Source of the DNA: Pseudomonas putida
GTDB lineage: Bacteria; Pseudomonadota; Gammaproteobacteria; Pseudomonadales; Pseudomonadaceae
Reading direction: 5' to 3'
Assembly (NCBI RefSeq): GCF_025905425.1
Contig: NZ_CP109603.1
Coordinates: forward strand, 1,772,001 to 1,836,000
Length of the DNA stretch: 64,000 nucleotides
The first letter of the stretch is position 1; every line of letters starts with the position of its first letter. A program made the position numbers and the translations under genes. Of the stretch, positions 1 through 64,000 are shown in pieces. Under the pieces are notes generated by a model. The model was not told the DNA's origin and did no database searches. It saw only the letters and a list, made by a program, of their open reading frames with translations.

Positions 1-1
1 G

Positions 2-1012
2 GCCTTGCTGGCCATCGTGCTGGCGGCGCTGGTGGCCATGCGTGGGCCGGACATGATCCGCCGTCTGAGCGCGGTGATCGCGCCCAGCCTGATCCTGATC
101 ATGCTGGCGCTGATGTACTTCATCTCCCGCCGCTACAGTTTCGGCGAACTGCTGGCCATGCCGCCCTTGCAGCCGCCGTTCGAGAACCCGCACGTCAACT
201 TCATGATCGCGGTCGAAATCAACATCGCCGCAGGTTTTTCGTGGTGGCCCTACATCGGCAACCTGTCGCGCCTGTGCAGCAACCAGCGTACGGCCTTCTG
301 GCCCAACCTGGTGGGCATCTTCGGCGCAGCTTCCCTGGGTGAGTCGGTCAGCCTGTTCGCCGCCACCACCCTGGGCAGCAGCGACCCCACGGCCTGGATG
401 CGGCTGGCCGGTGGCATGACGTTCGGCGTGATCGCCCTGAGTTTCCTGGCGCTGGCCAACCTGACCGGCATGGTCAACATCCTCTACACGGCGGTCATCG
501 GCCTGCGTCAGCTGGCGGGGGAGCGTTTGCGCAGCATGGGCTGGGGGGTACTGATCGGGCTGTTCTGCATCATTCCGGTGGTCATCGTGGTGTTCCTCCC
601 AGGCATCTACGACGGCTTCTTCATCTTCCTGGTGTGGACGTCGGCATTGAACAGCGCCCTGGCCGGCATCGGCATCGCCGATTACTTCTTCCTGCGCAAA
701 CAGCGCCTGAACCTGCGCCACCTGTATGCCGAGCAAAACGGCTCACCATTGCGTTATTGCAAAGGCTTCAACCCCATCGCGCTGCTGGCGCTGGTGGCAG
801 GTTTTGCCATCTACGTGGTGGTGTTCAACCCGCAGACCCTGGCCCATACCGACTTCTTCACCTTCGCCACCGCCTCGCTGCCGTCCTGCCTGCTGGCCGG
901 GCTGGTGCATTACGGCCTCACCCGCCTGCTGGCCACACGCCTGGGCTGGGGCGGCTACCCAAAGGGCAATGAACGCAACATCGAGGCCGCCGGCCTTCGC
1001 GTACAGGACTAG
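2..1012 (+). CDS. NCS1-family nucleobase/cation symporter, 5'-truncated by the window edge
   Basis: This inner-membrane permease enters the window already in frame, so its N-terminus lies outside and only about 336 residues are visible. The visible part is a run of hydrophobic helices, with a tryptophan-rich segment ([15 protein letters not shown]) and a late [21 protein letters not shown] segment typical of the cytosine/purine/allantoin (NCS1) transporters. Members take up nucleobases, hydantoins, allantoin or thiamine with a cation; the substrate cannot be read from this fragment. The stop codon is followed 4 bases later by the start of a GMC oxidoreductase, so the two are almost certainly co-transcribed and the permease may import that enzyme's substrate or a related compound (inference). 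Confidence 0.8.
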
Positions 1013-1016
1013 AACA

Positions 1017-2702
1017 ATGAAAAAACGATACGACTACATCATCATCGGCGCGGGCTCTGCCGGCTGCGTCCTGGCCAACCGCCTGACGGAAGATGCCGGC
1101 ACCTCGGTGCTGGTGCTGGAGTTCGGTGGCAGCGACCGCAGTGTGCTGATCCAGATGCCCAGTGCGTTCTCCTTGCCGATGAACACCAAGAAATACAACT
1201 GGCGCTACGAGACCGCCGCCGAAACACACCTGGACGGCCGCCGCCTGCACTGCCCAAGGGGCAAAGTGTTGGGGGGGTCGTCCTCGATCAACGGGCTGGT
1301 GTACATCCGTGGCCATGCTTGCGACTTCGATGAGTGGGAAAGCCTGGGCGCGAAGAACTGGAGCTATCGCAACTGCCTGCCGTACTTCAAGCGCGCCGAA
1401 AACTTCAAGTTTGGTGGCGACGACTATCGGGGTGGCGCAGGGCCGCTGGCCACCAACAATGGCAATAACATGCAGAACCCGCTGTACGGCGCCTGGGTGG
1501 AGGCCGGTGCCGAAGCCGGCTACATCAAGACCGCCGACTGCAATGGCTACATGCAGGAAGGCTTCGGCGCCATGCACATGACCGTGAAGGACGGGGTGCG
1601 CTGGTCCACCGCCAATGCCTACCTGCGCCCGGCCATGAGCCGGCCGAACCTGACTGTCGTCACCCATGCCATGACCCGGCGCCTTCTGCTCGATGGCAAA
1701 CGTGTGGTGGGCGTGGAGTACGACGAGGGCGGCCAGACCCACACGGTGCATTGCAACCGCGAGGTGTTGGTATCGTCCGGCCCGATCGGCTCGCCGCACC
1801 TGTTGCAGCGCTCGGGTATTGGCCCCGAGGCGGTGCTGAAAAAGGCCGGGATCAAGGTGCTTCACGACCTGCCAGGTGTGGGCGAGAACCTGCAGGACCA
1901 CTCGGAAATCTACATCCAGTACGCCTGCAAGGAGCCGGTAACGCTCAACGGCAAGATGAGCCTGCTGGGCAAGGCGATGATCGGCCTGCGCTGGTTGCTG
2001 TTCAAGGATGGCCTGGGTGCCAGTAACCACTTTGAGGCGGGTGGTTTCATCCGTTCGTCCAAGGGGCTGCGCTGGCCCGATATCCAGTTCCACTTCCTGC
2101 CGGCAGCCATGCGCTACGACGGTGACAAACCGTTCAAGGGACACGGTTTCATGGTGTTGACCGGGCCGAACAAACCCAAGAGCCGCGGGTATGTGCGGGC
2201 GCTGTCGGCCGACCCTTACCAGCATCCGGAAATCCGCTTCAACTACCTGCAAAGCGAGGAGGACCGCGAGGGCTTCCGCCGCTGCGTGCGCCTTACCCGC
2301 GAAATCATCGCCCAGCCGGCCATGGACCGCTTCCGGGGCGAGGAGCTGGCGCCTGGGCCGCAGGTGCAGACCGATGAGCAGATCGACGCCTTCGTGCGTG
2401 CCAACATGGAAAGCACCATGCACCCTTGCGGCTCGTGCCGCATGGGTGAGGACGACATGGCAGTGGTCGATTCCGCGCTGCGTGTGCATGGCCTGCAGGG
2501 GCTGCGGGTAATCGACTCATCGGTGTTCCCGAGCGAGCCCAACGGCAACCTCAACGCACCGACCATCATGCTGGCCGAGCGTGCCGCCGACCTGGTGCGC
2601 GGGCGCGAGCCGCTGGCGCCGGTCGATGTGCCGGTCGGGCTGGTGGAGGGGTGGGAAGAAGCACAGCGCAGCCGTGCACCGAGGCGCGAGGTTCGTGCGT
2701 GA
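1017..2702 (+). CDS. GMC-family FAD oxidoreductase, choline dehydrogenase-like
   Basis: This 561-residue flavoprotein oxidises an alcohol to an aldehyde, probably passing electrons to the respiratory chain. An N-terminal FAD-binding glycine motif GAGSAG lies at residues 11-16, followed by the GMC signature around [14 protein letters not shown]. The catalytic His is H469 (in [10 protein letters not shown]) and the partner Asn is N513 (in NGNLNAPT); the 44-residue spacing matches choline oxidase and dehydrogenase. The start is the ATG 4 bases after the permease stop; a longer frame upstream is the permease read out of frame. There is no betaine aldehyde dehydrogenase or BetI regulator beside it, so choline itself is not proven as substrate. 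The pairing with an NCS1 permease suggests another imported alcohol. The C-terminal tail is rich in Arg and weakly conserved. Confidence 0.85.
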
Positions 2703-2730
2703 TCAAGCGAGGGTGAGGCTACGCGGTGCC

Positions 2731-2815
2731 TGTGGGAGCGGGCTTGCCCGCGAACACCGGCGAAGCCGGTGCCATACACCGCGTGGCCTCATTCGCGGGC
2801 AAGCCCGCTCCCACA
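2731..2815. repeat. REP inverted pair (BIME-like)
   Basis: Two 24-base REP units face each other: TGTGGGAGCGGGCTTGCCCG... at 2731-2754 and its complement at 2792-2815. Between them is a small hairpin, CACCGGCGAAGCCGGTG, at 2756-2772. This is the standard P. putida-type extragenic palindrome. It sits just after the GMC oxidoreductase and probably limits read-through or protects the mRNA 3' end. Confidence 0.92.
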
Positions 2816-3031
2816 GAAATAGCGCTGGCCCCCCGGAGGGCTTGCTGAAGCCGCCTCGTTTGGACTGATAGCGCTCCATTGTAGTGATTTCGATACAGCA
2901 CAGGGCAGGGCACGGTATACGACGCTTTGGTGTCGTACACCGCGCCATTACCCCCACCGACTGGAGTGGCTTCATTACAGCAATAACAGTTAATACCCGC
3001 GCAAACTCCCGTATTCAGCGGCCTCTAGCCT

Positions 3032-3048
3032 TTGGCATAGACCTTGCT
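3032..3048 (+). promoter_or_regulatory. Sigma-54 (-24/-12) promoter for cycA
   Basis: TTGGCATAGACCTTGCT has GG at 3034-3035 and GC at 3046-3047 with exactly 10 bases between, matching the sigma-54 consensus TGGCAC-N5-TTGCW. It lies about 100 bases before the cycA start. A TACGAC/GTCGTA inverted repeat near 2919-2938 and an ACTGGAGTG word at 2960-2968, also found upstream of gcvH, are candidate activator sites. Confidence 0.75.
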
Positions 3049-3146
3049 CTTTCCCTTGTGTCCGGCCGGCTGTTCCAAGGCATGCCCGGTCAGAAAGTTG
3101 AACTTGTGACGTTATAAAAACAATTAAACTAGCAAGGTAAATAACA

Positions 3147-4571
3147 ATGAAAAACTTGCCGCAGGGTCACTGTCCGCCTGAGGGTGACACGCACGAACTC
3201 AAACGCAATCTGTCCAACCGCCACATCCAGTTGATCGCCATCGGCGGTGCGATTGGCACCGGCCTGTTCATGGGCTCTGGCAAGACCATCAGCCTGGCCG
3301 GCCCTTCCATCATCTTCGTCTACATGATCATCGGCTTCATGCTGTTCTTCGTCATGCGGGCGATGGGCGAATTGCTGCTGTCCAACTTGCAGTACAAGTC
3401 TTTCATCGATTTTTCGGCCGATCTGTTGGGGCCGTGGGCAGGGTTTTTCACCGGCTGGACCTACTGGTTCTGCTGGATTGTCACCGGCATTGCCGACGTT
3501 ATCGCCATCTCCGCCTATTCACAGTTCTGGTTCCCGGATATCCCCTTGTGGTTACCAGCACTGGCCTGCGTCGGCCTGTTGCTGTCGCTCAACCTGATGA
3601 CGGTGAAGATGTTCGGTGAGCTGGAATTCTGGTTCGCCATGATCAAGATCGTCGCCATCTGTGCCTTGGTCTGCACCGGCGTGTACATGGTGGCGGCGGC
3701 CTATCAGTCGCCAGCCGGCAACGTCGCCTCGCTGGCCAACCTGTGGAACGACGAGGGGATGTTCCCCCATGGCGCCATGGGCTTCTTCGCCGGCTTCCAG
3801 ATTGCGGTATTCGCCTTTGTCGGCATCGAGCTGGTCGGCACCACGGCGGCCGAGACCAAGAACCCGGAACGCAACCTGCCACGGGCGATCAACTCCATCC
3901 CGCTGCGCATCATCGTCTTTTACGTGCTTGCGCTGATTGCCATCATGGCCGTGACCCCGTGGCGCGATGTCGTGGCCAACAAGAGCCCCTTCGTCGAACT
4001 GTTCGTGTTGGCCGGGCTGCCAGCCGCCGCAGGGATTATCAACTTCGTGGTGCTGACTTCAGCGGCGTCGTCCGCCAACAGCGGCGTGTTCTCGACCAGC
4101 CGCATGCTCTATGGCTTGGCGGTGGAAGGTGATGCACCGGGCAGGTTCAGCGCGCTGTCGCGCCGCGCAGTGCCTTCCAACGGCCTGATCTTTTCCTGCG
4201 TGTGCCTCACTGCCGGTGCCCTGGTGATCTACCTGGTGCCGAACATGCTCGACGCCTTCACCCTGATCACCACGGTGTCGGCCCTGCTGTTCATGTTCGT
4301 CTGGTCGATCATCCTGCTGTCGTACCTGGCGTACCGCAAGCAGCGCGACCACCTGCACCGTGCGTCGAAATACAAGATGCCCGGCGGCACGGTCATGTGC
4401 TGGGTCTGCCTGGCGTTCTTCGCCTTCATCCTTGGCTTGCTGGCCCTGGAAGCGGACACCCGCATGGCGTTGTTCGCCGTGCCGGTGTGGTTTGCCGTGC
4501 TGTTCCTGTTCTACCGGTCCATCCGCCAGAAAAAACAGGAGCACAGCGCGTTGTCACTCGAAGCGGAGTGA
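3147..4571 (+). CDS. cycA: D-serine/D-alanine/glycine transporter CycA
   Basis: This 474-residue amino acid/proton symporter of the APC family imports glycine, D-alanine and D-serine across the inner membrane. The sequence follows E. coli CycA almost segment by segment: the N-terminal NRHIQLIAIGGAIGTGLF signature, GWTYWFCWIVTG, FAFVGIELVGTTAAET, and SAASSANSGVFSTSRML, with about 12 hydrophobic helices. It lies directly upstream of a GcsR-type regulator and a full glycine-cleavage operon and has its own sigma-54 promoter, so here its main cargo is very likely glycine. The start codon is the first ATG after a purine-rich AAGGTAA. Confidence 0.93.
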   Translation: MKNLPQGHCPPEGDTHELKRNLSNRHIQLIAIGGAIGTGLFMGSGKTISLAGPSIIFVYMIIGFMLFFVMRAMGELLLSNLQYKSFIDFSADLLGPWAGFFTGWTYWFCWIVTGIADVIAISAYSQFWFPDIPLWLPALACVGLLLSLNLMTVKMFGELEFWFAMIKIVAICALVCTGVYMVAAAYQSPAGNVASLANLWNDEGMFPHGAMGFFAGFQIAVFAFVGIELVGTTAAETKNPERNLPRAINSIPLRIIVFYVLALIAIMAVTPWRDVVANKSPFVELFVLAGLPAAAGIINFVVLTSAASSANSGVFSTSRMLYGLAVEGDAPGRFSALSRRAVPSNGLIFSCVCLTAGALVIYLVPNMLDAFTLITTVSALLFMFVWSIILLSYLAYRKQRDHLHRASKYKMPGGTVMCWVCLAFFAFILGLLALEADTRMALFAVPVWFAVLFLFYRSIRQKKQEHSALSLEAE

Positions 4572-4593
4572 CCACCACCTTCACGTTTCAACC

Positions 4594-4624
4594 AGGGGGG
4601 CAGCGCCGGGTGCGCTGTCCCCCT
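4594..4624 (+). terminator. Terminator-like hairpin after cycA
   Basis: AGGGGGGCAGCGC (4594-4606) pairs with GCGCTGTCCCCCT (4612-4624) around a 5-base loop, with one mismatch. It is followed by GTTGTCGTTT, only moderately T-rich. It lies between cycA and the regulator gene and would separate their transcripts. Confidence 0.6.
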
Positions 4625-4653
4625 GTTGTCGTTTCGCCAACCAGGGAATCACG

Positions 4654-6186
4654 ATGAGAATCCACGTCACCTTCATCGACCGCGTCGGCATCACCCAGGA
4701 AATCCTGGCACTGCTGGGGGCGCGCAACCTCAACCTGGACGCGGTGGAAATGATCCCGCCCAACGTCTACATCGACGCCCCGGCGCTGTCACAGGCGGTG
4801 CTGGACGAACTCCACGATGCGCTGTTGCGGGTGGTCGGTGTGCGGGCAGTCGAGCTGGTCGACTTTCTGCCTGGCCATCGCCGGCGCCTGCAATTGGAGG
4901 CGCTGCTGGCGGCGATGAGTGACCCGGTGCTGGCGGTGGACCCAGGCGGCCATGTGCTGCTGGCCAACCCCACCCTGGTCAGCCTCATCGGCCGCGAGCC
5001 GGCCGGTGAGCCGCTGTCGCGGTTGTTTGCCGAGGCGGACCTGGCCCAGACCTTGATCGACAAGGGCTTTCGCCTGCCCATGTGCGAGGTGGGCTTCCAG
5101 GGCCAGGCGCTGTTGCTGGAAGCCACGCCCATCAGCGGCGGTGCCGATGGCCTGGTGGGCGGCCTGCTCACCCTCTACCCGCCAAGCCGCATCGGCGAGC
5201 GCCTGGCGTCGTTGCTGCACGACCATACCGAAGGGCTGGAGGGGCTGCTCGGTGACTCTATAGCGCTCAAGGAACTCAAGGTGCGCCTGCACAAGGTGGC
5301 AGGCCTTGAGGCGCCACTGCTGATCCAGGGCGAGACGGGCACGGGCAAGGAGCTGGTGGCTCGTGCCTGCCACGCCCTCAGTGCCCGGCGCGATGCGTCG
5401 TTCCTGGCCCTTAACTGCGCCGCGCTGCCCGAGAGCCTGGCCGAAAGCGAACTGTTCGGCTACGCCGCCGGCGCCTTCACCGGCGCCCAGCGCGGCGGCA
5501 AACCAGGCCTGTTGGAGCTGGGCGATGGCGGTACGGTGTTCCTCGATGAAGTGGGGGAGATGTCGCCTTACCTGCAGGCCAAGCTGTTGCGTTTTCTCAA
5601 TGACGGCAGCTTCCGGCGGGTCGGTGGTGGCGGTGAGGTGCGGGTGAATGTACGGGTGGTCTGTGCGACCCACCGCAACCTTGAAAGCATGGTGGTCGAA
5701 GGCAGCTTTCGCGAAGACCTCTACTACCGCCTCAACGTGCTCAATCTGAAGGTGCCGCCCTTGCGCGAGCGCGGCAAGGACATCCTGCTGCTGGCCGAGT
5801 ACTTCCTGCGCCAGGCCTGCGCGCAGATACAGCGCTCGCCCTGCCGGCTGGCGCTGGCTACCCATCCGCTGCTGCTGGGCAACCGCTGGGCGGGCAACGT
5901 TCGCCAGTTGCAGAACGTGATTTTCCGCGCCGCCGCCATCAGCGAAGGGGAGGTGATCGACTGCGATGACCTGGAGCTGGCCGGCACCGCCTTGAGCAGC
6001 CAGCAGCCTGACGCCCAGGAGGTCACCAGCCTGGAAGCCGCCATGCAGGGGTTCGAAAAGACCCTGCTGGAGAAGCTGTATGCGACTTACCCCTCGACCC
6101 GGCAATTGGCCGCGCGCCTGCAGACCTCGCACACGGCTATCGGCCAGCGCTTGCGCAAATACGGCATCGCCACCCGGCCCTCGTAG
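4654..6186 (+). CDS. gcsR: TyrR/GcsR-type sigma-54 enhancer-binding activator
   Basis: This 510-residue cytoplasmic activator has an N-terminal ACT-like ligand domain (about 1-70), a PAS-like segment (about 78-180), and a sigma-54 AAA+ domain (about 195-430) with Walker A GETGTGKE from residue 227 and an intact GAFTGA loop (273-278) for contact with sigma-54. A Fis-type helix-turn-helix sits at the C-terminus (QLAARLQTSHTAIGQRLRKYG). In P. aeruginosa the TyrR-like GcsR, sited next to the glycine-cleavage operon, turns it on in response to glycine; position and domains fit that protein rather than PhhR, the phenylalanine regulator. The ATG at 4654 is chosen because the longer frame runs back through cycA. 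The perfect sigma-54 promoters before cycA and gcvH support the assignment. Confidence 0.85.
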   Translation: MRIHVTFIDRVGITQEILALLGARNLNLDAVEMIPPNVYIDAPALSQAVLDELHDALLRVVGVRAVELVDFLPGHRRRLQLEALLAAMSDPVLAVDPGGHVLLANPTLVSLIGREPAGEPLSRLFAEADLAQTLIDKGFRLPMCEVGFQGQALLLEATPISGGADGLVGGLLTLYPPSRIGERLASLLHDHTEGLEGLLGDSIALKELKVRLHKVAGLEAPLLIQGETGTGKELVARACHALSARRDASFLALNCAALPESLAESELFGYAAGAFTGAQRGGKPGLLELGDGGTVFLDEVGEMSPYLQAKLLRFLNDGSFRRVGGGGEVRVNVRVVCATHRNLESMVVEGSFREDLYYRLNVLNLKVPPLRERGKDILLLAEYFLRQACAQIQRSPCRLALATHPLLLGNRWAGNVRQLQNVIFRAAAISEGEVIDCDDLELAGTALSSQQPDAQEVTSLEAAMQGFEKTLLEKLYATYPSTRQLAARLQTSHTAIGQRLRKYGIATRPS

Positions 6187-6205
6187 TCAGCCTGGTGCCA
6201 ATACG

Positions 6206-6235
6206 TTCCACTGGAGTGAATGCACTCCAGTGGAA
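6206..6235. promoter_or_regulatory. Perfect 13-bp inverted repeat between gcsR and gcvH
   Basis: TTCCACTGGAGTG (6206-6218) and CACTCCAGTGGAA (6223-6235) are exact complements around an AATG spacer. No T-run follows, so it is not a classical terminator. It lies about 140-170 bases before the gcvH sigma-54 promoter, a normal distance for an enhancer site. The ACTGGAGTG core recurs upstream of the cycA promoter. It could also act as the gcsR 3'-end hairpin. Confidence 0.55.
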
Positions 6236-6375
6236 GGTGATCCCCGCATTCATTGGTGCGCCGCTTCAGGCGTATCTACCCGCGTGATGCGGTGGAGCTG
6301 TTTCGTTCCGCCAACACAGAGTGAACATGGCGCTTTAAATGGTTCAAGTCATTGAAATATAAGGGTTTGTTTAAG

Positions 6376-6392
6376 TTGGCATTACCCTTGCT
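6376..6392 (+). promoter_or_regulatory. Sigma-54 promoter of the glycine-cleavage operon
   Basis: TTGGCATTACCCTTGCT carries GG at 6378-6379 and GC at 6390-6391 separated by 10 bases, a near-ideal -24/-12 element. It is 55 bases before the gcvH ATG. CGTTCC half-sites at 6204-6209 and 6304-6309 resemble the right half of the site reported for GcsR in P. aeruginosa and are possible contacts. Confidence 0.85.
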
Positions 6393-6447
6393 CTGGTAGT
6401 TCTCAGTCCTGTACCGGGACCCACCTGATAACAAGAGAGGAAGACCC

Positions 6448-6825
6448 ATGAGCACGCTGCGTTTTACCCCTGAGCACGAATGGCTGCGTCTGGAAGCGAC
6501 TGGCGAGGTGACCGTCGGCATTACCACTTATGCCCAGGAGGCACTGGGTGATGTGGTGTTCGTGCAGTTGCCGGATCCGGGCGAGTACGGCGAGGGCAAT
6601 GAAGTCGCAGTGCTGGAATCGGTGAAGGCCGCCAGCAACATCAGCATGCCCCTGAACGGTACTGTGGTAGCGGTCAATCAGGCCCTGGCCGACGACCCGG
6701 AACTGGTCAACGCCTCGCCCATGCAGGACGGCTGGTTCTTCCGCATCCAGGTGGCCAACCTCGCCGACCTCGACACCTTGATGGACCAGGACGGCTACGA
6801 CCGCTTCCTGGCCGACAACGCCTGA
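6448..6825 (+). CDS. gcvH: Glycine cleavage system H protein
   Basis: This 125-residue lipoyl carrier shuttles the aminomethyl group between the P, T and L proteins of glycine cleavage. The sequence is of normal length. The lipoyl-lysine motif ESVKAAS gives the modified residue as K60, and the family N-terminus FTPEHEWLR and C-terminal GWFFRI are both present. A GAGAGG ribosome site precedes the ATG. It is the first gene of gcvH-gcvP-glyA-gcvT-lipA, driven by the sigma-54 promoter just upstream. The L protein (dihydrolipoyl dehydrogenase) is not in the window and must come from elsewhere in the genome. Confidence 0.96.
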
Positions 6826-6839
6826 GCCAGGGTATCGAC

Positions 6840-9710
6840 ATGAACAACGCACCTGTCCCATTGACCACGGATAACGAGTTCATCGCCCGTCACATCGGCC
6901 CGCGCGAGCATGACATCGAGGCGATGCTGGCGCTGACCGGCCATGACACCCTGGACGCCCTGATCGACAGCGTCATCCCAGGCAGCATCAAAGGCACCAG
7001 CGTGCTGGCGCTGAGCAAAGGGCAGGGCGAAGCCGAGGCCCTGGCTGCGCTCAAGGCCATTGCCGCGAAGAACCAGCTGTTTCGCAACCACATCGGCCAA
7101 GGCTACTACCCGTGCCACACGCCTACGCCGATCCTGCGCAATCTGCTTGAAAACCCGGCCTGGTACACCGCCTATACGCCGTACCAGCCAGAGATTTCCC
7201 AAGGCCGCCTGGAAGCGCTGCTCAATTTCCAGACCCTGATCAGCGACCTCACCGGCATGCAGATCGCCAATGCCTCCTTGCTCGATGAGGCCACCGCCGC
7301 CGCCGAAGCCATGACCTTCTGCAAGCGCCTGGCAAAGAGCAAGGCACCGGCTTTTTTCGCCTCCCGCCATTGCCACCCGCAAACCCTCGACGTGCTGCGC
7401 ACCCGGGCCCAGCCGCTGGGCATCGAGGTGGTCATCGGTGATGAAGCCGAGCTGCAAGCGCAGAGCCTTGAGCAGTACTTCGGCCTGCTGCTGCAGTACC
7501 CCGCCAGTACTGGCGCCATCGTCGATCATCGCGCCCTGGTGCAGCGCGCCCATGCCGTCGGCGCGTTGGTGGCGGTGTCCGCCGACCTGCTGGCGCTGAC
7601 CTTGCTGACCCCGCCGGGCGAATTCGATGCCGACGTGGTACTGGGCAGTGCCCAGCGCTTCGGCGTGCCGCTGGGCTTTGGTGGCCCACACGCGGCGTAC
7701 TTTGCAACGCGCGATGCGTTCAAGCGCGACATGCCCGGCCGCCTGGTCGGTGTCTCCATCGACCGCTTCGGCAAGCCGGCGCTGCGCCTGGCCATGCAGA
7801 CCCGCGAGCAACACATTCGCCGCGAGAAGGCGACCAGCAACATCTGCACCGCGCAGGTGCTGCTGGCCAATATCGCCAGCATGTATGCGGTCTACCATGG
7901 CCCCGAGGGCCTGGCGCAGATCGCCCGGCGCGTACACCGCCTGACCGCGATTCTGGTGCAAGGGCTGTTGCAGCTCGGGCACACAGTGGAGCAGACGCAC
8001 TTCTTCGACACCGTCAGCGTGCTCACCGCACGGTCTGTAGCCGATGTGCTGGCCGCCGCCCGCGCCGCACAGCTGAACCTGCGCCTGCTTGACCACGCGC
8101 GGGCCGGCCTGTCGCTGGATGAAACCTGCGAACAGGCCAGCGTCGAGGCCTTGTGGCAGGTCTTCGCTGCCCCCGGCCAGGCGCTTCCTGACTTCGGTGC
8201 CCTGGCTGCTGAGGCTGCTGATTGCCTGCCTGCGCAACTGCTGCGTGAAACAGCGTTCCTTCAGCACCCGGTGTTCAACCGCTACCATTCAGAAACCGAG
8301 CTGATGCGCTACCTGCGGTGCCTGGCCGACAAGGACCTGGCCCTGGACCGCACCATGATCGCGCTGGGTTCGTGCACCATGAAACTCAACGCCGCCAGTG
8401 AGATGATCCCCATCACCTGGCCGGAGTTCGGCGCCCTGCACCCGTTTGCCCCGGCCGAACAGTCGCTCGGTTACCGGCAATTGACGGATGAGTTGCAGGC
8501 CATGCTCTGCGAGGCCACCGGCTACGACGCGATGTCGCTGCAGCCCAATGCCGGTTCACAGGGTGAATACGCAGGCCTCTTGGCCATCCGCGCCTACCAC
8601 GCCAGCCGCGGCGAAGCGGGCCGCGATGTCTGCCTGATTCCGTCGTCGGCCCACGGCACCAACCCGGCCACGGCGCAGATGGCCGGTATGCGTGTGGTGG
8701 TGGTCAACTGCGACGAGCGCGGCAACGTCGATGTGGCCGACCTGCAGGCCAAGGCCGAGCAGCACCGGGACCAGCTGGCCGCGCTGATGATCACCTACCC
8801 CTCGACCCATGGGGTGTTCGAAGAGGGCATCACCCGCATCTGCGACATCATCCATGAGCACGGTGGCCAGGTGTACCTGGACGGCGCCAACATGAACGCC
8901 ATGGTCGGCCTTTGCGCCCCAGGCAAGTTCGGCGGCGACGTGTCGCACCTGAACCTGCACAAGACCTTCTGCATTCCCCACGGCGGGGGTGGCCCAGGTG
9001 TCGGCCCCATTGGGGTCAAGGCGCACCTGGCGCCGTTCTTGCCGGGCCATGCGCATATGGCGCACAAAGAGGGCGCCGTCTGCGCGGCGCCTTATGGCAG
9101 TGCGAGCATTCTGCCGATCACCTGGATGTACATCCGCATGATGGGCGGGGAAGGGCTCAAGCGGGCATCGCAGCTGGCGATTCTAAGTGCCAACTACATC
9201 GCCCGCCGCCTGGAGGACCACTACCCGGTGCTGTACACCGGCGAGAATGGCCTGGTCGCCCACGAGTGCATCCTCGACCTGCGCCCGCTCAAGGACAGCA
9301 GCGGCATCAGCGTCGAGGACGTGGCCAAGCGCCTGATCGATTTTGGCTTCCATGCCCCGACCATGTCCTTCCCGGTGGCGGGCACGCTGATGGTCGAGCC
9401 GACCGAGAGCGAGTCCAGAGAAGAGCTCGACCGCTTCTGCGATGCCATGATCTGCATCCGTGAGGAAATCCGGGCCGTGGAAAACGGCACCCTCGACAAG
9501 CTCGACAACCCGCTGAAAAACGCACCGCATACCGCCAGCGAACTGGTGGGCGAATGGCCCCATCGCTATGGCCGGGAGCTGGCGGTGTACCCGCTGCAAG
9601 CGCTGCGCGAGAACAAGTACTGGCCGCCGGTGGGGCGCGTGGACAACGTCTACGGTGACCGCAACCTGGCCTGTGCCTGCCCGCCCATGTCGATCTACCA
9701 GGACGCCTGA
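6840..9710 (+). CDS. gcvP: Glycine dehydrogenase (decarboxylating), P protein
   Basis: This 956-residue PLP enzyme decarboxylates glycine and passes the remaining aminomethyl group to lipoyl-GcvH. It is the single-chain form, with the N-terminal half ([21 protein letters not shown]) fused to the catalytic C-terminal half. The PLP lysine is K708 in [18 protein letters not shown], and the glycine-rich loop follows at once. Length and motifs are those of intact gamma-proteobacterial GcvP. It starts 14 bases after gcvH, in the same operon. Confidence 0.96.
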
Positions 9711-9716
9711 TCGCAC

Positions 9717-9739
9717 AGGCCCGGACCTGCTCCGGGCCT
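9717..9739 (+). terminator. Intercistronic hairpin between gcvP and glyA
   Basis: AGGCCCGGA (9717-9725) pairs exactly with TCCGGGCCT (9731-9739) around a 5-base loop. There is no T-tract. It lies in the 64-base gap inside the operon, so it probably tunes glyA relative to gcvP or marks an mRNA processing point rather than ending transcription. Confidence 0.45.
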
Positions 9740-9774
9740 TGCCTGCCCGCAAACAACAAGAAGGAAGCACCCAC

Positions 9775-11031
<1,257 letters not shown>

Positions 11032-11052
11032 ATCGGCTACGGGGAATCGTTC

Positions 11053-12177
11053 ATGTCTACAGAACAACTGAAACACACGCCTTTGCACGACCTGCACCTG
11101 AAGCTCGGCGCGCGGATGGTGCCCTTTGCCGGGTACGCCATGCCGGTTCAGTACCCGCTGGGGGTGCTCAAGGAACACCTGCACACCCGTGAGCAGGCCG
11201 GGCTGTTCGACGTTTCGCACATGGGGCAAATTCGCCTGCGCGGCGCTGGTGCTGCCAAGGCACTGGAAGCGCTGGTGCCGGTCGACATCCTCGACCTGCC
11301 GGTGGGCATGCAGCGTTATGCGCTGTTCACCGATGCCGACGGCGGCATCCTCGACGACCTGATGGTCGCCAACCTGGGCGATGACGAGCTGTTTCTGGTA
11401 GTCAACGCTGGCTGCAAGGACCAGGACCTGACGCACCTCAAGCAGCATCTGGAGGGGCAGTGTGAGGTCGAATCGCTGTTCGACAGCCGCGCCTTGCTGG
11501 CCCTGCAGGGGCCGGCGGCGGCCAAGGTGCTGGGGCGCCTGGCGTCGCAGGTCGGCGCCATGACCTTCATGCAGTTCGCCAGTGTGAAGCTGCTGGGCGT
11601 CGACTGTTACGTCAGCCGTTCGGGCTATACCGGCGAGGACGGTTTCGAGATCTCGGTACCGGCCGAGGCTGCGGCAATGCTCGCCCGTGTGCTGCTGGCC
11701 GAGCCCGAGGTCGAGGCCATCGGCCTGGGTGCCCGCGACTCACTGCGCCTGGAGGCCGGGTTGTGCCTGTACGGGCATGACATGGACGTGGGCAGCACGC
11801 CGATCGAGGCCAGCCTGACCTGGGCTATTTCCAAGGCCCGGCGTGCCGAAGGTGTACGTGCCGGCGCTTTCCCCGGTGCCGAGCGCATCTTTGCCCAGCT
11901 GCGCGAGGGCGCGGCCAGCAAGCGCGTGGGTTTGATGCCCAGCGAGCGTGTGCCGGTGCGTGAAGGGGCACTGATCGTCGATGCTGACGAACAGGAAATT
12001 GGCCGTGTCACCAGCGGCGGTTTCGGCCCCAGCCTGGGCGGGCCGTTGGCGATGGGGTACGTGCACAGCGCGCATGCGGCGCTGGACACCGAAGTCTTCG
12101 CCCTGGTGCGTGGCAAGCGGGTGCCGATGCGGGTGGTGCGCACACCGTTCGTGGCGCAACGTTACTACCGTGGCTGA
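11053..12177 (+). CDS. gcvT: Glycine cleavage system T protein (aminomethyltransferase)
   Basis: This 374-residue folate enzyme releases ammonia from aminomethyl-lipoyl-GcvH and forms 5,10-methylene-tetrahydrofolate. The family pattern is intact: FDVSHMGQIRLRG, the SGYTGEDGFEI motif, LGARDSLRLEAGLCLYGHDM and a C-terminal beta-barrel. The ATG follows GGGGAA. It directly follows glyA; in P. aeruginosa the equivalent operon has a serine dehydratase (sdaA) between glyA2 and gcvT2, which is missing here. Confidence 0.95.
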   Translation: MSTEQLKHTPLHDLHLKLGARMVPFAGYAMPVQYPLGVLKEHLHTREQAGLFDVSHMGQIRLRGAGAAKALEALVPVDILDLPVGMQRYALFTDADGGILDDLMVANLGDDELFLVVNAGCKDQDLTHLKQHLEGQCEVESLFDSRALLALQGPAAAKVLGRLASQVGAMTFMQFASVKLLGVDCYVSRSGYTGEDGFEISVPAEAAAMLARVLLAEPEVEAIGLGARDSLRLEAGLCLYGHDMDVGSTPIEASLTWAISKARRAEGVRAGAFPGAERIFAQLREGAASKRVGLMPSERVPVREGALIVDADEQEIGRVTSGGFGPSLGGPLAMGYVHSAHAALDTEVFALVRGKRVPMRVVRTPFVAQRYYRG

Positions 12178-12201
12178 AGCCCTGACTGCCGGAGCATGAA
12201 C

Positions 12202-13176
12202 ATGAACCAGACCCTGCCTGCCGCCACGCGCCCGCAGCCCCTGCAAGCCGGCGTGAAACTGCGCGGCGCCGACAAGGTGGCGCGCATCCCGGTGAAGATC
12301 CTGCCCACCGAGGAGGTGCCGCGCAAACCTGACTGGATCCGTGTGCAAATTGCCTCTTCACCCGAGGTCGCGCGGGTCAAGGCGCTACTGCGCAAACACA
12401 AGCTGCACAGCGTCTGCGAAGAGGCTTCGTGCCCGAACCTGGGCGAGTGCTTTTCTGGCGGCACGGCGACGTTCATGATCATGGGCGACATCTGCACTCG
12501 GCGTTGCCCGTTCTGCGACGTCGGCCATGGCCGGCCGAAACCGCTGGATGCCGATGAGCCGAAAAACCTGGCAATTGCCATCGCCGACCTGCGCCTTAAG
12601 TACGTGGTGATCACGTCAGTGGACCGTGACGACCTACGCGACGGGGGTGCCCAGCACTTCGTCGACTGCCTGCGCGAAATCCGCAAGCTGTCGCCGGGCG
12701 TGAAGCTGGAAACCCTGGTGCCGGATTACCGGGGGCGCATGGACGTGGCCCTGGCCATCACCGAGCAGGAACCGCCGGATGTGTTCAACCATAACCTTGA
12801 AACCGTGCCGCGCCTGTACAAGGCGGCACGGCCGGGTTCGGATTTTGAGTGGTCGCTGGACCTGCTGGAGCATTTCAAACGCCGCGTGCCCGGGGTGCCG
12901 ACCAAGTCCGGGCTGATGCTGGGCCTGGGCGAGACCGACGAGGAAGTGATCGAGGTGATGCAGCGCATGCGCGAGCATCAGGTCGACATGCTGACCCTGG
13001 GGCAGTACCTGCAACCGTCGCGCAGCCACCTGCCGGTGCAGCGTTTCGTGCACCCGGACACCTTCGCCTGGTTTGCCGAACGGGCTTTGGCGATGGGCTT
13101 CAAGAACGTGGCGTCCGGGCCGCTGGTGCGCTCGTCCTACCATGCCGACCAGCAGGCACTGCAGGCGGCCCGTTAA
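12202..13176 (+). CDS. lipA: Lipoyl synthase, operon-linked paralogue
   Basis: This radical-SAM enzyme inserts two sulfurs into the octanoyl group carried by GcvH and the 2-oxoacid dehydrogenases. The radical-SAM cluster motif CTRRCPFC starts at C98. The auxiliary cluster motif ([12 protein letters not shown]) lies just before it and the conserved C-terminal RSSYHADQ is present, so the enzyme looks complete. A GGAG at 12191-12194 is well spaced for the ATG at 12202 but too close for the ATG at 12196, so 12202 is preferred. Pseudomonads normally carry lipA next to lipB elsewhere, so a second copy at the end of a glycine-cleavage operon is unusual and probably serves lipoylation of the induced GcvH. 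Confidence 0.92.
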
Positions 13177-13181
13177 GAGCA

Positions 13182-13200
13182 GGGGCCGCAGAGCGGCCCC
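13182..13200 (+). terminator. Hairpin at the end of the glycine-cleavage operon
   Basis: GGGGCCGC (13182-13189) and GCGGCCCC (13193-13200) form an 8-bp stem with a 3-base loop just after lipA. The tail ACAGCCATTAAAAT is A/T-rich but lacks a clear T-run. Probable operon terminator. Confidence 0.6.
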
Positions 13201-13287
13201 ACAGCCATTAAAATAAGCGCCCCTTAGGCCCCAATTGCATCGTTTTTCATGGGCGCATGCGCGCTCTATAGTCCTCGCAGACCAGTC

Positions 13288-13305
13288 GAAACACCGTCGT
13301 GTTTC
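13288..13305. promoter_or_regulatory. Inverted repeat upstream of the gamma-lyase gene
   Basis: GAAACAC (13288-13294) and GTGTTTC (13299-13305) are exact complements with a CGTC spacer, 20 bases before the likely gamma-lyase ATG. A TATAGT word at 13266-13271 could be the -10 element, which would put the repeat over the early transcribed region as an operator. The LysR or AsnC regulator of the cluster is the likely binder (inference). Confidence 0.4.
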
Positions 13306-13324
13306 ATCGATGCGAGACCATTAC

Positions 13325-14590
13325 ATGAATAACCAAGCAAAGGTCGCTAACGGCGCGCAGCCGGGTATCGGAACGCGGGTGGTGTGGGAGGGGGAACAGG
13401 TCGAGCACCCCTTCAACGCCACCCAAACCCCGATCATCGCCAGTGCCGCCTATGGCTACCAGGATATCGACGCCTGGTACGACATTGCGCTGGGCAAGCA
13501 ACCGGGCTTCATCTACAGCCGCATGAGCAACCCGACGGTTGCCGTGCTTGAGGACAAGCTCTGCGCACTTGAACACGCCGAATCGGCCGTGGCCTTCAGT
13601 ACCGGAATGGCGGCCATTAGCGGTGTGTTGCATACCTTCTTGTGCAATGGCAAGCGCGTGGTCTCGACCCGCGACAGCTACGGCGGCACCAACAAGATAT
13701 TCGAAGAGTTTTTGCCCCGTCAGGGCGTCGAGGTGACGCTGTGCGACACCCTCGATACCGAGGCCATCGAGCGTGAAATCGCTCGGGGTTGCGATGTGGT
13801 CTACCTGGAGACGCCGAGCAACCCGACACTGAAAATTCTCGACATCCGCCGCCTGGTGGCCGCGGCCAAGCGCGTGGGGGCATTGGTCGTTGCCGATAAT
13901 ACGTTTGCCACACCCCTCAACCAGAACCCGCTGCTGCTCGGTGTCGATGTGGTGGTGCACAGTGCGACCAAGTTCCTTTCTGGCCATGGAGATGTGCTCG
14001 GCGGGGTTGTCTGCGGTAGCGAAACCTTGATGGCGCAGGTGCGTCATTACCGTGAAATCAACGGTGCCTCGCTGGACCCGTTTTCCGCGTACCTGATCAT
14101 TCGCGGCATCAAGACCCTGGCGCTGCGCCTGCGCCAGCAGCAGGCCAGCGCCCAGGCCCTGGCTGAATACCTGTGCAGCGAGCCGCTGGTCGAGTCGGTC
14201 AACTACCCCGGTTTGCCGCAACACCCCGGCCACGCGATTGCCAGTGCACAGATGCGCGGCTTTGGCGCGATCGTCAGCTTCGTGCTGGTGGGCGGCATGG
14301 ACACTGTCGTCAAACTGCTGCCCAAGCTGCGCTATGCCCACCGCGCCGGCAACCTCGGTGCGGTGGAAACCATCTACGGGCCGGCACGGACAACCAGCCA
14401 CGTGGAAAACACCCTGGAAGAACGCCAGGCACTGGGCATTTCCGAAGGCCTGGTGCGGGTTTCGGTCGGCATCGAAGATACCGCCGACCTGCTGGCAGAC
14501 CTGCGCCAGGCGTTCGCCACAGTGCACGCCCAACGGGTGCAGGGGCAGGCCAGCGGTACCTGTGGCCGGCACGTCGAAGTGTCCACCTGA
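13325..14590 (+). CDS. Cys/Met-metabolism PLP gamma-lyase, probable canavanine gamma-lyase
   Basis: This 421-residue fold-type I PLP enzyme belongs to the cystathionine gamma-synthase / methionine gamma-lyase family. The PLP lysine is K216 in HSATKFLSGHGD; YSRMSNPT, FSTGMAAI, YLETPSNPTL and ADNTFATP are the usual family motifs. Such enzymes eliminate or replace the gamma substituent of amino acids. No sulfur-assimilation genes are near; instead the cluster continues with an amino-acid permease, homoserine dehydrogenase and an aldehyde dehydrogenase. That matches the published canavanine route, in which canavanine gamma-lyase gives homoserine and hydroxyguanidine. Methionine gamma-lyase or O-acetylhomoserine chemistry are alternatives. 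ATGs at 13310 and 13325 are both possible; neither has a strong ribosome site. Confidence 0.75.
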   Translation: MNNQAKVANGAQPGIGTRVVWEGEQVEHPFNATQTPIIASAAYGYQDIDAWYDIALGKQPGFIYSRMSNPTVAVLEDKLCALEHAESAVAFSTGMAAISGVLHTFLCNGKRVVSTRDSYGGTNKIFEEFLPRQGVEVTLCDTLDTEAIEREIARGCDVVYLETPSNPTLKILDIRRLVAAAKRVGALVVADNTFATPLNQNPLLLGVDVVVHSATKFLSGHGDVLGGVVCGSETLMAQVRHYREINGASLDPFSAYLIIRGIKTLALRLRQQQASAQALAEYLCSEPLVESVNYPGLPQHPGHAIASAQMRGFGAIVSFVLVGGMDTVVKLLPKLRYAHRAGNLGAVETIYGPARTTSHVENTLEERQALGISEGLVRVSVGIEDTADLLADLRQAFATVHAQRVQGQASGTCGRHVEVST

Positions 14591-14713
14591 GGCACTGCGC
14601 ACGCCCTTCAAGATTCATGAAAGCCATAACAATAACAGCCGCTGGCACATCGACGGGGCAGGCCTCAGGGCCTGTTGCCGGTTGATTGCCAGACACTTCA
14701 TGAGAACCCAATT

Positions 14714-16150
14714 ATGTCCACCGAACACTCAAACGCGGCGTCGGGCCAACCGGCCGGTTACAAGAAAGAGATGCACACGCGCCATATCGTCATGCTGGCG
14801 CTGGGCGGTGTGATCGGCACTGGCCTGTTTCTCACCTCGGGTTACACGGTCAACCAGGCCGGGCCCCTGGGCGCGGTGATCGCCTATATCGTCGGCGCGG
14901 TCATGGTCTACCTGGTAATGGTCTGCCTGGGCGAGCTGGCGGTGCAGATGCCCGAAACCGGCTCGTTCAGCAGCTACGCAACCCGCTATCTGGGGCCGGG
15001 CACCGGGTACACGGTGGCCTGGTTGTACTGGCTGACCTGGACGGTGGCCATCGGCTCGGAGTTCACCGCCGCGGGTATCCTGATGGTGCGTTGGTTCCCC
15101 GACACGCCGGTGTGGATCTGGAGCGCGCTGTTCGCCATCACGGTACTGGTCAGCAATGTGGTGTCGGTGCGCCTGTTCGCAGAGACCGAGTTCTGGCTGT
15201 CGCTGGTCAAGGTGCTGACGGTGATCACCTTCATCGCCATCGGTGGGGCCGCGATCTTCGGGCTGTTCGAGGTGCAGCATGTGCAGGGCATCGGGTTGTC
15301 CAACTTCACCCGTGAAGGTTTGTTCCCAACCGGCTTGCTGCCGATTGCAATGACGTTGCTAGCGGTGTCCTTCGCCTTCTCCGGCACCGAGCTTATCGGC
15401 ATTGCCGCCGGTGAGGCGAAAGACCCACAGGTCAGCGTGCCCAAAGCGATACGTACCACTGTAGTACGCTTGGCGCTGTTCTTCGTTGGCACCATCATCG
15501 TCCTGGCCACCTTGTTACCGCGTGAACAGGCAGGCTTGGTCGAAAGCCCCTTCGTTATGGTCTTTGACCTGATCGGCATCCCGTACTCGGCCGACATCAT
15601 GAACTTCGTGATCCTCACCGCGCTGTTGTCTGCCGCCAACTCCGGGCTTTACGCGGCCTCGCGGATGCTGTGGACGCTCAGTGACCAAGGCCATATGCCC
15701 AAGTGCTTCGCCCGCCTGTCGCCACGCGGCACGCCGGTCAACGCCATCATGCTGAGCATGGCCGGGGCCTTGGCATCGCTGCTCAGCAGCGTGCTGGCGC
15801 CGGACACGGTGTACCTGGCGCTGGTGTCGATTTCCGGCCTGGCGGTGGTGGTGGTGTGGATGAGCATCGCCGCCAGCCAGATGGCCTTCCGTCGGCACTA
15901 TGTGGCCAATGGCGGTCGGGTCGAGGACCTGCACTTCAGGGTGCGCGGCTACCCGTGGGTGCCGCTGGGCGCGATTGCCTGTTGCGTGCTGGCGTGCGTC
16001 GGCATCGCCTTCGACCCCGAACAGCGTGTTGCCCTGTATTTCGGCATACCGTTCATTGCCTGGTGCTACTTCGTCTACTGGGTGACCCGCAACAAACGTG
16101 CCCAACGGTTGGCCGCAGCGCCGGCAGGATCAGGTGTTGGCGCGACCTGA
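14714..16150 (+). CDS. APC-family amino-acid permease
   Basis: This 478-residue inner-membrane symporter is of the AAT/LysP-GabP branch: [21 protein letters not shown] near the N-terminus, about 12 helices, [17 protein letters not shown] and [15 protein letters not shown]. The branch imports basic amino acids, GABA and related compounds, which suits a basic arginine analogue such as canavanine (inference). The ATG at 14714 starts a typical soluble N-terminus; the longer frame adds residues from the gap. It lies 123 bases after the gamma-lyase on the same strand. Confidence 0.88.
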
Positions 16151-16199
16151 ACGACTCGGTTCATGATGCACGGATCCAACGGTGAACGAGGTCGTGTCG

Positions 16200-17090
16200 A
16201 TGAAGCAAAAATCCCTGCCGCCGCTCAACTGGCTGCGGTCTTTCGAAGTGTCGGCACGCGCCTTGAACTTTACCCACGCGGCAGAGGAACTGCACCTTAC
16301 CCAGGGCGCGGTGAGCCAACAGATCCGGCAACTGGAGAGCCACCTGGGCGTGGCTTTGTTCAAACGCTTGCCCAGGGGCCTGGGCCTGACCGAAGAAGGG
16401 CAGTCCTACCTGCCGGTGGTGCAGGATGCGATCAGCCGCCTGGCGGTGGGCACCAACGAGATTTTTGGCCAGCACAAACGCGGGCCGGTGAAGGTGCGTG
16501 GCAGCTTGTCGTTCCTGCAGTACTGGCTTGCCCCACGGCTGCCGGACTTCAGCCGCCAGCACCCGCACATCGATATCCGCTACATCAGCAACCTGTGGGT
16601 CAAGGCGCCGGATGGCGAGGACGACCTGGAGGTGCGCTGGGGCAATGGCGAATGGCCCGGCCTGCATGCCCAACGGTTGACCTGGGACGTGCTGGTGCCG
16701 GTGTGTTCACCGGCACTGATGGCGCGCTCGGCCATTCGCGAGCCACGCGACCTGAGGCACCACCCGCTGCTGCATGTGCTGGGCTATGAGGAGGGCTGGG
16801 GGTATTGGCTCAAGCGGGTTGGCGCGGACGATGTCGATTACTCGCGAGGGCTGCAGTTCGACACGTTGGTGTCCACCATCCGCATGGCCGAACTGGGCCA
16901 GGGGGTGGCGCTGGCGCGGTCTTCCGTGGTCGAGGACCAGCTCAGGGAAGGCCAGTTGGTCGCGCCGTTCAGCCAGCGCATCGAAGCAAGTGAGTCGTTT
17001 TACCTGGTACGCGAGCAGGGCCGTGCATTGCCGCCCGATGCTGCGCTGTTTTCTTCCTGGCTGGTGGCACACGCGCACCGGCCTTCGTAA
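16200..17090 (+). CDS. LysR-family regulator (GcvA-like)
   Basis: This 296-residue DNA-binding regulator has an N-terminal winged helix (LPPLNWLRSFEVSARALNFT, then AAEELHLTQGAVSQQIRQLE) and a periplasmic-binding-like effector domain. It is most like the GcvA/AmpR subgroup. The ATG at 16200 has GAGG 8 bases upstream; the GTG at 16182 lacks a site. It is embedded between the permease and the threonine-synthase paralogue on the same strand, so it probably controls this catabolic cluster; the inverted repeat at 13288-13305 is a candidate target. Confidence 0.87.
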   Translation: MKQKSLPPLNWLRSFEVSARALNFTHAAEELHLTQGAVSQQIRQLESHLGVALFKRLPRGLGLTEEGQSYLPVVQDAISRLAVGTNEIFGQHKRGPVKVRGSLSFLQYWLAPRLPDFSRQHPHIDIRYISNLWVKAPDGEDDLEVRWGNGEWPGLHAQRLTWDVLVPVCSPALMARSAIREPRDLRHHPLLHVLGYEEGWGYWLKRVGADDVDYSRGLQFDTLVSTIRMAELGQGVALARSSVVEDQLREGQLVAPFSQRIEASESFYLVREQGRALPPDAALFSSWLVAHAHRPS

Positions 17091-17105
17091 CCCTGTGGAG
17101 TTTTC

Positions 17106-18494
17106 ATGCACTACGTCAGTACCCGCAACGGTGATGTACGGGCGGACTTCCGTGAGGTCGTGCTGTCAGGGCCTGCCGCCGATGGCGGGCTGTATGTGCC
17201 GGCACACTTGCCGGTGATCAGCCCGGAGGCGATCGCCAGCTGGTCTTGGCTGCCATTCGATGAGCTGGTCTGGCGGGTGATCGCGCCCTTCGTCGGCGAT
17301 GCCATCGATGATCAGTGCTTGCGCGCGCTGCTCAGCGACAGCTTCAAGGTCTTCAGCCATCGCGCCATCACGCCGTTGCAGCAAATTGGCCATAACGAAT
17401 GGATTCTGCAGCTGTTTCATGGCCCCACACGTACCTCCAAGGACTTCGCCGCGCAGCTTCAGGCGCGGCTGGTCGGCCACTTTCTCGACCAGTCGGGCGA
17501 TGAGGCACTGGTGGTGGGCGCCACCAACGGGGATACCGGCATTGCAGCCATCGAGGCCTTCGCGACCAGGGCGAATGTGCGCCTGGCAATCCTCTACCCC
17601 CGCAACGAGATCCCTGCAGACCGCCTGGCCGCCTTGCTGGCGGCAGACCCCGCCAGTGTTCAGCTGATCCCCGTCGATGGCAGTTTCGATGATTGCCAGA
17701 CGCTGGTGGCGCGGCTGTTTCGTGCCTGGCCACTGGAGGGGTTGATACCGGTGTGTTTCAACTCGACCAACTGGGTAGGGGTGCTTGCGCAGATCGTGTT
17801 CTACTTTCACGCGGCCTTGCAGCTGGGGGGCGGCACCCGCCCGGTCGGGTTCAGCGTACCAGCGGCGAGCTTCGCTGAAATCTACGCCGGCTTCATTGCG
17901 CAGAAAATGGGGTTGCCGATCAATCAGGTGATCGTTTCGACCAACAGCAACGATGCCCTTCACCGTTTTCTGCACCGCAATCGCTACGCCCCGCACGCCA
18001 GCCAGCGCACGTTGTCACCGGCCATGGACTTCTCACTCTATTCAAACCTCGAACGCTTCATCTGGGAGCTGTACGGGCGCAGTGGCAGCAGCGTCGCGGC
18101 GCTGATGGCGCAGTTCGAGGCGTGCGGTGAACTGAGTATCGGCAATACGCAATGGCTTCAGGCGCGGGTGTTGTTTGATTCCTATGCGGTGGATGAGGGG
18201 GAGGTGCGTGGCGAAGTCATCAAGCTGCACGCGCAAGCCGCAGCGCTGGTTGACCCGCACACGGCAGTCGGCGCGTTGGCCGGCCGGATGCATCGGCGCA
18301 GCCTGGGTGCGCCGATGGTGACCCTGGGCCAGATCGCGCCGGTCAAGTCTGCCGCGCTGCTGGCGCAGTTGGGCGTCTGGGACGGTGAGCTTGCGCCTCA
18401 GCCAGCGCTGCAAGACGGGCCGCCAGCCCTAGGCCAGGGGGATCTGGAGGGCTTGTGCAAGGCCTTGCTGGCGGCGCAGTCGAGGCCCGCATGA
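17106..18494 (+). CDS. Threonine-synthase-like PLP protein
   Basis: This 462-residue fold-type II PLP enzyme is like ThrC, which turns O-phosphohomoserine into threonine. The PLP lysine is K112 in the block LFHGPTRTSKDFAAQ; biosynthetic ThrC commonly has LAFKDF here, so the residues before the lysine differ. GATNGDTG (phosphate-binding loop) and TNSNDAL are kept. No homoserine kinase is present, and the gene overlaps an AsnC regulator and stands next to homoserine dehydrogenase, so a biosynthetic role is doubtful. It may drain homoserine-derived compounds or act on a related substrate. TGTGGAG precedes the ATG. Confidence 0.72.
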   Translation: MHYVSTRNGDVRADFREVVLSGPAADGGLYVPAHLPVISPEAIASWSWLPFDELVWRVIAPFVGDAIDDQCLRALLSDSFKVFSHRAITPLQQIGHNEWILQLFHGPTRTSKDFAAQLQARLVGHFLDQSGDEALVVGATNGDTGIAAIEAFATRANVRLAILYPRNEIPADRLAALLAADPASVQLIPVDGSFDDCQTLVARLFRAWPLEGLIPVCFNSTNWVGVLAQIVFYFHAALQLGGGTRPVGFSVPAASFAEIYAGFIAQKMGLPINQVIVSTNSNDALHRFLHRNRYAPHASQRTLSPAMDFSLYSNLERFIWELYGRSGSSVAALMAQFEACGELSIGNTQWLQARVLFDSYAVDEGEVRGEVIKLHAQAAALVDPHTAVGALAGRMHRRSLGAPMVTLGQIAPVKSAALLAQLGVWDGELAPQPALQDGPPALGQGDLEGLCKALLAAQSRPA

Positions 18495-18928
18495 AACGCA
18501 TCCTCGATCCGCTGGACGAGCGCATACTCGCCGAGCTGAGTGCCAACGCGCGGATCGCCCATGCCGAGCTCGGGGCCAAGGTAAACCTGTCGCGCAATGC
18601 GGTGCGCCAGCGCATCGAACGGCTTGAGCGCGATGGCGCGATACAGGGTTACACCGTTCGGCTGGGCGACTCGCGTCGGCCGTCTTCGTTAATCAGCGCG
18701 GCGATTTTCGTCTATCGCTACGATCGCATGCGCGGCGACGACGTGCTGGCCAGACTGCGCACCATTCCCGAGGTGATCCAGTGCGAAGTGCTCAGTGGCG
18801 AGTTTGACCTGATGTTGAGGGTTGAAGCGGCCACCCCAGAACGGGTCCACGCGGTCTGGAAGGAAATCGCCGGCATGCCGGGTGTTGAAAACACCGTTAC
18901 CTCGTTCGTCCTCTCCGCTGTCTTTTAA
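18491..18928 (+). CDS. AsnC/Lrp-family regulator
   Basis: This 145-residue protein has an N-terminal helix-turn-helix (LDERILAELSANARIAHAEL, then VNLSRNAVRQRIERLERDG) and a C-terminal ligand-binding ACT-like (RAM) domain. Lrp-type proteins sense amino acids and act as octamers. The ATG at 18491 overlaps the stop of the threonine-synthase-like gene (ATGA), so translation is coupled; the longer frame upstream is rejected. It is the second regulator of the cluster, suggesting control by two signals, perhaps the imported amino acid and a product such as homoserine (inference). Confidence 0.87.
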   Translation: MKRILDPLDERILAELSANARIAHAELGAKVNLSRNAVRQRIERLERDGAIQGYTVRLGDSRRPSSLISAAIFVYRYDRMRGDDVLARLRTIPEVIQCEVLSGEFDLMLRVEAATPERVHAVWKEIAGMPGVENTVTSFVLSAVF

Positions 18929-19071
18929 CCCCCTCTCTGTAGGAGCTGCCTGTGGCGGCCATTTCGCACGTGGGCAGAACGCCCAATAAATACGGCGCTT
19001 TGGCCTATTCAACTGCCCGTAGCCGGCTCGTACGCTGGGCCCATCAAACAACAGCAAAGAGGAATGCCTTC

Positions 19072-20112
19072 GTGACTGAATACAAAATTGCCCTGGTCGG
19101 TTTTGGTGGTGTGAACAGGGGCCTGGCCCAGTTGATCGCAACGAACAACGACAACTGGCAGGCAACCCTCGGTTTCAGCCTGAAGATCGTCGGCGTCACC
19201 GACTTGTTCCTCGGTTCGGTGGTTGACCGCAATGGCCTGGACGCCGCCGCGCTGGCTGCCTTGCCAAGCGAGAAGGGCGCGCTTGCACAGATTGCAGGGG
19301 GCACTGCCGAGGCGTTCAACGAAACCGTGATCAAGCAGTCCGGCGCTGACATCATCGCCGAGGCCACCTTCACCAACCCCGTCGATGGTGAGCCGGCCGC
19401 CACCTTCTGCCGCTGGGCACTGGAGAGCGGCATCCATGTGGTGACCACCAACAAGGGGCCGATTGCATTGCACGGTGCCGAGCTCAAGGCGCTGGCCCGC
19501 CGCCACAACGTCGCGTTCGAATACGAGGGCTCGGTGATGAGCGGCACACCGGTGATCCGCCTGGCCAAGCAGGCCCTGGCGGGGTCGCAGATTCAAGGCT
19601 TCGAGGGCATCCTGAACGGCACCTCCAACTATGTGCTGACCCGGATGAAAGACGGCATGTCGTTCGCTGATGCCGTGGCCCAGGCGCAGCAGCTGGGGTA
19701 TGCCGAAGCCGACCCGACGGCGGACGTCGAGGGCTATGACGTGCGCCTGAAAGTGGTGATCCTGGCCAACGAGTTGCTGGATGCGCGGTTGAGCGTCAGC
19801 GATGTGACGTGCTCGGGCATCAGCGGCATCACCGCGTCGGACATCGTCAAAGCTCAGGCCACGGGCCAATGCTGGAAACTGATCGGCGCTGCCAGCAAGG
19901 GCGCTGACGGCGCGGTGTCGGCGAGTGTCGAAGCCCGTTTGTTGCCGCTCGACCATCCGCTTGCAGGCATCAGCGGCGCCATCAATGCGGTGTCGTTCAA
20001 CACCGGGCTGCTGGGGGCTGTCACGGTGTCCGGGCCGGGTGCGGGGCGCATCGAAACCGCCTATGCCTTGCTCTCCGACATCATCGCCCTGCACACCACC
20101 CCCCGCCAGTAA
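19072..20112 (+). CDS. Homoserine dehydrogenase (probably catabolic)
   Basis: This 346-residue NAD(P) enzyme interconverts homoserine and aspartate 4-semialdehyde. The Rossmann glycine motif GFGGVNRG is at residues 10-17; TTNKGPIA, NGTSNYVLTRM and AEADPTADVEGYD are homoserine-dehydrogenase signatures. There is no C-terminal ACT domain, so feedback inhibition by threonine is not expected, which suits a degradative role. The start is a GTG at 19072 with AAGAGGA upstream; the longer reading frame has no ribosome site and starts in the gap. It is followed 12 bases later by an aldehyde dehydrogenase that can consume its product. Confidence 0.88.
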   Translation: MTEYKIALVGFGGVNRGLAQLIATNNDNWQATLGFSLKIVGVTDLFLGSVVDRNGLDAAALAALPSEKGALAQIAGGTAEAFNETVIKQSGADIIAEATFTNPVDGEPAATFCRWALESGIHVVTTNKGPIALHGAELKALARRHNVAFEYEGSVMSGTPVIRLAKQALAGSQIQGFEGILNGTSNYVLTRMKDGMSFADAVAQAQQLGYAEADPTADVEGYDVRLKVVILANELLDARLSVSDVTCSGISGITASDIVKAQATGQCWKLIGAASKGADGAVSASVEARLLPLDHPLAGISGAINAVSFNTGLLGAVTVSGPGAGRIETAYALLSDIIALHTTPRQ

Positions 20113-20124
20113 AACGGAGCCTTT

Positions 20125-21549
20125 ATGAGCGTATCTCGCATGGCCAGTGTTCACGCTGTAGCGCCGAGCCACATCGACGTGTTCAGCCCGTTTGACGGCC
20201 GCCTGGTGGGGCGCGTGCCCTGTCTGGACGCCACCGCTGTGCCCGCCTTGCTGGCGCGGGCACGGGCGGGGTGCGTTGAAAGTGCAGCGATGCCCCGGCA
20301 CCGTCGCGCGCGCATTCTGGAAGAGGCCGCGCGGTTGGTCGAGGCCGATGCCGCCGCGTTCGCCAACTTGATTGTGGCCGAAGCCGGTAAAACCCTGCGT
20401 CAGGCCCAGAAAGAAGTGAAGCGCTGTGTGAACACGCTGAAGCTGTCCGCCGAGGAAGCGCGGCGCAATGCCGGCGAAGTGGTGCCCTTCGAAGCGTATG
20501 AGGGCTCCGAGGCCCGCCAAGGCTGGTTCAGCCGTGAACCGCTGGGCCTGATTGTCGCGATCACGCCCTACAACGACCCGCTGAACCTGGTGGCGCACAA
20601 GTTAGGCCCGGCGATTGCCGGTGGTAATGCCGTGATCCTCAAACCGTCCGAACTGGCGCCGCTGTCGGCGTTGAAACTGGTCGATTGCTTGGTGCAGGCC
20701 GGGCTTGGCGAAAACGTGGTGACCACGGCAACCGGGGGTGTCGAGCTGGGCAAGGCATTGGTCGAGCTGCGCGAGGTGCGGATGATTTCGTTCACCGGCG
20801 GCTTTGCCACCGGTGAAGCGATCGCCCGCAGCGCTGGGTTGAAAAAGCTCGCCATGGACCTGGGCGGCAATGCGCCTGTGCTGGTGCTGGAGGACTGCGA
20901 GCTGGGGCCGACGGTGGAGTCTTGTGTGTCGGGTGCCTTCTGGGCAGCGGGGCAGAACTGCATCGGCACGCAACGGATCCTCGTGCAACGTAGCCTCTAC
21001 GCGGCATTTCGCGAGCAGTTCGTGGCGCAATCCAAGGCATTGTCCGTGGGGGACCCGGCGAGCACGGACACGGATGTCGGCCCGATGGTCACCGAACAGG
21101 CGGCCCGGCGCACCGAGCAACTGGTGGACGAGGCGCTGGGGGAGGGCGCGACACTGCTCTGCGGCCATCGTCGGCAAGGCGCGCTGTATGCCCCCACCGT
21201 ACTGGAAGCGGTCAGCCACAACAGCCGAATCTGGCTGCAGGAAGTGTTCGCCCCGGTGGTGATTCTGGAGCCGTTCGACACCCTGGACGAGGCCGTTGCC
21301 CTGGCCAATGCCCCGGAATACAGCCTGCATGCGGGGGTATTCACCCGCGACCTGTCGACGGCGCTGAAGCTGGCCCGGCGGATCGAGGCCGGGGGCGTGA
21401 TGATTAACGACTCGTCCGATTACCGCTTCGACGCCATGCCGTTTGGCGGCTTCAAGTACGGCAGCCTGGGCCGCGAAGGGGTGCGGTTTGCCTATGAAGA
21501 CATGACCCAGCCCAAGGTGGTGTGCATCAACGACCTGGACCCGCAGTAA
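20125..21549 (+). CDS. NAD(P) aldehyde dehydrogenase, proposed aspartate-semialdehyde oxidising
   Basis: This 474-residue member of the aldehyde dehydrogenase superfamily has its catalytic cysteine at C279 in GQNCIGTQR. The cofactor loop is FTGGFATG and the C-terminal [13 protein letters not shown] is intact. The usual general-base ELGG motif reads DLGG here (MDLGGNAP), a conservative but notable change. The closest kinds are phosphonoacetaldehyde, lactaldehyde and glyceraldehyde dehydrogenases. Being 12 bases behind homoserine dehydrogenase, it probably oxidises aspartate semialdehyde to aspartate, completing homoserine to aspartate. This is not an Asd-type phosphorylating enzyme. Phosphonoacetaldehyde is an alternative but no phosphonate genes are near. 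Confidence 0.8.
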
Positions 21550-21663
21550 CGGCCTGACCTGCCTTGACTCTCCCGTTACAGGCAGGCTTTACCCAGAGGT
21601 CGCCAACAAGAAACCCACTGCGCTGTCGCGCAAGCGCAAAGGCTGTCAGCCAGTCACGGACCC

Positions 21664-21744
21664 TGTGGGAGCGGATTTACCCGCGAACACCGGCAAAGCC
21701 GGTGCCATACCTGCGGCGTCTGCTTGGCAGAACCCGTTCCCACA
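21664..21744. repeat. Degenerate REP pair downstream of the homoserine cluster
   Basis: TGTGGGAGCGGATTTACCCG at 21664 and a shortened, diverged opposite copy ending CCCGTTCCCACA at 21744 flank a CACCGGCAAAGCCGGTG hairpin. The gap from 21550 to 22029 otherwise holds nothing I can name apart from the promoter region of the next gene. Confidence 0.8.
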
Positions 21745-22029
21745 GGGGCAGCCATTCGCTTATGACCTTTGCTGTCTGCGTGACCGTGCAACCTCGAATT
21801 CAAACAATTCGAAGGAAAAACCTCGTGAAGCGCATAGCCATTTTCTGGCCCTGAGTTGAGAGGGATCGCCGTCGCGTCTTTCAGCCACCTTGGTTGCTGT
21901 CGAAAACGGAAAGTAATGTGGGTATGATGTGATGGCCTTGAGCCACCTTTGTCGAGGGCCGCGCCTCACCTTTGATAAAACTGACTTACTCCCCTACTTT
22001 TACCCGCGACCTTGGAACGGTGACACGCA

Positions 22030-23559
22030 ATGGATGCCAGCATTCAGAAGATTGAACTCTACGGCCACACCCTCGAAACACCGCAGAGCAAGCTTGATAC
22101 CAACCAGGTCAGGCGAGCGTTCTCGACGATCGCCTCGACGTGGTCGCGGAAAATCAACGCCAGCTTTTATGATCTGTTTTCCAATCTGGATAGCCTCTAT
22201 GACGGTGGCGACGATCTAGCAGACAAGATTCGCGCCGAGGCAATAGGCCAAGCTATCAAACTCACCGTGGCCCACGGGATTTACGATATCGACGAGGAAC
22301 GCTTCTACGACGCGTTCATGCAGCGCTACGACTCATGGGATGAAGACTTCGGCGTATTGGCCGAGCAATATGAAGCCATTGCCGAGCGCTCAGCCGAACT
22401 GGATGCGCATCGCACCAATCGCCGACGTGGCCGACGCCAATGGGTAGGCTACTCAGAGAAGGCGGTACACGATGCCGACGCGAAGAACCTGATGTCCAAT
22501 ATTGGCCATGGTGTATTCAACCTGATGGCCAAAGGGATCAGCGCACTCGGCGACTCGTTCAAGAAAGAAGAGATTTTCAAGAACCCGGCAACGGTCAAGG
22601 CTTTCGCAGACGGTGCCAGCAGTATCGTCAATGCGGCCTACCAGGCGACGCTCGACGCCATCAATGCCGATTCACCTGGGAAGTTACATGGCTACTCGAA
22701 AGACGAGATCAGAAAATCCCAAGCGATTACCGAAAATATCGAAAAAGGCCTGATCCCGGAAGAGGCCGTTCTGCCATCAGCGATCAAGGCGATCAGTGCT
22801 TATCCTTACAACGAGCGGATCTACCCAATCCTGCTGCGCAAGTTCGGCGGTGATCAAGGGCGACTCGATGGCGTTGTGGAGTACTTCGGTGCGGGCGACT
22901 TGCTCAAGGAAAAGCAAACGCTGATCCAGGAGCAATTGCGCCAGTGCGACCTGAGCACGGTGGATACTTTCAACGCCAGTCGGCCGGACATCAAGCGCTA
23001 CGCGCAATTCATCTGTTATGACGGTTTCGAGGAACACTGTGAGCGAGTGATCGCGAAAATTGTGGCGCGCGAAACTCAAGCAAGCGCGCAGTCTGCCGTC
23101 GCACCTGAATTACCGGGCGCACCAAAACACGGTGGCAGCGGGTTGACCGTGGCGACTGCCGCCCGAGGCTTCAGATCCAATGCCGACCATAAGTTTTACG
23201 TGGCGCCAGACTTGCCGGTGAAGAAAATCCTGGCCTTCGAATCCAAAAACGCGCTGAACATTGCCAAGGACGAGGTGGTGTTCTTCTTCGACGAAACGCT
23301 GTTCGGTTCGGGCGACAAAGGCGTATTGGTTGATCTTGAGTACGTGTATGTGCACTTGCAATTCAAGGAGTCGCACCGCGTGGCGCTTGCCGATATCGCC
23401 GACGTTATCATCAGCGGTCTGATGAATAAAAAGCTGACGATCGCCAAACGTGACGGAACTCGGGTGGATGTGGTGCTGACGCAAAGCAACAAAGGCGCGA
23501 CCAGCCTCAGCGAGGCTATTGTTGGCCTTGTGCGATTGAGAGGGGAAGCGGGGAACTGA
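22030..23559 (+). CDS. Conserved hypothetical protein with a C-terminal PH-like domain
   Basis: I do not recognise the family of this 509-residue protein. It has no signal peptide or membrane helix, is rich in charged helices through about residue 330, and contains a basic linker (TNRRRGRRQ). After a low-complexity stretch (about 360-385), the C-terminal 120 residues look like a compact beta domain: KDEVVFFFDETLFGSGDKGVL resembles the start of bacterial PH-like (YokE/YcxB-type) domains, and the last residues read ISGLMNKKLTIAKRDGT. The start ATG has only a weak GGAACGG site. It is a single gene flanked by REP elements, with no obvious partner. Function unknown. Confidence 0.75.
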   Translation: MDASIQKIELYGHTLETPQSKLDTNQVRRAFSTIASTWSRKINASFYDLFSNLDSLYDGGDDLADKIRAEAIGQAIKLTVAHGIYDIDEERFYDAFMQRYDSWDEDFGVLAEQYEAIAERSAELDAHRTNRRRGRRQWVGYSEKAVHDADAKNLMSNIGHGVFNLMAKGISALGDSFKKEEIFKNPATVKAFADGASSIVNAAYQATLDAINADSPGKLHGYSKDEIRKSQAITENIEKGLIPEEAVLPSAIKAISAYPYNERIYPILLRKFGGDQGRLDGVVEYFGAGDLLKEKQTLIQEQLRQCDLSTVDTFNASRPDIKRYAQFICYDGFEEHCERVIAKIVARETQASAQSAVAPELPGAPKHGGSGLTVATAARGFRSNADHKFYVAPDLPVKKILAFESKNALNIAKDEVVFFFDETLFGSGDKGVLVDLEYVYVHLQFKESHRVALADIADVIISGLMNKKLTIAKRDGTRVDVVLTQSNKGATSLSEAIVGLVRLRGEAGN

Positions 23560-23596
23560 ATAAAAGCGGCTAGACAGTGTGGGCGAGTCCATACAT

Positions 23597-23690
23597 AGGA
23601 GCGGGCTTGCCCAGCGTACACGGGCGTAGCTCGTGCCAGGCGGGTTCATTTTCAGGGCTGTTCTCTTCGCGGGACAAGCCCGCTCCCACA
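23597..23690. repeat. REP inverted pair
   Basis: AGGAGCGGGCTTGCCC near 23597 faces TTCGCGGGACAAGCCCGCTC... at 23666-23690, between the unknown 509-residue protein and the convergent cupin gene. It fills most of the 268-base gap. Confidence 0.85.
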
Positions 23691-23827
23691 AAGGCTCAGT
23701 TCTATGCTCGACCGCGCAGCCATGAGGTAGAGGGCTGTTGTGGCCTGCCGAAGAGCAGTCGAGCGCCGCCAGCAGACAAGCATGCAAACTGTCCTTGCGC
23801 TGCGCTCGATGAAACGCGACCCCGTGC

Positions 23828-24187
23828 CTAGTTCGCGGGCAAGAGGATCACGAAGTTCTTTTTCATGTCTTCCAGCACCGTCCATTTGCCCTTGGCGCCC
23901 GGTTCGATAATGAACGTGTCGCCAGCGGCCAGTGTGATGGGGGCGCAACCCTCAAGCTCGATGACGCAGCATCCACTCAGGACATGGCAGAACTCCCAAA
24001 CTTTGTAGTCGATGCGCCACGCTCCGGTGCTGGCTTCCCATTCTCCGGAAATGCGACCTTGCTGTTCATCGTGATAGTACTTGGACGTCAGCGTATGAGG
24101 GGTGCCTTCCACGACCTCTTCAAAAAAGGGAAGGTCGCGCACCGGTTGGATATCCAGTTCGCGGAACACGGTCAGTTTCTTGTTCAT
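23828..24187 (-). CDS. Small cupin-domain protein
   Basis: This 119-residue single-domain beta-barrel protein is of the cupin_3 type (DUF861, as in ureidoglycine aminohydrolase C-terminal domains). The run VWEFCHVLSGCCVIELEG and LAAGDTFIIEPGAKGKW are the two cupin motifs; the glutamate of motif 1 and the GD...PG turn are kept. No catalytic role can be assigned. It overlaps the stop of the GNAT gene by 4 bases (24184-24187) and is certainly co-translated with it. Confidence 0.82.
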   Translation of the reverse strand: MNKKLTVFRELDIQPVRDLPFFEEVVEGTPHTLTSKYYHDEQQGRISGEWEASTGAWRIDYKVWEFCHVLSGCCVIELEGCAPITLAAGDTFIIEPGAKGKWTVLEDMKKNFVILLPAN

Positions 24188-24777
24188 GGTTTTTTCTCGA
24201 GCACGTTGTGGATAGGGCGATACATCAAATAGGCTTCACCGGTTACGCCCAGCATCGGGTGCGGAACGATCTGGCAAGTTTTAACAATTTGAAAACCGTG
24301 ACGTTCGTAGAAGCGGCGTGCACCGTGGTTCTCTGCATAATCGATCAGGCATAGCCCATTCAGGCCAGCGTCCTCCGCGCGCTGCTGGGCGTGGCGAAGA
24401 AACTGCACGCCCAGCCCCTGGCTGCGCCAGGCCTCATCCAGGGCCAGGCTGGATATGTACAAGGTGTCGGGTATTTCCATATCGGAATAAGGTGCGAGGA
24501 CCGGGTCTGTCTCGACAGGACTGTCAGGGGTCTCGCGCAAGGCATAGCTATGCATCATGCCGATAACGCGCCCTTCGAAAGTGGCCATCAGGCAGTTCTT
24601 GTAGGAAAAGTCGCCCTGTTCCCTGGCATAGCGAGACGCACCGACACTCAGCAATGCTTCTCCAGGTGCGGCAAGCTTGCTCCATATGTAATCGGCCATG
24701 CCCTCCGATGTCAGTTGAAAGAAGCGCGCAATATCGTGCGCGTCCGAGGCTTGAGCGGGCCTGAAGTCGATAGGCAT
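24184..24777 (-). CDS. GNAT-family N-acetyltransferase
   Basis: This 197-residue acetyltransferase (acetyl-CoA dependent) has a standard GNAT core: LYISSLALDEAWRSQGLG contains the acetyl-CoA pyrophosphate loop (residues R-x-x-G-x-G/A variant RSQGLG) and CLIDYAENHGARRFYERHGF is motif B. An N-terminal phrase ARFFQLTSEGMADYIW is shared with acetyltransferases of unknown substrate common in Pseudomonas. The ATG at 24777 has GGGAG 8 bases upstream and is chosen over the ATG at 24792, which has none. It forms a two-gene unit with the cupin. Confidence 0.85.
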   Translation of the reverse strand: MPIDFRPAQASDAHDIARFFQLTSEGMADYIWSKLAAPGEALLSVGASRYAREQGDFSYKNCLMATFEGRVIGMMHSYALRETPDSPVETDPVLAPYSDMEIPDTLYISSLALDEAWRSQGLGVQFLRHAQQRAEDAGLNGLCLIDYAENHGARRFYERHGFQIVKTCQIVPHPMLGVTGEAYLMYRPIHNVLEKKP

Positions 24778-25073
24778 GTACAGTGCTCCCATGGGATCGG
24801 GGGGTTAGTTTTTCAAGGATTTCGCCTTTGACAGGGAGGCAGGGTAGGCGGGTTGAACGGTTCCCATCATGCTCTGGGCGAACACTGTCAGCACGGCGTG
24901 CGACGCTGCCCCATGCTCAAAGGCACGTGGCCGTCTAATGGCTCAGGCCTGGGGAATCGATCGTGCAGTTGCCGGAGGTGGTGAGGCGAGAAGCGGGGCG
25001 ACGTGTACTTTCATGGCGGGATGGCCGGAGTCAGAGCAGGGGGGCCTCCGATATGGGGTCGTATGTCACGAAA

Positions 25074-25175
25074 GGCAGCTACCGACCCATAGCGGCCCCT
25101 CGTGGAGGGCAGCTCATGGCCGATTGCTCCCCTCCGCGAGAGGCAGCTGTGGGCCAGCCCCTGGCGAGCGGCCAC
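25074..25175. repeat. Tandem degenerate 34-bp repeats
   Basis: GGCAGCT recurs at 25074, 25108 and 25142, exactly 34 bases apart, each followed by a similar run rich in GGCC/AGCGG. These are three tandem diverged units in the 500-base gap between the GNAT gene and the TonB receptor. The rest of that gap shows no coding signal. Units of this kind (GGCAGCT then a variable GGCC-rich part) are scattered in pseudomonad intergenic DNA as far as I recall. Confidence 0.6.
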
Positions 25176-25278
25176 TCTGGGTCGACAGCGGCTACCCGCA
25201 CCCTCGGTGAAGCTGGGGCCGCGTTGCAGCCCCTCAAGGGAATGCATCACAAAAGCCCCAGAAAACAACTCCGTGGTT

Positions 25279-27720
25279 TCAGAAGCTATATTTCACGGTG
25301 GCTAGCAAGTTGCGTGGTTCGCCATAGAAGGTAGAGGTATAGCTGCCCATGCCGCTGAAGTATTTCCGATCCGTAACGTTGTTGAGGTTCAACGTACCGC
25401 GCAAGTTGTCAGTGAAATCGTACGCAGCCATCAGTCCTGCGAGTGTGTAGCCCTTTTGCTCGAAATGGGCACTGACGGCGCTGGCGCCGAAGCCTAGAGT
25501 AGTGTCGTAGTAAGTCCTGCTCTGCCAGGAGACATTGCCACCGACAGTCAGGCGGTTGAGCAGGCCAGGCAACCGATATGTGGTAACCATACGGGCAATT
25601 TGTTCGGGCTGAGTGGTGCTGACTTTATTGTCGTCTTTGTCTTCCGAATGCCGGTAGGTATAGCCACCATGGACATTCCAGTCAGGCATCAGCTCACCGG
25701 AGATTTCGACCTCAAAACCCCGAGTATAGACCCCAGACGCGGCGCGGTAGGCGGTGGAATTGGGCACATCAACGCGCAGGCCATCAGCCTCGGCTACGTT
25801 GTCTTGCTCAGAGGTGAACACAGCCAGGCTGGCATTGAGGCGACCGTCGAAGTACTCGCCTTTAACTCCCAGTTCGTAGCTAGCACCGGTCAGTGGGTCG
25901 ATCGGTGTGCCGTTGCGATCCGGGTTGAAAGGTTGCGGCTTGAAGATATCGGCGTAGCTGGCATAGACCGTGTGGTGTTCGTCCAGGTCGTATGTAATGC
26001 CGGCATACGGCGTCACTACTCCGCTGTCGCGAGTATTGTAATGAACATTCGGGTTAGCCAATGGTGGGATTACCCCCCCCTGATCCCAGTAGTAGTCAGT
26101 TACTCGCGTACCTAGAATTACGTTCAGCTCATCGGTGGGTTTGAAAATCGCAGCGACATACGCCGCGCGCTCCCTGGCCACGGTATCGTACGGCACGGCA
26201 TACAGTGCATTGGTAGGCTTGGCTGGATCATTGTCCCAATTGAAGAAATCGTTAATTCGATAGCTACCGAACGAAATGGTTGCCGATTCATTCTCGTTGC
26301 GTGCCCAGTTGACGCCCATGACCATCTCATGCGTACGGCCGAACAGTTCGAACGGTCCGTTGGCGTAAGCTGCAAAATCTAGCTCTTTGGAAGTGGAATA
26401 GTACTTGCTGGTGTACGCAGTGGCCGAATGATCTAGCGCGTTGATCTGGCCATTGGCAGTGGAGGTCAGGTTATCAACGTCGTAACGCCGGAAGTTGGCC
26501 TCCATCTTAATTAGCCAGTCGTTTGCCAGGCGGTGCTCAACGCTTGTGAAGAAACGCTGGGTTTCTGTGTCGCTGTAGGACCACTTGGCACCGGAGTTGG
26601 TCGAACGCGAAGGTTTGACAGTAGCGCCGTTGGTAAAGAATGCTGGCAGGTTTGAGTTGGTTGAACCGTTGGCATGACCTTTCTGGTAGTCCAAGCCGAT
26701 AGCGATGGTAGTGCTGTCGCTGAGGTCTGCTTCAAGGATGCCATAAAAAACGTGATCCTCACGCTTGAGATAGTCAATATAGCTGCCTTCTTCCTGGGTG
26801 GCAGCCACCATGCGGCCCCGTAGGTGGTTGCTGTCGCTGAGTGAGCCAGAAAGATCTACTTCGGTTCGATACTGGTCCCAGGTCCCGGCACCTGCGCTGA
26901 CATGCCCCTGGAACTCAGCCGTGGGCCGCTTGCGCACGAAGTTGACAACGCCAGAGGGGAAACCGGTGCCATTGAGTAGACCGGCCGAGCCACGCAGTAC
27001 CTCGATCCGATCGTAGATGGCAGTACCGATCAGGCCATAGTTGTCACGCAATGGCGCGTTGGTGCTCAGGCTTGGCAGGCCATCGAACTGAAAATTGCTA
27101 ATCTCGAAGCCGCGGGCATAGAAGGCGTTCACCTCGGTATTGCTTTGGCTGACCGTCACCCCCGGCGTCTGGTTGAGCACGTCGGCAACACTCAGTAGGC
27201 CTTGGTCCTCTATCTGCTGACGGGTGATAACACTGACTGACTGCGGCGTGTGTCGCAGTGACAGCTTCATCTTGGTTGCAGTGCTGGTGCTGCCAGTGGT
27301 GTAGGAACCTGTATTCTCGGTGGTTTCGCCCAAACCGTTGGCCTGGATACTGGTAGCGCCCAATTGCACGGTGCCGGCTTGCACCTCGGCTTTTTCGAGG
27401 GTCAGTGTGCCGTTATCTGTGGTGCGCAGTTGTAGGCCACTGCCGATGAGCGCTTGTTCAACGGCAGCATGGGGGCTAAACAAGCCATTGACAGGATGGC
27501 TTTGCAGGCCGCGTAGAAGGTCCGGGTCAGCGATGATCACTTGGCCACTTTGCCGGGCGATTTGGCTTAGCGTCTGGTCTAGCGGTTGGGCGGATAGCTC
27601 ATACCGCATCTCATTCTGCGCAGCTGAAGCCGATGCGCTGGATAAGGCCGTGATACTGCCGGTGATGGCCAGGGAGACGGCTAGAGCCAGGTTCGCGGTG
27701 GGCGATCTAAGGGCGCGCAT
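25279..27720 (-). CDS. TonB-dependent siderophore receptor/transducer
   Basis: This 813-residue outer-membrane receptor imports a ferric siderophore and signals its presence. It has a signal peptide (cleavage near ASASA-AQN), a secretin/STN signalling domain (about 35-115: LSAQPLDQTLSQIARQSG), a plug domain (SLRHTPQSVSVITRQQIED to about 300) and a 22-strand barrel ending in aromatic F, as expected (VKYSF). The STN domain marks it as a transducer that talks to the FecR-type protein encoded just upstream. The FhuE/FpvA/FoxA group is closest; the ligand cannot be told from sequence. The gene is last in the order sigma, anti-sigma, receptor. Confidence 0.92.
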   Translation of the reverse strand: MRALRSPTANLALAVSLAITGSITALSSASASAAQNEMRYELSAQPLDQTLSQIARQSGQVIIADPDLLRGLQSHPVNGLFSPHAAVEQALIGSGLQLRTTDNGTLTLEKAEVQAGTVQLGATSIQANGLGETTENTGSYTTGSTSTATKMKLSLRHTPQSVSVITRQQIEDQGLLSVADVLNQTPGVTVSQSNTEVNAFYARGFEISNFQFDGLPSLSTNAPLRDNYGLIGTAIYDRIEVLRGSAGLLNGTGFPSGVVNFVRKRPTAEFQGHVSAGAGTWDQYRTEVDLSGSLSDSNHLRGRMVAATQEEGSYIDYLKREDHVFYGILEADLSDSTTIAIGLDYQKGHANGSTNSNLPAFFTNGATVKPSRSTNSGAKWSYSDTETQRFFTSVEHRLANDWLIKMEANFRRYDVDNLTSTANGQINALDHSATAYTSKYYSTSKELDFAAYANGPFELFGRTHEMVMGVNWARNENESATISFGSYRINDFFNWDNDPAKPTNALYAVPYDTVARERAAYVAAIFKPTDELNVILGTRVTDYYWDQGGVIPPLANPNVHYNTRDSGVVTPYAGITYDLDEHHTVYASYADIFKPQPFNPDRNGTPIDPLTGASYELGVKGEYFDGRLNASLAVFTSEQDNVAEADGLRVDVPNSTAYRAASGVYTRGFEVEISGELMPDWNVHGGYTYRHSEDKDDNKVSTTQPEQIARMVTTYRLPGLLNRLTVGGNVSWQSRTYYDTTLGFGASAVSAHFEQKGYTLAGLMAAYDFTDNLRGTLNLNNVTDRKYFSGMGSYTSTFYGEPRNLLATVKYSF

Positions 27721-27814
27721 GGGAGAATTTTCCTCGCTATGTGAGTGGTGTCAGCTGCTCTGTCGCACGAGCAGGCGAAACCCCTCACGACGGCGAAAAA
27801 TTTTTTGGCTGGAC

Positions 27815-28789
27815 CTACACGATGTCAATCAAGGTAATCGGGCCATAGCGGCTGAGCGTGATTGGCAGAACCTGAGCGAGCGATTGCAGGCTGCGTTCGC
27901 TGTCGTCCAATGGGAACACGCCGAACACCCGTAGCTTGGCTGCTGCCTCACTGATGCGCAGTACCCCGTCGCGGTATGGCCGCAGCGCATCGATGACCTC
28001 GCCCAGAGCCACATTGTTTACGTCCAGCAATCCTTCCAGCCACGCATTCAGCCTCCGATGCTGGCCGTCGAGCGGGTAAAGCGTCTCGCTGTCAAAGCGC
28101 AGTGCGTGGCCTGAGTCGAGCCTTACGCTGGCGCCATGCAGGGTGAGTACCTGTACGCTCTGTTGTTCAACGCTGACCAGTGTACGATGTGCCTGCTGGG
28201 CCACGATAAAGCGGCCGCCCAAGCAACTGATAAGGCCTTGAGCGGTACGCACCTCGAATGGGCGCTGGGCATCGTATTTCACCTCGATGCACAGCTCACC
28301 TTGGTGCAAGTGGACCCGACGCAGGTCTACGCTGTATTCAACATCCACTGTGGTGCGTGCATTGAGTGTGAGTACACTGCCATCAGCGAGCGCCATGCGT
28401 TTGCGTTCGCCAGTGCCGCTGAATGAATCGGTGAACAAGCCTTCGAGCGGCATACGTCGCTGCAAAGTGAGTAACCCGCTGAGTCCGGCCAGGAGCAACA
28501 GCGCACTACCTCCGCGTAAAAGCCGACGACGTTCGGGCGATATCGCGCCAGTGCGTAGTACCTGGGTTGCCGCACGCGCCGTGCTGGGTGACTGAACGGC
28601 GCTCAGTAACGGTTCGAAGGCAGGTGACATTGCACGGTTGAGACTTTCCCAGGCCTGCCGATGTTCTGTATTGCTGGCCAGCCAGCGGTCAAACGCTTGC
28701 CGCTCAGTGGCCCCGGCCTCCCCGGAATCGAGCCGCACTAGCCAATCAATGGCCTCCTGCACGGCTGGTGATAGAGCAGAGTGGCGCAC
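27815..28789 (-). CDS. FecR-type anti-sigma/sigma-regulator protein
   Basis: This 324-residue inner-membrane protein has a short cytoplasmic N-terminus that binds the sigma factor (AIDWLVRLDSGEAGATERQAFDRWL, typical DUF4880), one membrane helix (about 92-108, SALLLLAGLSGLLTL) and a periplasmic FecR domain (GERKRMALADGSVLTLNARTTVDVEY and onward). It relays siderophore occupancy from the receptor's STN domain to the ECF sigma factor. The start is a GTG, 4 bases past the sigma stop, with GGGAG upstream. Confidence 0.9.
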   Translation of the reverse strand: MRHSALSPAVQEAIDWLVRLDSGEAGATERQAFDRWLASNTEHRQAWESLNRAMSPAFEPLLSAVQSPSTARAATQVLRTGAISPERRRLLRGGSALLLLAGLSGLLTLQRRMPLEGLFTDSFSGTGERKRMALADGSVLTLNARTTVDVEYSVDLRRVHLHQGELCIEVKYDAQRPFEVRTAQGLISCLGGRFIVAQQAHRTLVSVEQQSVQVLTLHGASVRLDSGHALRFDSETLYPLDGQHRRLNAWLEGLLDVNNVALGEVIDALRPYRDGVLRISEAAAKLRVFGVFPLDDSERSLQSLAQVLPITLSRYGPITLIDIV

Positions 28790-28793
28790 GGCC

Positions 28794-29318
28794 TTAGCTC
28801 CCTATGCCTAGACTGGCCAAGTAACACTGGGTGACCGCACGCTTGATCCATCGCTCGATGGTGGCAAGGGATACGCCCAATTGCTCGGCAATCTGCTGGT
28901 GGGTGAGCCCTTCGAGGCGATTGAGCAAAAACGCGTGGCGCACTTTCTCGGGAAGCCCGTCCAATAAGGCATCTACCGCTTCGAGTGCTTCGCGCAGTAG
29001 AGCAAGGTCTTCTTCGCTCGGCACTACCGCTTTGGGCAAGTTGGCCAAGGCGTCGAGGTAGGCACGGTGAAGTTCGGTACGGCGCCAGAACGAACACAAT
29101 ACTCGCTTGGCGATCAGGCACAGAAATGCCCGAGGTTCTTCAACACTCGTCAGCTGAGGGGACTTTAGCGTACGAACGAAAGTATCTTGCGCCAAGTCTG
29201 CTGCATTGGCATGGCATCCCAATCGGCGCCACAGCCAGCCTTGCAGCCAGCGATGGTTTTCACTGTAAAGGCGATGGAAATGTTGGCTGTGGTGTAGGCT
29301 TGAATCGGTCATCAACAT
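28794..29318 (-). CDS. ECF sigma factor, iron-starvation type (FecI-like)
   Basis: This 174-residue sigma factor has region 2 (DLAQDTFVRTL) and region 4 (LEGLTHQQIAEQLGVSLATIERWIKRAV) as in FecI/PvdS/FpvI proteins. It directs RNA polymerase to the receptor promoter when the siderophore is bound. The ATG at 29318 has no good ribosome site; a second ATG at 29312 is possible. A Fur-like site immediately upstream indicates repression in iron-rich cells. Confidence 0.9.
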   Translation of the reverse strand: MLMTDSSLHHSQHFHRLYSENHRWLQGWLWRRLGCHANAADLAQDTFVRTLKSPQLTSVEEPRAFLCLIAKRVLCSFWRRTELHRAYLDALANLPKAVVPSEEDLALLREALEAVDALLDGLPEKVRHAFLLNRLEGLTHQQIAEQLGVSLATIERWIKRAVTQCYLASLGIGS

Positions 29319-29341
29319 GGAGGACTAAGAGGTTAATGCTC

Positions 29342-29358
29342 TTGATTCTCATTCATTG
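29342..29358. promoter_or_regulatory. Candidate Fur box before the ECF sigma gene
   Basis: TTGATTCTCATTCATTG reads on the other strand as AATGAGAATCAA, close to the GATAATGATAATC-type Fur consensus (GAGAATCA core). It is 24-40 bases upstream of the sigma-factor ATG, where Fur would block its promoter. Confidence 0.6.
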
Positions 29359-29505
29359 CTTAGTAAAGAGCAATGCCCCGGTGGAGGACAGGCTTCAGCG
29401 TTTTTTCTACCGGTGCGACCGGTTGCTACGGCCACATTGTCGTCAGTCGATCTAAGACCGAACTCCGGAAGACGTGTACGCGGTGCATACCCAGGAGGGA
29501 TGAAG

Positions 29506-29703
29506 ATGCACCTGGATAAGCGTGTTGCACTGCTGATACTCACTGCGGGTCCGGTTCAGGCCGATCTGGAAATACAGAGCCAGACAGATAATCCAGGTCA
29601 GTCAGCAGCATTGACGCGTATGCAAGATTCAGCCGCAAGGCGACCGCCATCGGTGGCAAGCATTCCTAGCTTGGAACAGGGCAGGAAGGCGGGCTTGACG
29701 TGA
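29506..29703 (+). CDS. Possible small exported protein (65 aa)
   Basis: A short open frame starts at an ATG placed 7 bases after a perfect AGGAGG. It opens with a plausible short signal peptide (MHLDKRVALLILTAGPVQA, then DLEIQ). The remainder is polar with no recognised motif. It lies between the iron sigma operon and the REP-bearing element, on the opposite strand from the sigma gene. It may be a genuine small periplasmic peptide or the remnant 5' end of a lost gene. Confidence 0.35.
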   Translation: MHLDKRVALLILTAGPVQADLEIQSQTDNPGQSAALTRMQDSAARRPPSVASIPSLEQGRKAGLT

Positions 29704-29716
29704 CTGAGCGCTTTGG

Positions 29717-29752
29717 GTCGAAAGCAGTCACTCGCGAACGGCTGCTTTCGAC
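29717..29752. terminator. Stem-loop after the small ORF
   Basis: GTCGAAAGCAG (29717-29727) pairs exactly with CTGCTTTCGAC (29742-29752) around a 14-base loop that includes CACTCGCGAACG. No strong T-run follows. It may end the small ORF's transcript; related GTCGAAAGC words belong to a common pseudomonad intergenic repeat. Confidence 0.45.
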
Positions 29753-29760
29753 TTAGGCTC

Positions 29761-29928
29761 TGTACGAAAAGTTTTGTGGGAGCGGGCTTGCCCCGCGATG
29801 GAGTGCGAAGCACTCCTGTACCCGATATCAAATAGTGTCAAAGACGCCGCGAATTCAGGCTTTGCTGCCGCGTTGCGGCAGATCGCGGGGCAAGCCCGCA
29901 CCCACAACGATGGATAACCATACTTTTT
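29761..29928. mobile_element. MITE-like element with internal REP pair, copy 1
   Basis: This copy matches 46837-47004 at a constant offset of 17,076 bases with only a few substitutions and no gaps. It starts with TGTACGAAAAGT and contains two REP units in inverted orientation (TGTGGGAGCGGGCTTGCCCC near 29776 and its complement near 29890-29906) around an AT-richer core. The right end is damaged: ACTTTT runs into a longer T-tract and then CACGTACG. No coding capacity; no target duplication is obvious. Confidence 0.8.
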
Positions 29929-30128
29929 TTTCACGTACGTTCGGGTTCATCAAAGAGCAGCTTGGGTTTTCACACAGCCTGGCCCCATAGCGGATATAGC
30001 GTTCGTTGCTAGCCTAGGCAACTCAGCAGGTCTAAGCCCATCAGAGCCAGCAATCCTTGAGTTATCGCCTTGCCATTGGTACATCCCACCGTCAGGATAA
30101 ATGCTTCATCAGGCTTAAGGAGAGAGCC

Positions 30129-30755
30129 ATGTTTCCAATGAATGTGTGGTTTGCCTACACCGCTGCCTGCGTGCTGTTGGTATTGGCGCCAGGCCCTGAC
30201 AACCTGTTGGCCATTGGCCGTGGTCTCAGCCAAGGCAAAGTCGCAGCGGCCGTATCTGGCATGGCGTCAGGCGCGGGCATTCTGTTTCACGTCGCAGCCG
30301 CCTCCTTAGGGTTGACCCTTCTGATGCAAACCTCGGTGGTCGCATTCTGGGTGATTAAATTCATTGGTGCCGGCTATCTACTCTGGCTCGGCATCAAGGT
30401 CTTGCGCGCTCGCAGTTTGATCAGCTTTCAGCCGGCGTCCCGGCAATCGTTGCCCAGCATTTTTCTAACGGGTCTGCTTTCGGCTGCGCTCAACCCGAAG
30501 CCAGGCTTGTTCGTGTTGGCATTCATTCCCCAGTTCGTCGATCCGGCACGTGGATCGGTCAGCGTGCAGATGATGGTTTACGGGGTGTGGTTTGCTGTAC
30601 TCACAGCCTTGGGTTTTGCCTTGATGGGCATTTTCGCCACGGTGTTGTCTCGCTACCTGTACCAACGGCCACGGCTGGTAAATGGGCTAAACGTGGGCGC
30701 AGGCCTCACCTTCGTCGCCTCTGGCGTTTCGATTGCGGCTTTGAGTCAAAGATAG
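30129..30755 (+). CDS. LysE/RhtB-family amino-acid exporter
   Basis: This 208-residue, six-helix inner-membrane exporter is of the RhtB type. The family motif LAPGPDNLLAIGRGLSQGKVA near the N-terminus, GAGYLLWLGIKVLR, and AALNPKPGLFVLAFIPQFVDP are all present. These proteins expel homoserine, threonine, lysine or analogues; which one is not clear. The ATG at 30129 has AGGAGAGAG upstream and is chosen over the longer frame. No regulator adjoins it. Confidence 0.9.
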   Translation: MFPMNVWFAYTAACVLLVLAPGPDNLLAIGRGLSQGKVAAAVSGMASGAGILFHVAAASLGLTLLMQTSVVAFWVIKFIGAGYLLWLGIKVLRARSLISFQPASRQSLPSIFLTGLLSAALNPKPGLFVLAFIPQFVDPARGSVSVQMMVYGVWFAVLTALGFALMGIFATVLSRYLYQRPRLVNGLNVGAGLTFVASGVSIAALSQR

Positions 30756-30967
30756 TGGGAGGGAGAAAGCGGCGGGGCTTTGGGTGAAACCCGCCGGTTT
30801 CGTCAGCCATTTCACGCACCTTTCTTATCACTTGTTCAACCCGAGCAGGCGCACGCAGCCCCTGCAACCGCGTGCAACTGCCGATCAGGCAGAGCAGCTG
30901 TCTTGCGACTAGCTTTACCTCGAACGCTAACGTCTGCGCCCACAGTTCAACCAGGTAAAGGTTCGTT

Positions 30968-31420
30968 ATGACTAAAAGAATCGATCTGACGATCACCCAC
31001 GATTACCTCAATCCGTTTGCCTCGCCGGACGACCCCAAGTTAAGCCCCGAGCTGGTGGACTACCTGTCAGATAGCGCCTGGTACCACCCCGAGCTGACCC
31101 TGCACATTCGCTGCCCGGAAGATGAGCGAGAGCGCCTGCAGCAAGCCATCAGCAATACCTTTGCGGAAAAGAGCGAACAACTCAGGGGGGATATTCGCAG
31201 CCTACGGCTGGTAGCGTTGATACTCCTGGGCTTGGCACTAGCCTTGGTGCTGGCAGGCACGGCTCTGGGCATTGAAGGCACCATCCCCGTGGGCGTCGTT
31301 ACCGTCACCGCGTGGATGCTGCTCTGGCGTAGCGCAGAGATATTTTTTCTGGATATCCGCAGCATTAACCGGCAGCAGCGCAAGTACCAGCGCATCGCCA
31401 GCGCATCAAAGCAGTTTTGA
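30968..31420 (+). CDS. Small membrane protein of unknown function
   Basis: This 150-residue protein has a soluble N-terminal part (about 1-75, rich in acidic residues, with an LTLHIRCPEDERERLQQAI helix) and two adjacent membrane helices (about 80-100 and 104-122), then a basic C-terminal tail (NRQQRKYQRIAS) expected to stay in the cytoplasm. I do not recognise the family. It stands alone between the exporter and the polyamine genes. Confidence 0.72.
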   Translation: MTKRIDLTITHDYLNPFASPDDPKLSPELVDYLSDSAWYHPELTLHIRCPEDERERLQQAISNTFAEKSEQLRGDIRSLRLVALILLGLALALVLAGTALGIEGTIPVGVVTVTAWMLLWRSAEIFFLDIRSINRQQRKYQRIASASKQF

Positions 31421-31549
31421 TTGAGCTTGATCGCCCCACGCTACGTGTGGACGTGAGTCGGAACCGTCATCCTGGTTGAAATCAACGCGGGACTGATCCG
31501 CCAAAGCGGGCAGGGGAGCCATCCCCCCGGTTACCCAATCGCTTGACTC

Positions 31550-31599
31550 GTGAATTTTTTAGTGTATTTTTTCATGAAAAATAACTCTAAAAATTTCAC
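31550..31599. promoter_or_regulatory. Nested 50-bp palindromic operator before the first puuR-type gene
   Basis: Outer arms GTGAATTTTTTAG (31550-31562) and CTAAAAATTTCAC (31587-31599) match at 12 of 13 positions, and an inner perfect palindrome TTTTTCATGAAAAA (31568-31581) shares the same centre (31574.5). It lies 15-64 bases before the ATG. It is the obvious autoregulatory operator for the PuuR-type proteins; the second paralogue has outer CGTGAA/TTCACG half-sites too. Confidence 0.7.
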
Positions 31600-31613
31600 G
31601 GCAGCCCTAAGCG

Positions 31614-32168
31614 ATGAAGATGAACGAAGAGGTTGAAGCCCTCGCTATCCTTATTCACGACCTGCGCAAATTCAAGAACCTGACCCTGGGCGAACTGGCC
31701 GAGCGCATCAACCGCTCGGTCGGCTTCCTGTCCCAGGTCGAACGAGGCGTGTCGCGCCCTACCGTGGCCGACCTCACCGCCATCAGTGAAGCGCTCGGCG
31801 TCTCCACCGCGTACTTCTACAACCTGAGCAAGCCCCGCAGCGTCGGCTGGGTCACGCGGCCCCACGAGCGGCGCACGCTGTACCTCGAGTCGGGCATCAC
31901 CGATGTGCTCGCTTCGCCCACCATCGCCGGCGCCTTCTCCATGCTCGACAGCCACCTCGAACCAGGTGCCAGCAGTGGCGAGCCGTACCTGAGTGACCGC
32001 TCCGAGCAGGGCTGTTTCGTGCTCGAGGGCGAACTCACGGTATGGCTGGACAACGGCGACGCCGTGACCCTGCAGGCCAACGACTGCTTCCAGCTGCAGC
32101 CCCACGCGCAGTTCCGTTACGCCAACCTGACGGAAAAACCCACCCGAGTGCTCTGGGTCTTCAATTGA
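31614..32168 (+). CDS. PuuR-type regulator, XRE helix-turn-helix plus cupin (paralogue 1)
   Basis: This 184-residue repressor has an N-terminal XRE helix-turn-helix (LTLGELAERINRSVGFLSQVERG, VSRPTVADLTAISEALGV) and a C-terminal cupin sensor (about 110-180: CFVLEGELTVWL, FQLQPHAQFRYAN). PuuR-type proteins respond to putrescine and repress its catabolic genes. It is 27 bases ahead of the glutamylpolyamine synthetase gene and is about 80 percent alike by eye to a second copy at 36001-36555. Confidence 0.88.
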   Translation: MKMNEEVEALAILIHDLRKFKNLTLGELAERINRSVGFLSQVERGVSRPTVADLTAISEALGVSTAYFYNLSKPRSVGWVTRPHERRTLYLESGITDVLASPTIAGAFSMLDSHLEPGASSGEPYLSDRSEQGCFVLEGELTVWLDNGDAVTLQANDCFQLQPHAQFRYANLTEKPTRVLWVFN

Positions 32169-32195
32169 ATTCGTTCACCTCACAAGGACAAGAAG

Positions 32196-33542
32196 ATGAG
32201 TGTCATCTTTCCGGATCTGCTGACTGAAGTGCGCTCGTTCCGAGCGGAACACCCAGAAGTACGTTATGTCGACCTGATTGCGCTGGATATCCCCGGGCAC
32301 TTCTACGGCAAGCGCTACCCCATCGACATGCTGGAAAAAGTCGCCTCCGGCACGCCGCTGAAGCTGCCGCAGAACTGCGTACTGCTGGGCACCCAGGGCG
32401 GCCTCTACCCCATTGGCGACTACTGCTTCGCCGACGGCGATCCGGATGCCGCGCGGCGCTTGGTGCCGGGTACCCTGAAACCGGTGCGCTGGGAAAAAGA
32501 ACTGATCGCCCAGATGCTCATCACCTCCGACGGCACCGCCAAGCCGATCGAGTTCGAGCCCCGCGAAGTGCTGGCCCGCGTGATCCAGCGCCTGGCCAAG
32601 CGCGGCATCCGCCCGGTGGTGGCCTTCGAGCTGGAGTTCTACCTGTTCGACCGCAAGCTCGATAACGGCCTGCCACAGTACCCACGCGACACCGCGACCG
32701 AGGACCAGGACGACCAGCCGAACATGCACATCGAGCGGCTGTCGCGCTTCTCGTCGGTGCTCCACGAGATGGTCGATGGCGCCAACGAGCAGGGTGTGCC
32801 GGCAAACGTCATCACGGCGGAGCTGGGCCCCGGCCAGTTCGAGATCAACTTCTCGCACAGCGACGATGCCCTGAGCGCGGCAGACTGGTCGGCGCTGTTC
32901 TGCCGCAGCACCCGCGGTATTGCGCTGAAACACGGCTACCGTGCCAGCTTCATGAGCAAGCCATACCTGGACGCACCGGGCAGCGGCATGCATGTGCACG
33001 TCAGCCTGTACGACGCTGCCGGCAACAACATCCTGGCGGGCACCGACCAGCGCAAGCTGCGTCACGCCGTGGCCGGGTGCCTGGAGCTGCTGCCCCACTG
33101 CATGCCGATTTTCGCCCCCAACCACAATGCCTACCGCCGTTACGGTGCGATGGTAAACGCGGCGAGCAAGGCCAGCTGGGGCTTCGAAGATCGCGATGCG
33201 TGCATTCGCATCCCTGAGTCCGACCCGCGCAACCTGCGCATCGAACACCGCCTCGCGGGTGCCGATGCCAACCCGTACCTGGTGCTGGCGGCCATCCTGA
33301 CCGGGATGGAGCATGGCCTGGATCGCGGCGTCGAACCCATCGCGCCACTGAACGACAACCGCCAGAGCGGCATCGACTTCCCCAAGGATGCCCTCAGCGC
33401 CCTGGCCGCCATGCGTCACCACCCGGTGATCAACGAGGGGCTGGGCAGCGAGTTCGTGATGGTCTATTGCGAAAACAAATACCAGGAGCAACTGGACTTC
33501 ATGCGCCACATCGATGCCCGCGAGTACCGCTGGTTCTTGTAG
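32196..33542 (+). CDS. Gamma-glutamylpolyamine synthetase (glutamine-synthetase fold)
   Basis: This 448-residue ATP-dependent ligase joins glutamate to putrescine or another polyamine in the cytoplasm, the first step of the gamma-glutamyl polyamine route (PuuA in E. coli, PauA/SpuI types in Pseudomonas). Glutamine-synthetase motifs are present: AFELEFYLFD (metal site), GPGQFEINF, the SGMHVHVSLYD ATP/ammonia region, and RIEHRLAGADANPYLVLAAI. The adenylylation loop of true GlnA is not evident. The neighbouring gamma-glutamyl hydrolase and SpuC aminotransferase support the pathway. Confidence 0.9.
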   Translation: MSVIFPDLLTEVRSFRAEHPEVRYVDLIALDIPGHFYGKRYPIDMLEKVASGTPLKLPQNCVLLGTQGGLYPIGDYCFADGDPDAARRLVPGTLKPVRWEKELIAQMLITSDGTAKPIEFEPREVLARVIQRLAKRGIRPVVAFELEFYLFDRKLDNGLPQYPRDTATEDQDDQPNMHIERLSRFSSVLHEMVDGANEQGVPANVITAELGPGQFEINFSHSDDALSAADWSALFCRSTRGIALKHGYRASFMSKPYLDAPGSGMHVHVSLYDAAGNNILAGTDQRKLRHAVAGCLELLPHCMPIFAPNHNAYRRYGAMVNAASKASWGFEDRDACIRIPESDPRNLRIEHRLAGADANPYLVLAAILTGMEHGLDRGVEPIAPLNDNRQSGIDFPKDALSALAAMRHHPVINEGLGSEFVMVYCENKYQEQLDFMRHIDAREYRWFL

Positions 33543-33620
33543 GTGCCAAGGTTCGAACAGCGACGCCTGTCTTTCCACCGTTTCAATACAACGCGCAATA
33601 TGGATTTGCCGGAGGACGAT

Positions 33621-34394
33621 ATGCCCCGTGTGCCCGTTATCGGCATCACCGCATGCACCAGCATGATTGAGCTGCATGCAACCCAGACCATCAGCGAGAA
33701 GTACGCACGCGCGGCGGCCAAGGCGGCGTGTGGGTTGCCCATCGTGATTCCCAGCCTCGCCGACCTGATGGACAGCGCCGATATTCTCGACGTGGTGGAT
33801 GGGCTGATCTTCACCGGTTCACCGTCCAACATCGAACCGTTCCACTACAACGGTCCGGCCAGTGCAGCGGGCACCCATCACGACCCTCTGCGTGATGCCA
33901 CCACGTTGCCGCTGATGCGTGCGGCCATCGCCGCCGGTGTACCGGTGCTCGGTATATGCCGTGGTTTCCAGGAAATGAACGTGGCGCTGGGTGGCACCCT
34001 GCACCAGAAGGTCCACGAGACCGGTATGTTCATGGACCACCGCGAAGGCAAGGGCGAGCCCATCGAAAAGCAGTATGGCCCGCGTCACGCCTTGCATATA
34101 GAACCCGGCGGCATGCTCGAGCGCATGGGCTTGCCGGCAATCATCCAGGTCAATTCCATCCACGGCCAGGGCCTCGATGTGTTGGCCCCTGGGCTGAGGG
34201 TGGAAGCGCTGGCACCGGATGGCTTGGTGGAAGCGATTTCGGTCGAGCACAGCAAGGGCTTTGCCCTGGCCGTGCAATGGCACCCCGAGTTCCAGGTCAT
34301 GGACAACCCGCATTACCTGACGATTTTCCAGTCCTTCGGCAAGGCTTGCCGGCACCGCTCGGTGCTGCGCCAGAGGTTGTTGAAGTCCGCCTGA
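33621..34394 (+). CDS. Gamma-glutamyl-GABA hydrolase (PuuD type)
   Basis: This 257-residue class-I glutamine-amidotransferase-like hydrolase frees GABA (or another omega-amino acid) from its glutamyl form. The nucleophile is C113 in [10 protein letters not shown], and the His-Glu pair is in VQWHPEFQ. The ATG at 33621 has GGAGG 5 bases upstream; an in-frame GTG at 33543 right at the synthetase stop lacks such a site. It lies between the synthetase and SpuC, completing the first and last steps of glutamyl-polyamine breakdown; the oxidase and dehydrogenase steps are not in the window. Confidence 0.9.
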
Positions 34395-34465
34395 ATACCC
34401 AGTGTTTCCCACCTACAAAAAAGTACCCGCGCAGCACGGCTGCGCAACTTGATGGAGTGAAGTCA

Positions 34466-35824
34466 ATGAGTGAACAGAATTCGCAGACCCTTGCCTGGCA
34501 AGCGATGAGCCGCGACCATCACCTGGCCCCGTTCAGCGATGTCAAGCAACTGGCCGAGAAAGGCCCGCGCATCATCACCTCGGCCAAGGGCGTGTATCTC
34601 TGGGACAGCGAAGGCAATAAGATTCTCGATGGCATGGCGGGCCTGTGGTGCGTGGCGGTCGGTTATGGCCGTGATGAACTGGCCGACGTCGCCAGCCAGC
34701 AGATGAGGCAGCTGCCGTACTACAACCTGTTCTTCCAGACCGCGCACCCGCCCGCGCTGGAGCTGGCCAAGGCGATCGCCGATGTGGCCCCGCACGGCAT
34801 GAACCATGTGTTCTTCACTGGCTCCGGCTCGGAAGGCAACGACACCGTGCTGCGCATGGTCCGCCACTACTGGGCGATCAAGGGCCAGAACAACAAGAGG
34901 GTCATCATTGGCCGCATCAACGGCTACCACGGCTCCACCGTGGCGGGCGCTGCGCTGGGCGGCATGAGCGGCATGCACCAGCAGGGCGGCATGATCCCGG
35001 ACATCGTGCACATCCCGCAGCCGTACTGGTATGGCGAAGGCGGCGACATGACCGAGGCCGATTTCGGCGTGTGGGCGGCCGAGCAGCTGGAGAAGAAGAT
35101 CCTGGAAGTTGGCGTGGACAACGTCGCCGCCTTCATCGCCGAACCGATCCAGGGCGCCGGTGGCGTGATCATCCCGCCGCAGAGCTACTGGCCGAAGGTC
35201 AAGGAGATCCTGGCCAAGTACGACATTCTCTTCGTCGCCGACGAAGTGATCTGCGGCTTCGGCCGTACCGGTGAGTGGTTCGGTACCGACTACTACGACC
35301 TCAAGCCTGACCTGATGACCATCGCCAAGGGCCTCACCTCCGGCTATATCCCCATGGGCGGCGTGATCGTGCGTGACGAAGTGGCCAACGTCCTCAGCGA
35401 AGGCGGCGACTTCAACCACGGCTTCACCTATTCCGGCCACCCGGTGGCGGCCGCGGTGGGCCTGGAGAACCTGCGGATCCTGCGGGACGAGCAGATCATC
35501 GAACAGGTGCAGAAAAAGACCGCCCCTTATCTGCAACAACGCTTGCGCGAATTGGCCGACCACCCGCTGGTTGGCGAAGTGCGCGGCCTGGGCATGCTCG
35601 GCGCGATCGAGCTGGTGAAGGACAAGGCCACCCGCGCCCGTTACGAAGGCCAAGGGGTCGGCATGATCTGTCGCCAGCACTGCTTCGATAATGGCCTGAT
35701 CATGCGCGCCGTGGGCGACACCATGATCATCGCGCCGCCGCTGGTGATCAGCATTGAAGAGATCGACGAACTGGTGGAAAAAGCCCGCAAGTGCCTGGAC
35801 CTGACGTACGCGGCTATTGGCTGA
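34466..35824 (+). CDS. spuC: Putrescine/polyamine-pyruvate aminotransferase
   Basis: This 452-residue class-III PLP aminotransferase moves an amino group from putrescine or related diamines to pyruvate, giving 4-aminobutanal and alanine. The PLP lysine is K288 in [10 protein letters not shown], with [14 protein letters not shown] upstream. The N-terminus [19 protein letters not shown] is the SpuC hallmark. The ATG at 34466 follows GGAGTGA; the longer frame runs out of phase through the hydrolase gene. Co-directional with the synthetase and hydrolase, so the cell has both glutamylated and direct transamination routes. Confidence 0.92.
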
Positions 35825-35842
35825 GTGAGGGCGTCGCTGGGG

Positions 35843-35893
35843 CTGCTGTGCTGCCCATCGCCCGAAGCCTGCGATGGGCCGCAACGCGGCCCC
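35843..35893. terminator. Long imperfect hairpin after spuC
   Basis: GCCCATCGC (35853-35861) and GCGATGGGC (35871-35879) pair exactly, and the stem can extend outward with GGGGC...GCCCC and a few mismatches (about 35839-35893). No T-run follows. It separates spuC from the second PuuR-type gene and probably ends the spuC transcript. Confidence 0.55.
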
Positions 35894-35920
35894 AGATGCT
35901 CGACTCCCACGCAGCTATAG

Positions 35921-35964
35921 CGTGAACAATTTTGCTTTGCGAGTTGAATCCTGTACTTTTCACG
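35921..35964. promoter_or_regulatory. Operator-like half-sites before the second puuR-type gene
   Basis: CGTGAA (35921-35926) and TTCACG (35959-35964) face each other with 32 bases between. The same outer half-sites precede the first paralogue with 40 bases between. It lies 37-80 bases before the ATG and is a candidate shared operator. Confidence 0.5.
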
Positions 35965-36000
35965 GCATCAATTTCCCCGTCCGATAGCCGCGATTCAACT

Positions 36001-36555
36001 ATGAAAGTGCACGAAGAAATCGAAGCCCTGGCCGTCCTGATTCGCGACCTGCGCAAGTTCAAAGGCCTGACCTTGGGCGAGCTGGCCCAGCGCATCGGCC
36101 GTTCTGTGGGCTTTCTCTCACAGGTCGAGCGCGGCGTGTCGCGCCCAACCGTGGCCGACCTCACGGCTATCAGTGAAGAACTCGGCGTCTCGACCGCTTA
36201 TTTCTACAAGCTGGACAAGCCTCGCGAGCTCGACTGGGTCACTCGCCCTCACGAGCGTCGCACGCTTCACCTGGCCGGCGGCATCACCGATGTGCTGGCC
36301 TCCCCGACGATAACGGGCGCGTTCTCCATGCTCGATAGCCACCTGGAACCGGGGGCCAGCAGCGGCGAGGAGTACCTGGATGACAGCTCGGAACAAGGCT
36401 GCTTCGTGCTCGAAGGCGAGCTGACCGTCTGGCTGGATGGCGGCGAGCCGGTAACGCTGCGCGCCAGTGACAGTTTTCAGCTGCAACCCCACGCCAGTTT
36501 TCGATACGCCAACCTCACCGACAAGCCCACCCGCGTACTCTGGGTATTCAGCTGA
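36001..36555 (+). CDS. PuuR-type regulator, XRE helix-turn-helix plus cupin (paralogue 2)
   Basis: This 184-residue protein is a close paralogue of the one at 31614-32168, with the same XRE helix-turn-helix (LTLGELAQRIGRSVGFLSQVERG) and cupin sensor. Differences are mostly in the first 10 residues and scattered through the cupin. The two copies flank the polyamine genes in the same orientation, which looks like an old tandem duplication of the regulator. No gene follows it on its strand, so it may act in trans on other polyamine loci. Confidence 0.88.
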   Translation: MKVHEEIEALAVLIRDLRKFKGLTLGELAQRIGRSVGFLSQVERGVSRPTVADLTAISEELGVSTAYFYKLDKPRELDWVTRPHERRTLHLAGGITDVLASPTITGAFSMLDSHLEPGASSGEEYLDDSSEQGCFVLEGELTVWLDGGEPVTLRASDSFQLQPHASFRYANLTDKPTRVLWVFS

Positions 36556-36597
36556 GGGTTGCGCCCCGCTGCCTGATCAAGGTAGCGGGGCGCCTTG

Positions 36598-38889
36598 CTA
36601 CTGAATGACCACCGGCACTGTGCGCACCGTTCCAAGCGAGGAGCGGATCGTGACCGTTGGGGCAGCGCTCGGTACCACGCCCGTGGTGGTGGTCGACAGC
36701 CGCCAGCGGCCGCTGATCGGGACTGTAGCGGTGCCCAACGTGACCAGCCCATTGGAGGTTGTAACTTGAATGGTCAACGTATTGCCGACTACCGCCGAGG
36801 AGGTCCCAGACAGGTCCCAGGTCAAGCGGTCGTTGGCGCGCGCCCGTGCCACGGCGGTGGTGACTACCAAGGTTTCTTGCGTCACCTGCGGTGTAACCTG
36901 CACGGTGACGGTGGCGGGTGCCGAGAGCGTTCCGAGCGAATCTCGGACCTGGTAGGTGAAGGTGGTGGCAAAGGCGCTGGTGACATTCTGCGGTGCGGTG
37001 TAGGTCACCACTGTGCCGTCGGTGCTGACACTGCCCTGGCCCGCTGCCGGCTGGGACAGGATGATGACGGTCAAGGGCGTACTGCCAGAGTCGTTGAGCA
37101 ACACATTCAACGTCAGCGTTCCGCCTTGGCTGGCTGCAGTGTCGTTAGTGGCGACCGGTACCGGGTTCGGGGTCACGTTGACCGTGACCGTTCCAGGCTC
37201 CGAATCGAGGCCCTTGCTGTCCCTGGCGATGTAGCTGAAGGTCGCCTGCAGCGGGGCATTGGTGGCCGGTGGTGTGTAGGTCAGGCTGGTGGTGCCATTG
37301 AGCACCACCGTACCCTGGCCGGCCGCCGGTGGTACGAAGCTGCCGATGGTCAGCGGCGTGTCGTTGTCGGGATCGCTGTCATTGGCCAACACGTTGATGG
37401 TGATCGGTACGCCTGCGTTGGTGCTGACGGTATCCGCCACGGCAAGGGGTTTCTCGTTGCCGGAAGGAACCTCGACGATGCCGGTAACGGTCACCGGTTC
37501 GCTGTCCGCTCCGCCGGCAGCCGACTTGACCGTAACGCTTTCCGGTGGCTGGCTCAGATCATTGACCACCAGCGTGCCGTCTGCTGGCAGAGGACCGTAT
37601 CCCTGGGCGACGAGGCCAGGATTAAGGACCTTGTCACTGGAGCTCGCGGTGATGGTCAGGCGGCGATTGGCTGGGTCGTATTGAGCCGTACTGACTTTCA
37701 CCACATCGACAGGCGTGCGTGAAACCGACGTGGGTTTGCTCACGCCACCCAATTCGCTTGCTGTCAGTACCACCACTGATGGCGGCGCCGCAGAGGTGGC
37801 GAAGGTGGTGTAGAAGTAGCCGTTGTTGTCCGTCAGCAGGTTCGCGTTGGGCAGGCACGGTCCTGGTGGTGTGCCGGTCAGGATCAGGGTGGTGCGGTAG
37901 CACACTGTCGAAGCAGCCGGCGTCACTGCCTGGGTACTGCTGTTGGTACGGAACGAGTCGGCAAATACTTCGATCTGCGAGCCGTTGCTGTCACGCTGGT
38001 AGGTGATGCGCTCCACTTCCACCGGCGTCTGGGTGCGGTCATCGTAGATCTTGCCGGAGATAGCGAACAGGTTGCTGCGCAGTGTGCCCGCAGGGCCGGA
38101 GATCTCCAGGTAGTTCTGTGGGTTGCCCTCGGCATCAAGGACCGGGCTGCCGCGCACCTGGTCAGCGAGGTTCGGGTCGCCGACGAACTTCTCCTGCAGG
38201 CCGGTTTCCGGGTTGGTCTCGGTGAAGTAGCGGGTGATTTCCGTGCCGGCTTCATTGGTCAGGCTATTGGGGGCAGACGCGCTGTACAGGAACGGCCCGA
38301 GGGCTCCCTGCAAGGCCCCCGAATAGTTGAGCGTGGCGATGCCGATATCACTGGTATCGTTGATTGCCCGCCGCCCTGGCGTGGCAACGACGTACACTTT
38401 GGTACCGTACGGATGGCGCACGGTGTACATCCCCGCGGTGGGAACGGCGGCGCGGATACGGATGCGCGCGAAGTTGTGCTGTTCCCCATCGATGATCTCG
38501 CCTTCGCCGGCCACCGCTTCCAGTGCAGCAACGTACTGCTCGATGCCGAAGGTTCTGTCACCGACGCTGCCGTCAGCGGTGAACCAGAAGCTTTCACCTG
38601 GCCAGTTATTCGGGAAGATGATGGGCTCGGCGGGATTGAAGCCGCCTTCTGCAGGAATGGTGCACATGTAGCCGGGGGCAGCTGCGTTGCCCGGCGCACG
38701 GGAGCTGACTGTCTTGGACAGGCAGAGCTCCAGCTTCACATTGTTGAAGTCCTGATACCACATGGGGAACCGGCCGGTGGCGAGGGTGTAGGGCCCCGGG
38801 TCGAAACCCTGCAGCGCGGCGTTGGCACCGCCCACCATGGCGATGGACAGGCTCAGTGTGTTGAATATGAAGCGTGGCCATTTGTTCAT
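36598..38889 (-). CDS. Exported protein with tandem Ig/cadherin-like repeats, partner of the multicopper oxidase locus
   Basis: This 763-residue secreted or surface protein has a signal peptide (MNKWPRFIFNTLSLSIAMVGGANA), then a domain of about 430 residues shared with the neighbouring 463-residue protein (ETNPETGLQEKFVGDPNL, RIRIRAAVPTAGMYTVRHPYG). After it come two cadherin-like/tandem-95 repeats (VLANDSDPDNDTPLTI, LLNDSGSTPLTV) and a C-terminal beta domain ending VPVVIQ. Four cysteines occur in two probable pairs. AGGAG lies 6 bases before the ATG at 38889; the longer frame overlaps the upstream gene's end. It is second in a two-gene operon transcribed away from the giant multicopper oxidase. 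Function unknown; an adhesive or matrix role near the Mn oxidase is inference. Confidence 0.78.
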   Translation of the reverse strand: MNKWPRFIFNTLSLSIAMVGGANAALQGFDPGPYTLATGRFPMWYQDFNNVKLELCLSKTVSSRAPGNAAAPGYMCTIPAEGGFNPAEPIIFPNNWPGESFWFTADGSVGDRTFGIEQYVAALEAVAGEGEIIDGEQHNFARIRIRAAVPTAGMYTVRHPYGTKVYVVATPGRRAINDTSDIGIATLNYSGALQGALGPFLYSASAPNSLTNEAGTEITRYFTETNPETGLQEKFVGDPNLADQVRGSPVLDAEGNPQNYLEISGPAGTLRSNLFAISGKIYDDRTQTPVEVERITYQRDSNGSQIEVFADSFRTNSSTQAVTPAASTVCYRTTLILTGTPPGPCLPNANLLTDNNGYFYTTFATSAAPPSVVVLTASELGGVSKPTSVSRTPVDVVKVSTAQYDPANRRLTITASSSDKVLNPGLVAQGYGPLPADGTLVVNDLSQPPESVTVKSAAGGADSEPVTVTGIVEVPSGNEKPLAVADTVSTNAGVPITINVLANDSDPDNDTPLTIGSFVPPAAGQGTVVLNGTTSLTYTPPATNAPLQATFSYIARDSKGLDSEPGTVTVNVTPNPVPVATNDTAASQGGTLTLNVLLNDSGSTPLTVIILSQPAAGQGSVSTDGTVVTYTAPQNVTSAFATTFTYQVRDSLGTLSAPATVTVQVTPQVTQETLVVTTAVARARANDRLTWDLSGTSSAVVGNTLTIQVTTSNGLVTLGTATVPISGRWRLSTTTTGVVPSAAPTVTIRSSLGTVRTVPVVIQ

Positions 38890-38924
38890 GTTAGCTCCTG
38901 GCGCTTGATCCGAATTCGGATGGG

Positions 38925-40316
38925 TCACTGGACGATGACCACTTCTTCTGTATCGCTGCCGCCGTTCGCCGAAGTGACCCGAATGGTCGCCGGCGGGACG
39001 GTGCCGGCGTTGGGTGACAGGGACTTGTCGGCGCCGCCGACAAGTTCACCGATCAGCCCACCGCTCCTCCCGGCGTAGGCCGTCAGTTTTGGCGGGGTGA
39101 TACGGTCGCTGGTCGAGGCCTCGATGGTCAGTCGACCGGTGCTGCGGCTGTATTCGGCGCGGCGGATGGTGACCAGATCGGTCAGTTGCACAGGCACGGT
39201 GGTGGGCACATGGAGGGTAGGGATCGCCAGATGGTTGTCGACAGTCACTTGCAGGATCGCCGGCAGCGTCGGGTTGACTATCGACTGGCCATACCAGCTT
39301 CCGGTCGAATTGGCTTCGGTCATGGTCACGGAAGTGCCCGCGCTGTCCAGGAAGCTGGCCGAACCGGGAGGCGGAGGCGCCATGGTGAAGACATCCTGAT
39401 GCGCGACCACACCAGTGGCCGTGGTTCCCCTCGAGTAAGTCGCACGTTGGACCAAGGCAGGCGCAGGCAGATCCACCGCGCTGAGCTTGCCGGAAACGGA
39501 GAATGTAGTGCTGCGCGTATCGATGCCGTCAGGACCCTGGATACGCAGGTAGTTGGTATTGAAGGGGCTGCCAGTCACTTGCTCCTGCAAGTTCGGGTCG
39601 CCGATGTAGGTCTCCTGCTGGCCGGTTTCCGGGTTGGTCTCGGTATAAGGGCCATTGACACTGCGCAGGAACGGTCCGATGTCTCCCTTCAGCGCGCCGT
39701 AGTAATCGCCGGCTGGGCCGATGCCGATGTCCCGGGTCATGTTGATTGCCCGGGTGCCGCCGGTGTCGGCGAACGCTTCCGGTGTGACATTGAACACGTC
39801 GACGCCATACGGGTGGGTGACGGTGTAGACGCCGGCTGCGGGAACATCCACCCGAATCCGAATACGGGCGAAGCTCAGTTGGTGGCCGTCGGCGATCTCG
39901 CCGTTGAACGCTGCTTCGATGGCCGCGACGTAGGTCAGGTCGATGCCACTGGCGGCGTCGGTAATGGCGCCGTCCGCGGCGTACCAGAAGGTTTCATCTG
40001 GATAGTTGGTTGGGAAGACGATGGGTTGGGTGTCATCGAACTCCCCAGGGGCCGGGTTGAGGACGCACATGTAGGCAGGCGCCCCGGGCGTGGCGGCTGT
40101 GCGCGAGCTGACGGCCTTGCTCAGACACAGGTCGAGGGCGCGGCCGTGGGTGTCCTGGTACCAGGCGGCGTAACCCGTCTTGTTTCCGCTGTCGAGCGGG
40201 TAGGGGCGCTCTCCAGGGATACCCGGGTCTACGGCGTAGAGGCCTGCCTGCGCCGTCCCGCCACTCAATGACGCAAGCAGGAGCGAACTTGCCAGTAGGG
40301 TCAATCTGTTGTGCAT
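38925..40316 (-). CDS. Exported protein, paralogue of the next gene, first in the operon
   Basis: This 463-residue protein has a clear signal peptide (LASSLLLASLSGGTAQA) and the same large N-terminal domain as its neighbour: WYQDTHGRALDLCLSKAVSSR, the FARIRIRVDVPAAGVYTVTHPYG block and ETNPETGQQETYIGDPNLQEQV, but it lacks the cadherin-like repeats. It ends with a beta module also found mid-way in the neighbour (RRAEYSRSTGRLTIEASTSD). GAGG lies 8 bases before the ATG. A sigma-54 promoter stands 68-84 bases upstream. I do not recognise a named family; the shared domain looks like a surface or extracellular matrix unit. Confidence 0.78.
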   Translation of the reverse strand: MHNRLTLLASSLLLASLSGGTAQAGLYAVDPGIPGERPYPLDSGNKTGYAAWYQDTHGRALDLCLSKAVSSRTAATPGAPAYMCVLNPAPGEFDDTQPIVFPTNYPDETFWYAADGAITDAASGIDLTYVAAIEAAFNGEIADGHQLSFARIRIRVDVPAAGVYTVTHPYGVDVFNVTPEAFADTGGTRAINMTRDIGIGPAGDYYGALKGDIGPFLRSVNGPYTETNPETGQQETYIGDPNLQEQVTGSPFNTNYLRIQGPDGIDTRSTTFSVSGKLSAVDLPAPALVQRATYSRGTTATGVVAHQDVFTMAPPPPGSASFLDSAGTSVTMTEANSTGSWYGQSIVNPTLPAILQVTVDNHLAIPTLHVPTTVPVQLTDLVTIRRAEYSRSTGRLTIEASTSDRITPPKLTAYAGRSGGLIGELVGGADKSLSPNAGTVPPATIRVTSANGGSDTEEVVIVQ

Positions 40317-40383
40317 GATTCAGTCCTCTGGAAATGACCCAGGCTGGGTGACGCAGCTCGGTCGAAGGGGGCTGAACGGCATC

Positions 40384-40400
40384 AGCAACGATCGTGCCTG
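40384..40400 (-). promoter_or_regulatory. Sigma-54 promoter for the exported-protein operon (reverse strand)
   Basis: On the minus strand the sequence reads CAGGCACGATCGTTGCT, with GG and GC separated by 10 bases, matching TGGCACG-N4-TTGCW at all but one position. It is 68 bases before the ATG at 40316. Confidence 0.75.
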
Positions 40401-40924
40401 TTTAATGCTCAATACAGTTTGGAAGTTATATCGACAGCAAAATACTTGAGTCGAAAATAGTTGAGGAGATCCCTGTTTTGGCAGTGATTCACGCCGTGTT
40501 AGTGCGGGGCAGGTGATTCAGTGGCTACTGAAGATTGCCAGTGGTTCATGCTGCAATTGTGCAGATCGAACCGCCGCCTTAATTGATTGAAAGCGGGTCC
40601 GGTAGGCGGGCAGAGAGACGCTCATTCTTGTCGAAACGGATACAAATGGGGGATTTCGCCCAGTGGTGGGGGATGTGTACTCAAGCGCCGAGTGCGGCTC
40701 TTCAAGGCTTGCGACCGTTTCACCGGTGATACGGTAGGCGATACGTTTACGATTTTTTGTAATTGATGACCGTTTTGTGACAACTAGTCGCGCGCGCGTG
40801 CATGCCGGGTTTTCATACATAATTTGAAACAAGTTCCAGGATTTGGGGTAAATAGGGGCGCGTATCTTTTCCCCTCTATTGGGTGGCAACTTCGCAACTG
40901 ATTGAATTGGTGCTTTTTTTATTT

Positions 40925-40940
40925 TGGCGCGATATTTGCG
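40925..40940 (+). promoter_or_regulatory. Sigma-54 promoter for the giant multicopper oxidase
   Basis: TGGCGCGATATTTGCG has GG at 40926-40927 and GC at 40938-40939 with 10 bases between. It is 47 bases before the ATG at 40987. The gap 40401-40924 between the two divergent promoters holds AT-rich DNA and repeated GATACG words (GTGATACG near 40725, GCGATACG near 40738), suitable for an activator such as the MnxR response regulator of P. putida (inference). Confidence 0.8.
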
Positions 40941-40986
40941 CGCGCTAAGTTCAGCCCTGTTTGTGCTGACTTGGAGGCCCGCCCAA

Positions 40987-43900
40987 ATGACCTGCGCACA
41001 CTTACACACTCCTATCGATCTCAATCGCATACGTTGCTGGTTGAGGCGACCGCAAGGGTTGGCTTTGCTTGCCGGCGTATGGCTCGCGGGTGGCGAAATG
41101 GCCGAGGCGGCGGTGCAGTGCCAGCGCATCTTGGTGGCCAATGTCGTGGCCATGGACCAGCCGTTGATGTTCAACCGGCTCGGTGCGCATAACCCCAACG
41201 GCATGATGTATGCCCTGCGCGGGGATGTAGTAGACACCAATGGGGTGTTGATTACCCAAGGCGGCAGCGCCACACCCGGTCAAGTCACCTTGCGTCCGGA
41301 CAAACGTCCGCGCCCATTGGTACTGCGGGTTGCTGCCGGGGATTGTTTGACGGTCAACCTGCAGAACCTGCTGGCTTTCCAGGCCAACCCCAATGGCCAG
41401 GGCACTGACCACGAGAATGCCGCCAATGGCGAGTTGCATGTCGACGCTCAAGTTGCCGACCGTCATGTGGGTTTCCAAGTCAACGGCTTACAGGCATTTG
41501 GATCGATCAACGATATTTCCGCCAACAGCGGCCGCAACGACAACACCTTGCTGGCGCCCGGGCAAAGCCGTAGCTACACCCTCTACGCCGAACGCGAAGG
41601 CACGTTCGCGGCGACCAGTTACGGCGCCACCTTCGGTAGCGAGGGCTCTTCGGGCAACGTCGGCAATGGCCTGTTCGCCCAGGTCGTGGTGCTGCCCAAA
41701 GGCGGGCAGGCTTATCAAAACACCGTCACCGAAGAAGAGATGCGCTTGGCCACGCGCGGTCGTACACCGGCCGGCCAGCCCATCATCGACTACCAGGCTC
41801 GCTACCCGGTGCTTGAACCCTGGATCTCGGAAGGCAAGGCCGGCAAGCCGATCCTGAGCATGGTCGACGGCAGCGAGATCATTGCCAGCAACGCAGACGC
41901 CGTGATCATGGGGCCCAATGCCGATGGCAGCTTCCCACCGACAACCTATCCCCTTGAAAGCCAGGGCAAGCGTAACCCCAGCCTGCCCAATCGCCTGGAG
42001 CCATTCCGCGATTTCGCTGCGGTGTTCCATGACCAGTCTGCAGTTGTCCAGGCGTTTCCGGGGTTCTGGGGCGACCCTGTGTTCGGCCAGATGCTTGATC
42101 CGACCCGCGACGCCTTCATGGTCAACTACGGTTCCGGTGGCATGGGCGCGGAGGTCATCGCCAACCGGGTGGGTGTCGGCCCCATGCATGATTGCTTGTC
42201 GTGCGCCTATGAAGAATTCTTCCTCAGCGCACACACCACCGGCGATATCGCGATGCAGGTGGACGTGCCGGCCAACATAGGGCTCGAGTTGCTGGCGCCT
42301 GGCCAGGTACCTCCCGCCGACAGTGTCGGTATCAAGGCCAGCATGGCGCTGTATCCGGCCGAGCCTTCCAACGTTGCCCACAGCTACCTGGGCGATGCGG
42401 TGAAGGTTCGCAATATCAGCGTGGGTTACGAGCAACACGTTTTTCATCTGCATGGTCACCAGTGGTTGTTCAACCCCAACGATGACAACTCCGACTACAT
42501 GGATGCACAGGGCGTGGGCCCAGGCTCCGGTTACACCTACGAGATCGCCAATGGTGGGTCCGGCAACCGCAATCGGGTGGTCGGCGATGCGATCTATCAC
42601 TGCCATTTCTACCCGCATTTCGCCCAGGGCATGTGGGCCATGTGGCGCATCCATGATGTGTTTGAAGAGGGCACGCGGCTGGCGGTAAGCCAGGCGGGCA
42701 ACAACAATTTCCACACTCAGCCGTTTGCCTTGCGCAGTGGCTTGCCGGCCTCGGGTGCGCGGGCCTTGCCCGATGGCGAGATCGTCGCCGGCACGCCCAT
42801 TCCGGCGGTCGTACCCCTGCCGGGCAAGGCCTTGCCGCCGATGCCGGGCAAGGTGGTGGTAATTCCCAAAATGAGTGGTGGAACGCTGGCCGAAGGCCAA
42901 GAGCCGGGTGACGATAGCCAAACGCCGGCTGCGCAGCGAGTCGTCGGTTCGCTGGCCCTGGTCGATCGCAGTGAAGCCAACCGCAACGCCGATGGCAGCC
43001 TGAAAAATCCCGGCTACCCGTTCTGGATCGGCGGCGTTGAAAGCACCGTCGGCCAGCGGCCACCGACGCCGCCGCTGGACATGCTCGATGCGCAAACGGC
43101 CACGGCCTTGAAGGGCAGCGGCAAGGCGCTGTGGGCGGCGTTGGATCCGGCCCAGGCCGGTGGTTGGGATGGCGGCCTGCCACGGCATGGCCTGGACGGC
43201 TGGGCGGCGGGCGGCGAGGCGCAGGTGACCACCAGCCTGCTGGACATGAGCAAGGGCCTGGAGCGCGCCAAGCCGGTGTATTTCCCCGAGGAGGGCACCG
43301 AGGTCGAACAGTCGGCCATGGCCTTCCACGCCACGCCATCACATGCCAGCTTCGCCGTGCTGCCCAGTGGCCAACTGCTGCCGCGCGACTTCCTCACCAA
43401 CGGCGGGCCTCCCGTGGCGGGTGCGCCGTTTTTCGAGCCGTGCATGGACGACCGGCAAAAACGCCTGACCCGCAGTGCCGGAGCCGGCAATTTCAACAGT
43501 GGTGAGCGTCTCGACGCCCAGACGTTCAGCGGTGCCTCGCCGTTCAGCGCCGATCATCCGCGCATTTACAAAGGCGCCAATATCCAGTTCGACGCGGTGT
43601 TCAACAAGGTCGGCTATCACTTCCCGCAAACCCGCATCCTCACCCTGTGGGAGGATGCATGGCCGGTGATCAACAAGCAGCGCCCACCTGAGCCGTTGGT
43701 GATGCGCATGAACACCTTCGACTGCACCATGTACCAGCACACCAACCTGGTGCCTTCCGTCTACGAACTCGACGATTACCAGGTGCGTACGCCCACCGAC
43801 GTCATAGGCCAGCACATCCACTTGCCCAAGTGGGACCTGACTGCCGCCGATGGCTCGGCCAATGGATGGAACTACGAGGATGGCGTGCTCTCGCCGTCTA

Positions 43901-46815
43901 CCGTGGTCGAGCGCATCCACGCCATTCGCCGGTTCAACGCTTGCCGGGACGACGACCCACGCGAAGGTACCGGGGACTGTCCCGTGGCCAAACAGCACCC
44001 TTACTTCGGGCGATTCAATCGCGCCGACTGGCTGGGTGCGCGCACCACGATGCAACGCTGGTTCGCCGACCCTGTGCTGAACGTGCACAACATCGATCGC
44101 GGCCTGGGCAATATCTTTACCCATGACCACCTTGGCCCTTCGACCCATCAGCAAGTGGGCATGTACGCCACCGTGCTTGCCGAGCCTGCCGGTTCCAAGT
44201 GGTACCACGCCGAAACCGGCGAAGCCTTGTATAACGGCAGCGGGCGCCAGGACGGCGGGCCAACTTCCTGGCAAGCCGTGATCGAGACCGGTGATCTTAA
44301 CGGTGACAACAAGAACGACAGTTACCGCGAGTTCTTCCTCGAGTTCAGCGACTTCCAGCACGCCTATGAGGCCGGTGTCTACGTCGGCGCGGGCCCCGAT
44401 GGTATTCCCGATGCGCAAGCCTACCCGGCCACCGCAGACAGCTTCCGCTACGCCATCAACCCGCCAGCGCGCAAGACCGCCGGCAACCTGCTGGAGTCTG
44501 TCGTGGAAGTTGCCAGCGGCCAGTTGCTGACGTGTCCGTCGCGGCCGTGCCCGCAAGCGATCTCGGCGTCGGACCCGGGCATATTCGTCGTCAACTACCG
44601 CCATGAACCCCTGGGCTTGCGCATCTACGACCCCAACAAGGTCGCGCCAGACGGCAAGCGTGGCATGCAGGCCGATGGTTTGGCCGGTGACCTGGCCTAT
44701 GCCCTGCAAAACCGCACCGACCGGGCGATCCCTGCACTCAACCTGGCCCCCAGCGCGATCACCGCCGCTACCGGCCCCACCGGCGGGGTCACGCTATTGC
44801 CCAAGCACATCAACCGGGGGGACTTACCGGGCGATCCGTTCACGCCGACGTTACGCACCTATACCGGCGACAACGTGCGCCTGCGGGTCAATGCCGGCGG
44901 CCATGAAGAGGAGCACAACCTGACGTTGCATGGGGTGAAATGGCTGCACTCGGGCAGCGGCTTCGGCAACAGCTCCAACACCGGCTGGAAGGCATCGCAA
45001 ATGGTGGCGATTTCCGAGCAACTGGGCTTCATGGCCCCTGTCGCGATGATGTCCAGTGCCGCCAGCGATACCGGCGATTACCTGTATTCCATGGATGCCT
45101 CCCTGGAGGGCTACTGGAGTGGCCTGTGGGGCGTCATGCGCAACTACTCGTTGAGTCGCAGTGACCTGTTCCCGCTACCCAACAACCCCAGGCCGGTGGC
45201 CGCGCGCAACACGGTCAATTTCAATGGCGTATGCCCGCGCGTCAGCCCTAATCCAAGTGGGGTCGGCAACCGGACGACGGTGCAGCGTAACTATGAGGTC
45301 GTTGCAGCGCTGGCCAACGATATCCTCGCCAACCCGTTGGGTCTGACCCTTGGCGATCCGGCAGGTGCCGGCCAGCATGTCGGCGGCCCGCTGAACTCGC
45401 AGGGCGGCACCCTGGTGTACAACCCGAGGCCGGTAACTGTGCCGCAGGTGACGATCTTCGACCCTGAAGATGGCGAGACATTCACCATTGGCGGGCAGTC
45501 CGGCCCATTGCACGACCCGACTGCCATCTTGTATGTGCGCAAGGCTGATCTGGACCCGGTCACCGGCAAGCTCAAACCCGGGGTGCCCGTCGAGCCGCTG
45601 GTACTGCGCGCCGCCGCCGGCGATTGCATCAACATCACCCTGGAGAATCGCCTGCCCTTGATGATGCCGGACCTGCCGAACTACGCGGTGATGCAAGGCA
45701 CGGTCAAGCGTGACCGTGCCGCTGCGCAAGGCTCGACCACCTTCAACAACAACCTGATGCGCCCCTCCAGCCACATTGGCCTGCACGCCCAGTTGCTGAC
45801 CTACGACGTGAGCAAGTCGGATGGTTTCAACGTCGGCAGCAACCCGGTCCAGACGGTGGCACCACGGGTAGGCAATACGGGGGCTTGGCCAAGCCGGACC
45901 TATCAGTACTACGCCGGGCACCTGGAGCGCGCCGGTCAGCCGGTGGCGTCTCAATTGGGGCGCAACGTCGACGTGATCGAGGCGACCCCCATCGAGTTCG
46001 GTGGCCTCAACCTGATGCCGGCCGACCCGATCAAGCAACCGCAAAAAGGCCTGGTGGCGGCCATGTCGGTGATGCCGGCGGGTGCCACCTGGCAGGAGGA
46101 TGCCGCTTCCAGGGCGTCGGCTACGGTGCAGGCGCCGGGCGCGAGCCTGTATCGCGACTTCATCATGGTCTGGCAGAAGTCCCTGAACATGCGTTGGGCC
46201 AACGGCTTGCCGGTGGAGAACATGTCGTCCGAAGGGCCGGGCATTCCCAACGACCCGAAAGACAACTCGGACATGGCCATCAACTACAAGAGCGAGCCCC
46301 TGTGGTACCGATTCGCCCGAGCGCCTAACGCGCCGTTCGGCCAGGCGGGTGGCAATGGCCTGGGCGCAGTCACGAACGCCCACATGGCCTACAGCAATGC
46401 CCTGGTCGGTGGTGACCCGGTAACGCCGATACTGCGCGTCAAGCCGGGGCAGCCGTTCCGCACCCACGTGCTGATGCCTTCGGGAGGGAGCCGTGGAGCG
46501 ACCTTCCAGCTCGACGGGCATGTCTGGGCGTTCAACCCGTTTCAGGCTGAAAGGGTGGACCTCTGGGGCTACCCGATGAAAGACGCGGGTATCGGTTCGG
46601 TTCGATTCGGCTACAACCCCATGGCCATGTACATCGGCGCCCAGGAAAGCGTACTGCCAGCAGCGCATTTCAGCTTCATGTTCCCCAGTGCCGGTGGTGC
46701 CAACGCGGTACCTGGCGATTACCTGTACCGGGACTATGCGGCCTTCGGCAATCTGGGCGGCATGTGGGGGCTGTTGCGGGTCAGTGACGAGCCTGCGTCA
46801 ACCACCGCGCAATGA
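40987..46815 (+). CDS. mnxG: Giant multicopper oxidase, MnxG-type Mn(II) oxidase
   Basis: This protein of 1,942 residues has a signal peptide (LALLAGVWLAGGEMAEA) and is built from several cupredoxin domains. Copper motifs include H484-x-x-H487-x-H489-x-H491 (HVFHLHGH), H538-C539-H540-x3-H544 and M549 of a type-1 site (YHCHFYPHFAQGMW), HIHLPKWD (H943, H945), FTHDHLGPSTHQQ (H1046, H1048) and a C-terminal LDGHVWAFNPF. This size and the HIHLPKWD / HDHLGPSTH blocks are those of bacterial Mn oxidases (MnxG of Bacillus and P. putida GB-1), which oxidise Mn(II) to Mn(IV) oxide outside the cell. McoA, the second Pseudomonas Mn oxidase, is the alternative. A TTG at 40924 is rejected because it lies inside the sigma-54 promoter; GGAGG precedes 40987. 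Confidence 0.82.
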   Translation: MTCAHLHTPIDLNRIRCWLRRPQGLALLAGVWLAGGEMAEAAVQCQRILVANVVAMDQPLMFNRLGAHNPNGMMYALRGDVVDTNGVLITQGGSATPGQVTLRPDKRPRPLVLRVAAGDCLTVNLQNLLAFQANPNGQGTDHENAANGELHVDAQVADRHVGFQVNGLQAFGSINDISANSGRNDNTLLAPGQSRSYTLYAEREGTFAATSYGATFGSEGSSGNVGNGLFAQVVVLPKGGQAYQNTVTEEEMRLATRGRTPAGQPIIDYQARYPVLEPWISEGKAGKPILSMVDGSEIIASNADAVIMGPNADGSFPPTTYPLESQGKRNPSLPNRLEPFRDFAAVFHDQSAVVQAFPGFWGDPVFGQMLDPTRDAFMVNYGSGGMGAEVIANRVGVGPMHDCLSCAYEEFFLSAHTTGDIAMQVDVPANIGLELLAPGQVPPADSVGIKASMALYPAEPSNVAHSYLGDAVKVRNISVGYEQHVFHLHGHQWLFNPNDDNSDYMDAQGVGPGSGYTYEIANGGSGNRNRVVGDAIYHCHFYPHFAQGMWAMWRIHDVFEEGTRLAVSQAGNNNFHTQPFALRSGLPASGARALPDGEIVAGTPIPAVVPLPGKALPPMPGKVVVIPKMSGGTLAEGQEPGDDSQTPAAQRVVGSLALVDRSEANRNADGSLKNPGYPFWIGGVESTVGQRPPTPPLDMLDAQTATALKGSGKALWAALDPAQAGGWDGGLPRHGLDGWAAGGEAQVTTSLLDMSKGLERAKPVYFPEEGTEVEQSAMAFHATPSHASFAVLPSGQLLPRDFLTNGGPPVAGAPFFEPCMDDRQKRLTRSAGAGNFNSGERLDAQTFSGASPFSADHPRIYKGANIQFDAVFNKVGYHFPQTRILTLWEDAWPVINKQRPPEPLVMRMNTFDCTMYQHTNLVPSVYELDDYQVRTPTDVIGQHIHLPKWDLTAADGSANGWNYEDGVLSPSTVVERIHAIRRFNACRDDDPREGTGDCPVAKQHPYFGRFNRADWLGARTTMQRWFADPVLNVHNIDRGLGNIFTHDHLGPSTHQQVGMYATVLAEPAGSKWYHAETGEALYNGSGRQDGGPTSWQAVIETGDLNGDNKNDSYREFFLEFSDFQHAYEAGVYVGAGPDGIPDAQAYPATADSFRYAINPPARKTAGNLLESVVEVASGQLLTCPSRPCPQAISASDPGIFVVNYRHEPLGLRIYDPNKVAPDGKRGMQADGLAGDLAYALQNRTDRAIPALNLAPSAITAATGPTGGVTLLPKHINRGDLPGDPFTPTLRTYTGDNVRLRVNAGGHEEEHNLTLHGVKWLHSGSGFGNSSNTGWKASQMVAISEQLGFMAPVAMMSSAASDTGDYLYSMDASLEGYWSGLWGVMRNYSLSRSDLFPLPNNPRPVAARNTVNFNGVCPRVSPNPSGVGNRTTVQRNYEVVAALANDILANPLGLTLGDPAGAGQHVGGPLNSQGGTLVYNPRPVTVPQVTIFDPEDGETFTIGGQSGPLHDPTAILYVRKADLDPVTGKLKPGVPVEPLVLRAAAGDCINITLENRLPLMMPDLPNYAVMQGTVKRDRAAAQGSTTFNNNLMRPSSHIGLHAQLLTYDVSKSDGFNVGSNPVQTVAPRVGNTGAWPSRTYQYYAGHLERAGQPVASQLGRNVDVIEATPIEFGGLNLMPADPIKQPQKGLVAAMSVMPAGATWQEDAASRASATVQAPGASLYRDFIMVWQKSLNMRWANGLPVENMSSEGPGIPNDPKDNSDMAINYKSEPLWYRFARAPNAPFGQAGGNGLGAVTNAHMAYSNALVGGDPVTPILRVKPGQPFRTHVLMPSGGSRGATFQLDGHVWAFNPFQAERVDLWGYPMKDAGIGSVRFGYNPMAMYIGAQESVLPAAHFSFMFPSAGGANAVPGDYLYRDYAAFGNLGGMWGLLRVSDEPASTTAQ

Positions 46816-46836
46816 CAGATGCTGTTTATTACGCTC

Positions 46837-47009
46837 TGTACGAAAAGTTTTGTGGGAGCGGGCTTGCCCCGCGATGGAGTGCGAAGCGCTCCTGTACCTG
46901 ATATCAAATAGTGTCAAAGACGCCGCGAATTCAGGCTTTGCTGCCGCGTTGCGGCAGATCGCGGGGCAAGCCCGCTCCCACAGCGAGGGATGACCATACT
47001 TTTCGTACA
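46837..47009. mobile_element. MITE-like element with internal REP pair, copy 2 (intact ends)
   Basis: Perfect 12-bp terminal inverted repeats, TGTACGAAAAGT (46837-46848) and ACTTTTCGTACA (46998-47009), enclose a 173-base element. Its interior has two inverted REP units (TGTGGGAGCGGGCTTGCCCC near 46852 and its complement near 46962-46982) around an AT-richer core. It is nearly identical to 29761-29928. It has no coding capacity, so it is a non-autonomous element presumably moved by a transposase from elsewhere. Confidence 0.82.
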
Positions 47010-47310
47010 AAACCTAGCACCTCTCGGGCTGCCGATCATCGAGTGCGCCGACGCAGACCAAGCGTTGGCGGTGCTGGAGCGGGCCTCTGGAATCGTGCTT
47101 GTCGTAACGGACGTTTGGATGCCAGGTAGCATGGACGGCGTGGCGTTGGCGAAAATCATCTGGTCGCGATGGCCATCCATTGCAGTGCTCATTACATCTG
47201 GGAATTGCTTGCTCGCGTCGAACATGTTGCCAACCCACGCGGCTTTCGTTCCCAAGCCTTGGTCTGTTGGCGGGCTGCTGCAAACGGCTAATAGGCTCCT
47301 GCATTGCTGA
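46990..47310 (+). pseudogene. Response-regulator receiver fragment cut by the MITE
   Basis: Residues from about 17 on are a receiver domain: IECADADQALAVLER, the phosphorylated-Asp block VVTDVWMPGSMDGVALA, ITSG and PKPW. The first 14 or so residues, which should hold the acidic pair binding magnesium, are replaced by sequence encoded by the right end of the MITE (MTILFVQ). No output domain follows. The gene is thus truncated at its 5' end. Receiver-only proteins of this family (hybrid-kinase partners) normally run 115-125 residues. Confidence 0.75.
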
Positions 47311-47454
47311 GCCGGACAGAATCGACATCGATTTCAAGTCTCAGCCCAGCAGCCCAAGGGTGTGCATTTCTGAAGACTGCCAAGTAACGGCAATGCCTGT
47401 CGTGCTTCATCCCTTGGGCTAGTTTGCTGAAAACAGAGCAGAGCGCGACTGGAC

Positions 47455-47964
47455 TCAGTCCGTCGTCTGCTCCGCTGTGGTATCAGCGGCAGCGGCCGGG
47501 GCATCTGCTTTTGACTTCGCACGATTGCGTCGGCCCTGGCTGCGTTGCCGCGAAGCTTGTTGCTTGGCGTGCAGCGCCTGAGCGGCGGTTACAGTGCCAG
47601 ATGCTTGACCACTCAAGTCCAAGCGCGGCGCACCCTCCACCATGCTTGCCCAGTAGCGGGTTCCCCGACACCAGGTAGAGATGCCCAGCTTAAGCTGTTC
47701 GGGGGTCAAGCCGAGCAGCTCCAGGTGTTGCTCGGCATCCTTGAAGATACCCTCCTTGAGCGGCACCTTGGGGGCCGGATTGACAGGGAAGGCCAATGGA
47801 AAATGCTTCTGCAACGGCCAGATCGCTGCCACCGCCGGGTCCAGGTCGCGAGGCTTCGCCTGCGGGGGAGATTTGCGCTTGGGGTGTTTCGCGCTATCGG
47901 CCTTTACCTGCTCTTTTTCTGCCCTGAGGCGGTCACGTAGCTCAGCTAGTTGTTCAAAACCCAT
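47455..47964 (-). CDS. ProQ/FinO-family RNA-binding protein
   Basis: This 169-residue protein has a ProQ/FinO core (about 40-120: LDPAVAAIWPLQKHFPLAF, LGISTWCRGTRYWASMVEG) followed by a basic, alanine-rich tail (RQRSQGRRNRAKSK). Such proteins bind structured RNAs and stabilise or pair small RNAs with targets. The ATG at 47964 has no strong ribosome site. It stands between the response-regulator fragment and the caspase-like gene, opposite to both. A chromosomal or plasmid-derived FinO-like regulator are both possible. Confidence 0.85.
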   Translation of the reverse strand: MGFEQLAELRDRLRAEKEQVKADSAKHPKRKSPPQAKPRDLDPAVAAIWPLQKHFPLAFPVNPAPKVPLKEGIFKDAEQHLELLGLTPEQLKLGISTWCRGTRYWASMVEGAPRLDLSGQASGTVTAAQALHAKQQASRQRSQGRRNRAKSKADAPAAAADTTAEQTTD

Positions 47965-48341
47965 CGTTTAATTCACTGCTTCGAAGTTGATTGCGTGGCG
48001 TAAGGATATGCCATTCAGCGCTTGAGAGCAGCTGAAACAGGATGAATCGCCACTGTTTTCGTGAGCGCGAGAATGAGTTGATCTCATCAATGGGTAGGGG
48101 AGAGTGGCGTTGACGGCGTACGCGCTGGCGTCTGCGCCTGAATGAAGAAGGAAGATGAATGAGGTAAACGCTACCCTTCAGGTGTAAACCACTATTACTA
48201 TCGAATCACGCCTTCCATGATCGGCAGGCGTATTGGCGCCACCGATGTGTGCTGACACCCCGCTCGGGCTGCGAGGGGTGCTGATGGCAGTTGCTATGGA
48301 CGGCGCCGAGTCAAAAGCCCTCTTGTCGAAAAGTTGATTTC
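47965..48341. other. Intergenic region before the caspase-like gene
   Basis: These 377 bases hold the divergent promoters of the ProQ-type gene and the caspase-like gene. I see no coding frame with a ribosome site, no tRNA, and no clear inverted repeat beyond short GC-rich words. Nothing else can be supported. Confidence 0.5.
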
Positions 48342-49085
48342 ATGCACGAAAAAAACGCCGTACTGATTCTTGAAGCCCCTTGGAACATCTATGAAGGGGA
48401 TATCAACCGCAGCTCGGTCGAGCCCTTTTTTCAAGGTCTGGCCAAACAATCCAATGATGTCGAAATTCTGCACTCACGCTTCTACGATGTGAGCAGCTTC
48501 AGGTTGGCATTCGCTGCGCTGAGCAAGCATAAGTACAAAAATGCCATCGTCTATGTCGCTGGCCATGGCGACGGCCAGCGCGTGGGAGGCGCCAAGATCA
48601 TCGACATCATGGTCGAGTGCAGCCTAAAGTCAGTGGCAGCCAATATCACCGGGGTGGTTTTGGGCTCGTGCTTCTCCGCTGGCACCGCCAAACGCTCGCA
48701 GGCTGACACGATCAATTTCATGGTCCAGGAATCGAACATTGCCTGGGTGGCCGCCTACAACTGCGCCGCGTACTGGCATGAAAGCACCATCATCGACCTG
48801 TCCATCATCCGCCAGATGATTCGCGCCAAAGAGTCGGATTTCCAGGATCGCAGTGACATCAGCGAGCAACTGGCGATGGGCATTGAATGTTTCAGCCCTC
48901 ACTTTGCCGTGGGCAGCAATGGTAAGCCTGGTAATGAGCGGGAGTTAATCAGCCTCAAGCAAGGCATCTCATTCTTCTCTCAACCGCGGGGCCAGGGTAA
49001 TCGCTCACGCTGTGTCACCTCCGAAGTCTGGAGTATGTGGGAGGGTCTGCAGCTGGAGCATGTAGATGAGCTGGAAAGAGGCTGA
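48342..49085 (+). CDS. Stand-alone caspase-like (clan CD) peptidase
   Basis: This 247-residue protein has a caspase/gingipain-type fold: beta-strands KNAIVYVAGHGD and ITGVVLGSCFSAG carry a His-Cys dyad at H75 and C110, with the usual GHG and SC contexts. There is no signal peptide, membrane helix or effector domain. Bacterial caspase-like proteases often cut a partner protein on activation, sometimes in phage defence, but no partner or sensor is beside it (a ProQ protein and a response-regulator fragment upstream, LysR downstream). The ATG at 48342 is chosen by its N-terminus; the longer frame adds 17 residues with no ribosome site. Confidence 0.72.
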   Translation: MHEKNAVLILEAPWNIYEGDINRSSVEPFFQGLAKQSNDVEILHSRFYDVSSFRLAFAALSKHKYKNAIVYVAGHGDGQRVGGAKIIDIMVECSLKSVAANITGVVLGSCFSAGTAKRSQADTINFMVQESNIAWVAAYNCAAYWHESTIIDLSIIRQMIRAKESDFQDRSDISEQLAMGIECFSPHFAVGSNGKPGNERELISLKQGISFFSQPRGQGNRSRCVTSEVWSMWEGLQLEHVDELERG

Positions 49086-49109
49086 CTGATGGTAGGTCGA
49101 CGCGGCCTT

Positions 49110-49994
49110 CTAGCCGCGCTTGGCCAATTCTGTTTCGAGCATCTGAAGAAACACCTTAACCCGCGCGGGCACATATCGGCGCGATGGGGTGACGGCCCAT
49201 ACCGAGAGCTGTTCCATACCCGCATCCGACAACGCAATTTCGATCAACGAACCGTCTCTGAGCTGAGGCAGGACATCCCAGTAAGCCAACATCGCTATGC
49301 CAAGGCCTTGGAGGGCTGCGTCTCGCACCGCACCGACACTACTGGTACTCACTCGGCCTTCCATGCGCCGTCGAACGATGTCTGCGTTTACCACGAACGG
49401 CCATTTCGGAACAGCTTGCAGGACGATGCACTGGTGCTGCTGTAGTTCCAGCAGTGTGGAAGGTTTGCCGTGCTTATCCAGGTACTTCGGAGCGGCGCAC
49501 AACACGCGAGGATTGGGGGCGACCCGCCTGGCAACCAAATCGGAATCGGGCAGCGGCGCGATCCGCAGCGCCAAGTCAAAACCGCGTCCGACGATATCAA
49601 CCACCGAGTCTGAAACATCCAGCTCAACGCGCAGCCCAGGATACTGCTGGAGCAATCGCTCAAGTATCGCTAGAACAATGGACTGGCCGAAGACGCTTGG
49701 CGCCGTCAGCCGCAATACTCCGGTGACCTGGCTCGAAGCAGGCTTTAGGTGTGCAAGCGCACTTTCCTCGGCCTCTATCATCGTGTGGGCGTATGGAAGA
49801 AAAGCTTCGCCTTCTGCGGTGAGCGAGACCGACCGCGTAGTGCGGTGAAACAACCGAACCCCTAGCTCTTCCTCCAGCGCAGCTACTCGCCGGGAAACCT
49901 GCATCGGTGCCACGTCCAGCTGCCGGGAAGCCGCTGACAGACTGCCTGCTGCGACCACCGAAAGAAACACTCGAACGTCCGCTACCAACATCAT
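49110..49994 (-). CDS. LysR-family regulator of the adjacent flavoprotein
   Basis: This 294-residue regulator has a winged helix (VRVFLSVVAAGSLSAASRQL, VSRRVAALEEELGVRLFHRT) and a substrate-binding domain of the AaeR/CrgA type. It is divergent from the Old Yellow Enzyme gene with 119 bases between starts, the usual geometry for LysR control. Two adjacent ATGs (49994, 49991) are equally possible. A CGCGGC/GCCGCG hairpin at 49101-49118 overlaps its stop and could end both it and the convergent caspase-like gene. Confidence 0.9.
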   Translation of the reverse strand: MMLVADVRVFLSVVAAGSLSAASRQLDVAPMQVSRRVAALEEELGVRLFHRTTRSVSLTAEGEAFLPYAHTMIEAEESALAHLKPASSQVTGVLRLTAPSVFGQSIVLAILERLLQQYPGLRVELDVSDSVVDIVGRGFDLALRIAPLPDSDLVARRVAPNPRVLCAAPKYLDKHGKPSTLLELQQHQCIVLQAVPKWPFVVNADIVRRRMEGRVSTSSVGAVRDAALQGLGIAMLAYWDVLPQLRDGSLIEIALSDAGMEQLSVWAVTPSRRYVPARVKVFLQMLETELAKRG

Positions 49995-50113
49995 TACATC
50001 CTATTTTGTTATACCGGTTTCACAGTTGAACGGCTTGGTCAGGGTACAGACGCACCGTAGCATTCGCAATTATAGGTAAGTAAGTACCCATCTTGAGAGT
50101 GACGAGGTCTAGC

Positions 50114-51215
50114 ATGCCCGATTCGAATCCCGCTATTTTAACGCCTTACGATATTAATCGGCTTGAACTACCCAATCGCTTGGCAGTCGCTCCGATGACG
50201 CGTGTGAGTGCCACCCCGTCAGGCCTGGCTACCGATGCAATGGCTCGATACTACGAGCGCTTCGCCCAAGGCGGGTTCGGTTTGATCATCACTGAGGGTA
50301 TTTACACCGACCAGCAATTTTCCCAAGGCTACCCCTTCCAGCCGGGCATTACCGACTATGAACAGGCTCTCGCCTGGCGTGCGGTGACGGATCGAATTCA
50401 TGCTCATCAAGGCGCCGTCTTTGCTCAGGTCATGCATGCAGGTGCCCTGAGTCAAGGTAACCGCTTTAGCGGCCAAACCGCTGCCCCCTCTGCGGTTCGG
50501 CCCAAAGGGGAGCAAATGGGTTTTTACTATGGAGAAGGCCTGTACCCTGTTCCTAAGGCGATGACTGATGAAGACATCGCTGACGCCATCGCAGGGTTCG
50601 CCCAGGCGGCAATACGATCAGTTGCCGAGGCGGGTTTCGATGGCATTGAAATCCATGGCGCAAACGGCTACCTGCTTGACCAGTTTCTTACGGATTACGC
50701 CAATAATCGTCATGATCGTTGGGGGGGGTAGTACGCAGCAGCGGATGAGGATGATCCTTGAAGTCGTCAAAGCGGTCAGGCAAGCGGTGCAGAATTTCCC
50801 GGTTGGGATACGAATCTCTCAAGGCAAGGTCAACGACTTCGTGCACAAATGGGAAGGCGGCGAGCAGGATGCCGAGATTATCTTTGGTCTGCTGGAAGAC
50901 GCTGGCGTCGACTTTATCCACGTGACCGAGTTCGAGGCCTGGAAACCGGCATTTGCTACCAGCAGTGCCAGCTTGGTCGCATTGGCGCGTCGATACGCGC
51001 CTAGAACGGCGCTTATCGCAAATGGCGGTCTGCACGAGATGGCGCATGCTGAGTCGATGCTCGCTGCGGGCGCCGACATCATCGCCGTGGGGAAAGCAGC
51101 ACTGGCAAATCCCGACTTCCCGAGCCTGCTGTGTGCCGGCAAACCTGTCGCTCCATTCGACGCCTCAATCCTTGCACCCATCGCCAATATCAAAGAGCAG
51201 GAGCTGGCGCTTTGA
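50114..51215 (+). pseudogene. Old Yellow Enzyme (NemA-type) split by a frameshift in a poly-G run
   Basis: The gene would encode a 366-residue FMN-dependent ene-reductase that reduces activated double bonds or nitro compounds with NADPH. The N-terminal part (to residue 205) has the family blocks RLAVAPMTRVSA, VMHAGALS, and IHGANGYLLDQFL with the flavin and substrate His/Asn. It stops at 50729-50731 after NNRHDRWGG, in a run of eight G at 50721-50728. Removing one G restores the standard ...WGGSTQQR continuation, which runs to the normal end at 51215. So it is either phase-variable, decayed, or a sequencing error. LysR is divergent. Confidence 0.85.
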
Positions 51216-51251
51216 GCAACTAGCCTGGTGTGCTTCGGCGCAGATCTCCGA

Positions 51252-51686
51252 TCATCGCGTTTTTGCAATCACCCCCGTCATGTATTGATTGAGGTCGCGA
51301 AAATCCTTAACGCTCCAGGCGTGCGGCGGAATCTTCACGCCGTTCTCCTGCAAGGTCTTTGGGATCAAGTTTCCATTTGGGCGCAGTATCACCGACGCTA
51401 CAATAACGCCTGGATAATCGCTCAGCCGTTTCTTGAAAGCAGCCGTTGTAAGGTCAGGTGTTGGTGGGTCGCTTTTATTGGCCAGCGCCCCGGTCCCCTT
51501 GATATCGGCGCCGTGGCACACGGCACACCGCTGTATGTAGAGATTTTTGCCATTGGCAGTCTCTGCGAGCGCGTGGGGTGTTTGTGCGAGTGAGAAAACC
51601 CCTAGTAAAACGAAGAGCGATCTTCTAAATTTAAGTTGGCATTGTTGCTGAAACAGGTTATCCAACATCCCGGTGGGTTCCGACAT
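51252..51686 (-). CDS. Exported c-type cytochrome
   Basis: This 144-residue protein has a signal peptide (about 20-41, SLFVLLGVFSLAQTPHALA) and a haem-binding C54-x-x-C57-H58 (CAVCHG). A C-terminal Met in QYMTGV is the likely second axial ligand. It is a small periplasmic electron carrier. The ATG at 51686 has AAGGAAG upstream. It is divergent from a Tat-exported flavoprotein and probably accepts its electrons (inference). Confidence 0.86.
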   Translation of the reverse strand: MSEPTGMLDNLFQQQCQLKFRRSLFVLLGVFSLAQTPHALAETANGKNLYIQRCAVCHGADIKGTGALANKSDPPTPDLTTAAFKKRLSDYPGVIVASVILRPNGNLIPKTLQENGVKIPPHAWSVKDFRDLNQYMTGVIAKTR

Positions 51687-51838
51687 TCTTTCTTCCTTGG
51701 GTGTCAGCGCAGGGCAGGGCAGCCTACTTGCCGCTGTGGCCCCGGGGATGTTATCAGCTCCTGCCAGACTCGTTTTCCCTGCGCGCGCCGCGTAGCGGCT
51801 TCGAATACACCGCGTCGCTAAATCAACTCTTTATGTCC

Positions 51839-51850
51839 CTTTCGCGAAAG
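51839..51850. promoter_or_regulatory. 12-bp palindrome in the cytochrome/flavoprotein intergenic region
   Basis: CTTTCGCGAAAG is a perfect palindrome inside the 361-base divergent gap (51687-52047). It could be an operator; no other clear element is seen there. Confidence 0.35.
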
Positions 51851-52047
51851 TTACGAAATACATGAACTAAGTATTTGTCCTCAGCGATTCTTCCCGCTGC
51901 ACGGCATCACCAGAATAGCCGCCCTCAATTTGAACCGTCAGCCTGACGCGATGACCACAAAGTTGGCCACGGCGGCTGTCGGCCTTGCATGCGCCCGTTG
52001 CTTAGGGCTGATGTAACCCATACCGAATGCTAGGAAAGGAAAGTGTC

Positions 52048-53463
52048 ATGGGAATGACCAGGCGTAAATTTTTGATCGGCGGTGGCGTCGTGGCGGCTGC
52101 AGCGGGTGCGGGGATCCTGACCCCTATGCTGACGCGCGAGGGTCGCTTGATCCCCGGCAAACCACGGTTTGGCTTTGTAGAAGGCACCGAGGGAACGTTG
52201 CCCAAGCAAGCAGACGTGGTCGTCGTCGGCGCTGGCATTCTCGGTCTCATGACCGCGATCAACCTTGTCGAGCGTGGCCTGTCGGTCGTCGTCGTTGAAA
52301 AAGGTGAGATTGCCGGCGAGCAGTCCTGCCGGTTCTATGGCCAGGTCATGACCTACAAGATGCCGGATGCGACCTTCCAGTTGCACCACCTTGGCAAGCA
52401 ACGCTGGCGCGAGATGAATGCCAAGGTCGGTGCTGACACCAGCTACCGCACTCAAGGCCGTGTCGAAGTGCCTTTCGACGAAGAAGACCTGGAAGGCGTC
52501 AGAAAGTGGATCGACCTCAAAACCCGTGAGGTTGGCTCGGACATCCCCTTCAAGACCCGCATGATTCAAGGCACTGAACTTGAGCAGCGCCTGCGCGGCG
52601 CTTCGTCCAGCTGGAAGATCGCAGGCTTCGAGGAAGACTCGGGCAGCCTGGACGCCGAGCGTGCCTCGTACGTCATGGCCGACTACGCCAAGAAAATGGG
52701 CGTGCGCATCTACACCCACTGCGCCGCGAGGGGGCTGGAAACCCAAGCAGGTGTCATCTCCGACGTGGTGACAGAGAAGGGCGCCATCAAGACTTCTCGC
52801 GTCGTCGTGGCCGGTGGTGCCTGGTCCAGGCTGTTCATGCAGAACCTGGGGGTCGATGTGCCGACCTTGCCGGCCTACCAGTCCCAGCAGATCATCAGCG
52901 CTGCACCTCGTGCACCTGGCGGTAACGTGGCGTTGCCTGGGAACATCTACTTCCGCGAGCAGGCTGACGGCACCTACGCCACCTCGCCGCGCGTTGTGGT
53001 TGCGCCGGTGGTCAAAGAGTCGTTCATGTATGGCTACAAATACCTGCCACTGCTGGCCATCCCTGACTTCCCGGTTCACGTCGCGCTCAACAAGCAGTTG
53101 ATCGATTCGTTCCTTCAGCCAACCAGCTGGAAACTGGATGAAGTGTCGCCGTTCGAGAAAAACAGGCTGATGACGGCGGCCCCTGATCTTCCAGAGCTCA
53201 ATGCATCGCTGGCAAAACTCAAGGTCGAGTTCCCAGCCTTCAGCGAGTCGAAACTGATCGATCAGTGGAGCGGCGCCATGGCGATCGCCCCGGACGAGAA
53301 CCCGATCATTTCGACGGTCAAAGAGTATTCTGGCCTGGTCATCAATACCGCGACCGGTTGGGGCATGACAGAAAGCCCGGTGTCTTCCGAGTTGACGGCC
53401 GACCTGCTGCTGGGCAAAGCCCCGGTGCTGGACCCAACACCGTTTAGCCTGTATCGATTCTAA
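52048..53463 (+). CDS. Tat-exported FAD amino-acid dehydrogenase-like oxidoreductase
   Basis: This 471-residue flavoprotein is of the DadA/glycine-oxidase (DAO) fold. A twin-arginine signal (TRRKFLIGG, R5-R6) precedes a hydrophobic stretch, so the folded FAD enzyme is exported to the periplasm, which is unusual for this family. The FAD motif VVVGAGILGLMTAINL and the C-terminal GAMAIAPDENPIIS (FAD contact) are intact. AGGA lies 7 bases before the ATG at 52048. It probably oxidises an amino acid or amine outside the cytoplasm to an imine, passing electrons to the divergent cytochrome c; the secreted RidA-type protein just downstream would hydrolyse the imine. Confidence 0.85.
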   Translation: MGMTRRKFLIGGGVVAAAAGAGILTPMLTREGRLIPGKPRFGFVEGTEGTLPKQADVVVVGAGILGLMTAINLVERGLSVVVVEKGEIAGEQSCRFYGQVMTYKMPDATFQLHHLGKQRWREMNAKVGADTSYRTQGRVEVPFDEEDLEGVRKWIDLKTREVGSDIPFKTRMIQGTELEQRLRGASSSWKIAGFEEDSGSLDAERASYVMADYAKKMGVRIYTHCAARGLETQAGVISDVVTEKGAIKTSRVVVAGGAWSRLFMQNLGVDVPTLPAYQSQQIISAAPRAPGGNVALPGNIYFREQADGTYATSPRVVVAPVVKESFMYGYKYLPLLAIPDFPVHVALNKQLIDSFLQPTSWKLDEVSPFEKNRLMTAAPDLPELNASLAKLKVEFPAFSESKLIDQWSGAMAIAPDENPIISTVKEYSGLVINTATGWGMTESPVSSELTADLLLGKAPVLDPTPFSLYRF

Positions 53464-53488
53464 ACCCCGTTACGACAATGGAATGACC

Positions 53489-53513
53489 GTGCACGCCTCG
53501 TCGAGGCGTGCAC
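53489..53513 (+). terminator. Hairpin between the flavoprotein and the RidA gene
   Basis: GTGCACGCCTC (53489-53499) pairs exactly with GAGGCGTGCAC (53503-53513) around a 3-base loop, with no T-run after it. It lies in the 81-base gap and may fix the ratio of the two products through attenuation or mRNA trimming. Confidence 0.5.
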
Positions 53514-53544
53514 ATCACCCGTGGTAATCAATTAGGAGAAACAC

Positions 53545-54042
53545 ATGAAGGTCGCTTTCAAGACCGTTGCTGCATTGGCCCTGACAATTGCTGGTGCCGG
53601 GAGCGTTCATGCACAGGATGTTGTGCGCCATAGCGCAGGCAGTTTCCCCATTTCGGCAGCTGTGGAAGTTCCTGCAGGCAAGACCGTCGTTTATCTGAGC
53701 GGCTCTGTTCCGTCGGCTATCCACCCTGAGGCAGCCAAGGATTCGCTGGAATCCTACGGTGATACCAAAGCACAAACCATCAATGTGCTCGAGAACATCC
53801 AGAAGCAGCTCAAAGACCTCGGTCTGGGCCTGAAGGATGTGGTGAAGATGCAGGTGTTCCTGGTAGGCGGCCCGGAGAACGGCGGCAAGATGGACTTCGA
53901 CGGCTTCATGGCCGGCTACACCCAGTTCTTCGGCCCAGACGCCAAGCAGCCAGTTCTGCCTGCACGTTCCGCGTTCCAGATCGCAGGCTTGGCTCACCCA
54001 GCCTGGCGCGTAGAGATCGAAGTCACCGCAGTTCGTCCCTGA
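53545..54042 (+). CDS. Exported RidA/YjgF-family imine deaminase
   Basis: This 165-residue protein has a signal peptide (LALTIAGAGSVHA, cleavage before QDVV), then a RidA domain: VVYLSGSVPS, NVLENIQKQLKDLGLGLKDVVKMQVFL and PARSAFQIAGL with the carboxylate-binding Arg of the family. Cytoplasmic RidA hydrolyses reactive enamines and imines; an exported form is rare and makes sense beside an exported amine-oxidising flavoprotein. AGGAG precedes the ATG. It may be trimeric, as others are. Confidence 0.9.
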   Translation: MKVAFKTVAALALTIAGAGSVHAQDVVRHSAGSFPISAAVEVPAGKTVVYLSGSVPSAIHPEAAKDSLESYGDTKAQTINVLENIQKQLKDLGLGLKDVVKMQVFLVGGPENGGKMDFDGFMAGYTQFFGPDAKQPVLPARSAFQIAGLAHPAWRVEIEVTAVRP

Positions 54043-54049
54043 AAGGGAT

Positions 54050-54066
54050 GCCTGCTGAAAGCAGGC
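54050..54066. terminator. Hairpin between the convergent RidA and MFS genes
   Basis: GCCTGCT (54050-54056) and AGCAGGC (54060-54066) form a short stem with a GAA loop right after the RidA stop. There is no T-run. It may serve as a bidirectional stop between the convergent genes. Confidence 0.45.
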
Positions 54067-54099
54067 GCGGCCTAGCCACGCCTGCCTGCGTACCTTGCC

Positions 54100-55401
54100 T
54101 CAGCGGGGGTTGACCACCGCGGCCGAGGTACGTAGCACCAGCAGGGCGCCCAAGGCGATGACCAGCGACAACAGGTACAGCGCCAGGCTGGCGCTTTGCG
54201 TGTTATCACGCATCCAGCCGATGAGGTAGGGCGCGACGAACGCCGCAACGCTGCCCAGCGAGCTGATCAGCGCCAGCCCCGGCGCCAGTATCGGCCCGGC
54301 CAGGTAGGCCGGTGGCAATTGCCAGAACATCGGCAGCGCGCTGCTGGCGCCCATGCCGGCAATGGCCAGCCCGGCCATGACCAGTAGCGGTGACTGCGGC
54401 TGCAGGCCGGTCAGGGTCAAGCCCAGCGCGCACATCAGAATCGGCACGCACAGGTGCCAGCGCCGCTCCTTGCGGTGGTCGGACGAGCGCCCCACGGCAA
54501 TCATGAACACGCACCCCGCCAGATAAGGCACGGCACTGAGCAGGCCGACCTGGCTATCGTGGGCAATGCCCGAGCCGTGGATCAGCGCCGGCATCCAGAA
54601 CGCCAGGGTGTTGACCGCCAGCATGACCGCGAAATAGATCGCCACCAGCAGCCAGACCTGGCCATTGGTGAAGATGCCGCGCCAGGAACTGATCTGTTTG
54701 CGCGCTTCTTCGCCGGCCAGCGTTTGCCGCAGGGCGTGCTTCTGCTCGTCGCTGAGCCAGCGCGCGTCTTCGATCCGGTCGTCCAGCCGTGCCAGTATCA
54801 CCAGCCCCAGGGCCACGACCGGCAGGCCTTCGATCAGGAACATCCACTGCCAGCCGCGCAGCCCGGCGGTGCCTTGCATGTGTTCGAGGATCCAGCCCGA
54901 CACCGGGCCGCCGACCACGCCAGCCATGGGTACGGCCAGGGTGAACAGGGCGGTGATCGACGCCCTGCGCCCGGCTGGGAACCAGCGGTAGAGGTAGACC
55001 AGAATCCCTGGGAAGAAACCAGCTTCGGCCACGCCCAGGCCGAACCGCAGGGCGTAGAACCCATGCGCGCTGTCAATCAGCAGCATGGCGCTGGAGAGCA
55101 ACCCCCAGGTCACCATCATCAGGGCGATCCAGCGCCGTGGGCCGAGTTTGTCGAGCACCAGGTTGGCCGGTACGCCGAACATCGCGTAGGCCACGAAGAA
55201 CAGCCCGGCACCCAGGCCATACACGGTGTCGGAGAATTGCAGGTCGTTGCTCATCTGCAGCTTGGCGAAGCCGATGTTGATGCGGTCCAGGTGGGCGAAT
55301 ACGTAGCTGACCAGCAGCAGCGGCATGATTCGCCAGCTGACCTGGCGGTGGGTACTGGCAATGCTCTGCGCGTGGTGCAGAGACGCGAGGGTCTGGCTCA
55401 T
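54100..55401 (-). CDS. MFS transporter, anion:cation symporter type
   Basis: This 433-residue, 12-helix inner-membrane importer is of the ACS branch (tartrate, 4-hydroxyphenylacetate, vanillate-type acids). DRINIGFAKLQM, YALRFGLGVAEAGFFPGILVYLYRWFPAGRRA and GWQWMFLIEGLPVV are ACS motifs. The ATG at 55401 has GAGG 8 bases upstream; the longer frame is the porin's end in another phase. As the last gene behind the Rieske oxygenase, reductase and porin, it probably brings their aromatic acid substrate across the inner membrane. Confidence 0.9.
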   Translation of the reverse strand: MSQTLASLHHAQSIASTHRQVSWRIMPLLLVSYVFAHLDRINIGFAKLQMSNDLQFSDTVYGLGAGLFFVAYAMFGVPANLVLDKLGPRRWIALMMVTWGLLSSAMLLIDSAHGFYALRFGLGVAEAGFFPGILVYLYRWFPAGRRASITALFTLAVPMAGVVGGPVSGWILEHMQGTAGLRGWQWMFLIEGLPVVALGLVILARLDDRIEDARWLSDEQKHALRQTLAGEEARKQISSWRGIFTNGQVWLLVAIYFAVMLAVNTLAFWMPALIHGSGIAHDSQVGLLSAVPYLAGCVFMIAVGRSSDHRKERRWHLCVPILMCALGLTLTGLQPQSPLLVMAGLAIAGMGASSALPMFWQLPPAYLAGPILAPGLALISSLGSVAAFVAPYLIGWMRDNTQSASLALYLLSLVIALGALLVLRTSAAVVNPR

Positions 55402-55433
55402 GAAATGACCTCGAAGGGCAGGTGTAAGGGGGT

Positions 55434-56684
55434 TCACCAGAGTTTCAGGGTGTAGCTGACGATCAGCCGGTTCTCGTCCATGTCGCTGGCGTAGCTGGAG
55501 CGGTAGGCCGCGTTGCGCCAACGCACGCCCAAGCCCTGGAAGTAGCCGGCCTGGATGACGTAGGCGAGGTCGGTGTCGCGCTCCCACTCACGGCCGTCGG
55601 CAGCGCTGGTGCGGATCTCGTCGCCGCGCACATAGCGGGTCATGAAGGTCAGCCCGGGTAGCCCGAGGGCGGCGAAGTTGTAGTCATAGCGAGCCTGCCA
55701 GGACACCTCGCCGGCGTTGGTGAAGGTGCCGATCGTGACCAGGTTGGCGGTGTAGGGCGGGGTGTAGCCGTTCAGGGTGGGGAAGGCGTCGTTGCCGTAC
55801 ATGCGCTGGTAGCCCACGCCGAACTTGTGCGCGCCCACGCTGAGGGTGCTCATCATGTTGAAATTGCGGTTGTCGACGCTGCCGGCCTTGGCGGTGCCGG
55901 CGCTGTTGCTGTCGAAGTAACGCAGGTCGCTGAGCAGCGACATCCCCGACGCCAATGGCAGCGTGTGCACCAGGCCGTAGAAGTCTTGCCGGTAGACGTC
56001 GTGCAGTTCGCCGCGAAAGACGCTGGCGATCAAGCCGTGGCCCACGTCGTAGCTGGCCCCCAGTACGTCGAAGGCGCCGCTGTCGAAATCGGCGCTGCGC
56101 CCGGCCAGGTACATGCGGTCGCTGCCCGACGACTCACGGGTACGTGAGCGCCAGAGTTGCCCGGCGGTCAAGGTCAGCCGTTCGATGTCCTGCGACTGCA
56201 GCAGCGCGCCGTCGAACGTCTGTGGCATCAGGCGCATGTCATCACGAAAGACCACGGGCAGGGTTGGGGTCAGGATGCCGACATCGAGGCGGGTCTTTGA
56301 CACCCGCAGCTTGCCGGTGACCCCCATGTGGCTGAAGTTGTCCACCGGCCTGCCTGATTGCGAGCCGAAAGGCAGCGTGCCGTCGCCGCTGCGGCCACGT
56401 CCCGAGTCGAGCTTGACCCCCAGCAGGCCGAGATAGTCCACGCCGAACCCGACAGGCCCTTCGGTGAAGCCCGATTGCATGCGCAGCATGAAGGCTTGCG
56501 ACCAGTTGCCGACTTGCGAGGCCTTGGCACCACTCTGGCGAAAATCGCGGTTCTGGTAGAAATTGCGCAGCTCCAGGCTGCCCTGGCTGTCGCCAACGAA
56601 GTCGGCGCGGGCTGGCAGTGGCAAGGCCAATGCTGCCAGCAGCGCCAGGCGCAGGCAGGTGATACCCCGTTCAGGCTTGAACAT
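55434..56684 (-). CDS. OprD-family outer-membrane porin
   Basis: This 416-residue porin has a signal peptide (LALLAALALPLPARA), a DFVGDSQGSLELRNFYQNRDFR start typical of OprD/OpdK/VanP proteins and a C-terminal aromatic-ended beta strand (YTLKLW). Members of the OpdK (PhaK) branch admit aromatic and dicarboxylic acids. It is third in the order reductase, oxygenase, porin, transporter. Confidence 0.9.
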   Translation of the reverse strand: MFKPERGITCLRLALLAALALPLPARADFVGDSQGSLELRNFYQNRDFRQSGAKASQVGNWSQAFMLRMQSGFTEGPVGFGVDYLGLLGVKLDSGRGRSGDGTLPFGSQSGRPVDNFSHMGVTGKLRVSKTRLDVGILTPTLPVVFRDDMRLMPQTFDGALLQSQDIERLTLTAGQLWRSRTRESSGSDRMYLAGRSADFDSGAFDVLGASYDVGHGLIASVFRGELHDVYRQDFYGLVHTLPLASGMSLLSDLRYFDSNSAGTAKAGSVDNRNFNMMSTLSVGAHKFGVGYQRMYGNDAFPTLNGYTPPYTANLVTIGTFTNAGEVSWQARYDYNFAALGLPGLTFMTRYVRGDEIRTSAADGREWERDTDLAYVIQAGYFQGLGVRWRNAAYRSSYASDMDENRLIVSYTLKLW

Positions 56685-56730
56685 GTGATGTCCCTTTTAT
56701 TGTTGTTATGGACGGCTGCCGGCGCTGGCT

Positions 56731-57840
56731 TCAGCCGACCTTGCGGCTGGCGTGCAGGCGTTCGGCATCGGCACGTTTCTTCAGGTAGATGCGGGTGGCG
56801 ACGGCAGGCGCGTCACTGGCTACGGAGATTTCGTAGTGGTGGTCGTCGCGGTCGTCGAGCGCGGCTTCCAGTGCCCCGAGGCCCTCGACGTCTTCGTTGA
56901 AGGCGGCGAACAGCTGCTCGTGCATGTACTCGCCCAGGGCTTCATCGTGCTGGGCGAAGTCGCGGCCATGGACGATGAAGTAGTGCAGGCTGTTGGCGGT
57001 TTCCGGGGTCAGGATGTGCGCGGTACGAATGTGAAACTGCTGGCGTTGTTCCACCGGTTGCGCACTGTCGTAGAAGGCCACGCTGACCCGGTGCAGGGCC
57101 GGGGAGAGAAACTCCGAGGTGGCAATGCGTGCTGCACTGGCGCAGCCTTCCAGGCCTGTGGTCTTGCCCCAGACCGGCGACAGGGTGGTGGGTACCACTT
57201 CGCGGATCAGGGTGTAGTGGCCTTCCTTGAGGTCCAGTTTGTACGGTGCGCTGGCGTAGTCCGGAGTGCCGATGGTGTTGGCGTGGAGGAAGCTCAGGTG
57301 GGTCAGGTCCATGAGGTTTTCATGCAGGCTGACGTAGTTGCCCGGGTGATGGAAGTACCCGGAGGTACAGGCCCAGGCCGGGTCGTCGATCCACGCCTGA
57401 TGGGGGATCTGCGCCGCATCGGCAAGGGCTTCCTCGCCCAGCCAGATCCACAGCAACGGCCCCTGGCGCACCAGGGGATAGCGGCGTACGCCAATGCCAC
57501 GCGGGCAGTTTTTCTGGGAGGGCACCTCGGTCAGGTCGCCGGAGGCGTCGTAGCGGAAGCCGTGGTAGCCACAGACGATGGTGTCGCCTTGCAGATGGCT
57601 GCGCGAAAGGGGGAAGGAGCGGTGCGCGCAGCGGTCTTCCAGGGCGACCGGTTCGCCGGCTTGAGTGCGGTACATCACCACGCGCCGGTCGAGCAGGCGC
57701 CGGGCCAACAGGTGCCGGCCGACTTCATCGTCAAAGGCGGCGACGTACCACTCGTTGTAGATGAACGGGGTTTCGCGGTTGGCCATCGGTTCGCTGGCCT
57801 TGCGGGCATGGGCGATGAGGTTGCTGGTTGGCAGTGACAT
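56731..57840 (-). CDS. Rieske oxygenase alpha subunit (VanA/demethylase-type)
   Basis: This 369-residue iron-sulfur oxygenase has a Rieske cluster from C71-x-H73 and C90-x-x-H93 (CAHRSF, CGYHGF). The mononuclear iron site is in ENLMDLTHLSFLH, with H181 and H186. Single-chain oxygenases of this shape (VanA, dicamba O-demethylase, toluenesulfonate monooxygenase) remove methyl groups from aromatic ethers or hydroxylate aromatic acids. AAGGAG lies 8 bases before the ATG. With its VanB-like reductase, porin and MFS carrier it forms a full uptake-and-attack operon; the exact substrate is not shown. Confidence 0.92.
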   Translation of the reverse strand: MSLPTSNLIAHARKASEPMANRETPFIYNEWYVAAFDDEVGRHLLARRLLDRRVVMYRTQAGEPVALEDRCAHRSFPLSRSHLQGDTIVCGYHGFRYDASGDLTEVPSQKNCPRGIGVRRYPLVRQGPLLWIWLGEEALADAAQIPHQAWIDDPAWACTSGYFHHPGNYVSLHENLMDLTHLSFLHANTIGTPDYASAPYKLDLKEGHYTLIREVVPTTLSPVWGKTTGLEGCASAARIATSEFLSPALHRVSVAFYDSAQPVEQRQQFHIRTAHILTPETANSLHYFIVHGRDFAQHDEALGEYMHEQLFAAFNEDVEGLGALEAALDDRDDHHYEISVASDAPAVATRIYLKKRADAERLHASRKVG

Positions 57841-57873
57841 GTTTGGAGGCTCCTTAAAGCAGGGTGAGGCGGT

Positions 57874-58824
57874 TCAGAGGTCCAGCACCAGGGTGTCGCC
57901 GAGGGCGCGCGAGACACAGATCATCAGGCTGCGGCCTTCGGCCTTGTCGGCGTCCGAGAGGATCAGGTCGCGGTGGTCCGGTACGCCTGCGCAAATGCGG
58001 GTTTCGCAACTGCCGCAAATGCCCGCCCGGCACGAAAACGGCAGCTCGATGCCGTGGGCCTCAAGGGCTTCGAGGATGCTTTGCTCGGGCGCGACCCAGA
58101 GGCTGCGGTCGCTACGGTTCAGGTGCACGGTGAAGCCGCTGTCGCCCTCGGTGCTGGTCGGCGCGGCGCTGAAGCGCTCGATGTGCAGGCGTTCAGCGCG
58201 TGGCCCGGCAGCGGCTTGCAGGGCGTCGAGCATCGGCGCCGGCCCGCAGGCGTACAGGTGCTCGTCGTCGTGCAGGGTGTCGAGCAGCCCAGCGTTGTCC
58301 AGATGGCCGCCCGCTTCGTCGTTGAAGTGCAGGTGCACCCGGGCAGGGTCGAGTTCGCGCAGGGTTTCGTAGAACGCGGCGCGCTGGCGATTGCGCGCGC
58401 TGTACACCAACCGCCAGTCTTTGTCGTGCGCCTGGCACCAGCGCAGCATCGCCAGTATCGGCGTAATGCCGATGCCGCCCGCCACCAGGCAGTAACGCTG
58501 CAGGCTTTCATCCAGCGCGAAGTGGTTGCGCGGAAGGCTGCAGGCGAGGGTGTCGCCCAGGCGCAGTTGCTGGTGCAAAAAGCGCGACCCGCCACGGCTG
58601 TCTGGCGCCAGGCCCACGCCGATCAGGTAGCGGTCGCGTTCATGCGGGGCGTTGAGCAGTGAGTAATGGCGTGGCAGGTCGCCGGCGACGAGGATTTCCA
58701 GGTGCGCACCCGCGCTGAAGGGGGGGAGTGCCCGGCCATCGGCGGCACGCAGTTCGATCAGTACGACGCCCTTGGCTTCGGCGGCGTAGCGCGTGACGCG
58801 CAGGGCGAGGGGGTGGAGGTCCAT
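57874..58824 (-). CDS. Oxygenase reductase, FNR plus C-terminal 2Fe-2S (VanB-type)
   Basis: This 316-residue phthalate-dioxygenase-reductase type protein carries electrons from NAD(P)H to the Rieske oxygenase. It has a flavin domain (RHYSLLNAP), an NAD domain (LVAGGIGITPILAML, YACGPAPML) and a C-terminal plant-type ferredoxin with cysteines C265, C270, C273 and C303. It is first in the operon, 33 bases ahead of the oxygenase. Confidence 0.92.
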   Translation of the reverse strand: MDLHPLALRVTRYAAEAKGVVLIELRAADGRALPPFSAGAHLEILVAGDLPRHYSLLNAPHERDRYLIGVGLAPDSRGGSRFLHQQLRLGDTLACSLPRNHFALDESLQRYCLVAGGIGITPILAMLRWCQAHDKDWRLVYSARNRQRAAFYETLRELDPARVHLHFNDEAGGHLDNAGLLDTLHDDEHLYACGPAPMLDALQAAAGPRAERLHIERFSAAPTSTEGDSGFTVHLNRSDRSLWVAPEQSILEALEAHGIELPFSCRAGICGSCETRICAGVPDHRDLILSDADKAEGRSLMICVSRALGDTLVLDL

Positions 58825-58998
58825 GGGTGTTTCCGGTCATTGTCGTTGTCGGGCCAGCTTACGGGCGCGTGCCTGGCAGGGCTGTCACCCGTGAGGTGGA
58901 CAAGGGCAATGATTGGCGGCAGACTGATAGTTAATAGGTTAACTATTTATCGGGCGTTGCTTACCCGATCCAAAAACAATAAATAGCCGAGTGCCGCC

Positions 58999-59763
58999 AT
59001 GATTCGTCTCAGCACCCCACAGGCATCGACCTTGCCCGCGCAAATCCGCCCGTTCAGCGACTTGACCTGCACGTTGGGCACGCCCGGTTTTCCCGGCGCG
59101 TTGCTGGATTGCCTGGGCCAATGGGCGGCGTGTGAGCATTTCTCTGTGTTGCGCATGGATGGCGCCCGGCCGCAGCTACTGGCGGCCGGCACGCGCCATG
59201 CGGATGCTAACTTGGTGCTGCGCTGCGGCCAGGCGTATATCGAGCACTACCATCGCTATGACCCCCTGTTCGAACCCTTGAAGGAAGCGCCTGGGCAAGT
59301 CGGCCACTTGCTAGCCCAGGACATCCGTCATGGCCCTTACCGCGAGGCGATCTACCAGCGCAACGGCATGATCGAGCGCTTGTCCAGCGTGTACCTGGAC
59401 GAGCAGGCACGCCCGGTGCAGTTCAACCTGTATCGGCATCACGACCAGGGTTTTTTCAACGACCATGAACTGCAGATGTGCGAAGCGCTCAGCCCGGCGT
59501 TGTTGCAACTCTTGCGTGGGCACCTGGCGTTGAAAGGTTTGAACCCTGTGAAGGATCCTCAGCAGCAGTTGCTTCAGCGCTGCCCCGAGCTCACCACGCA
59601 AGAGTTGAACATCTGTGCCCGCCTGCTGCAGGGCATGACCCACGCGGGTATCGCCGCAGACTTGGGCATTAAAGAGAGCACCGTGAAAACCTACCGTAAC
59701 CGGGCGTTCGACCGGCTTGGCATTCACTTTCGCAGTCAGCTGTTTGCCTTGTTCTCGGGGTAG
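58999..59763 (+). CDS. LuxR-family regulator
   Basis: This 254-residue protein has a C-terminal LuxR helix-turn-helix (LTTQELNICARLLQGMTHAG, IAADLGIKESTVKTYRNRAF) and an N-terminal domain without the acyl-homoserine-lactone pocket signature. It lies divergent from the oxygenase operon (174 bases between starts) and probably controls it. Its 3' end overlaps the convergent ferredoxin-M24 fusion gene by 28 bases. Confidence 0.88.
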   Translation: MIRLSTPQASTLPAQIRPFSDLTCTLGTPGFPGALLDCLGQWAACEHFSVLRMDGARPQLLAAGTRHADANLVLRCGQAYIEHYHRYDPLFEPLKEAPGQVGHLLAQDIRHGPYREAIYQRNGMIERLSSVYLDEQARPVQFNLYRHHDQGFFNDHELQMCEALSPALLQLLRGHLALKGLNPVKDPQQQLLQRCPELTTQELNICARLLQGMTHAGIAADLGIKESTVKTYRNRAFDRLGIHFRSQLFALFSG

Positions 59764-61442
59764 GGGTAGGGCGCCGGGCTGGCCTGACCAACCAGAATGT
59801 CCTCAAAAAACGCCCCGACCGGCTCCGTGGGGTGGCACAGCTGAATCTCCAGCACCCAGACCATCTCGCTCGGCACGATGTCCAGGTCGGCCAGTTTGTC
59901 CTGCCCGAACAGGGCATGGGGGAAGTCGGCGATGCGATGCCCGGCCAGGTTGCGCTCCAACTGCCAGCCTTTGGCGAGGGCGCTGCGTTCGGCGACGTCG
60001 TACAGCTCACGGCCGGTCAGCCCCGCGCACCAGGCTTGGCGCGTTTCTTCGAACACCTCGTGCAGGGCCTTGACGCAGGCGTGGTACAGCGGGTGCTCGC
60101 CAAACACGAAGGTGTCGCCATAGTCGCCTTCATAGCCATCCCACACCGGGCCAAGGTCGACCACTGCAATATCGCTGGCGCGCAGTTGGCGTTGCGGGTC
60201 GATGCCTTGGCGAGGGGTACGTACGGTGTCGTCGCCAAAGCGGATATAGGTTGGGTGCCAGGTGTGCGATGCGCCCATCGCCTGCAGCGTTTGGCTTGCC
60301 ATCTGCAACGCTTCGGCGGTGGTCATGCCGACCCTTAGTTGGCTGGCGATGGCCGCCAGGGCCCGTACTGACTGCTCGCGGGCGGCGAGCATGCCGTCCA
60401 GCGAGTAGCGCGGGCCGACTCTTTCCAGCACCGGGTCCAGCCCTTCGAGCATTGAGGCAGCCGGCAGCGATGCGCCGCTGGCAACGAACGCCTCGGCGAC
60501 AAAACGATGAGCCTGCGCGCCCGCAGCCAGGCACAGCTCGCGGGCCTGGCTGATCATCGCGCTGTTGCCGCAGGCATAGACCTGGGTATCGGCCCAGCGG
60601 TGGGCATGTGTCAGCGCAACCTGCTGCACGCGGGCTTGGGCAGACAGTACTCGGTGCCAGCGAAAGTGTGGATGGGCAAGGCTGGCCTGGTCCAGGAACG
60701 CGCCGTCATAAAAATCGGCCGGCGATGAGCCGCCCCAATACAGCGTGACCGGGGCAGTGCCAGACAGGGCCGTCAGCAATAACGGCTTGATGCCGGCATA
60801 GCCGGTGCCGGTGGCGAACAGCACGACCGGGCGTTCACCTTCGTGCTGCCAGGTGCAGGCGCCCACTGGCCCTTCGAGTTGCAGCGCGTCACCTACCTGC
60901 AGGGCGGGCAGGACGCAGTCGGTAAACAGCCCGCCGCTGACCTTGCGCATATGAAACACCAAGCGCCCCTGGTCTTGCGCTGGCAGGTTGGCGATGGAGA
61001 AACAGCGGCTGTCGCCATTGTCGAGGCAGAACCTGAGGTACTGACCGGCGCGTACCTCGACAGGTTGGGTGGGCTGCAGCACCAGCTCTGTGATATCGAC
61101 GCTCAGGGCGCGTTGGCTCAGGACATGGGCGGTGATTTCCAGCGTTGGCGTGTCCAGTGACCAGCCGGGGATTTCCAGGCGCATATCGCTGCAGGCATGG
61201 CTTTGGCACAGCAGCATCTCGTTGGCGGCCAGTGGGTAGCAAGGGGCGGGCATGTCTTCGCTGCGCTGCTTGTCCCGGTACTGGCCCGACACCACCTTGA
61301 CCTTGCAAGACCCGCAGGCGCCACGGCGACACGAGAAGGGCACCGACAGGCCGCTGGCGAGCATGGCATCGAGCAGCAAGCCTTCTGCGGCTTCAACGCG
61401 CTTGCCCGAGGGCGACAGTTCAATGACATGGCGGTTTTGCAT
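59736..61442 (-). CDS. Ferredoxin-FNR reductase fused to an M24 metallopeptidase
   Basis: This 568-residue protein joins three units. Residues 1-90 are a plant-type ferredoxin with C38, C43, C46 and C79 (SCRRGACGSC, then LCQSHAC). Residues 95-320 are an FAD/NAD(P) reductase (RCFSIAN, LFATGTGYAGIKPLL, YACGNSAMI). Residues 330-568 are a pita-bread M24 domain with a full metal set: D429 in VVDLGP, D440 in GDYGDT, H502 in GHRIAD, E532 in LEIQL and E547 in FFEDIL. Reductase and peptidase fusions are not a form I know. The GTG at 61448 is possible, but the ATG at 61442 has GAGG upstream. It is divergent from a MocR regulator and next to the Rieske operon, whose oxygenase it could feed. Alternatively, M24 acts as a hydrolase on the product. 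Confidence 0.85.
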   Translation of the reverse strand: MQNRHVIELSPSGKRVEAAEGLLLDAMLASGLSVPFSCRRGACGSCKVKVVSGQYRDKQRSEDMPAPCYPLAANEMLLCQSHACSDMRLEIPGWSLDTPTLEITAHVLSQRALSVDITELVLQPTQPVEVRAGQYLRFCLDNGDSRCFSIANLPAQDQGRLVFHMRKVSGGLFTDCVLPALQVGDALQLEGPVGACTWQHEGERPVVLFATGTGYAGIKPLLLTALSGTAPVTLYWGGSSPADFYDGAFLDQASLAHPHFRWHRVLSAQARVQQVALTHAHRWADTQVYACGNSAMISQARELCLAAGAQAHRFVAEAFVASGASLPAASMLEGLDPVLERVGPRYSLDGMLAAREQSVRALAAIASQLRVGMTTAEALQMASQTLQAMGASHTWHPTYIRFGDDTVRTPRQGIDPQRQLRASDIAVVDLGPVWDGYEGDYGDTFVFGEHPLYHACVKALHEVFEETRQAWCAGLTGRELYDVAERSALAKGWQLERNLAGHRIADFPHALFGQDKLADLDIVPSEMVWVLEIQLCHPTEPVGAFFEDILVGQASPAPYPYPENKANS

Positions 61443-61530
61443 ATACACCTCAGGGCTGAATGGGGGCTAGAGAGGCCTGATTGTTGCGTTAGACTAGGAC
61501 CATAAAAACCTCCAGTTCTGGATAATTCAC

Positions 61531-63036
61531 ATGGTCCAGCTTCGCAAATGGCGGCCGCTGCTAAAGCTCGACGGGGCTCAGCCGCAGGCGTCTTACCGAA
61601 AAATCGTCGAGGGCCTGGTGACTGCAATCGTCGAGGGCCGCCTGCGCCCCGGCACGTTGCTGCCCGGCACCCGGGAAATGGCGCAACTGCTCGATGTCAA
61701 TCGCAAGACGGTGATCCTCGCTTACGAAGAGGCGGTCACCAAAGGCTGGCTGGAGAGCGTGCAGCGCCGGGGCACCTTCGTCAGTACCCGGCTCGCGGCG
61801 GGCACGCTGCCCGCCCACAGCGCGCTGCCGCCGTTTGCCCTGGCGCTGAACGAGGCGCCTGCAGTTCCCTACTTCACCAACAGCGAGCAGGTGACCGCGC
61901 TGCAACATCGGCCGGGCGCGCTGTTTTTCGATAACGGCGCCTGTGACCACCGCCTGCTGCCCCAGGCTGTGCTGCACCGCTATTACCGCAAGGCCTTGCG
62001 CACCAGTTTCACCACCAACACCGTGCGCCATGGCTGCGAAAGCAGCAGCCAGTACCTGCGCAGTGCACTGGCCGACATGCTGCGCCACAACCGCAGCCTG
62101 AACGTGGGGCCCGAGCATATCTGCCTGACTCAAGGCGTGCAGATGTCGCTGTACCTGACGGCCAGCGCCTTGCTCAAACCGGGTGATGTGGTGCTGGTTG
62201 AGCGCCTGAGCTACCCGCCGGCGTGGGAGATTTTCCGCCAGCTGGGTGCGCGACTGGTCACCGTCGACCTCGACGAGGAAGGCTGTCGGGTCGATCAGAT
62301 CGACGCGCTGTGCCGGCTGCACGACGTTCGCATGATGTATGTCACCCCCCATCACCAGTTCCCCACCACGGTCAGCCTGCATGCCGCCCGCCGGCAGCAG
62401 TTGCTGGAGTTGGCGAGGCTGCATGATTTTTGCGTGATCGAGGAAGACTACGACCATGAGTACCACTTTGCCGGGCGCCCCTATTTGCCCCTGGCCAGCG
62501 ACCGCTCGCAACGCCATGTGATCTACATCGGCTCGCTGTCCAAGTCATTGGGCAGCACCTTCCGTTGCAGCTTTATCGTGGCGCCGCCAAATGTGATCGA
62601 GGTGCTTGAGCGCACGGCGGTGCTGACCCTGGGGCAGGGCGATGCGGTGATGCAGCGGATGCTGGCCGACCTGATCAATGACGGCGAGTTGAAAAAGCAC
62701 CTGCGCCGGGTTTCCACGGAGTACCGTCGGCGTCGGGAGACCCTGTTGAGTTGCCTGCGCGATGCCTTTGGCGAGCAGATAACGGTGCAGGAACCAGAAG
62801 GCGGGTTGGCGCTTTGGGTGAAGTTTGCCGATTCGATCGATGTCGACCAGTTGGCGGCCAAGGCGCTGGAACTGGACTTGGTGGTGCGCGGCGGTCGCCA
62901 GTTTTCACCGTTTGGCCAGCGCGAGAATGCCTTGCGCCTTGGGTTTGCTTCGCTGGATGTGGATGAAATTCGTTGCGCCACCCAGCGTCTGGCGCAGGGG
63001 GTCGTGGGCGGCCTTTGTAGAGAAAATCAGATTTAA
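61531..63036 (+). CDS. MocR/PdxR-type regulator (GntR helix-turn-helix plus aminotransferase domain)
   Basis: This 501-residue protein has a GntR winged helix (about 20-85: LRPGTLLPGTREMAQLLDVNRKTV) and a fold-type I aminotransferase-like domain with the PLP lysine K338 in GSLSKSLG. MocR proteins sense PLP or amino compounds and commonly control the neighbouring divergent gene. The start is 89 bases from the ferredoxin-M24 ATG, so that fusion gene is its likely target. Confidence 0.9.
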   Translation: MVQLRKWRPLLKLDGAQPQASYRKIVEGLVTAIVEGRLRPGTLLPGTREMAQLLDVNRKTVILAYEEAVTKGWLESVQRRGTFVSTRLAAGTLPAHSALPPFALALNEAPAVPYFTNSEQVTALQHRPGALFFDNGACDHRLLPQAVLHRYYRKALRTSFTTNTVRHGCESSSQYLRSALADMLRHNRSLNVGPEHICLTQGVQMSLYLTASALLKPGDVVLVERLSYPPAWEIFRQLGARLVTVDLDEEGCRVDQIDALCRLHDVRMMYVTPHHQFPTTVSLHAARRQQLLELARLHDFCVIEEDYDHEYHFAGRPYLPLASDRSQRHVIYIGSLSKSLGSTFRCSFIVAPPNVIEVLERTAVLTLGQGDAVMQRMLADLINDGELKKHLRRVSTEYRRRRETLLSCLRDAFGEQITVQEPEGGLALWVKFADSIDVDQLAAKALELDLVVRGGRQFSPFGQRENALRLGFASLDVDEIRCATQRLAQGVVGGLCRENQI

Positions 63037-63322
63037 CCCCTTCCTTGTAGGGCATTTCCCAAACATACTCCTGCCGCCTTTTTTCCGTTGCGGCCGCTCA
63101 GGCAGCGCTCTAGTCTCGCCGTGTTGTTGCACATCAACGACACGGCTTTGACAGGCCGCAACGGTAATCACGCATACGGTTCGTTCGCTATGGCGGCTGT
63201 ACGTGTGGGCACGCTTGCGTGCGCCGGAGCTTCGTGATTCCGCCGGTCTGTCAACCCACGTACAGCTGCCACCCTTCTGTTTGACAGCAGGCGGGTGGTC
63301 GCCATCTAGAAGGAATCATAAG

Positions 63323-63568
63323 ATGCTGAAGATAGTCCCCGATCCACCCCACAACCACCATTCCCTCGAAGACACCCTCATTCAAGCTGCTGACTATGCC
63401 CTGTGTGCGCAGACCGTGGCTCATCAGGCGATTCTGCTGCAGCCCAAGTCACCCGTGGCGATCCTGATGATGGCGACGATGCATGAGCTGGAGGCGCTGC
63501 GTGTGCTGCTTGAATGGGCTTTGATCCAAGTGCAGATGCCGGCGCAGCAGCCGCGGACTCAGCACTAA
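63323..63568 (+). CDS. Small DUF6124/DUF3077-like protein
   Basis: This 81-residue protein, MLKIVPDPPHNH..., shares the layout of pseudomonad DUF6124/DUF3077 small proteins: a short polar N-terminus, then one or two helices (EDTLIQAADYALCAQTVAHQ and LMMATMHELEALRVLLEWAL). AAGGAA precedes the ATG at 63323. Function unknown. The upstream 286-base gap (63037-63322) shows no gene. Confidence 0.72.
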   Translation: MLKIVPDPPHNHHSLEDTLIQAADYALCAQTVAHQAILLQPKSPVAILMMATMHELEALRVLLEWALIQVQMPAQQPRTQH

Positions 63569-63585
63569 GGCACATGTGATGTGTT

Positions 63586-63699
63586 GCCTGGGCGGGCCTC
63601 TTCGCGGGGCAAGCCCGCTCCCACAGGTACAGCACCGGCCTTGAAACCTGTAGTGATCCTGTGGGAGCGGGCTTGCCCCGCGAAGAGGCCCGCCCAGGC
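63586..63699. repeat. Perfect 41-bp inverted REP pair
   Basis: The 41 bases at 63586-63626 and at 63659-63699 are exact reverse complements with a 32-base spacer. Each holds a REP core (GGGCAAGCCCGCTCCCACAG). It lies between the two small DUF genes, on the same strand. Confidence 0.9.
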
Positions 63700-63724
63700 A
63701 GTGCAATTTCAGGGAGATGGAACA

Positions 63725-63994
63725 ATGACCAAAGACACCCCAAAACCCCAAACCACTGTCGGCAAGACCAAGTTCTACCAAGGCGAAAAGACGACCCAAC
63801 CGCTGTTCTGCATCGAACCCGGCATCCCTTGCCAAGACGCCCGTGACCAGGCCTCAGAGCTGATGGGCTGCGTACGCGACCTGACCATCGCCGGCCTGAT
63901 GGACGACAACCCGCAGTTGATCTGGGCCTCGCATTACCTGAGCGCCTTGGCCAAGGCGCTGATGGATGATGCCGAGCTGGGCATGATGCACTAA
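63725..63994 (+). CDS. DUF3077-family small protein
   Basis: This 89-residue protein has a Lys/Thr-rich N-terminus then a helical part with two Cys (FCIEPGIPCQDARDQASELM, IWASHYLSALAKALMDDAEL). The FxxEPGxPxxDAxxxxSxLL pattern is the DUF3077 signature. Only one gene away is another member of the same broad small-protein group. Function unknown; it ends 6 bases before the window edge. Confidence 0.8.
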   Translation: MTKDTPKPQTTVGKTKFYQGEKTTQPLFCIEPGIPCQDARDQASELMGCVRDLTIAGLMDDNPQLIWASHYLSALAKALMDDAELGMMH

Positions 63995-64000
63995 GGGTGC

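Follow-up and report, generated by a model that had tools for sequence, protein, structure and literature searches.

The window, by which we mean the whole stretch of 64,000 nucleotides of Pseudomonas putida DNA analysed here, contains on its reverse strand a gene (59736..61442) for a protein of 568 residues, counted from a conserved ATG at 61442. Read from a GTG at 61448, the same gene (59736-61448) is a single, stop-free open frame of 570 residues, and it is to this longer version that the residue numbers below refer. Four Pfam domains, each exceeding its cut-off in hmmscan and all encoded on the reverse strand, follow one another along the chain: a Fer2 [2Fe-2S] domain (residues 11-85; 61194..61418) with Cys 40, 45, 48, and 81 and the cluster motif CX4CX2C; an FAD-binding domain (FAD_binding_6, residues 114-199; 60852..61109) with an R148/F150/S151 motif; an NAD-binding domain (NAD_binding_1, residues 211-303; 60540..60818) with GTGxAG and CGN motifs; and an M24-fold domain (Peptidase_M24, residues 352-553; 59790..60395) with the metal ligands D431, D442, H504, E534, and E549. 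The ligands were assigned by alignment with MetAP/APP profiles together with the ligand patterns of this fold. The reductase half is joined to the M24 domain by a linker (residues 322-335; 60444..60485, reverse strand) that contains no stop, is of low confidence in the AF2 model, and lies within the least conserved of four stretches compared, where the mean identity to the window is 46% in 172 Pseudomonas rows and 14% in 21 Burkholderiales rows, as against 85% and 53% for the M24 domain in the same rows. The AF2 model leaves the relative placement of the domains unfixed (pTM 0.59), and the cluster-to-metal distance cannot be read from it.

A LuxR gene (58999-59763) runs convergently towards the fusion gene and shares its last 28 bp with it (59736-59763, the 3' ends of both). 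The stretch 53545-58824 holds genes for a VanA-like Rieske protein, an FNR-Fer2 reductase, an OprD porin, and an MFS transporter. Genes for a Rid protein and a LuxR regulator stand at the edges of this compact and probably catabolic cluster. A MocR regulator (61531..63036, forward strand) is encoded divergently from the fusion gene, and between the two lie operator-like boxes (61496..61527, no strand assigned) that are conserved in alignment and that may serve as its binding sites.

The earlier note on this DNA had described a ferredoxin-flavoreductase and an M24 peptidase sharing one chain, and had proposed to search for the architecture and to look for a missed stop near 60450. The description is borne out on both counts: no in-frame stop is present near 60450 and many relatives are fused as well. 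A search of about 5.8 billion proteins returned 286 homologues at E ≤ 0.001, and among the homologues listed 117 of 120 have the same four Pfam domains; a profile built from eight fusions gave 268 matches at E ≤ 1e-40. A hidden stop or a sequencing error at the junction of reductase and M24 domain is thereby ruled out. The idea that all relatives might carry the two halves as separate genes fails too, as most relatives are fused, although separate genes do exist in a few (L168, L172, and L176, described below).

Residue conservation was scored on 193 of 194 aligned rows, those covering at least 90% of the protein (172 Pseudomonas, 21 Burkholderiales). The cluster cysteines are kept in 193, 193, 193, and 192 of these rows, the residues of the FAD and NAD motifs in 191-193, and the five metal ligands, which the earlier note had rightly found complete, in all 193. 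Since cofactor and metal residues are kept in at least 191 of the 193 relatives, both halves look to have been selected. The fusion is real and conserved and is no artefact.

A scan of genome contigs located 79 loci in Pseudomonas, Variovorax, Achromobacter, Herbaspirillum, Roseateles, Comamonas, and Paraburkholderia, and in one record labelled Pantoea, the species labels being those of the records themselves; the fused loci are mostly from Pseudomonas or Achromobacter and are not independent samples. The fusion has a patchy distribution in the genus, where 21 of 149 genomes carry it (that of the window among them), and 29 plasmid records in PLSDB match it, none of them reaching 80% coverage. 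Two protein entries labelled as a nematode (P0147, Ditylenchus destructor) and a fungus (P0189, Rhizopus arrhizus) match this bacterial family, and these, like the entry labelled Pantoea sp. Ap-967, are probably mislabelled or contaminated. Two of the contig loci look damaged. Pseudomonas sp. K2I15, which also carries a full fusion (L012), has a partial M24 piece (L084, 8001-8495) at 83% identity to the M24 domain of the fusion, apparently a duplicate that has decayed. The Variovorax sp. E3 locus (L085, 8001-9706) matches the fusion over residues 1-553; its longest M24-bearing frame found is 223 residues, and the gene is probably frame-disrupted.

The reductase half is most like the reductases of oxygenases (5ogx, 7c3a, 4wqm, and 1krh), and it has the domain order and the cofactor motifs of the Fer2-FAD-NAD oxygenase-reductase type. 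It scores under the curated NCBIfam cut-offs (for BenC, 110.4 against 430). Reductases of this type normally serve oxygenases.

The other half has the M24 fold over residues 352-553 and scores far below the methionine aminopeptidase models (for type I, TIGR00500, 32.8 bits where the cut-off is 171.35); the earlier note's "peptidase" is at most a putative label. To our knowledge, M24 enzymes of known activity are hydrolases or, in the case of DddP, a lyase. In Escherichia coli MetAP the upstream substrate-binding histidine is His79; in a profile alignment with 1o0x the stretch of this histidine falls in a gap, and H398 may or may not replace it. Across a set of 123 M24 domains (38 fused, 3 Fer2-M24, and 82 alone), W397, H398, R403, D431, E440, D442, E534, and E549 are the same in every fused row and in all 82 of the unfused ones. 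H504, R505, and H511 are likewise invariant in both, the rows having been picked by the pattern GHRxx[any]FPH, so that H504, R505, F509, P510, and H511 are invariant by choice. In a second alignment, whose 54 sequences were mostly chosen without use of the pattern, W397, H398, R403, D431, E440, D442, H504, R505, H511, E534, and E549 are again invariant. That fused and unfused M24 domains have these active-site residues in common is the strongest point against a chemistry specific to the fusion.

In a tree of the 123 M24 domains, from which three loci lacking the GHRxx[D/A]FPH form (L114-L116) were left out, the 38 fused and 3 Fer2-M24 rows group together in a single clade of 41 with support of 100/98. 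The order of events inside this clade, that is, whether the Fer2-M24 proteins lost the FNR part or never had it, is not settled by the tree (89/69). In an FNR tree, 15 fusions form one clade (99/99) and three separate reductases another (96/95), and a common origin of the two is left unsettled (53/65).

The M24 subfamily occurs in three arrangements other than the full fusion. Three sequences (P0145, P0147, and L157) consist of Fer2 and M24 with no FAD or NAD domain; L157, of 374 residues, keeps a divergent MocR. At L168, L172, and L176 an FNR-Fer2 reductase gene adjoins the M24 gene with gaps of 7, 43, and 0 bp, respectively. Whereas the fusion is ordered Fer2-FAD-NAD with a CX4CX2C cluster, these separate reductases are ordered FAD-NAD-Fer2 with a CX5CX2C cluster (by Pfam for L168 and L172, by eye for L176). 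Each of the three loci has a nearby MocR that is 40-42% identical to the window's; in L168 it sits on the far side of the M24 gene, without a divergent arrangement with the reductase, and in L172 (2314-3782) the MocR matches lie in two frames and the gene may be frame-disrupted. Also nearby are an amino-acid permease in L168, a branched-chain-amino-acid type ABC transporter in L176, and, 1.6 kb away in L172, a class I glutamine amidotransferase-like gene. The trio of separate genes is rare, being found at E ≤ 1e-60 in 1 of 321 genomes of the class, the query's own, and in 2 of 58 genomes of one genus, one of them again the query's own. The M24 protein alone is common: a Fer2-M24 query matches 95 of 398 genomes of one Burkholderiaceae sample (E ≤ 1e-35), and in nearly every case the match is limited to the M24 part.

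The MocR regulator of the window has a GntR helix-turn-helix and an aminotransferase-like domain with an SLSK motif, the PLP-binding lysine of which is present at that column in 11 of 11 aligned MocRs. It passes the curated PdxR family narrowly (NF052282, 329.4 bits against 320), and no PLP biosynthesis gene was named among the six neighbours scanned. With this protein as the tblastn query, 73 of 81 loci (the 79 of the contig scan plus L157 and L158) show a MocR next to the fusion at E ≤ 1e-20, and with a Burkholderiales MocR as query 79 of 81 give a match at E ≤ 1e-3, the exceptions being L081 and the fragment L084. The conserved unit is therefore the fusion gene with its divergent MocR regulator. 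The earlier note had seen the MocR opposite the fusion, which stands; it had missed that the pairing is conserved and that unfused and FNR-less versions exist. The regulators fall into two sets. The first comprises the window's MocR and those of the separate-gene loci L168 and L176 (40-41% identical to it), and the second those of the Burkholderiales fusions, of Fer2-M24, and of one M24-only genus (41-59% identical across kinds). Identity between the sets is 27-32%, so that the fusion is accompanied by a MocR in both cases but not by regulators of a single orthologous line. Read on the fusion strand, the boxes at 61496..61527 consist of an inverted TCCA box followed by two direct TGG boxes, and they are conserved in the window and 24 loci out of 55 tried, the other loci having failed a length or motif filter. 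An arrangement of one inverted and two direct repeats is reported as common for MocR regulators in PMC5320631; the words "M24" and "peptidase" are absent from the main text of that article.

The earlier note had also placed the fusion beside a Rieske oxygenase operon. This holds for the window, but not in the sense of a meaningful partner, as the association is confined to the window and L009 (P. capeferrum WCS358). The cluster at 53545-58824 is whole in only 1 of 81 loci, L009, and at E ≤ 1e-20 the LuxR, FNR-Fer2 reductase, Rieske, MFS, and Rid genes are each found in that one locus and OprD in 3. As a conserved partner the Rieske operon is ruled out. In 75 of 77 fused loci (a set that leaves out L009, which has the Rieske gene, and the fragment L084) one Rieske and two reductase queries gave no match besides the fusion itself; the other two, L068 and L081, have a Rieske match in their flanks. 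These counts of redox neighbours are raw, without a random-locus control, and refer to the three query proteins, with P450s, flavin monooxygenases, and others outside their scope. All neighbour counts are by tblastn; gene calling gave some wrong-frame ORFs in GC-rich loci. Inspection by eye of the ORF lists of nine fused loci revealed no shared pathway beside the fusion, the surroundings varying by lineage. A class III aminotransferase cluster of L081 recurs in L010 and L080, and an ORF cluster taken on visual inspection for an ABC-transporter ATPase is found in L010, L012, and L061; such three-locus recurrences may be chance. The gene neighbours of the fusion, differing as they do between lineages, gave no lead to its substrate.

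At the level of sequence, the architecture, its conservation, the single fused clade, the MocR pairing, and the relatives with a separate reductase or with Fer2 alone are established. We tentatively favor the reading that the locus encodes a conserved, MocR-controlled, one-protein enzyme system in which electrons from NAD(P)H reach the M24 metal site in cis, although we would not go so far as to call this probable; the argument for transfer in cis is one by exclusion and parsimony. The MocR would sense an amino-containing compound and switch the fusion gene on. NAD(P)H would reduce the FAD and the FAD the [2Fe-2S] cluster, which would in turn pass electrons in cis to a dinuclear M24 metal site, probably of iron. 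The M24 domain would then convert an amino-acid- or gamma-glutamyl-like small molecule, the electrons being either used with O2 or needed to keep the metal site reduced and active. Within this reading, true redox catalysis by the M24 domain is conceivable though doubtful, and an iron enzyme that is simply kept reduced is improbable. Stated in full, the former would make the M24 domain both terminal acceptor and redox catalyst of a self-sufficient NAD(P)H-driven oxygenase or oxidase, with a pita-bread fold, a di-iron-like D-D-H-E-E site, and an amino-acid-like substrate sensed by the MocR, a proposal that we regard as possible and rather unlikely.

Transfer in cis is favored by the combination of an oxygenase-type electron chain, no conserved partner among the kinds searched, and a version of the M24 protein with ferredoxin only. 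A ferredoxin by itself merely passes electrons on, and the M24 domain is what it is attached to in Fer2-M24, which counts for M24 as the acceptor. The loci with a separate reductase, M24, and MocR (L168, L172, and L176) count for the same reading, as does the single clade of fused rows with Fer2-M24 included, while a MocR in 79 of 81 loci and the conserved intergenic boxes argue for a MocR-controlled unit. For iron at the metal site there is a precedent in DddP, a DMSP lyase and so a case of non-peptidase chemistry on an M24-type site, which holds two metal ions, primarily iron, in its M24-like site according to PMC4108388; DddP does not appear among the 50 rows listed in our comparisons, which carries no weight. 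Against redox chemistry stand the known M24 activities, hydrolytic or, in DddP, lytic, and the fact that unfused M24 proteins with identical active-site residues are common and that, of 29 such loci fetched (among them the broken piece L113), 22 are free of matches to the three redox queries, the other 7 having a match to a reductase or a Rieske protein. The unfixed domain placement in the AF2 model and the unsettled FNR tree count against the cis reading. So does the regulator: a MocR is present in 7 of the 29 unfused loci (3 with a reductase, 4 of one genus) and in none of the other 22, and so does not characterise the M24 subfamily as a whole.

A serious alternative, somewhat less likely than transfer in cis, is that the protein is bifunctional, the reductase half feeding an oxygenase encoded elsewhere and the M24 half hydrolysing a substrate or product of the same pathway, so that the fusion merely links two steps. 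The usual service of such reductases to oxygenases and the nearest structures would fit this, as would an M24 active site that is unchanged with or without a redox partner and the Rieske matches near four fusions (L009, the window, L068, and L081). Rieske orthologues, 53-89% identical, lie near the unfused M24 genes of L164, L166, and L170, and dioxygenase alpha and beta genes stand beside a plasmid reductase in L160. The Burkholderiaceae Rieske proteins, however, are matched in the window's genome at 31% at best, which is not close, the 75 fused loci gave no further match to the three queries, and Fer2-M24 retains its ferredoxin where FAD and NAD domains are absent. Two further observations come from the unfused loci. 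At L113 (about 5650-6384) the first part of a Rieske oxygenase leads, with a change of frame, into the latter half of an M24 gene, which looks like a broken recombination product, and in L170 (4011-5657) a frame of 548 residues joins a LysR-type regulator, so judged by eye, to the M24 protein and may be a second kind of fusion or a missing stop.

It is less likely, and on the whole improbable, that the [2Fe-2S] cluster and flavin act as a sensor or gate on an M24 hydrolase, with no electrons entering the product or the metal site during turnover. M24-only relatives with the same site imply a basal chemistry that proceeds without a dedicated reductase, and some of them stand near gamma-glutamyl genes. 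In four unfused loci of one genus a MocR gene adjoins the M24 gene, with a gamma-glutamyltranspeptidase nearby in all three scanned (L173, L174, and L178), and the M24-only genes of the Pseudomonas loci L108 and L109 each lie next to a GGACT gene. These neighbours suggest gamma-glutamyl compounds as substrates, a lead that comes from unfused relatives of two genera only. A complete NAD(P)H-FAD chain would nevertheless be costly for sensing, and its cofactor motifs are retained in Pseudomonas and Burkholderiales alike. A neutral or artefactual fusion, arising by read-through, assembly error, or gene decay, would find examples in the damaged L085 and the M24 piece L084 among the 79 database loci, but is refuted already by the relatives, given the numbers of homologues, four-domain proteins, and profile matches and the catalytic residues invariant across 193 rows, and its probability is negligible.

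Returning to transfer in cis, the recurrent pairing of this M24 domain with a fused Fer2-FAD-NAD module, with a fused Fer2 alone, or with a separate FNR-Fer2 gene would, if the redox reading is true, be a reflection of M24 chemistry. If electrons do reach the M24 site, a fold thought to be hydrolytic (lytic in DddP) would extend to redox reactions, and a conserved subfamily would be wrongly labelled "peptidase"; an M24 enzyme with redox catalysis would be categorically new. Even if none reach it, the one-gene unit with its MocR has a substrate open to growth and induction tests, and the natural series of M24 alone, Fer2-M24, reductase plus M24, and full fusion makes the role of the electrons directly testable. 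The protein occurs in many soil Pseudomonas and Burkholderiales. As far as our literature search reached, the Fer2-FAD-NAD-M24 architecture has no published description, in keeping with the earlier note, whose author knew of none. Names in the source records are inconsistent (M24 family metallopeptidase, NAD(P)H dependent flavin oxidoreductase family protein, CDP-4-dehydro-6-deoxyglucose reductase), an inconsistency that suggests a protein not yet described in its entirety. The conserved fusion and its MocR pairing suggest an enzyme not described before, one that may carry out redox chemistry at a metal site of the peptidase type.

The known systems that come nearest each resemble one part of this unit. 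Structurally, the reductase half is closest to BenC (1krh), T4moF (4wqm), GcoB (5ogx), and the carbazole dioxygenase reductase (7c3a), all of them oxygenase reductases. These are separate chains that serve a partner oxygenase, whereas the fusion chain ends in an M24 domain and has no conserved partner gene among the kinds searched. The window's MocR shares with GabR, TauR, and PdxR, as presented in PMC5320631, the GntR and aminotransferase domains, the PLP lysine, and the boxes of one inverted plus two direct repeats, and differs in that the gene opposite is an M24 fusion. DddP is likened to the fusion only as a precedent for iron, being a lyase that has no electron-transfer domain in the account of PMC4108388. 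With methionine aminopeptidase, prolidase, and aminopeptidase P the M24 domain has in common the pita-bread fold, the five metal ligands, and a second histidine 7 residues past the histidine ligand. It differs from the M24 metallopeptidases in its low identity to them (14-21% in structural alignments), in being joined to a reductase, and in a signature of its own: W397-H398, R403, E440-G-D442, and G-H504-R505-xx-D-F-P-H511.
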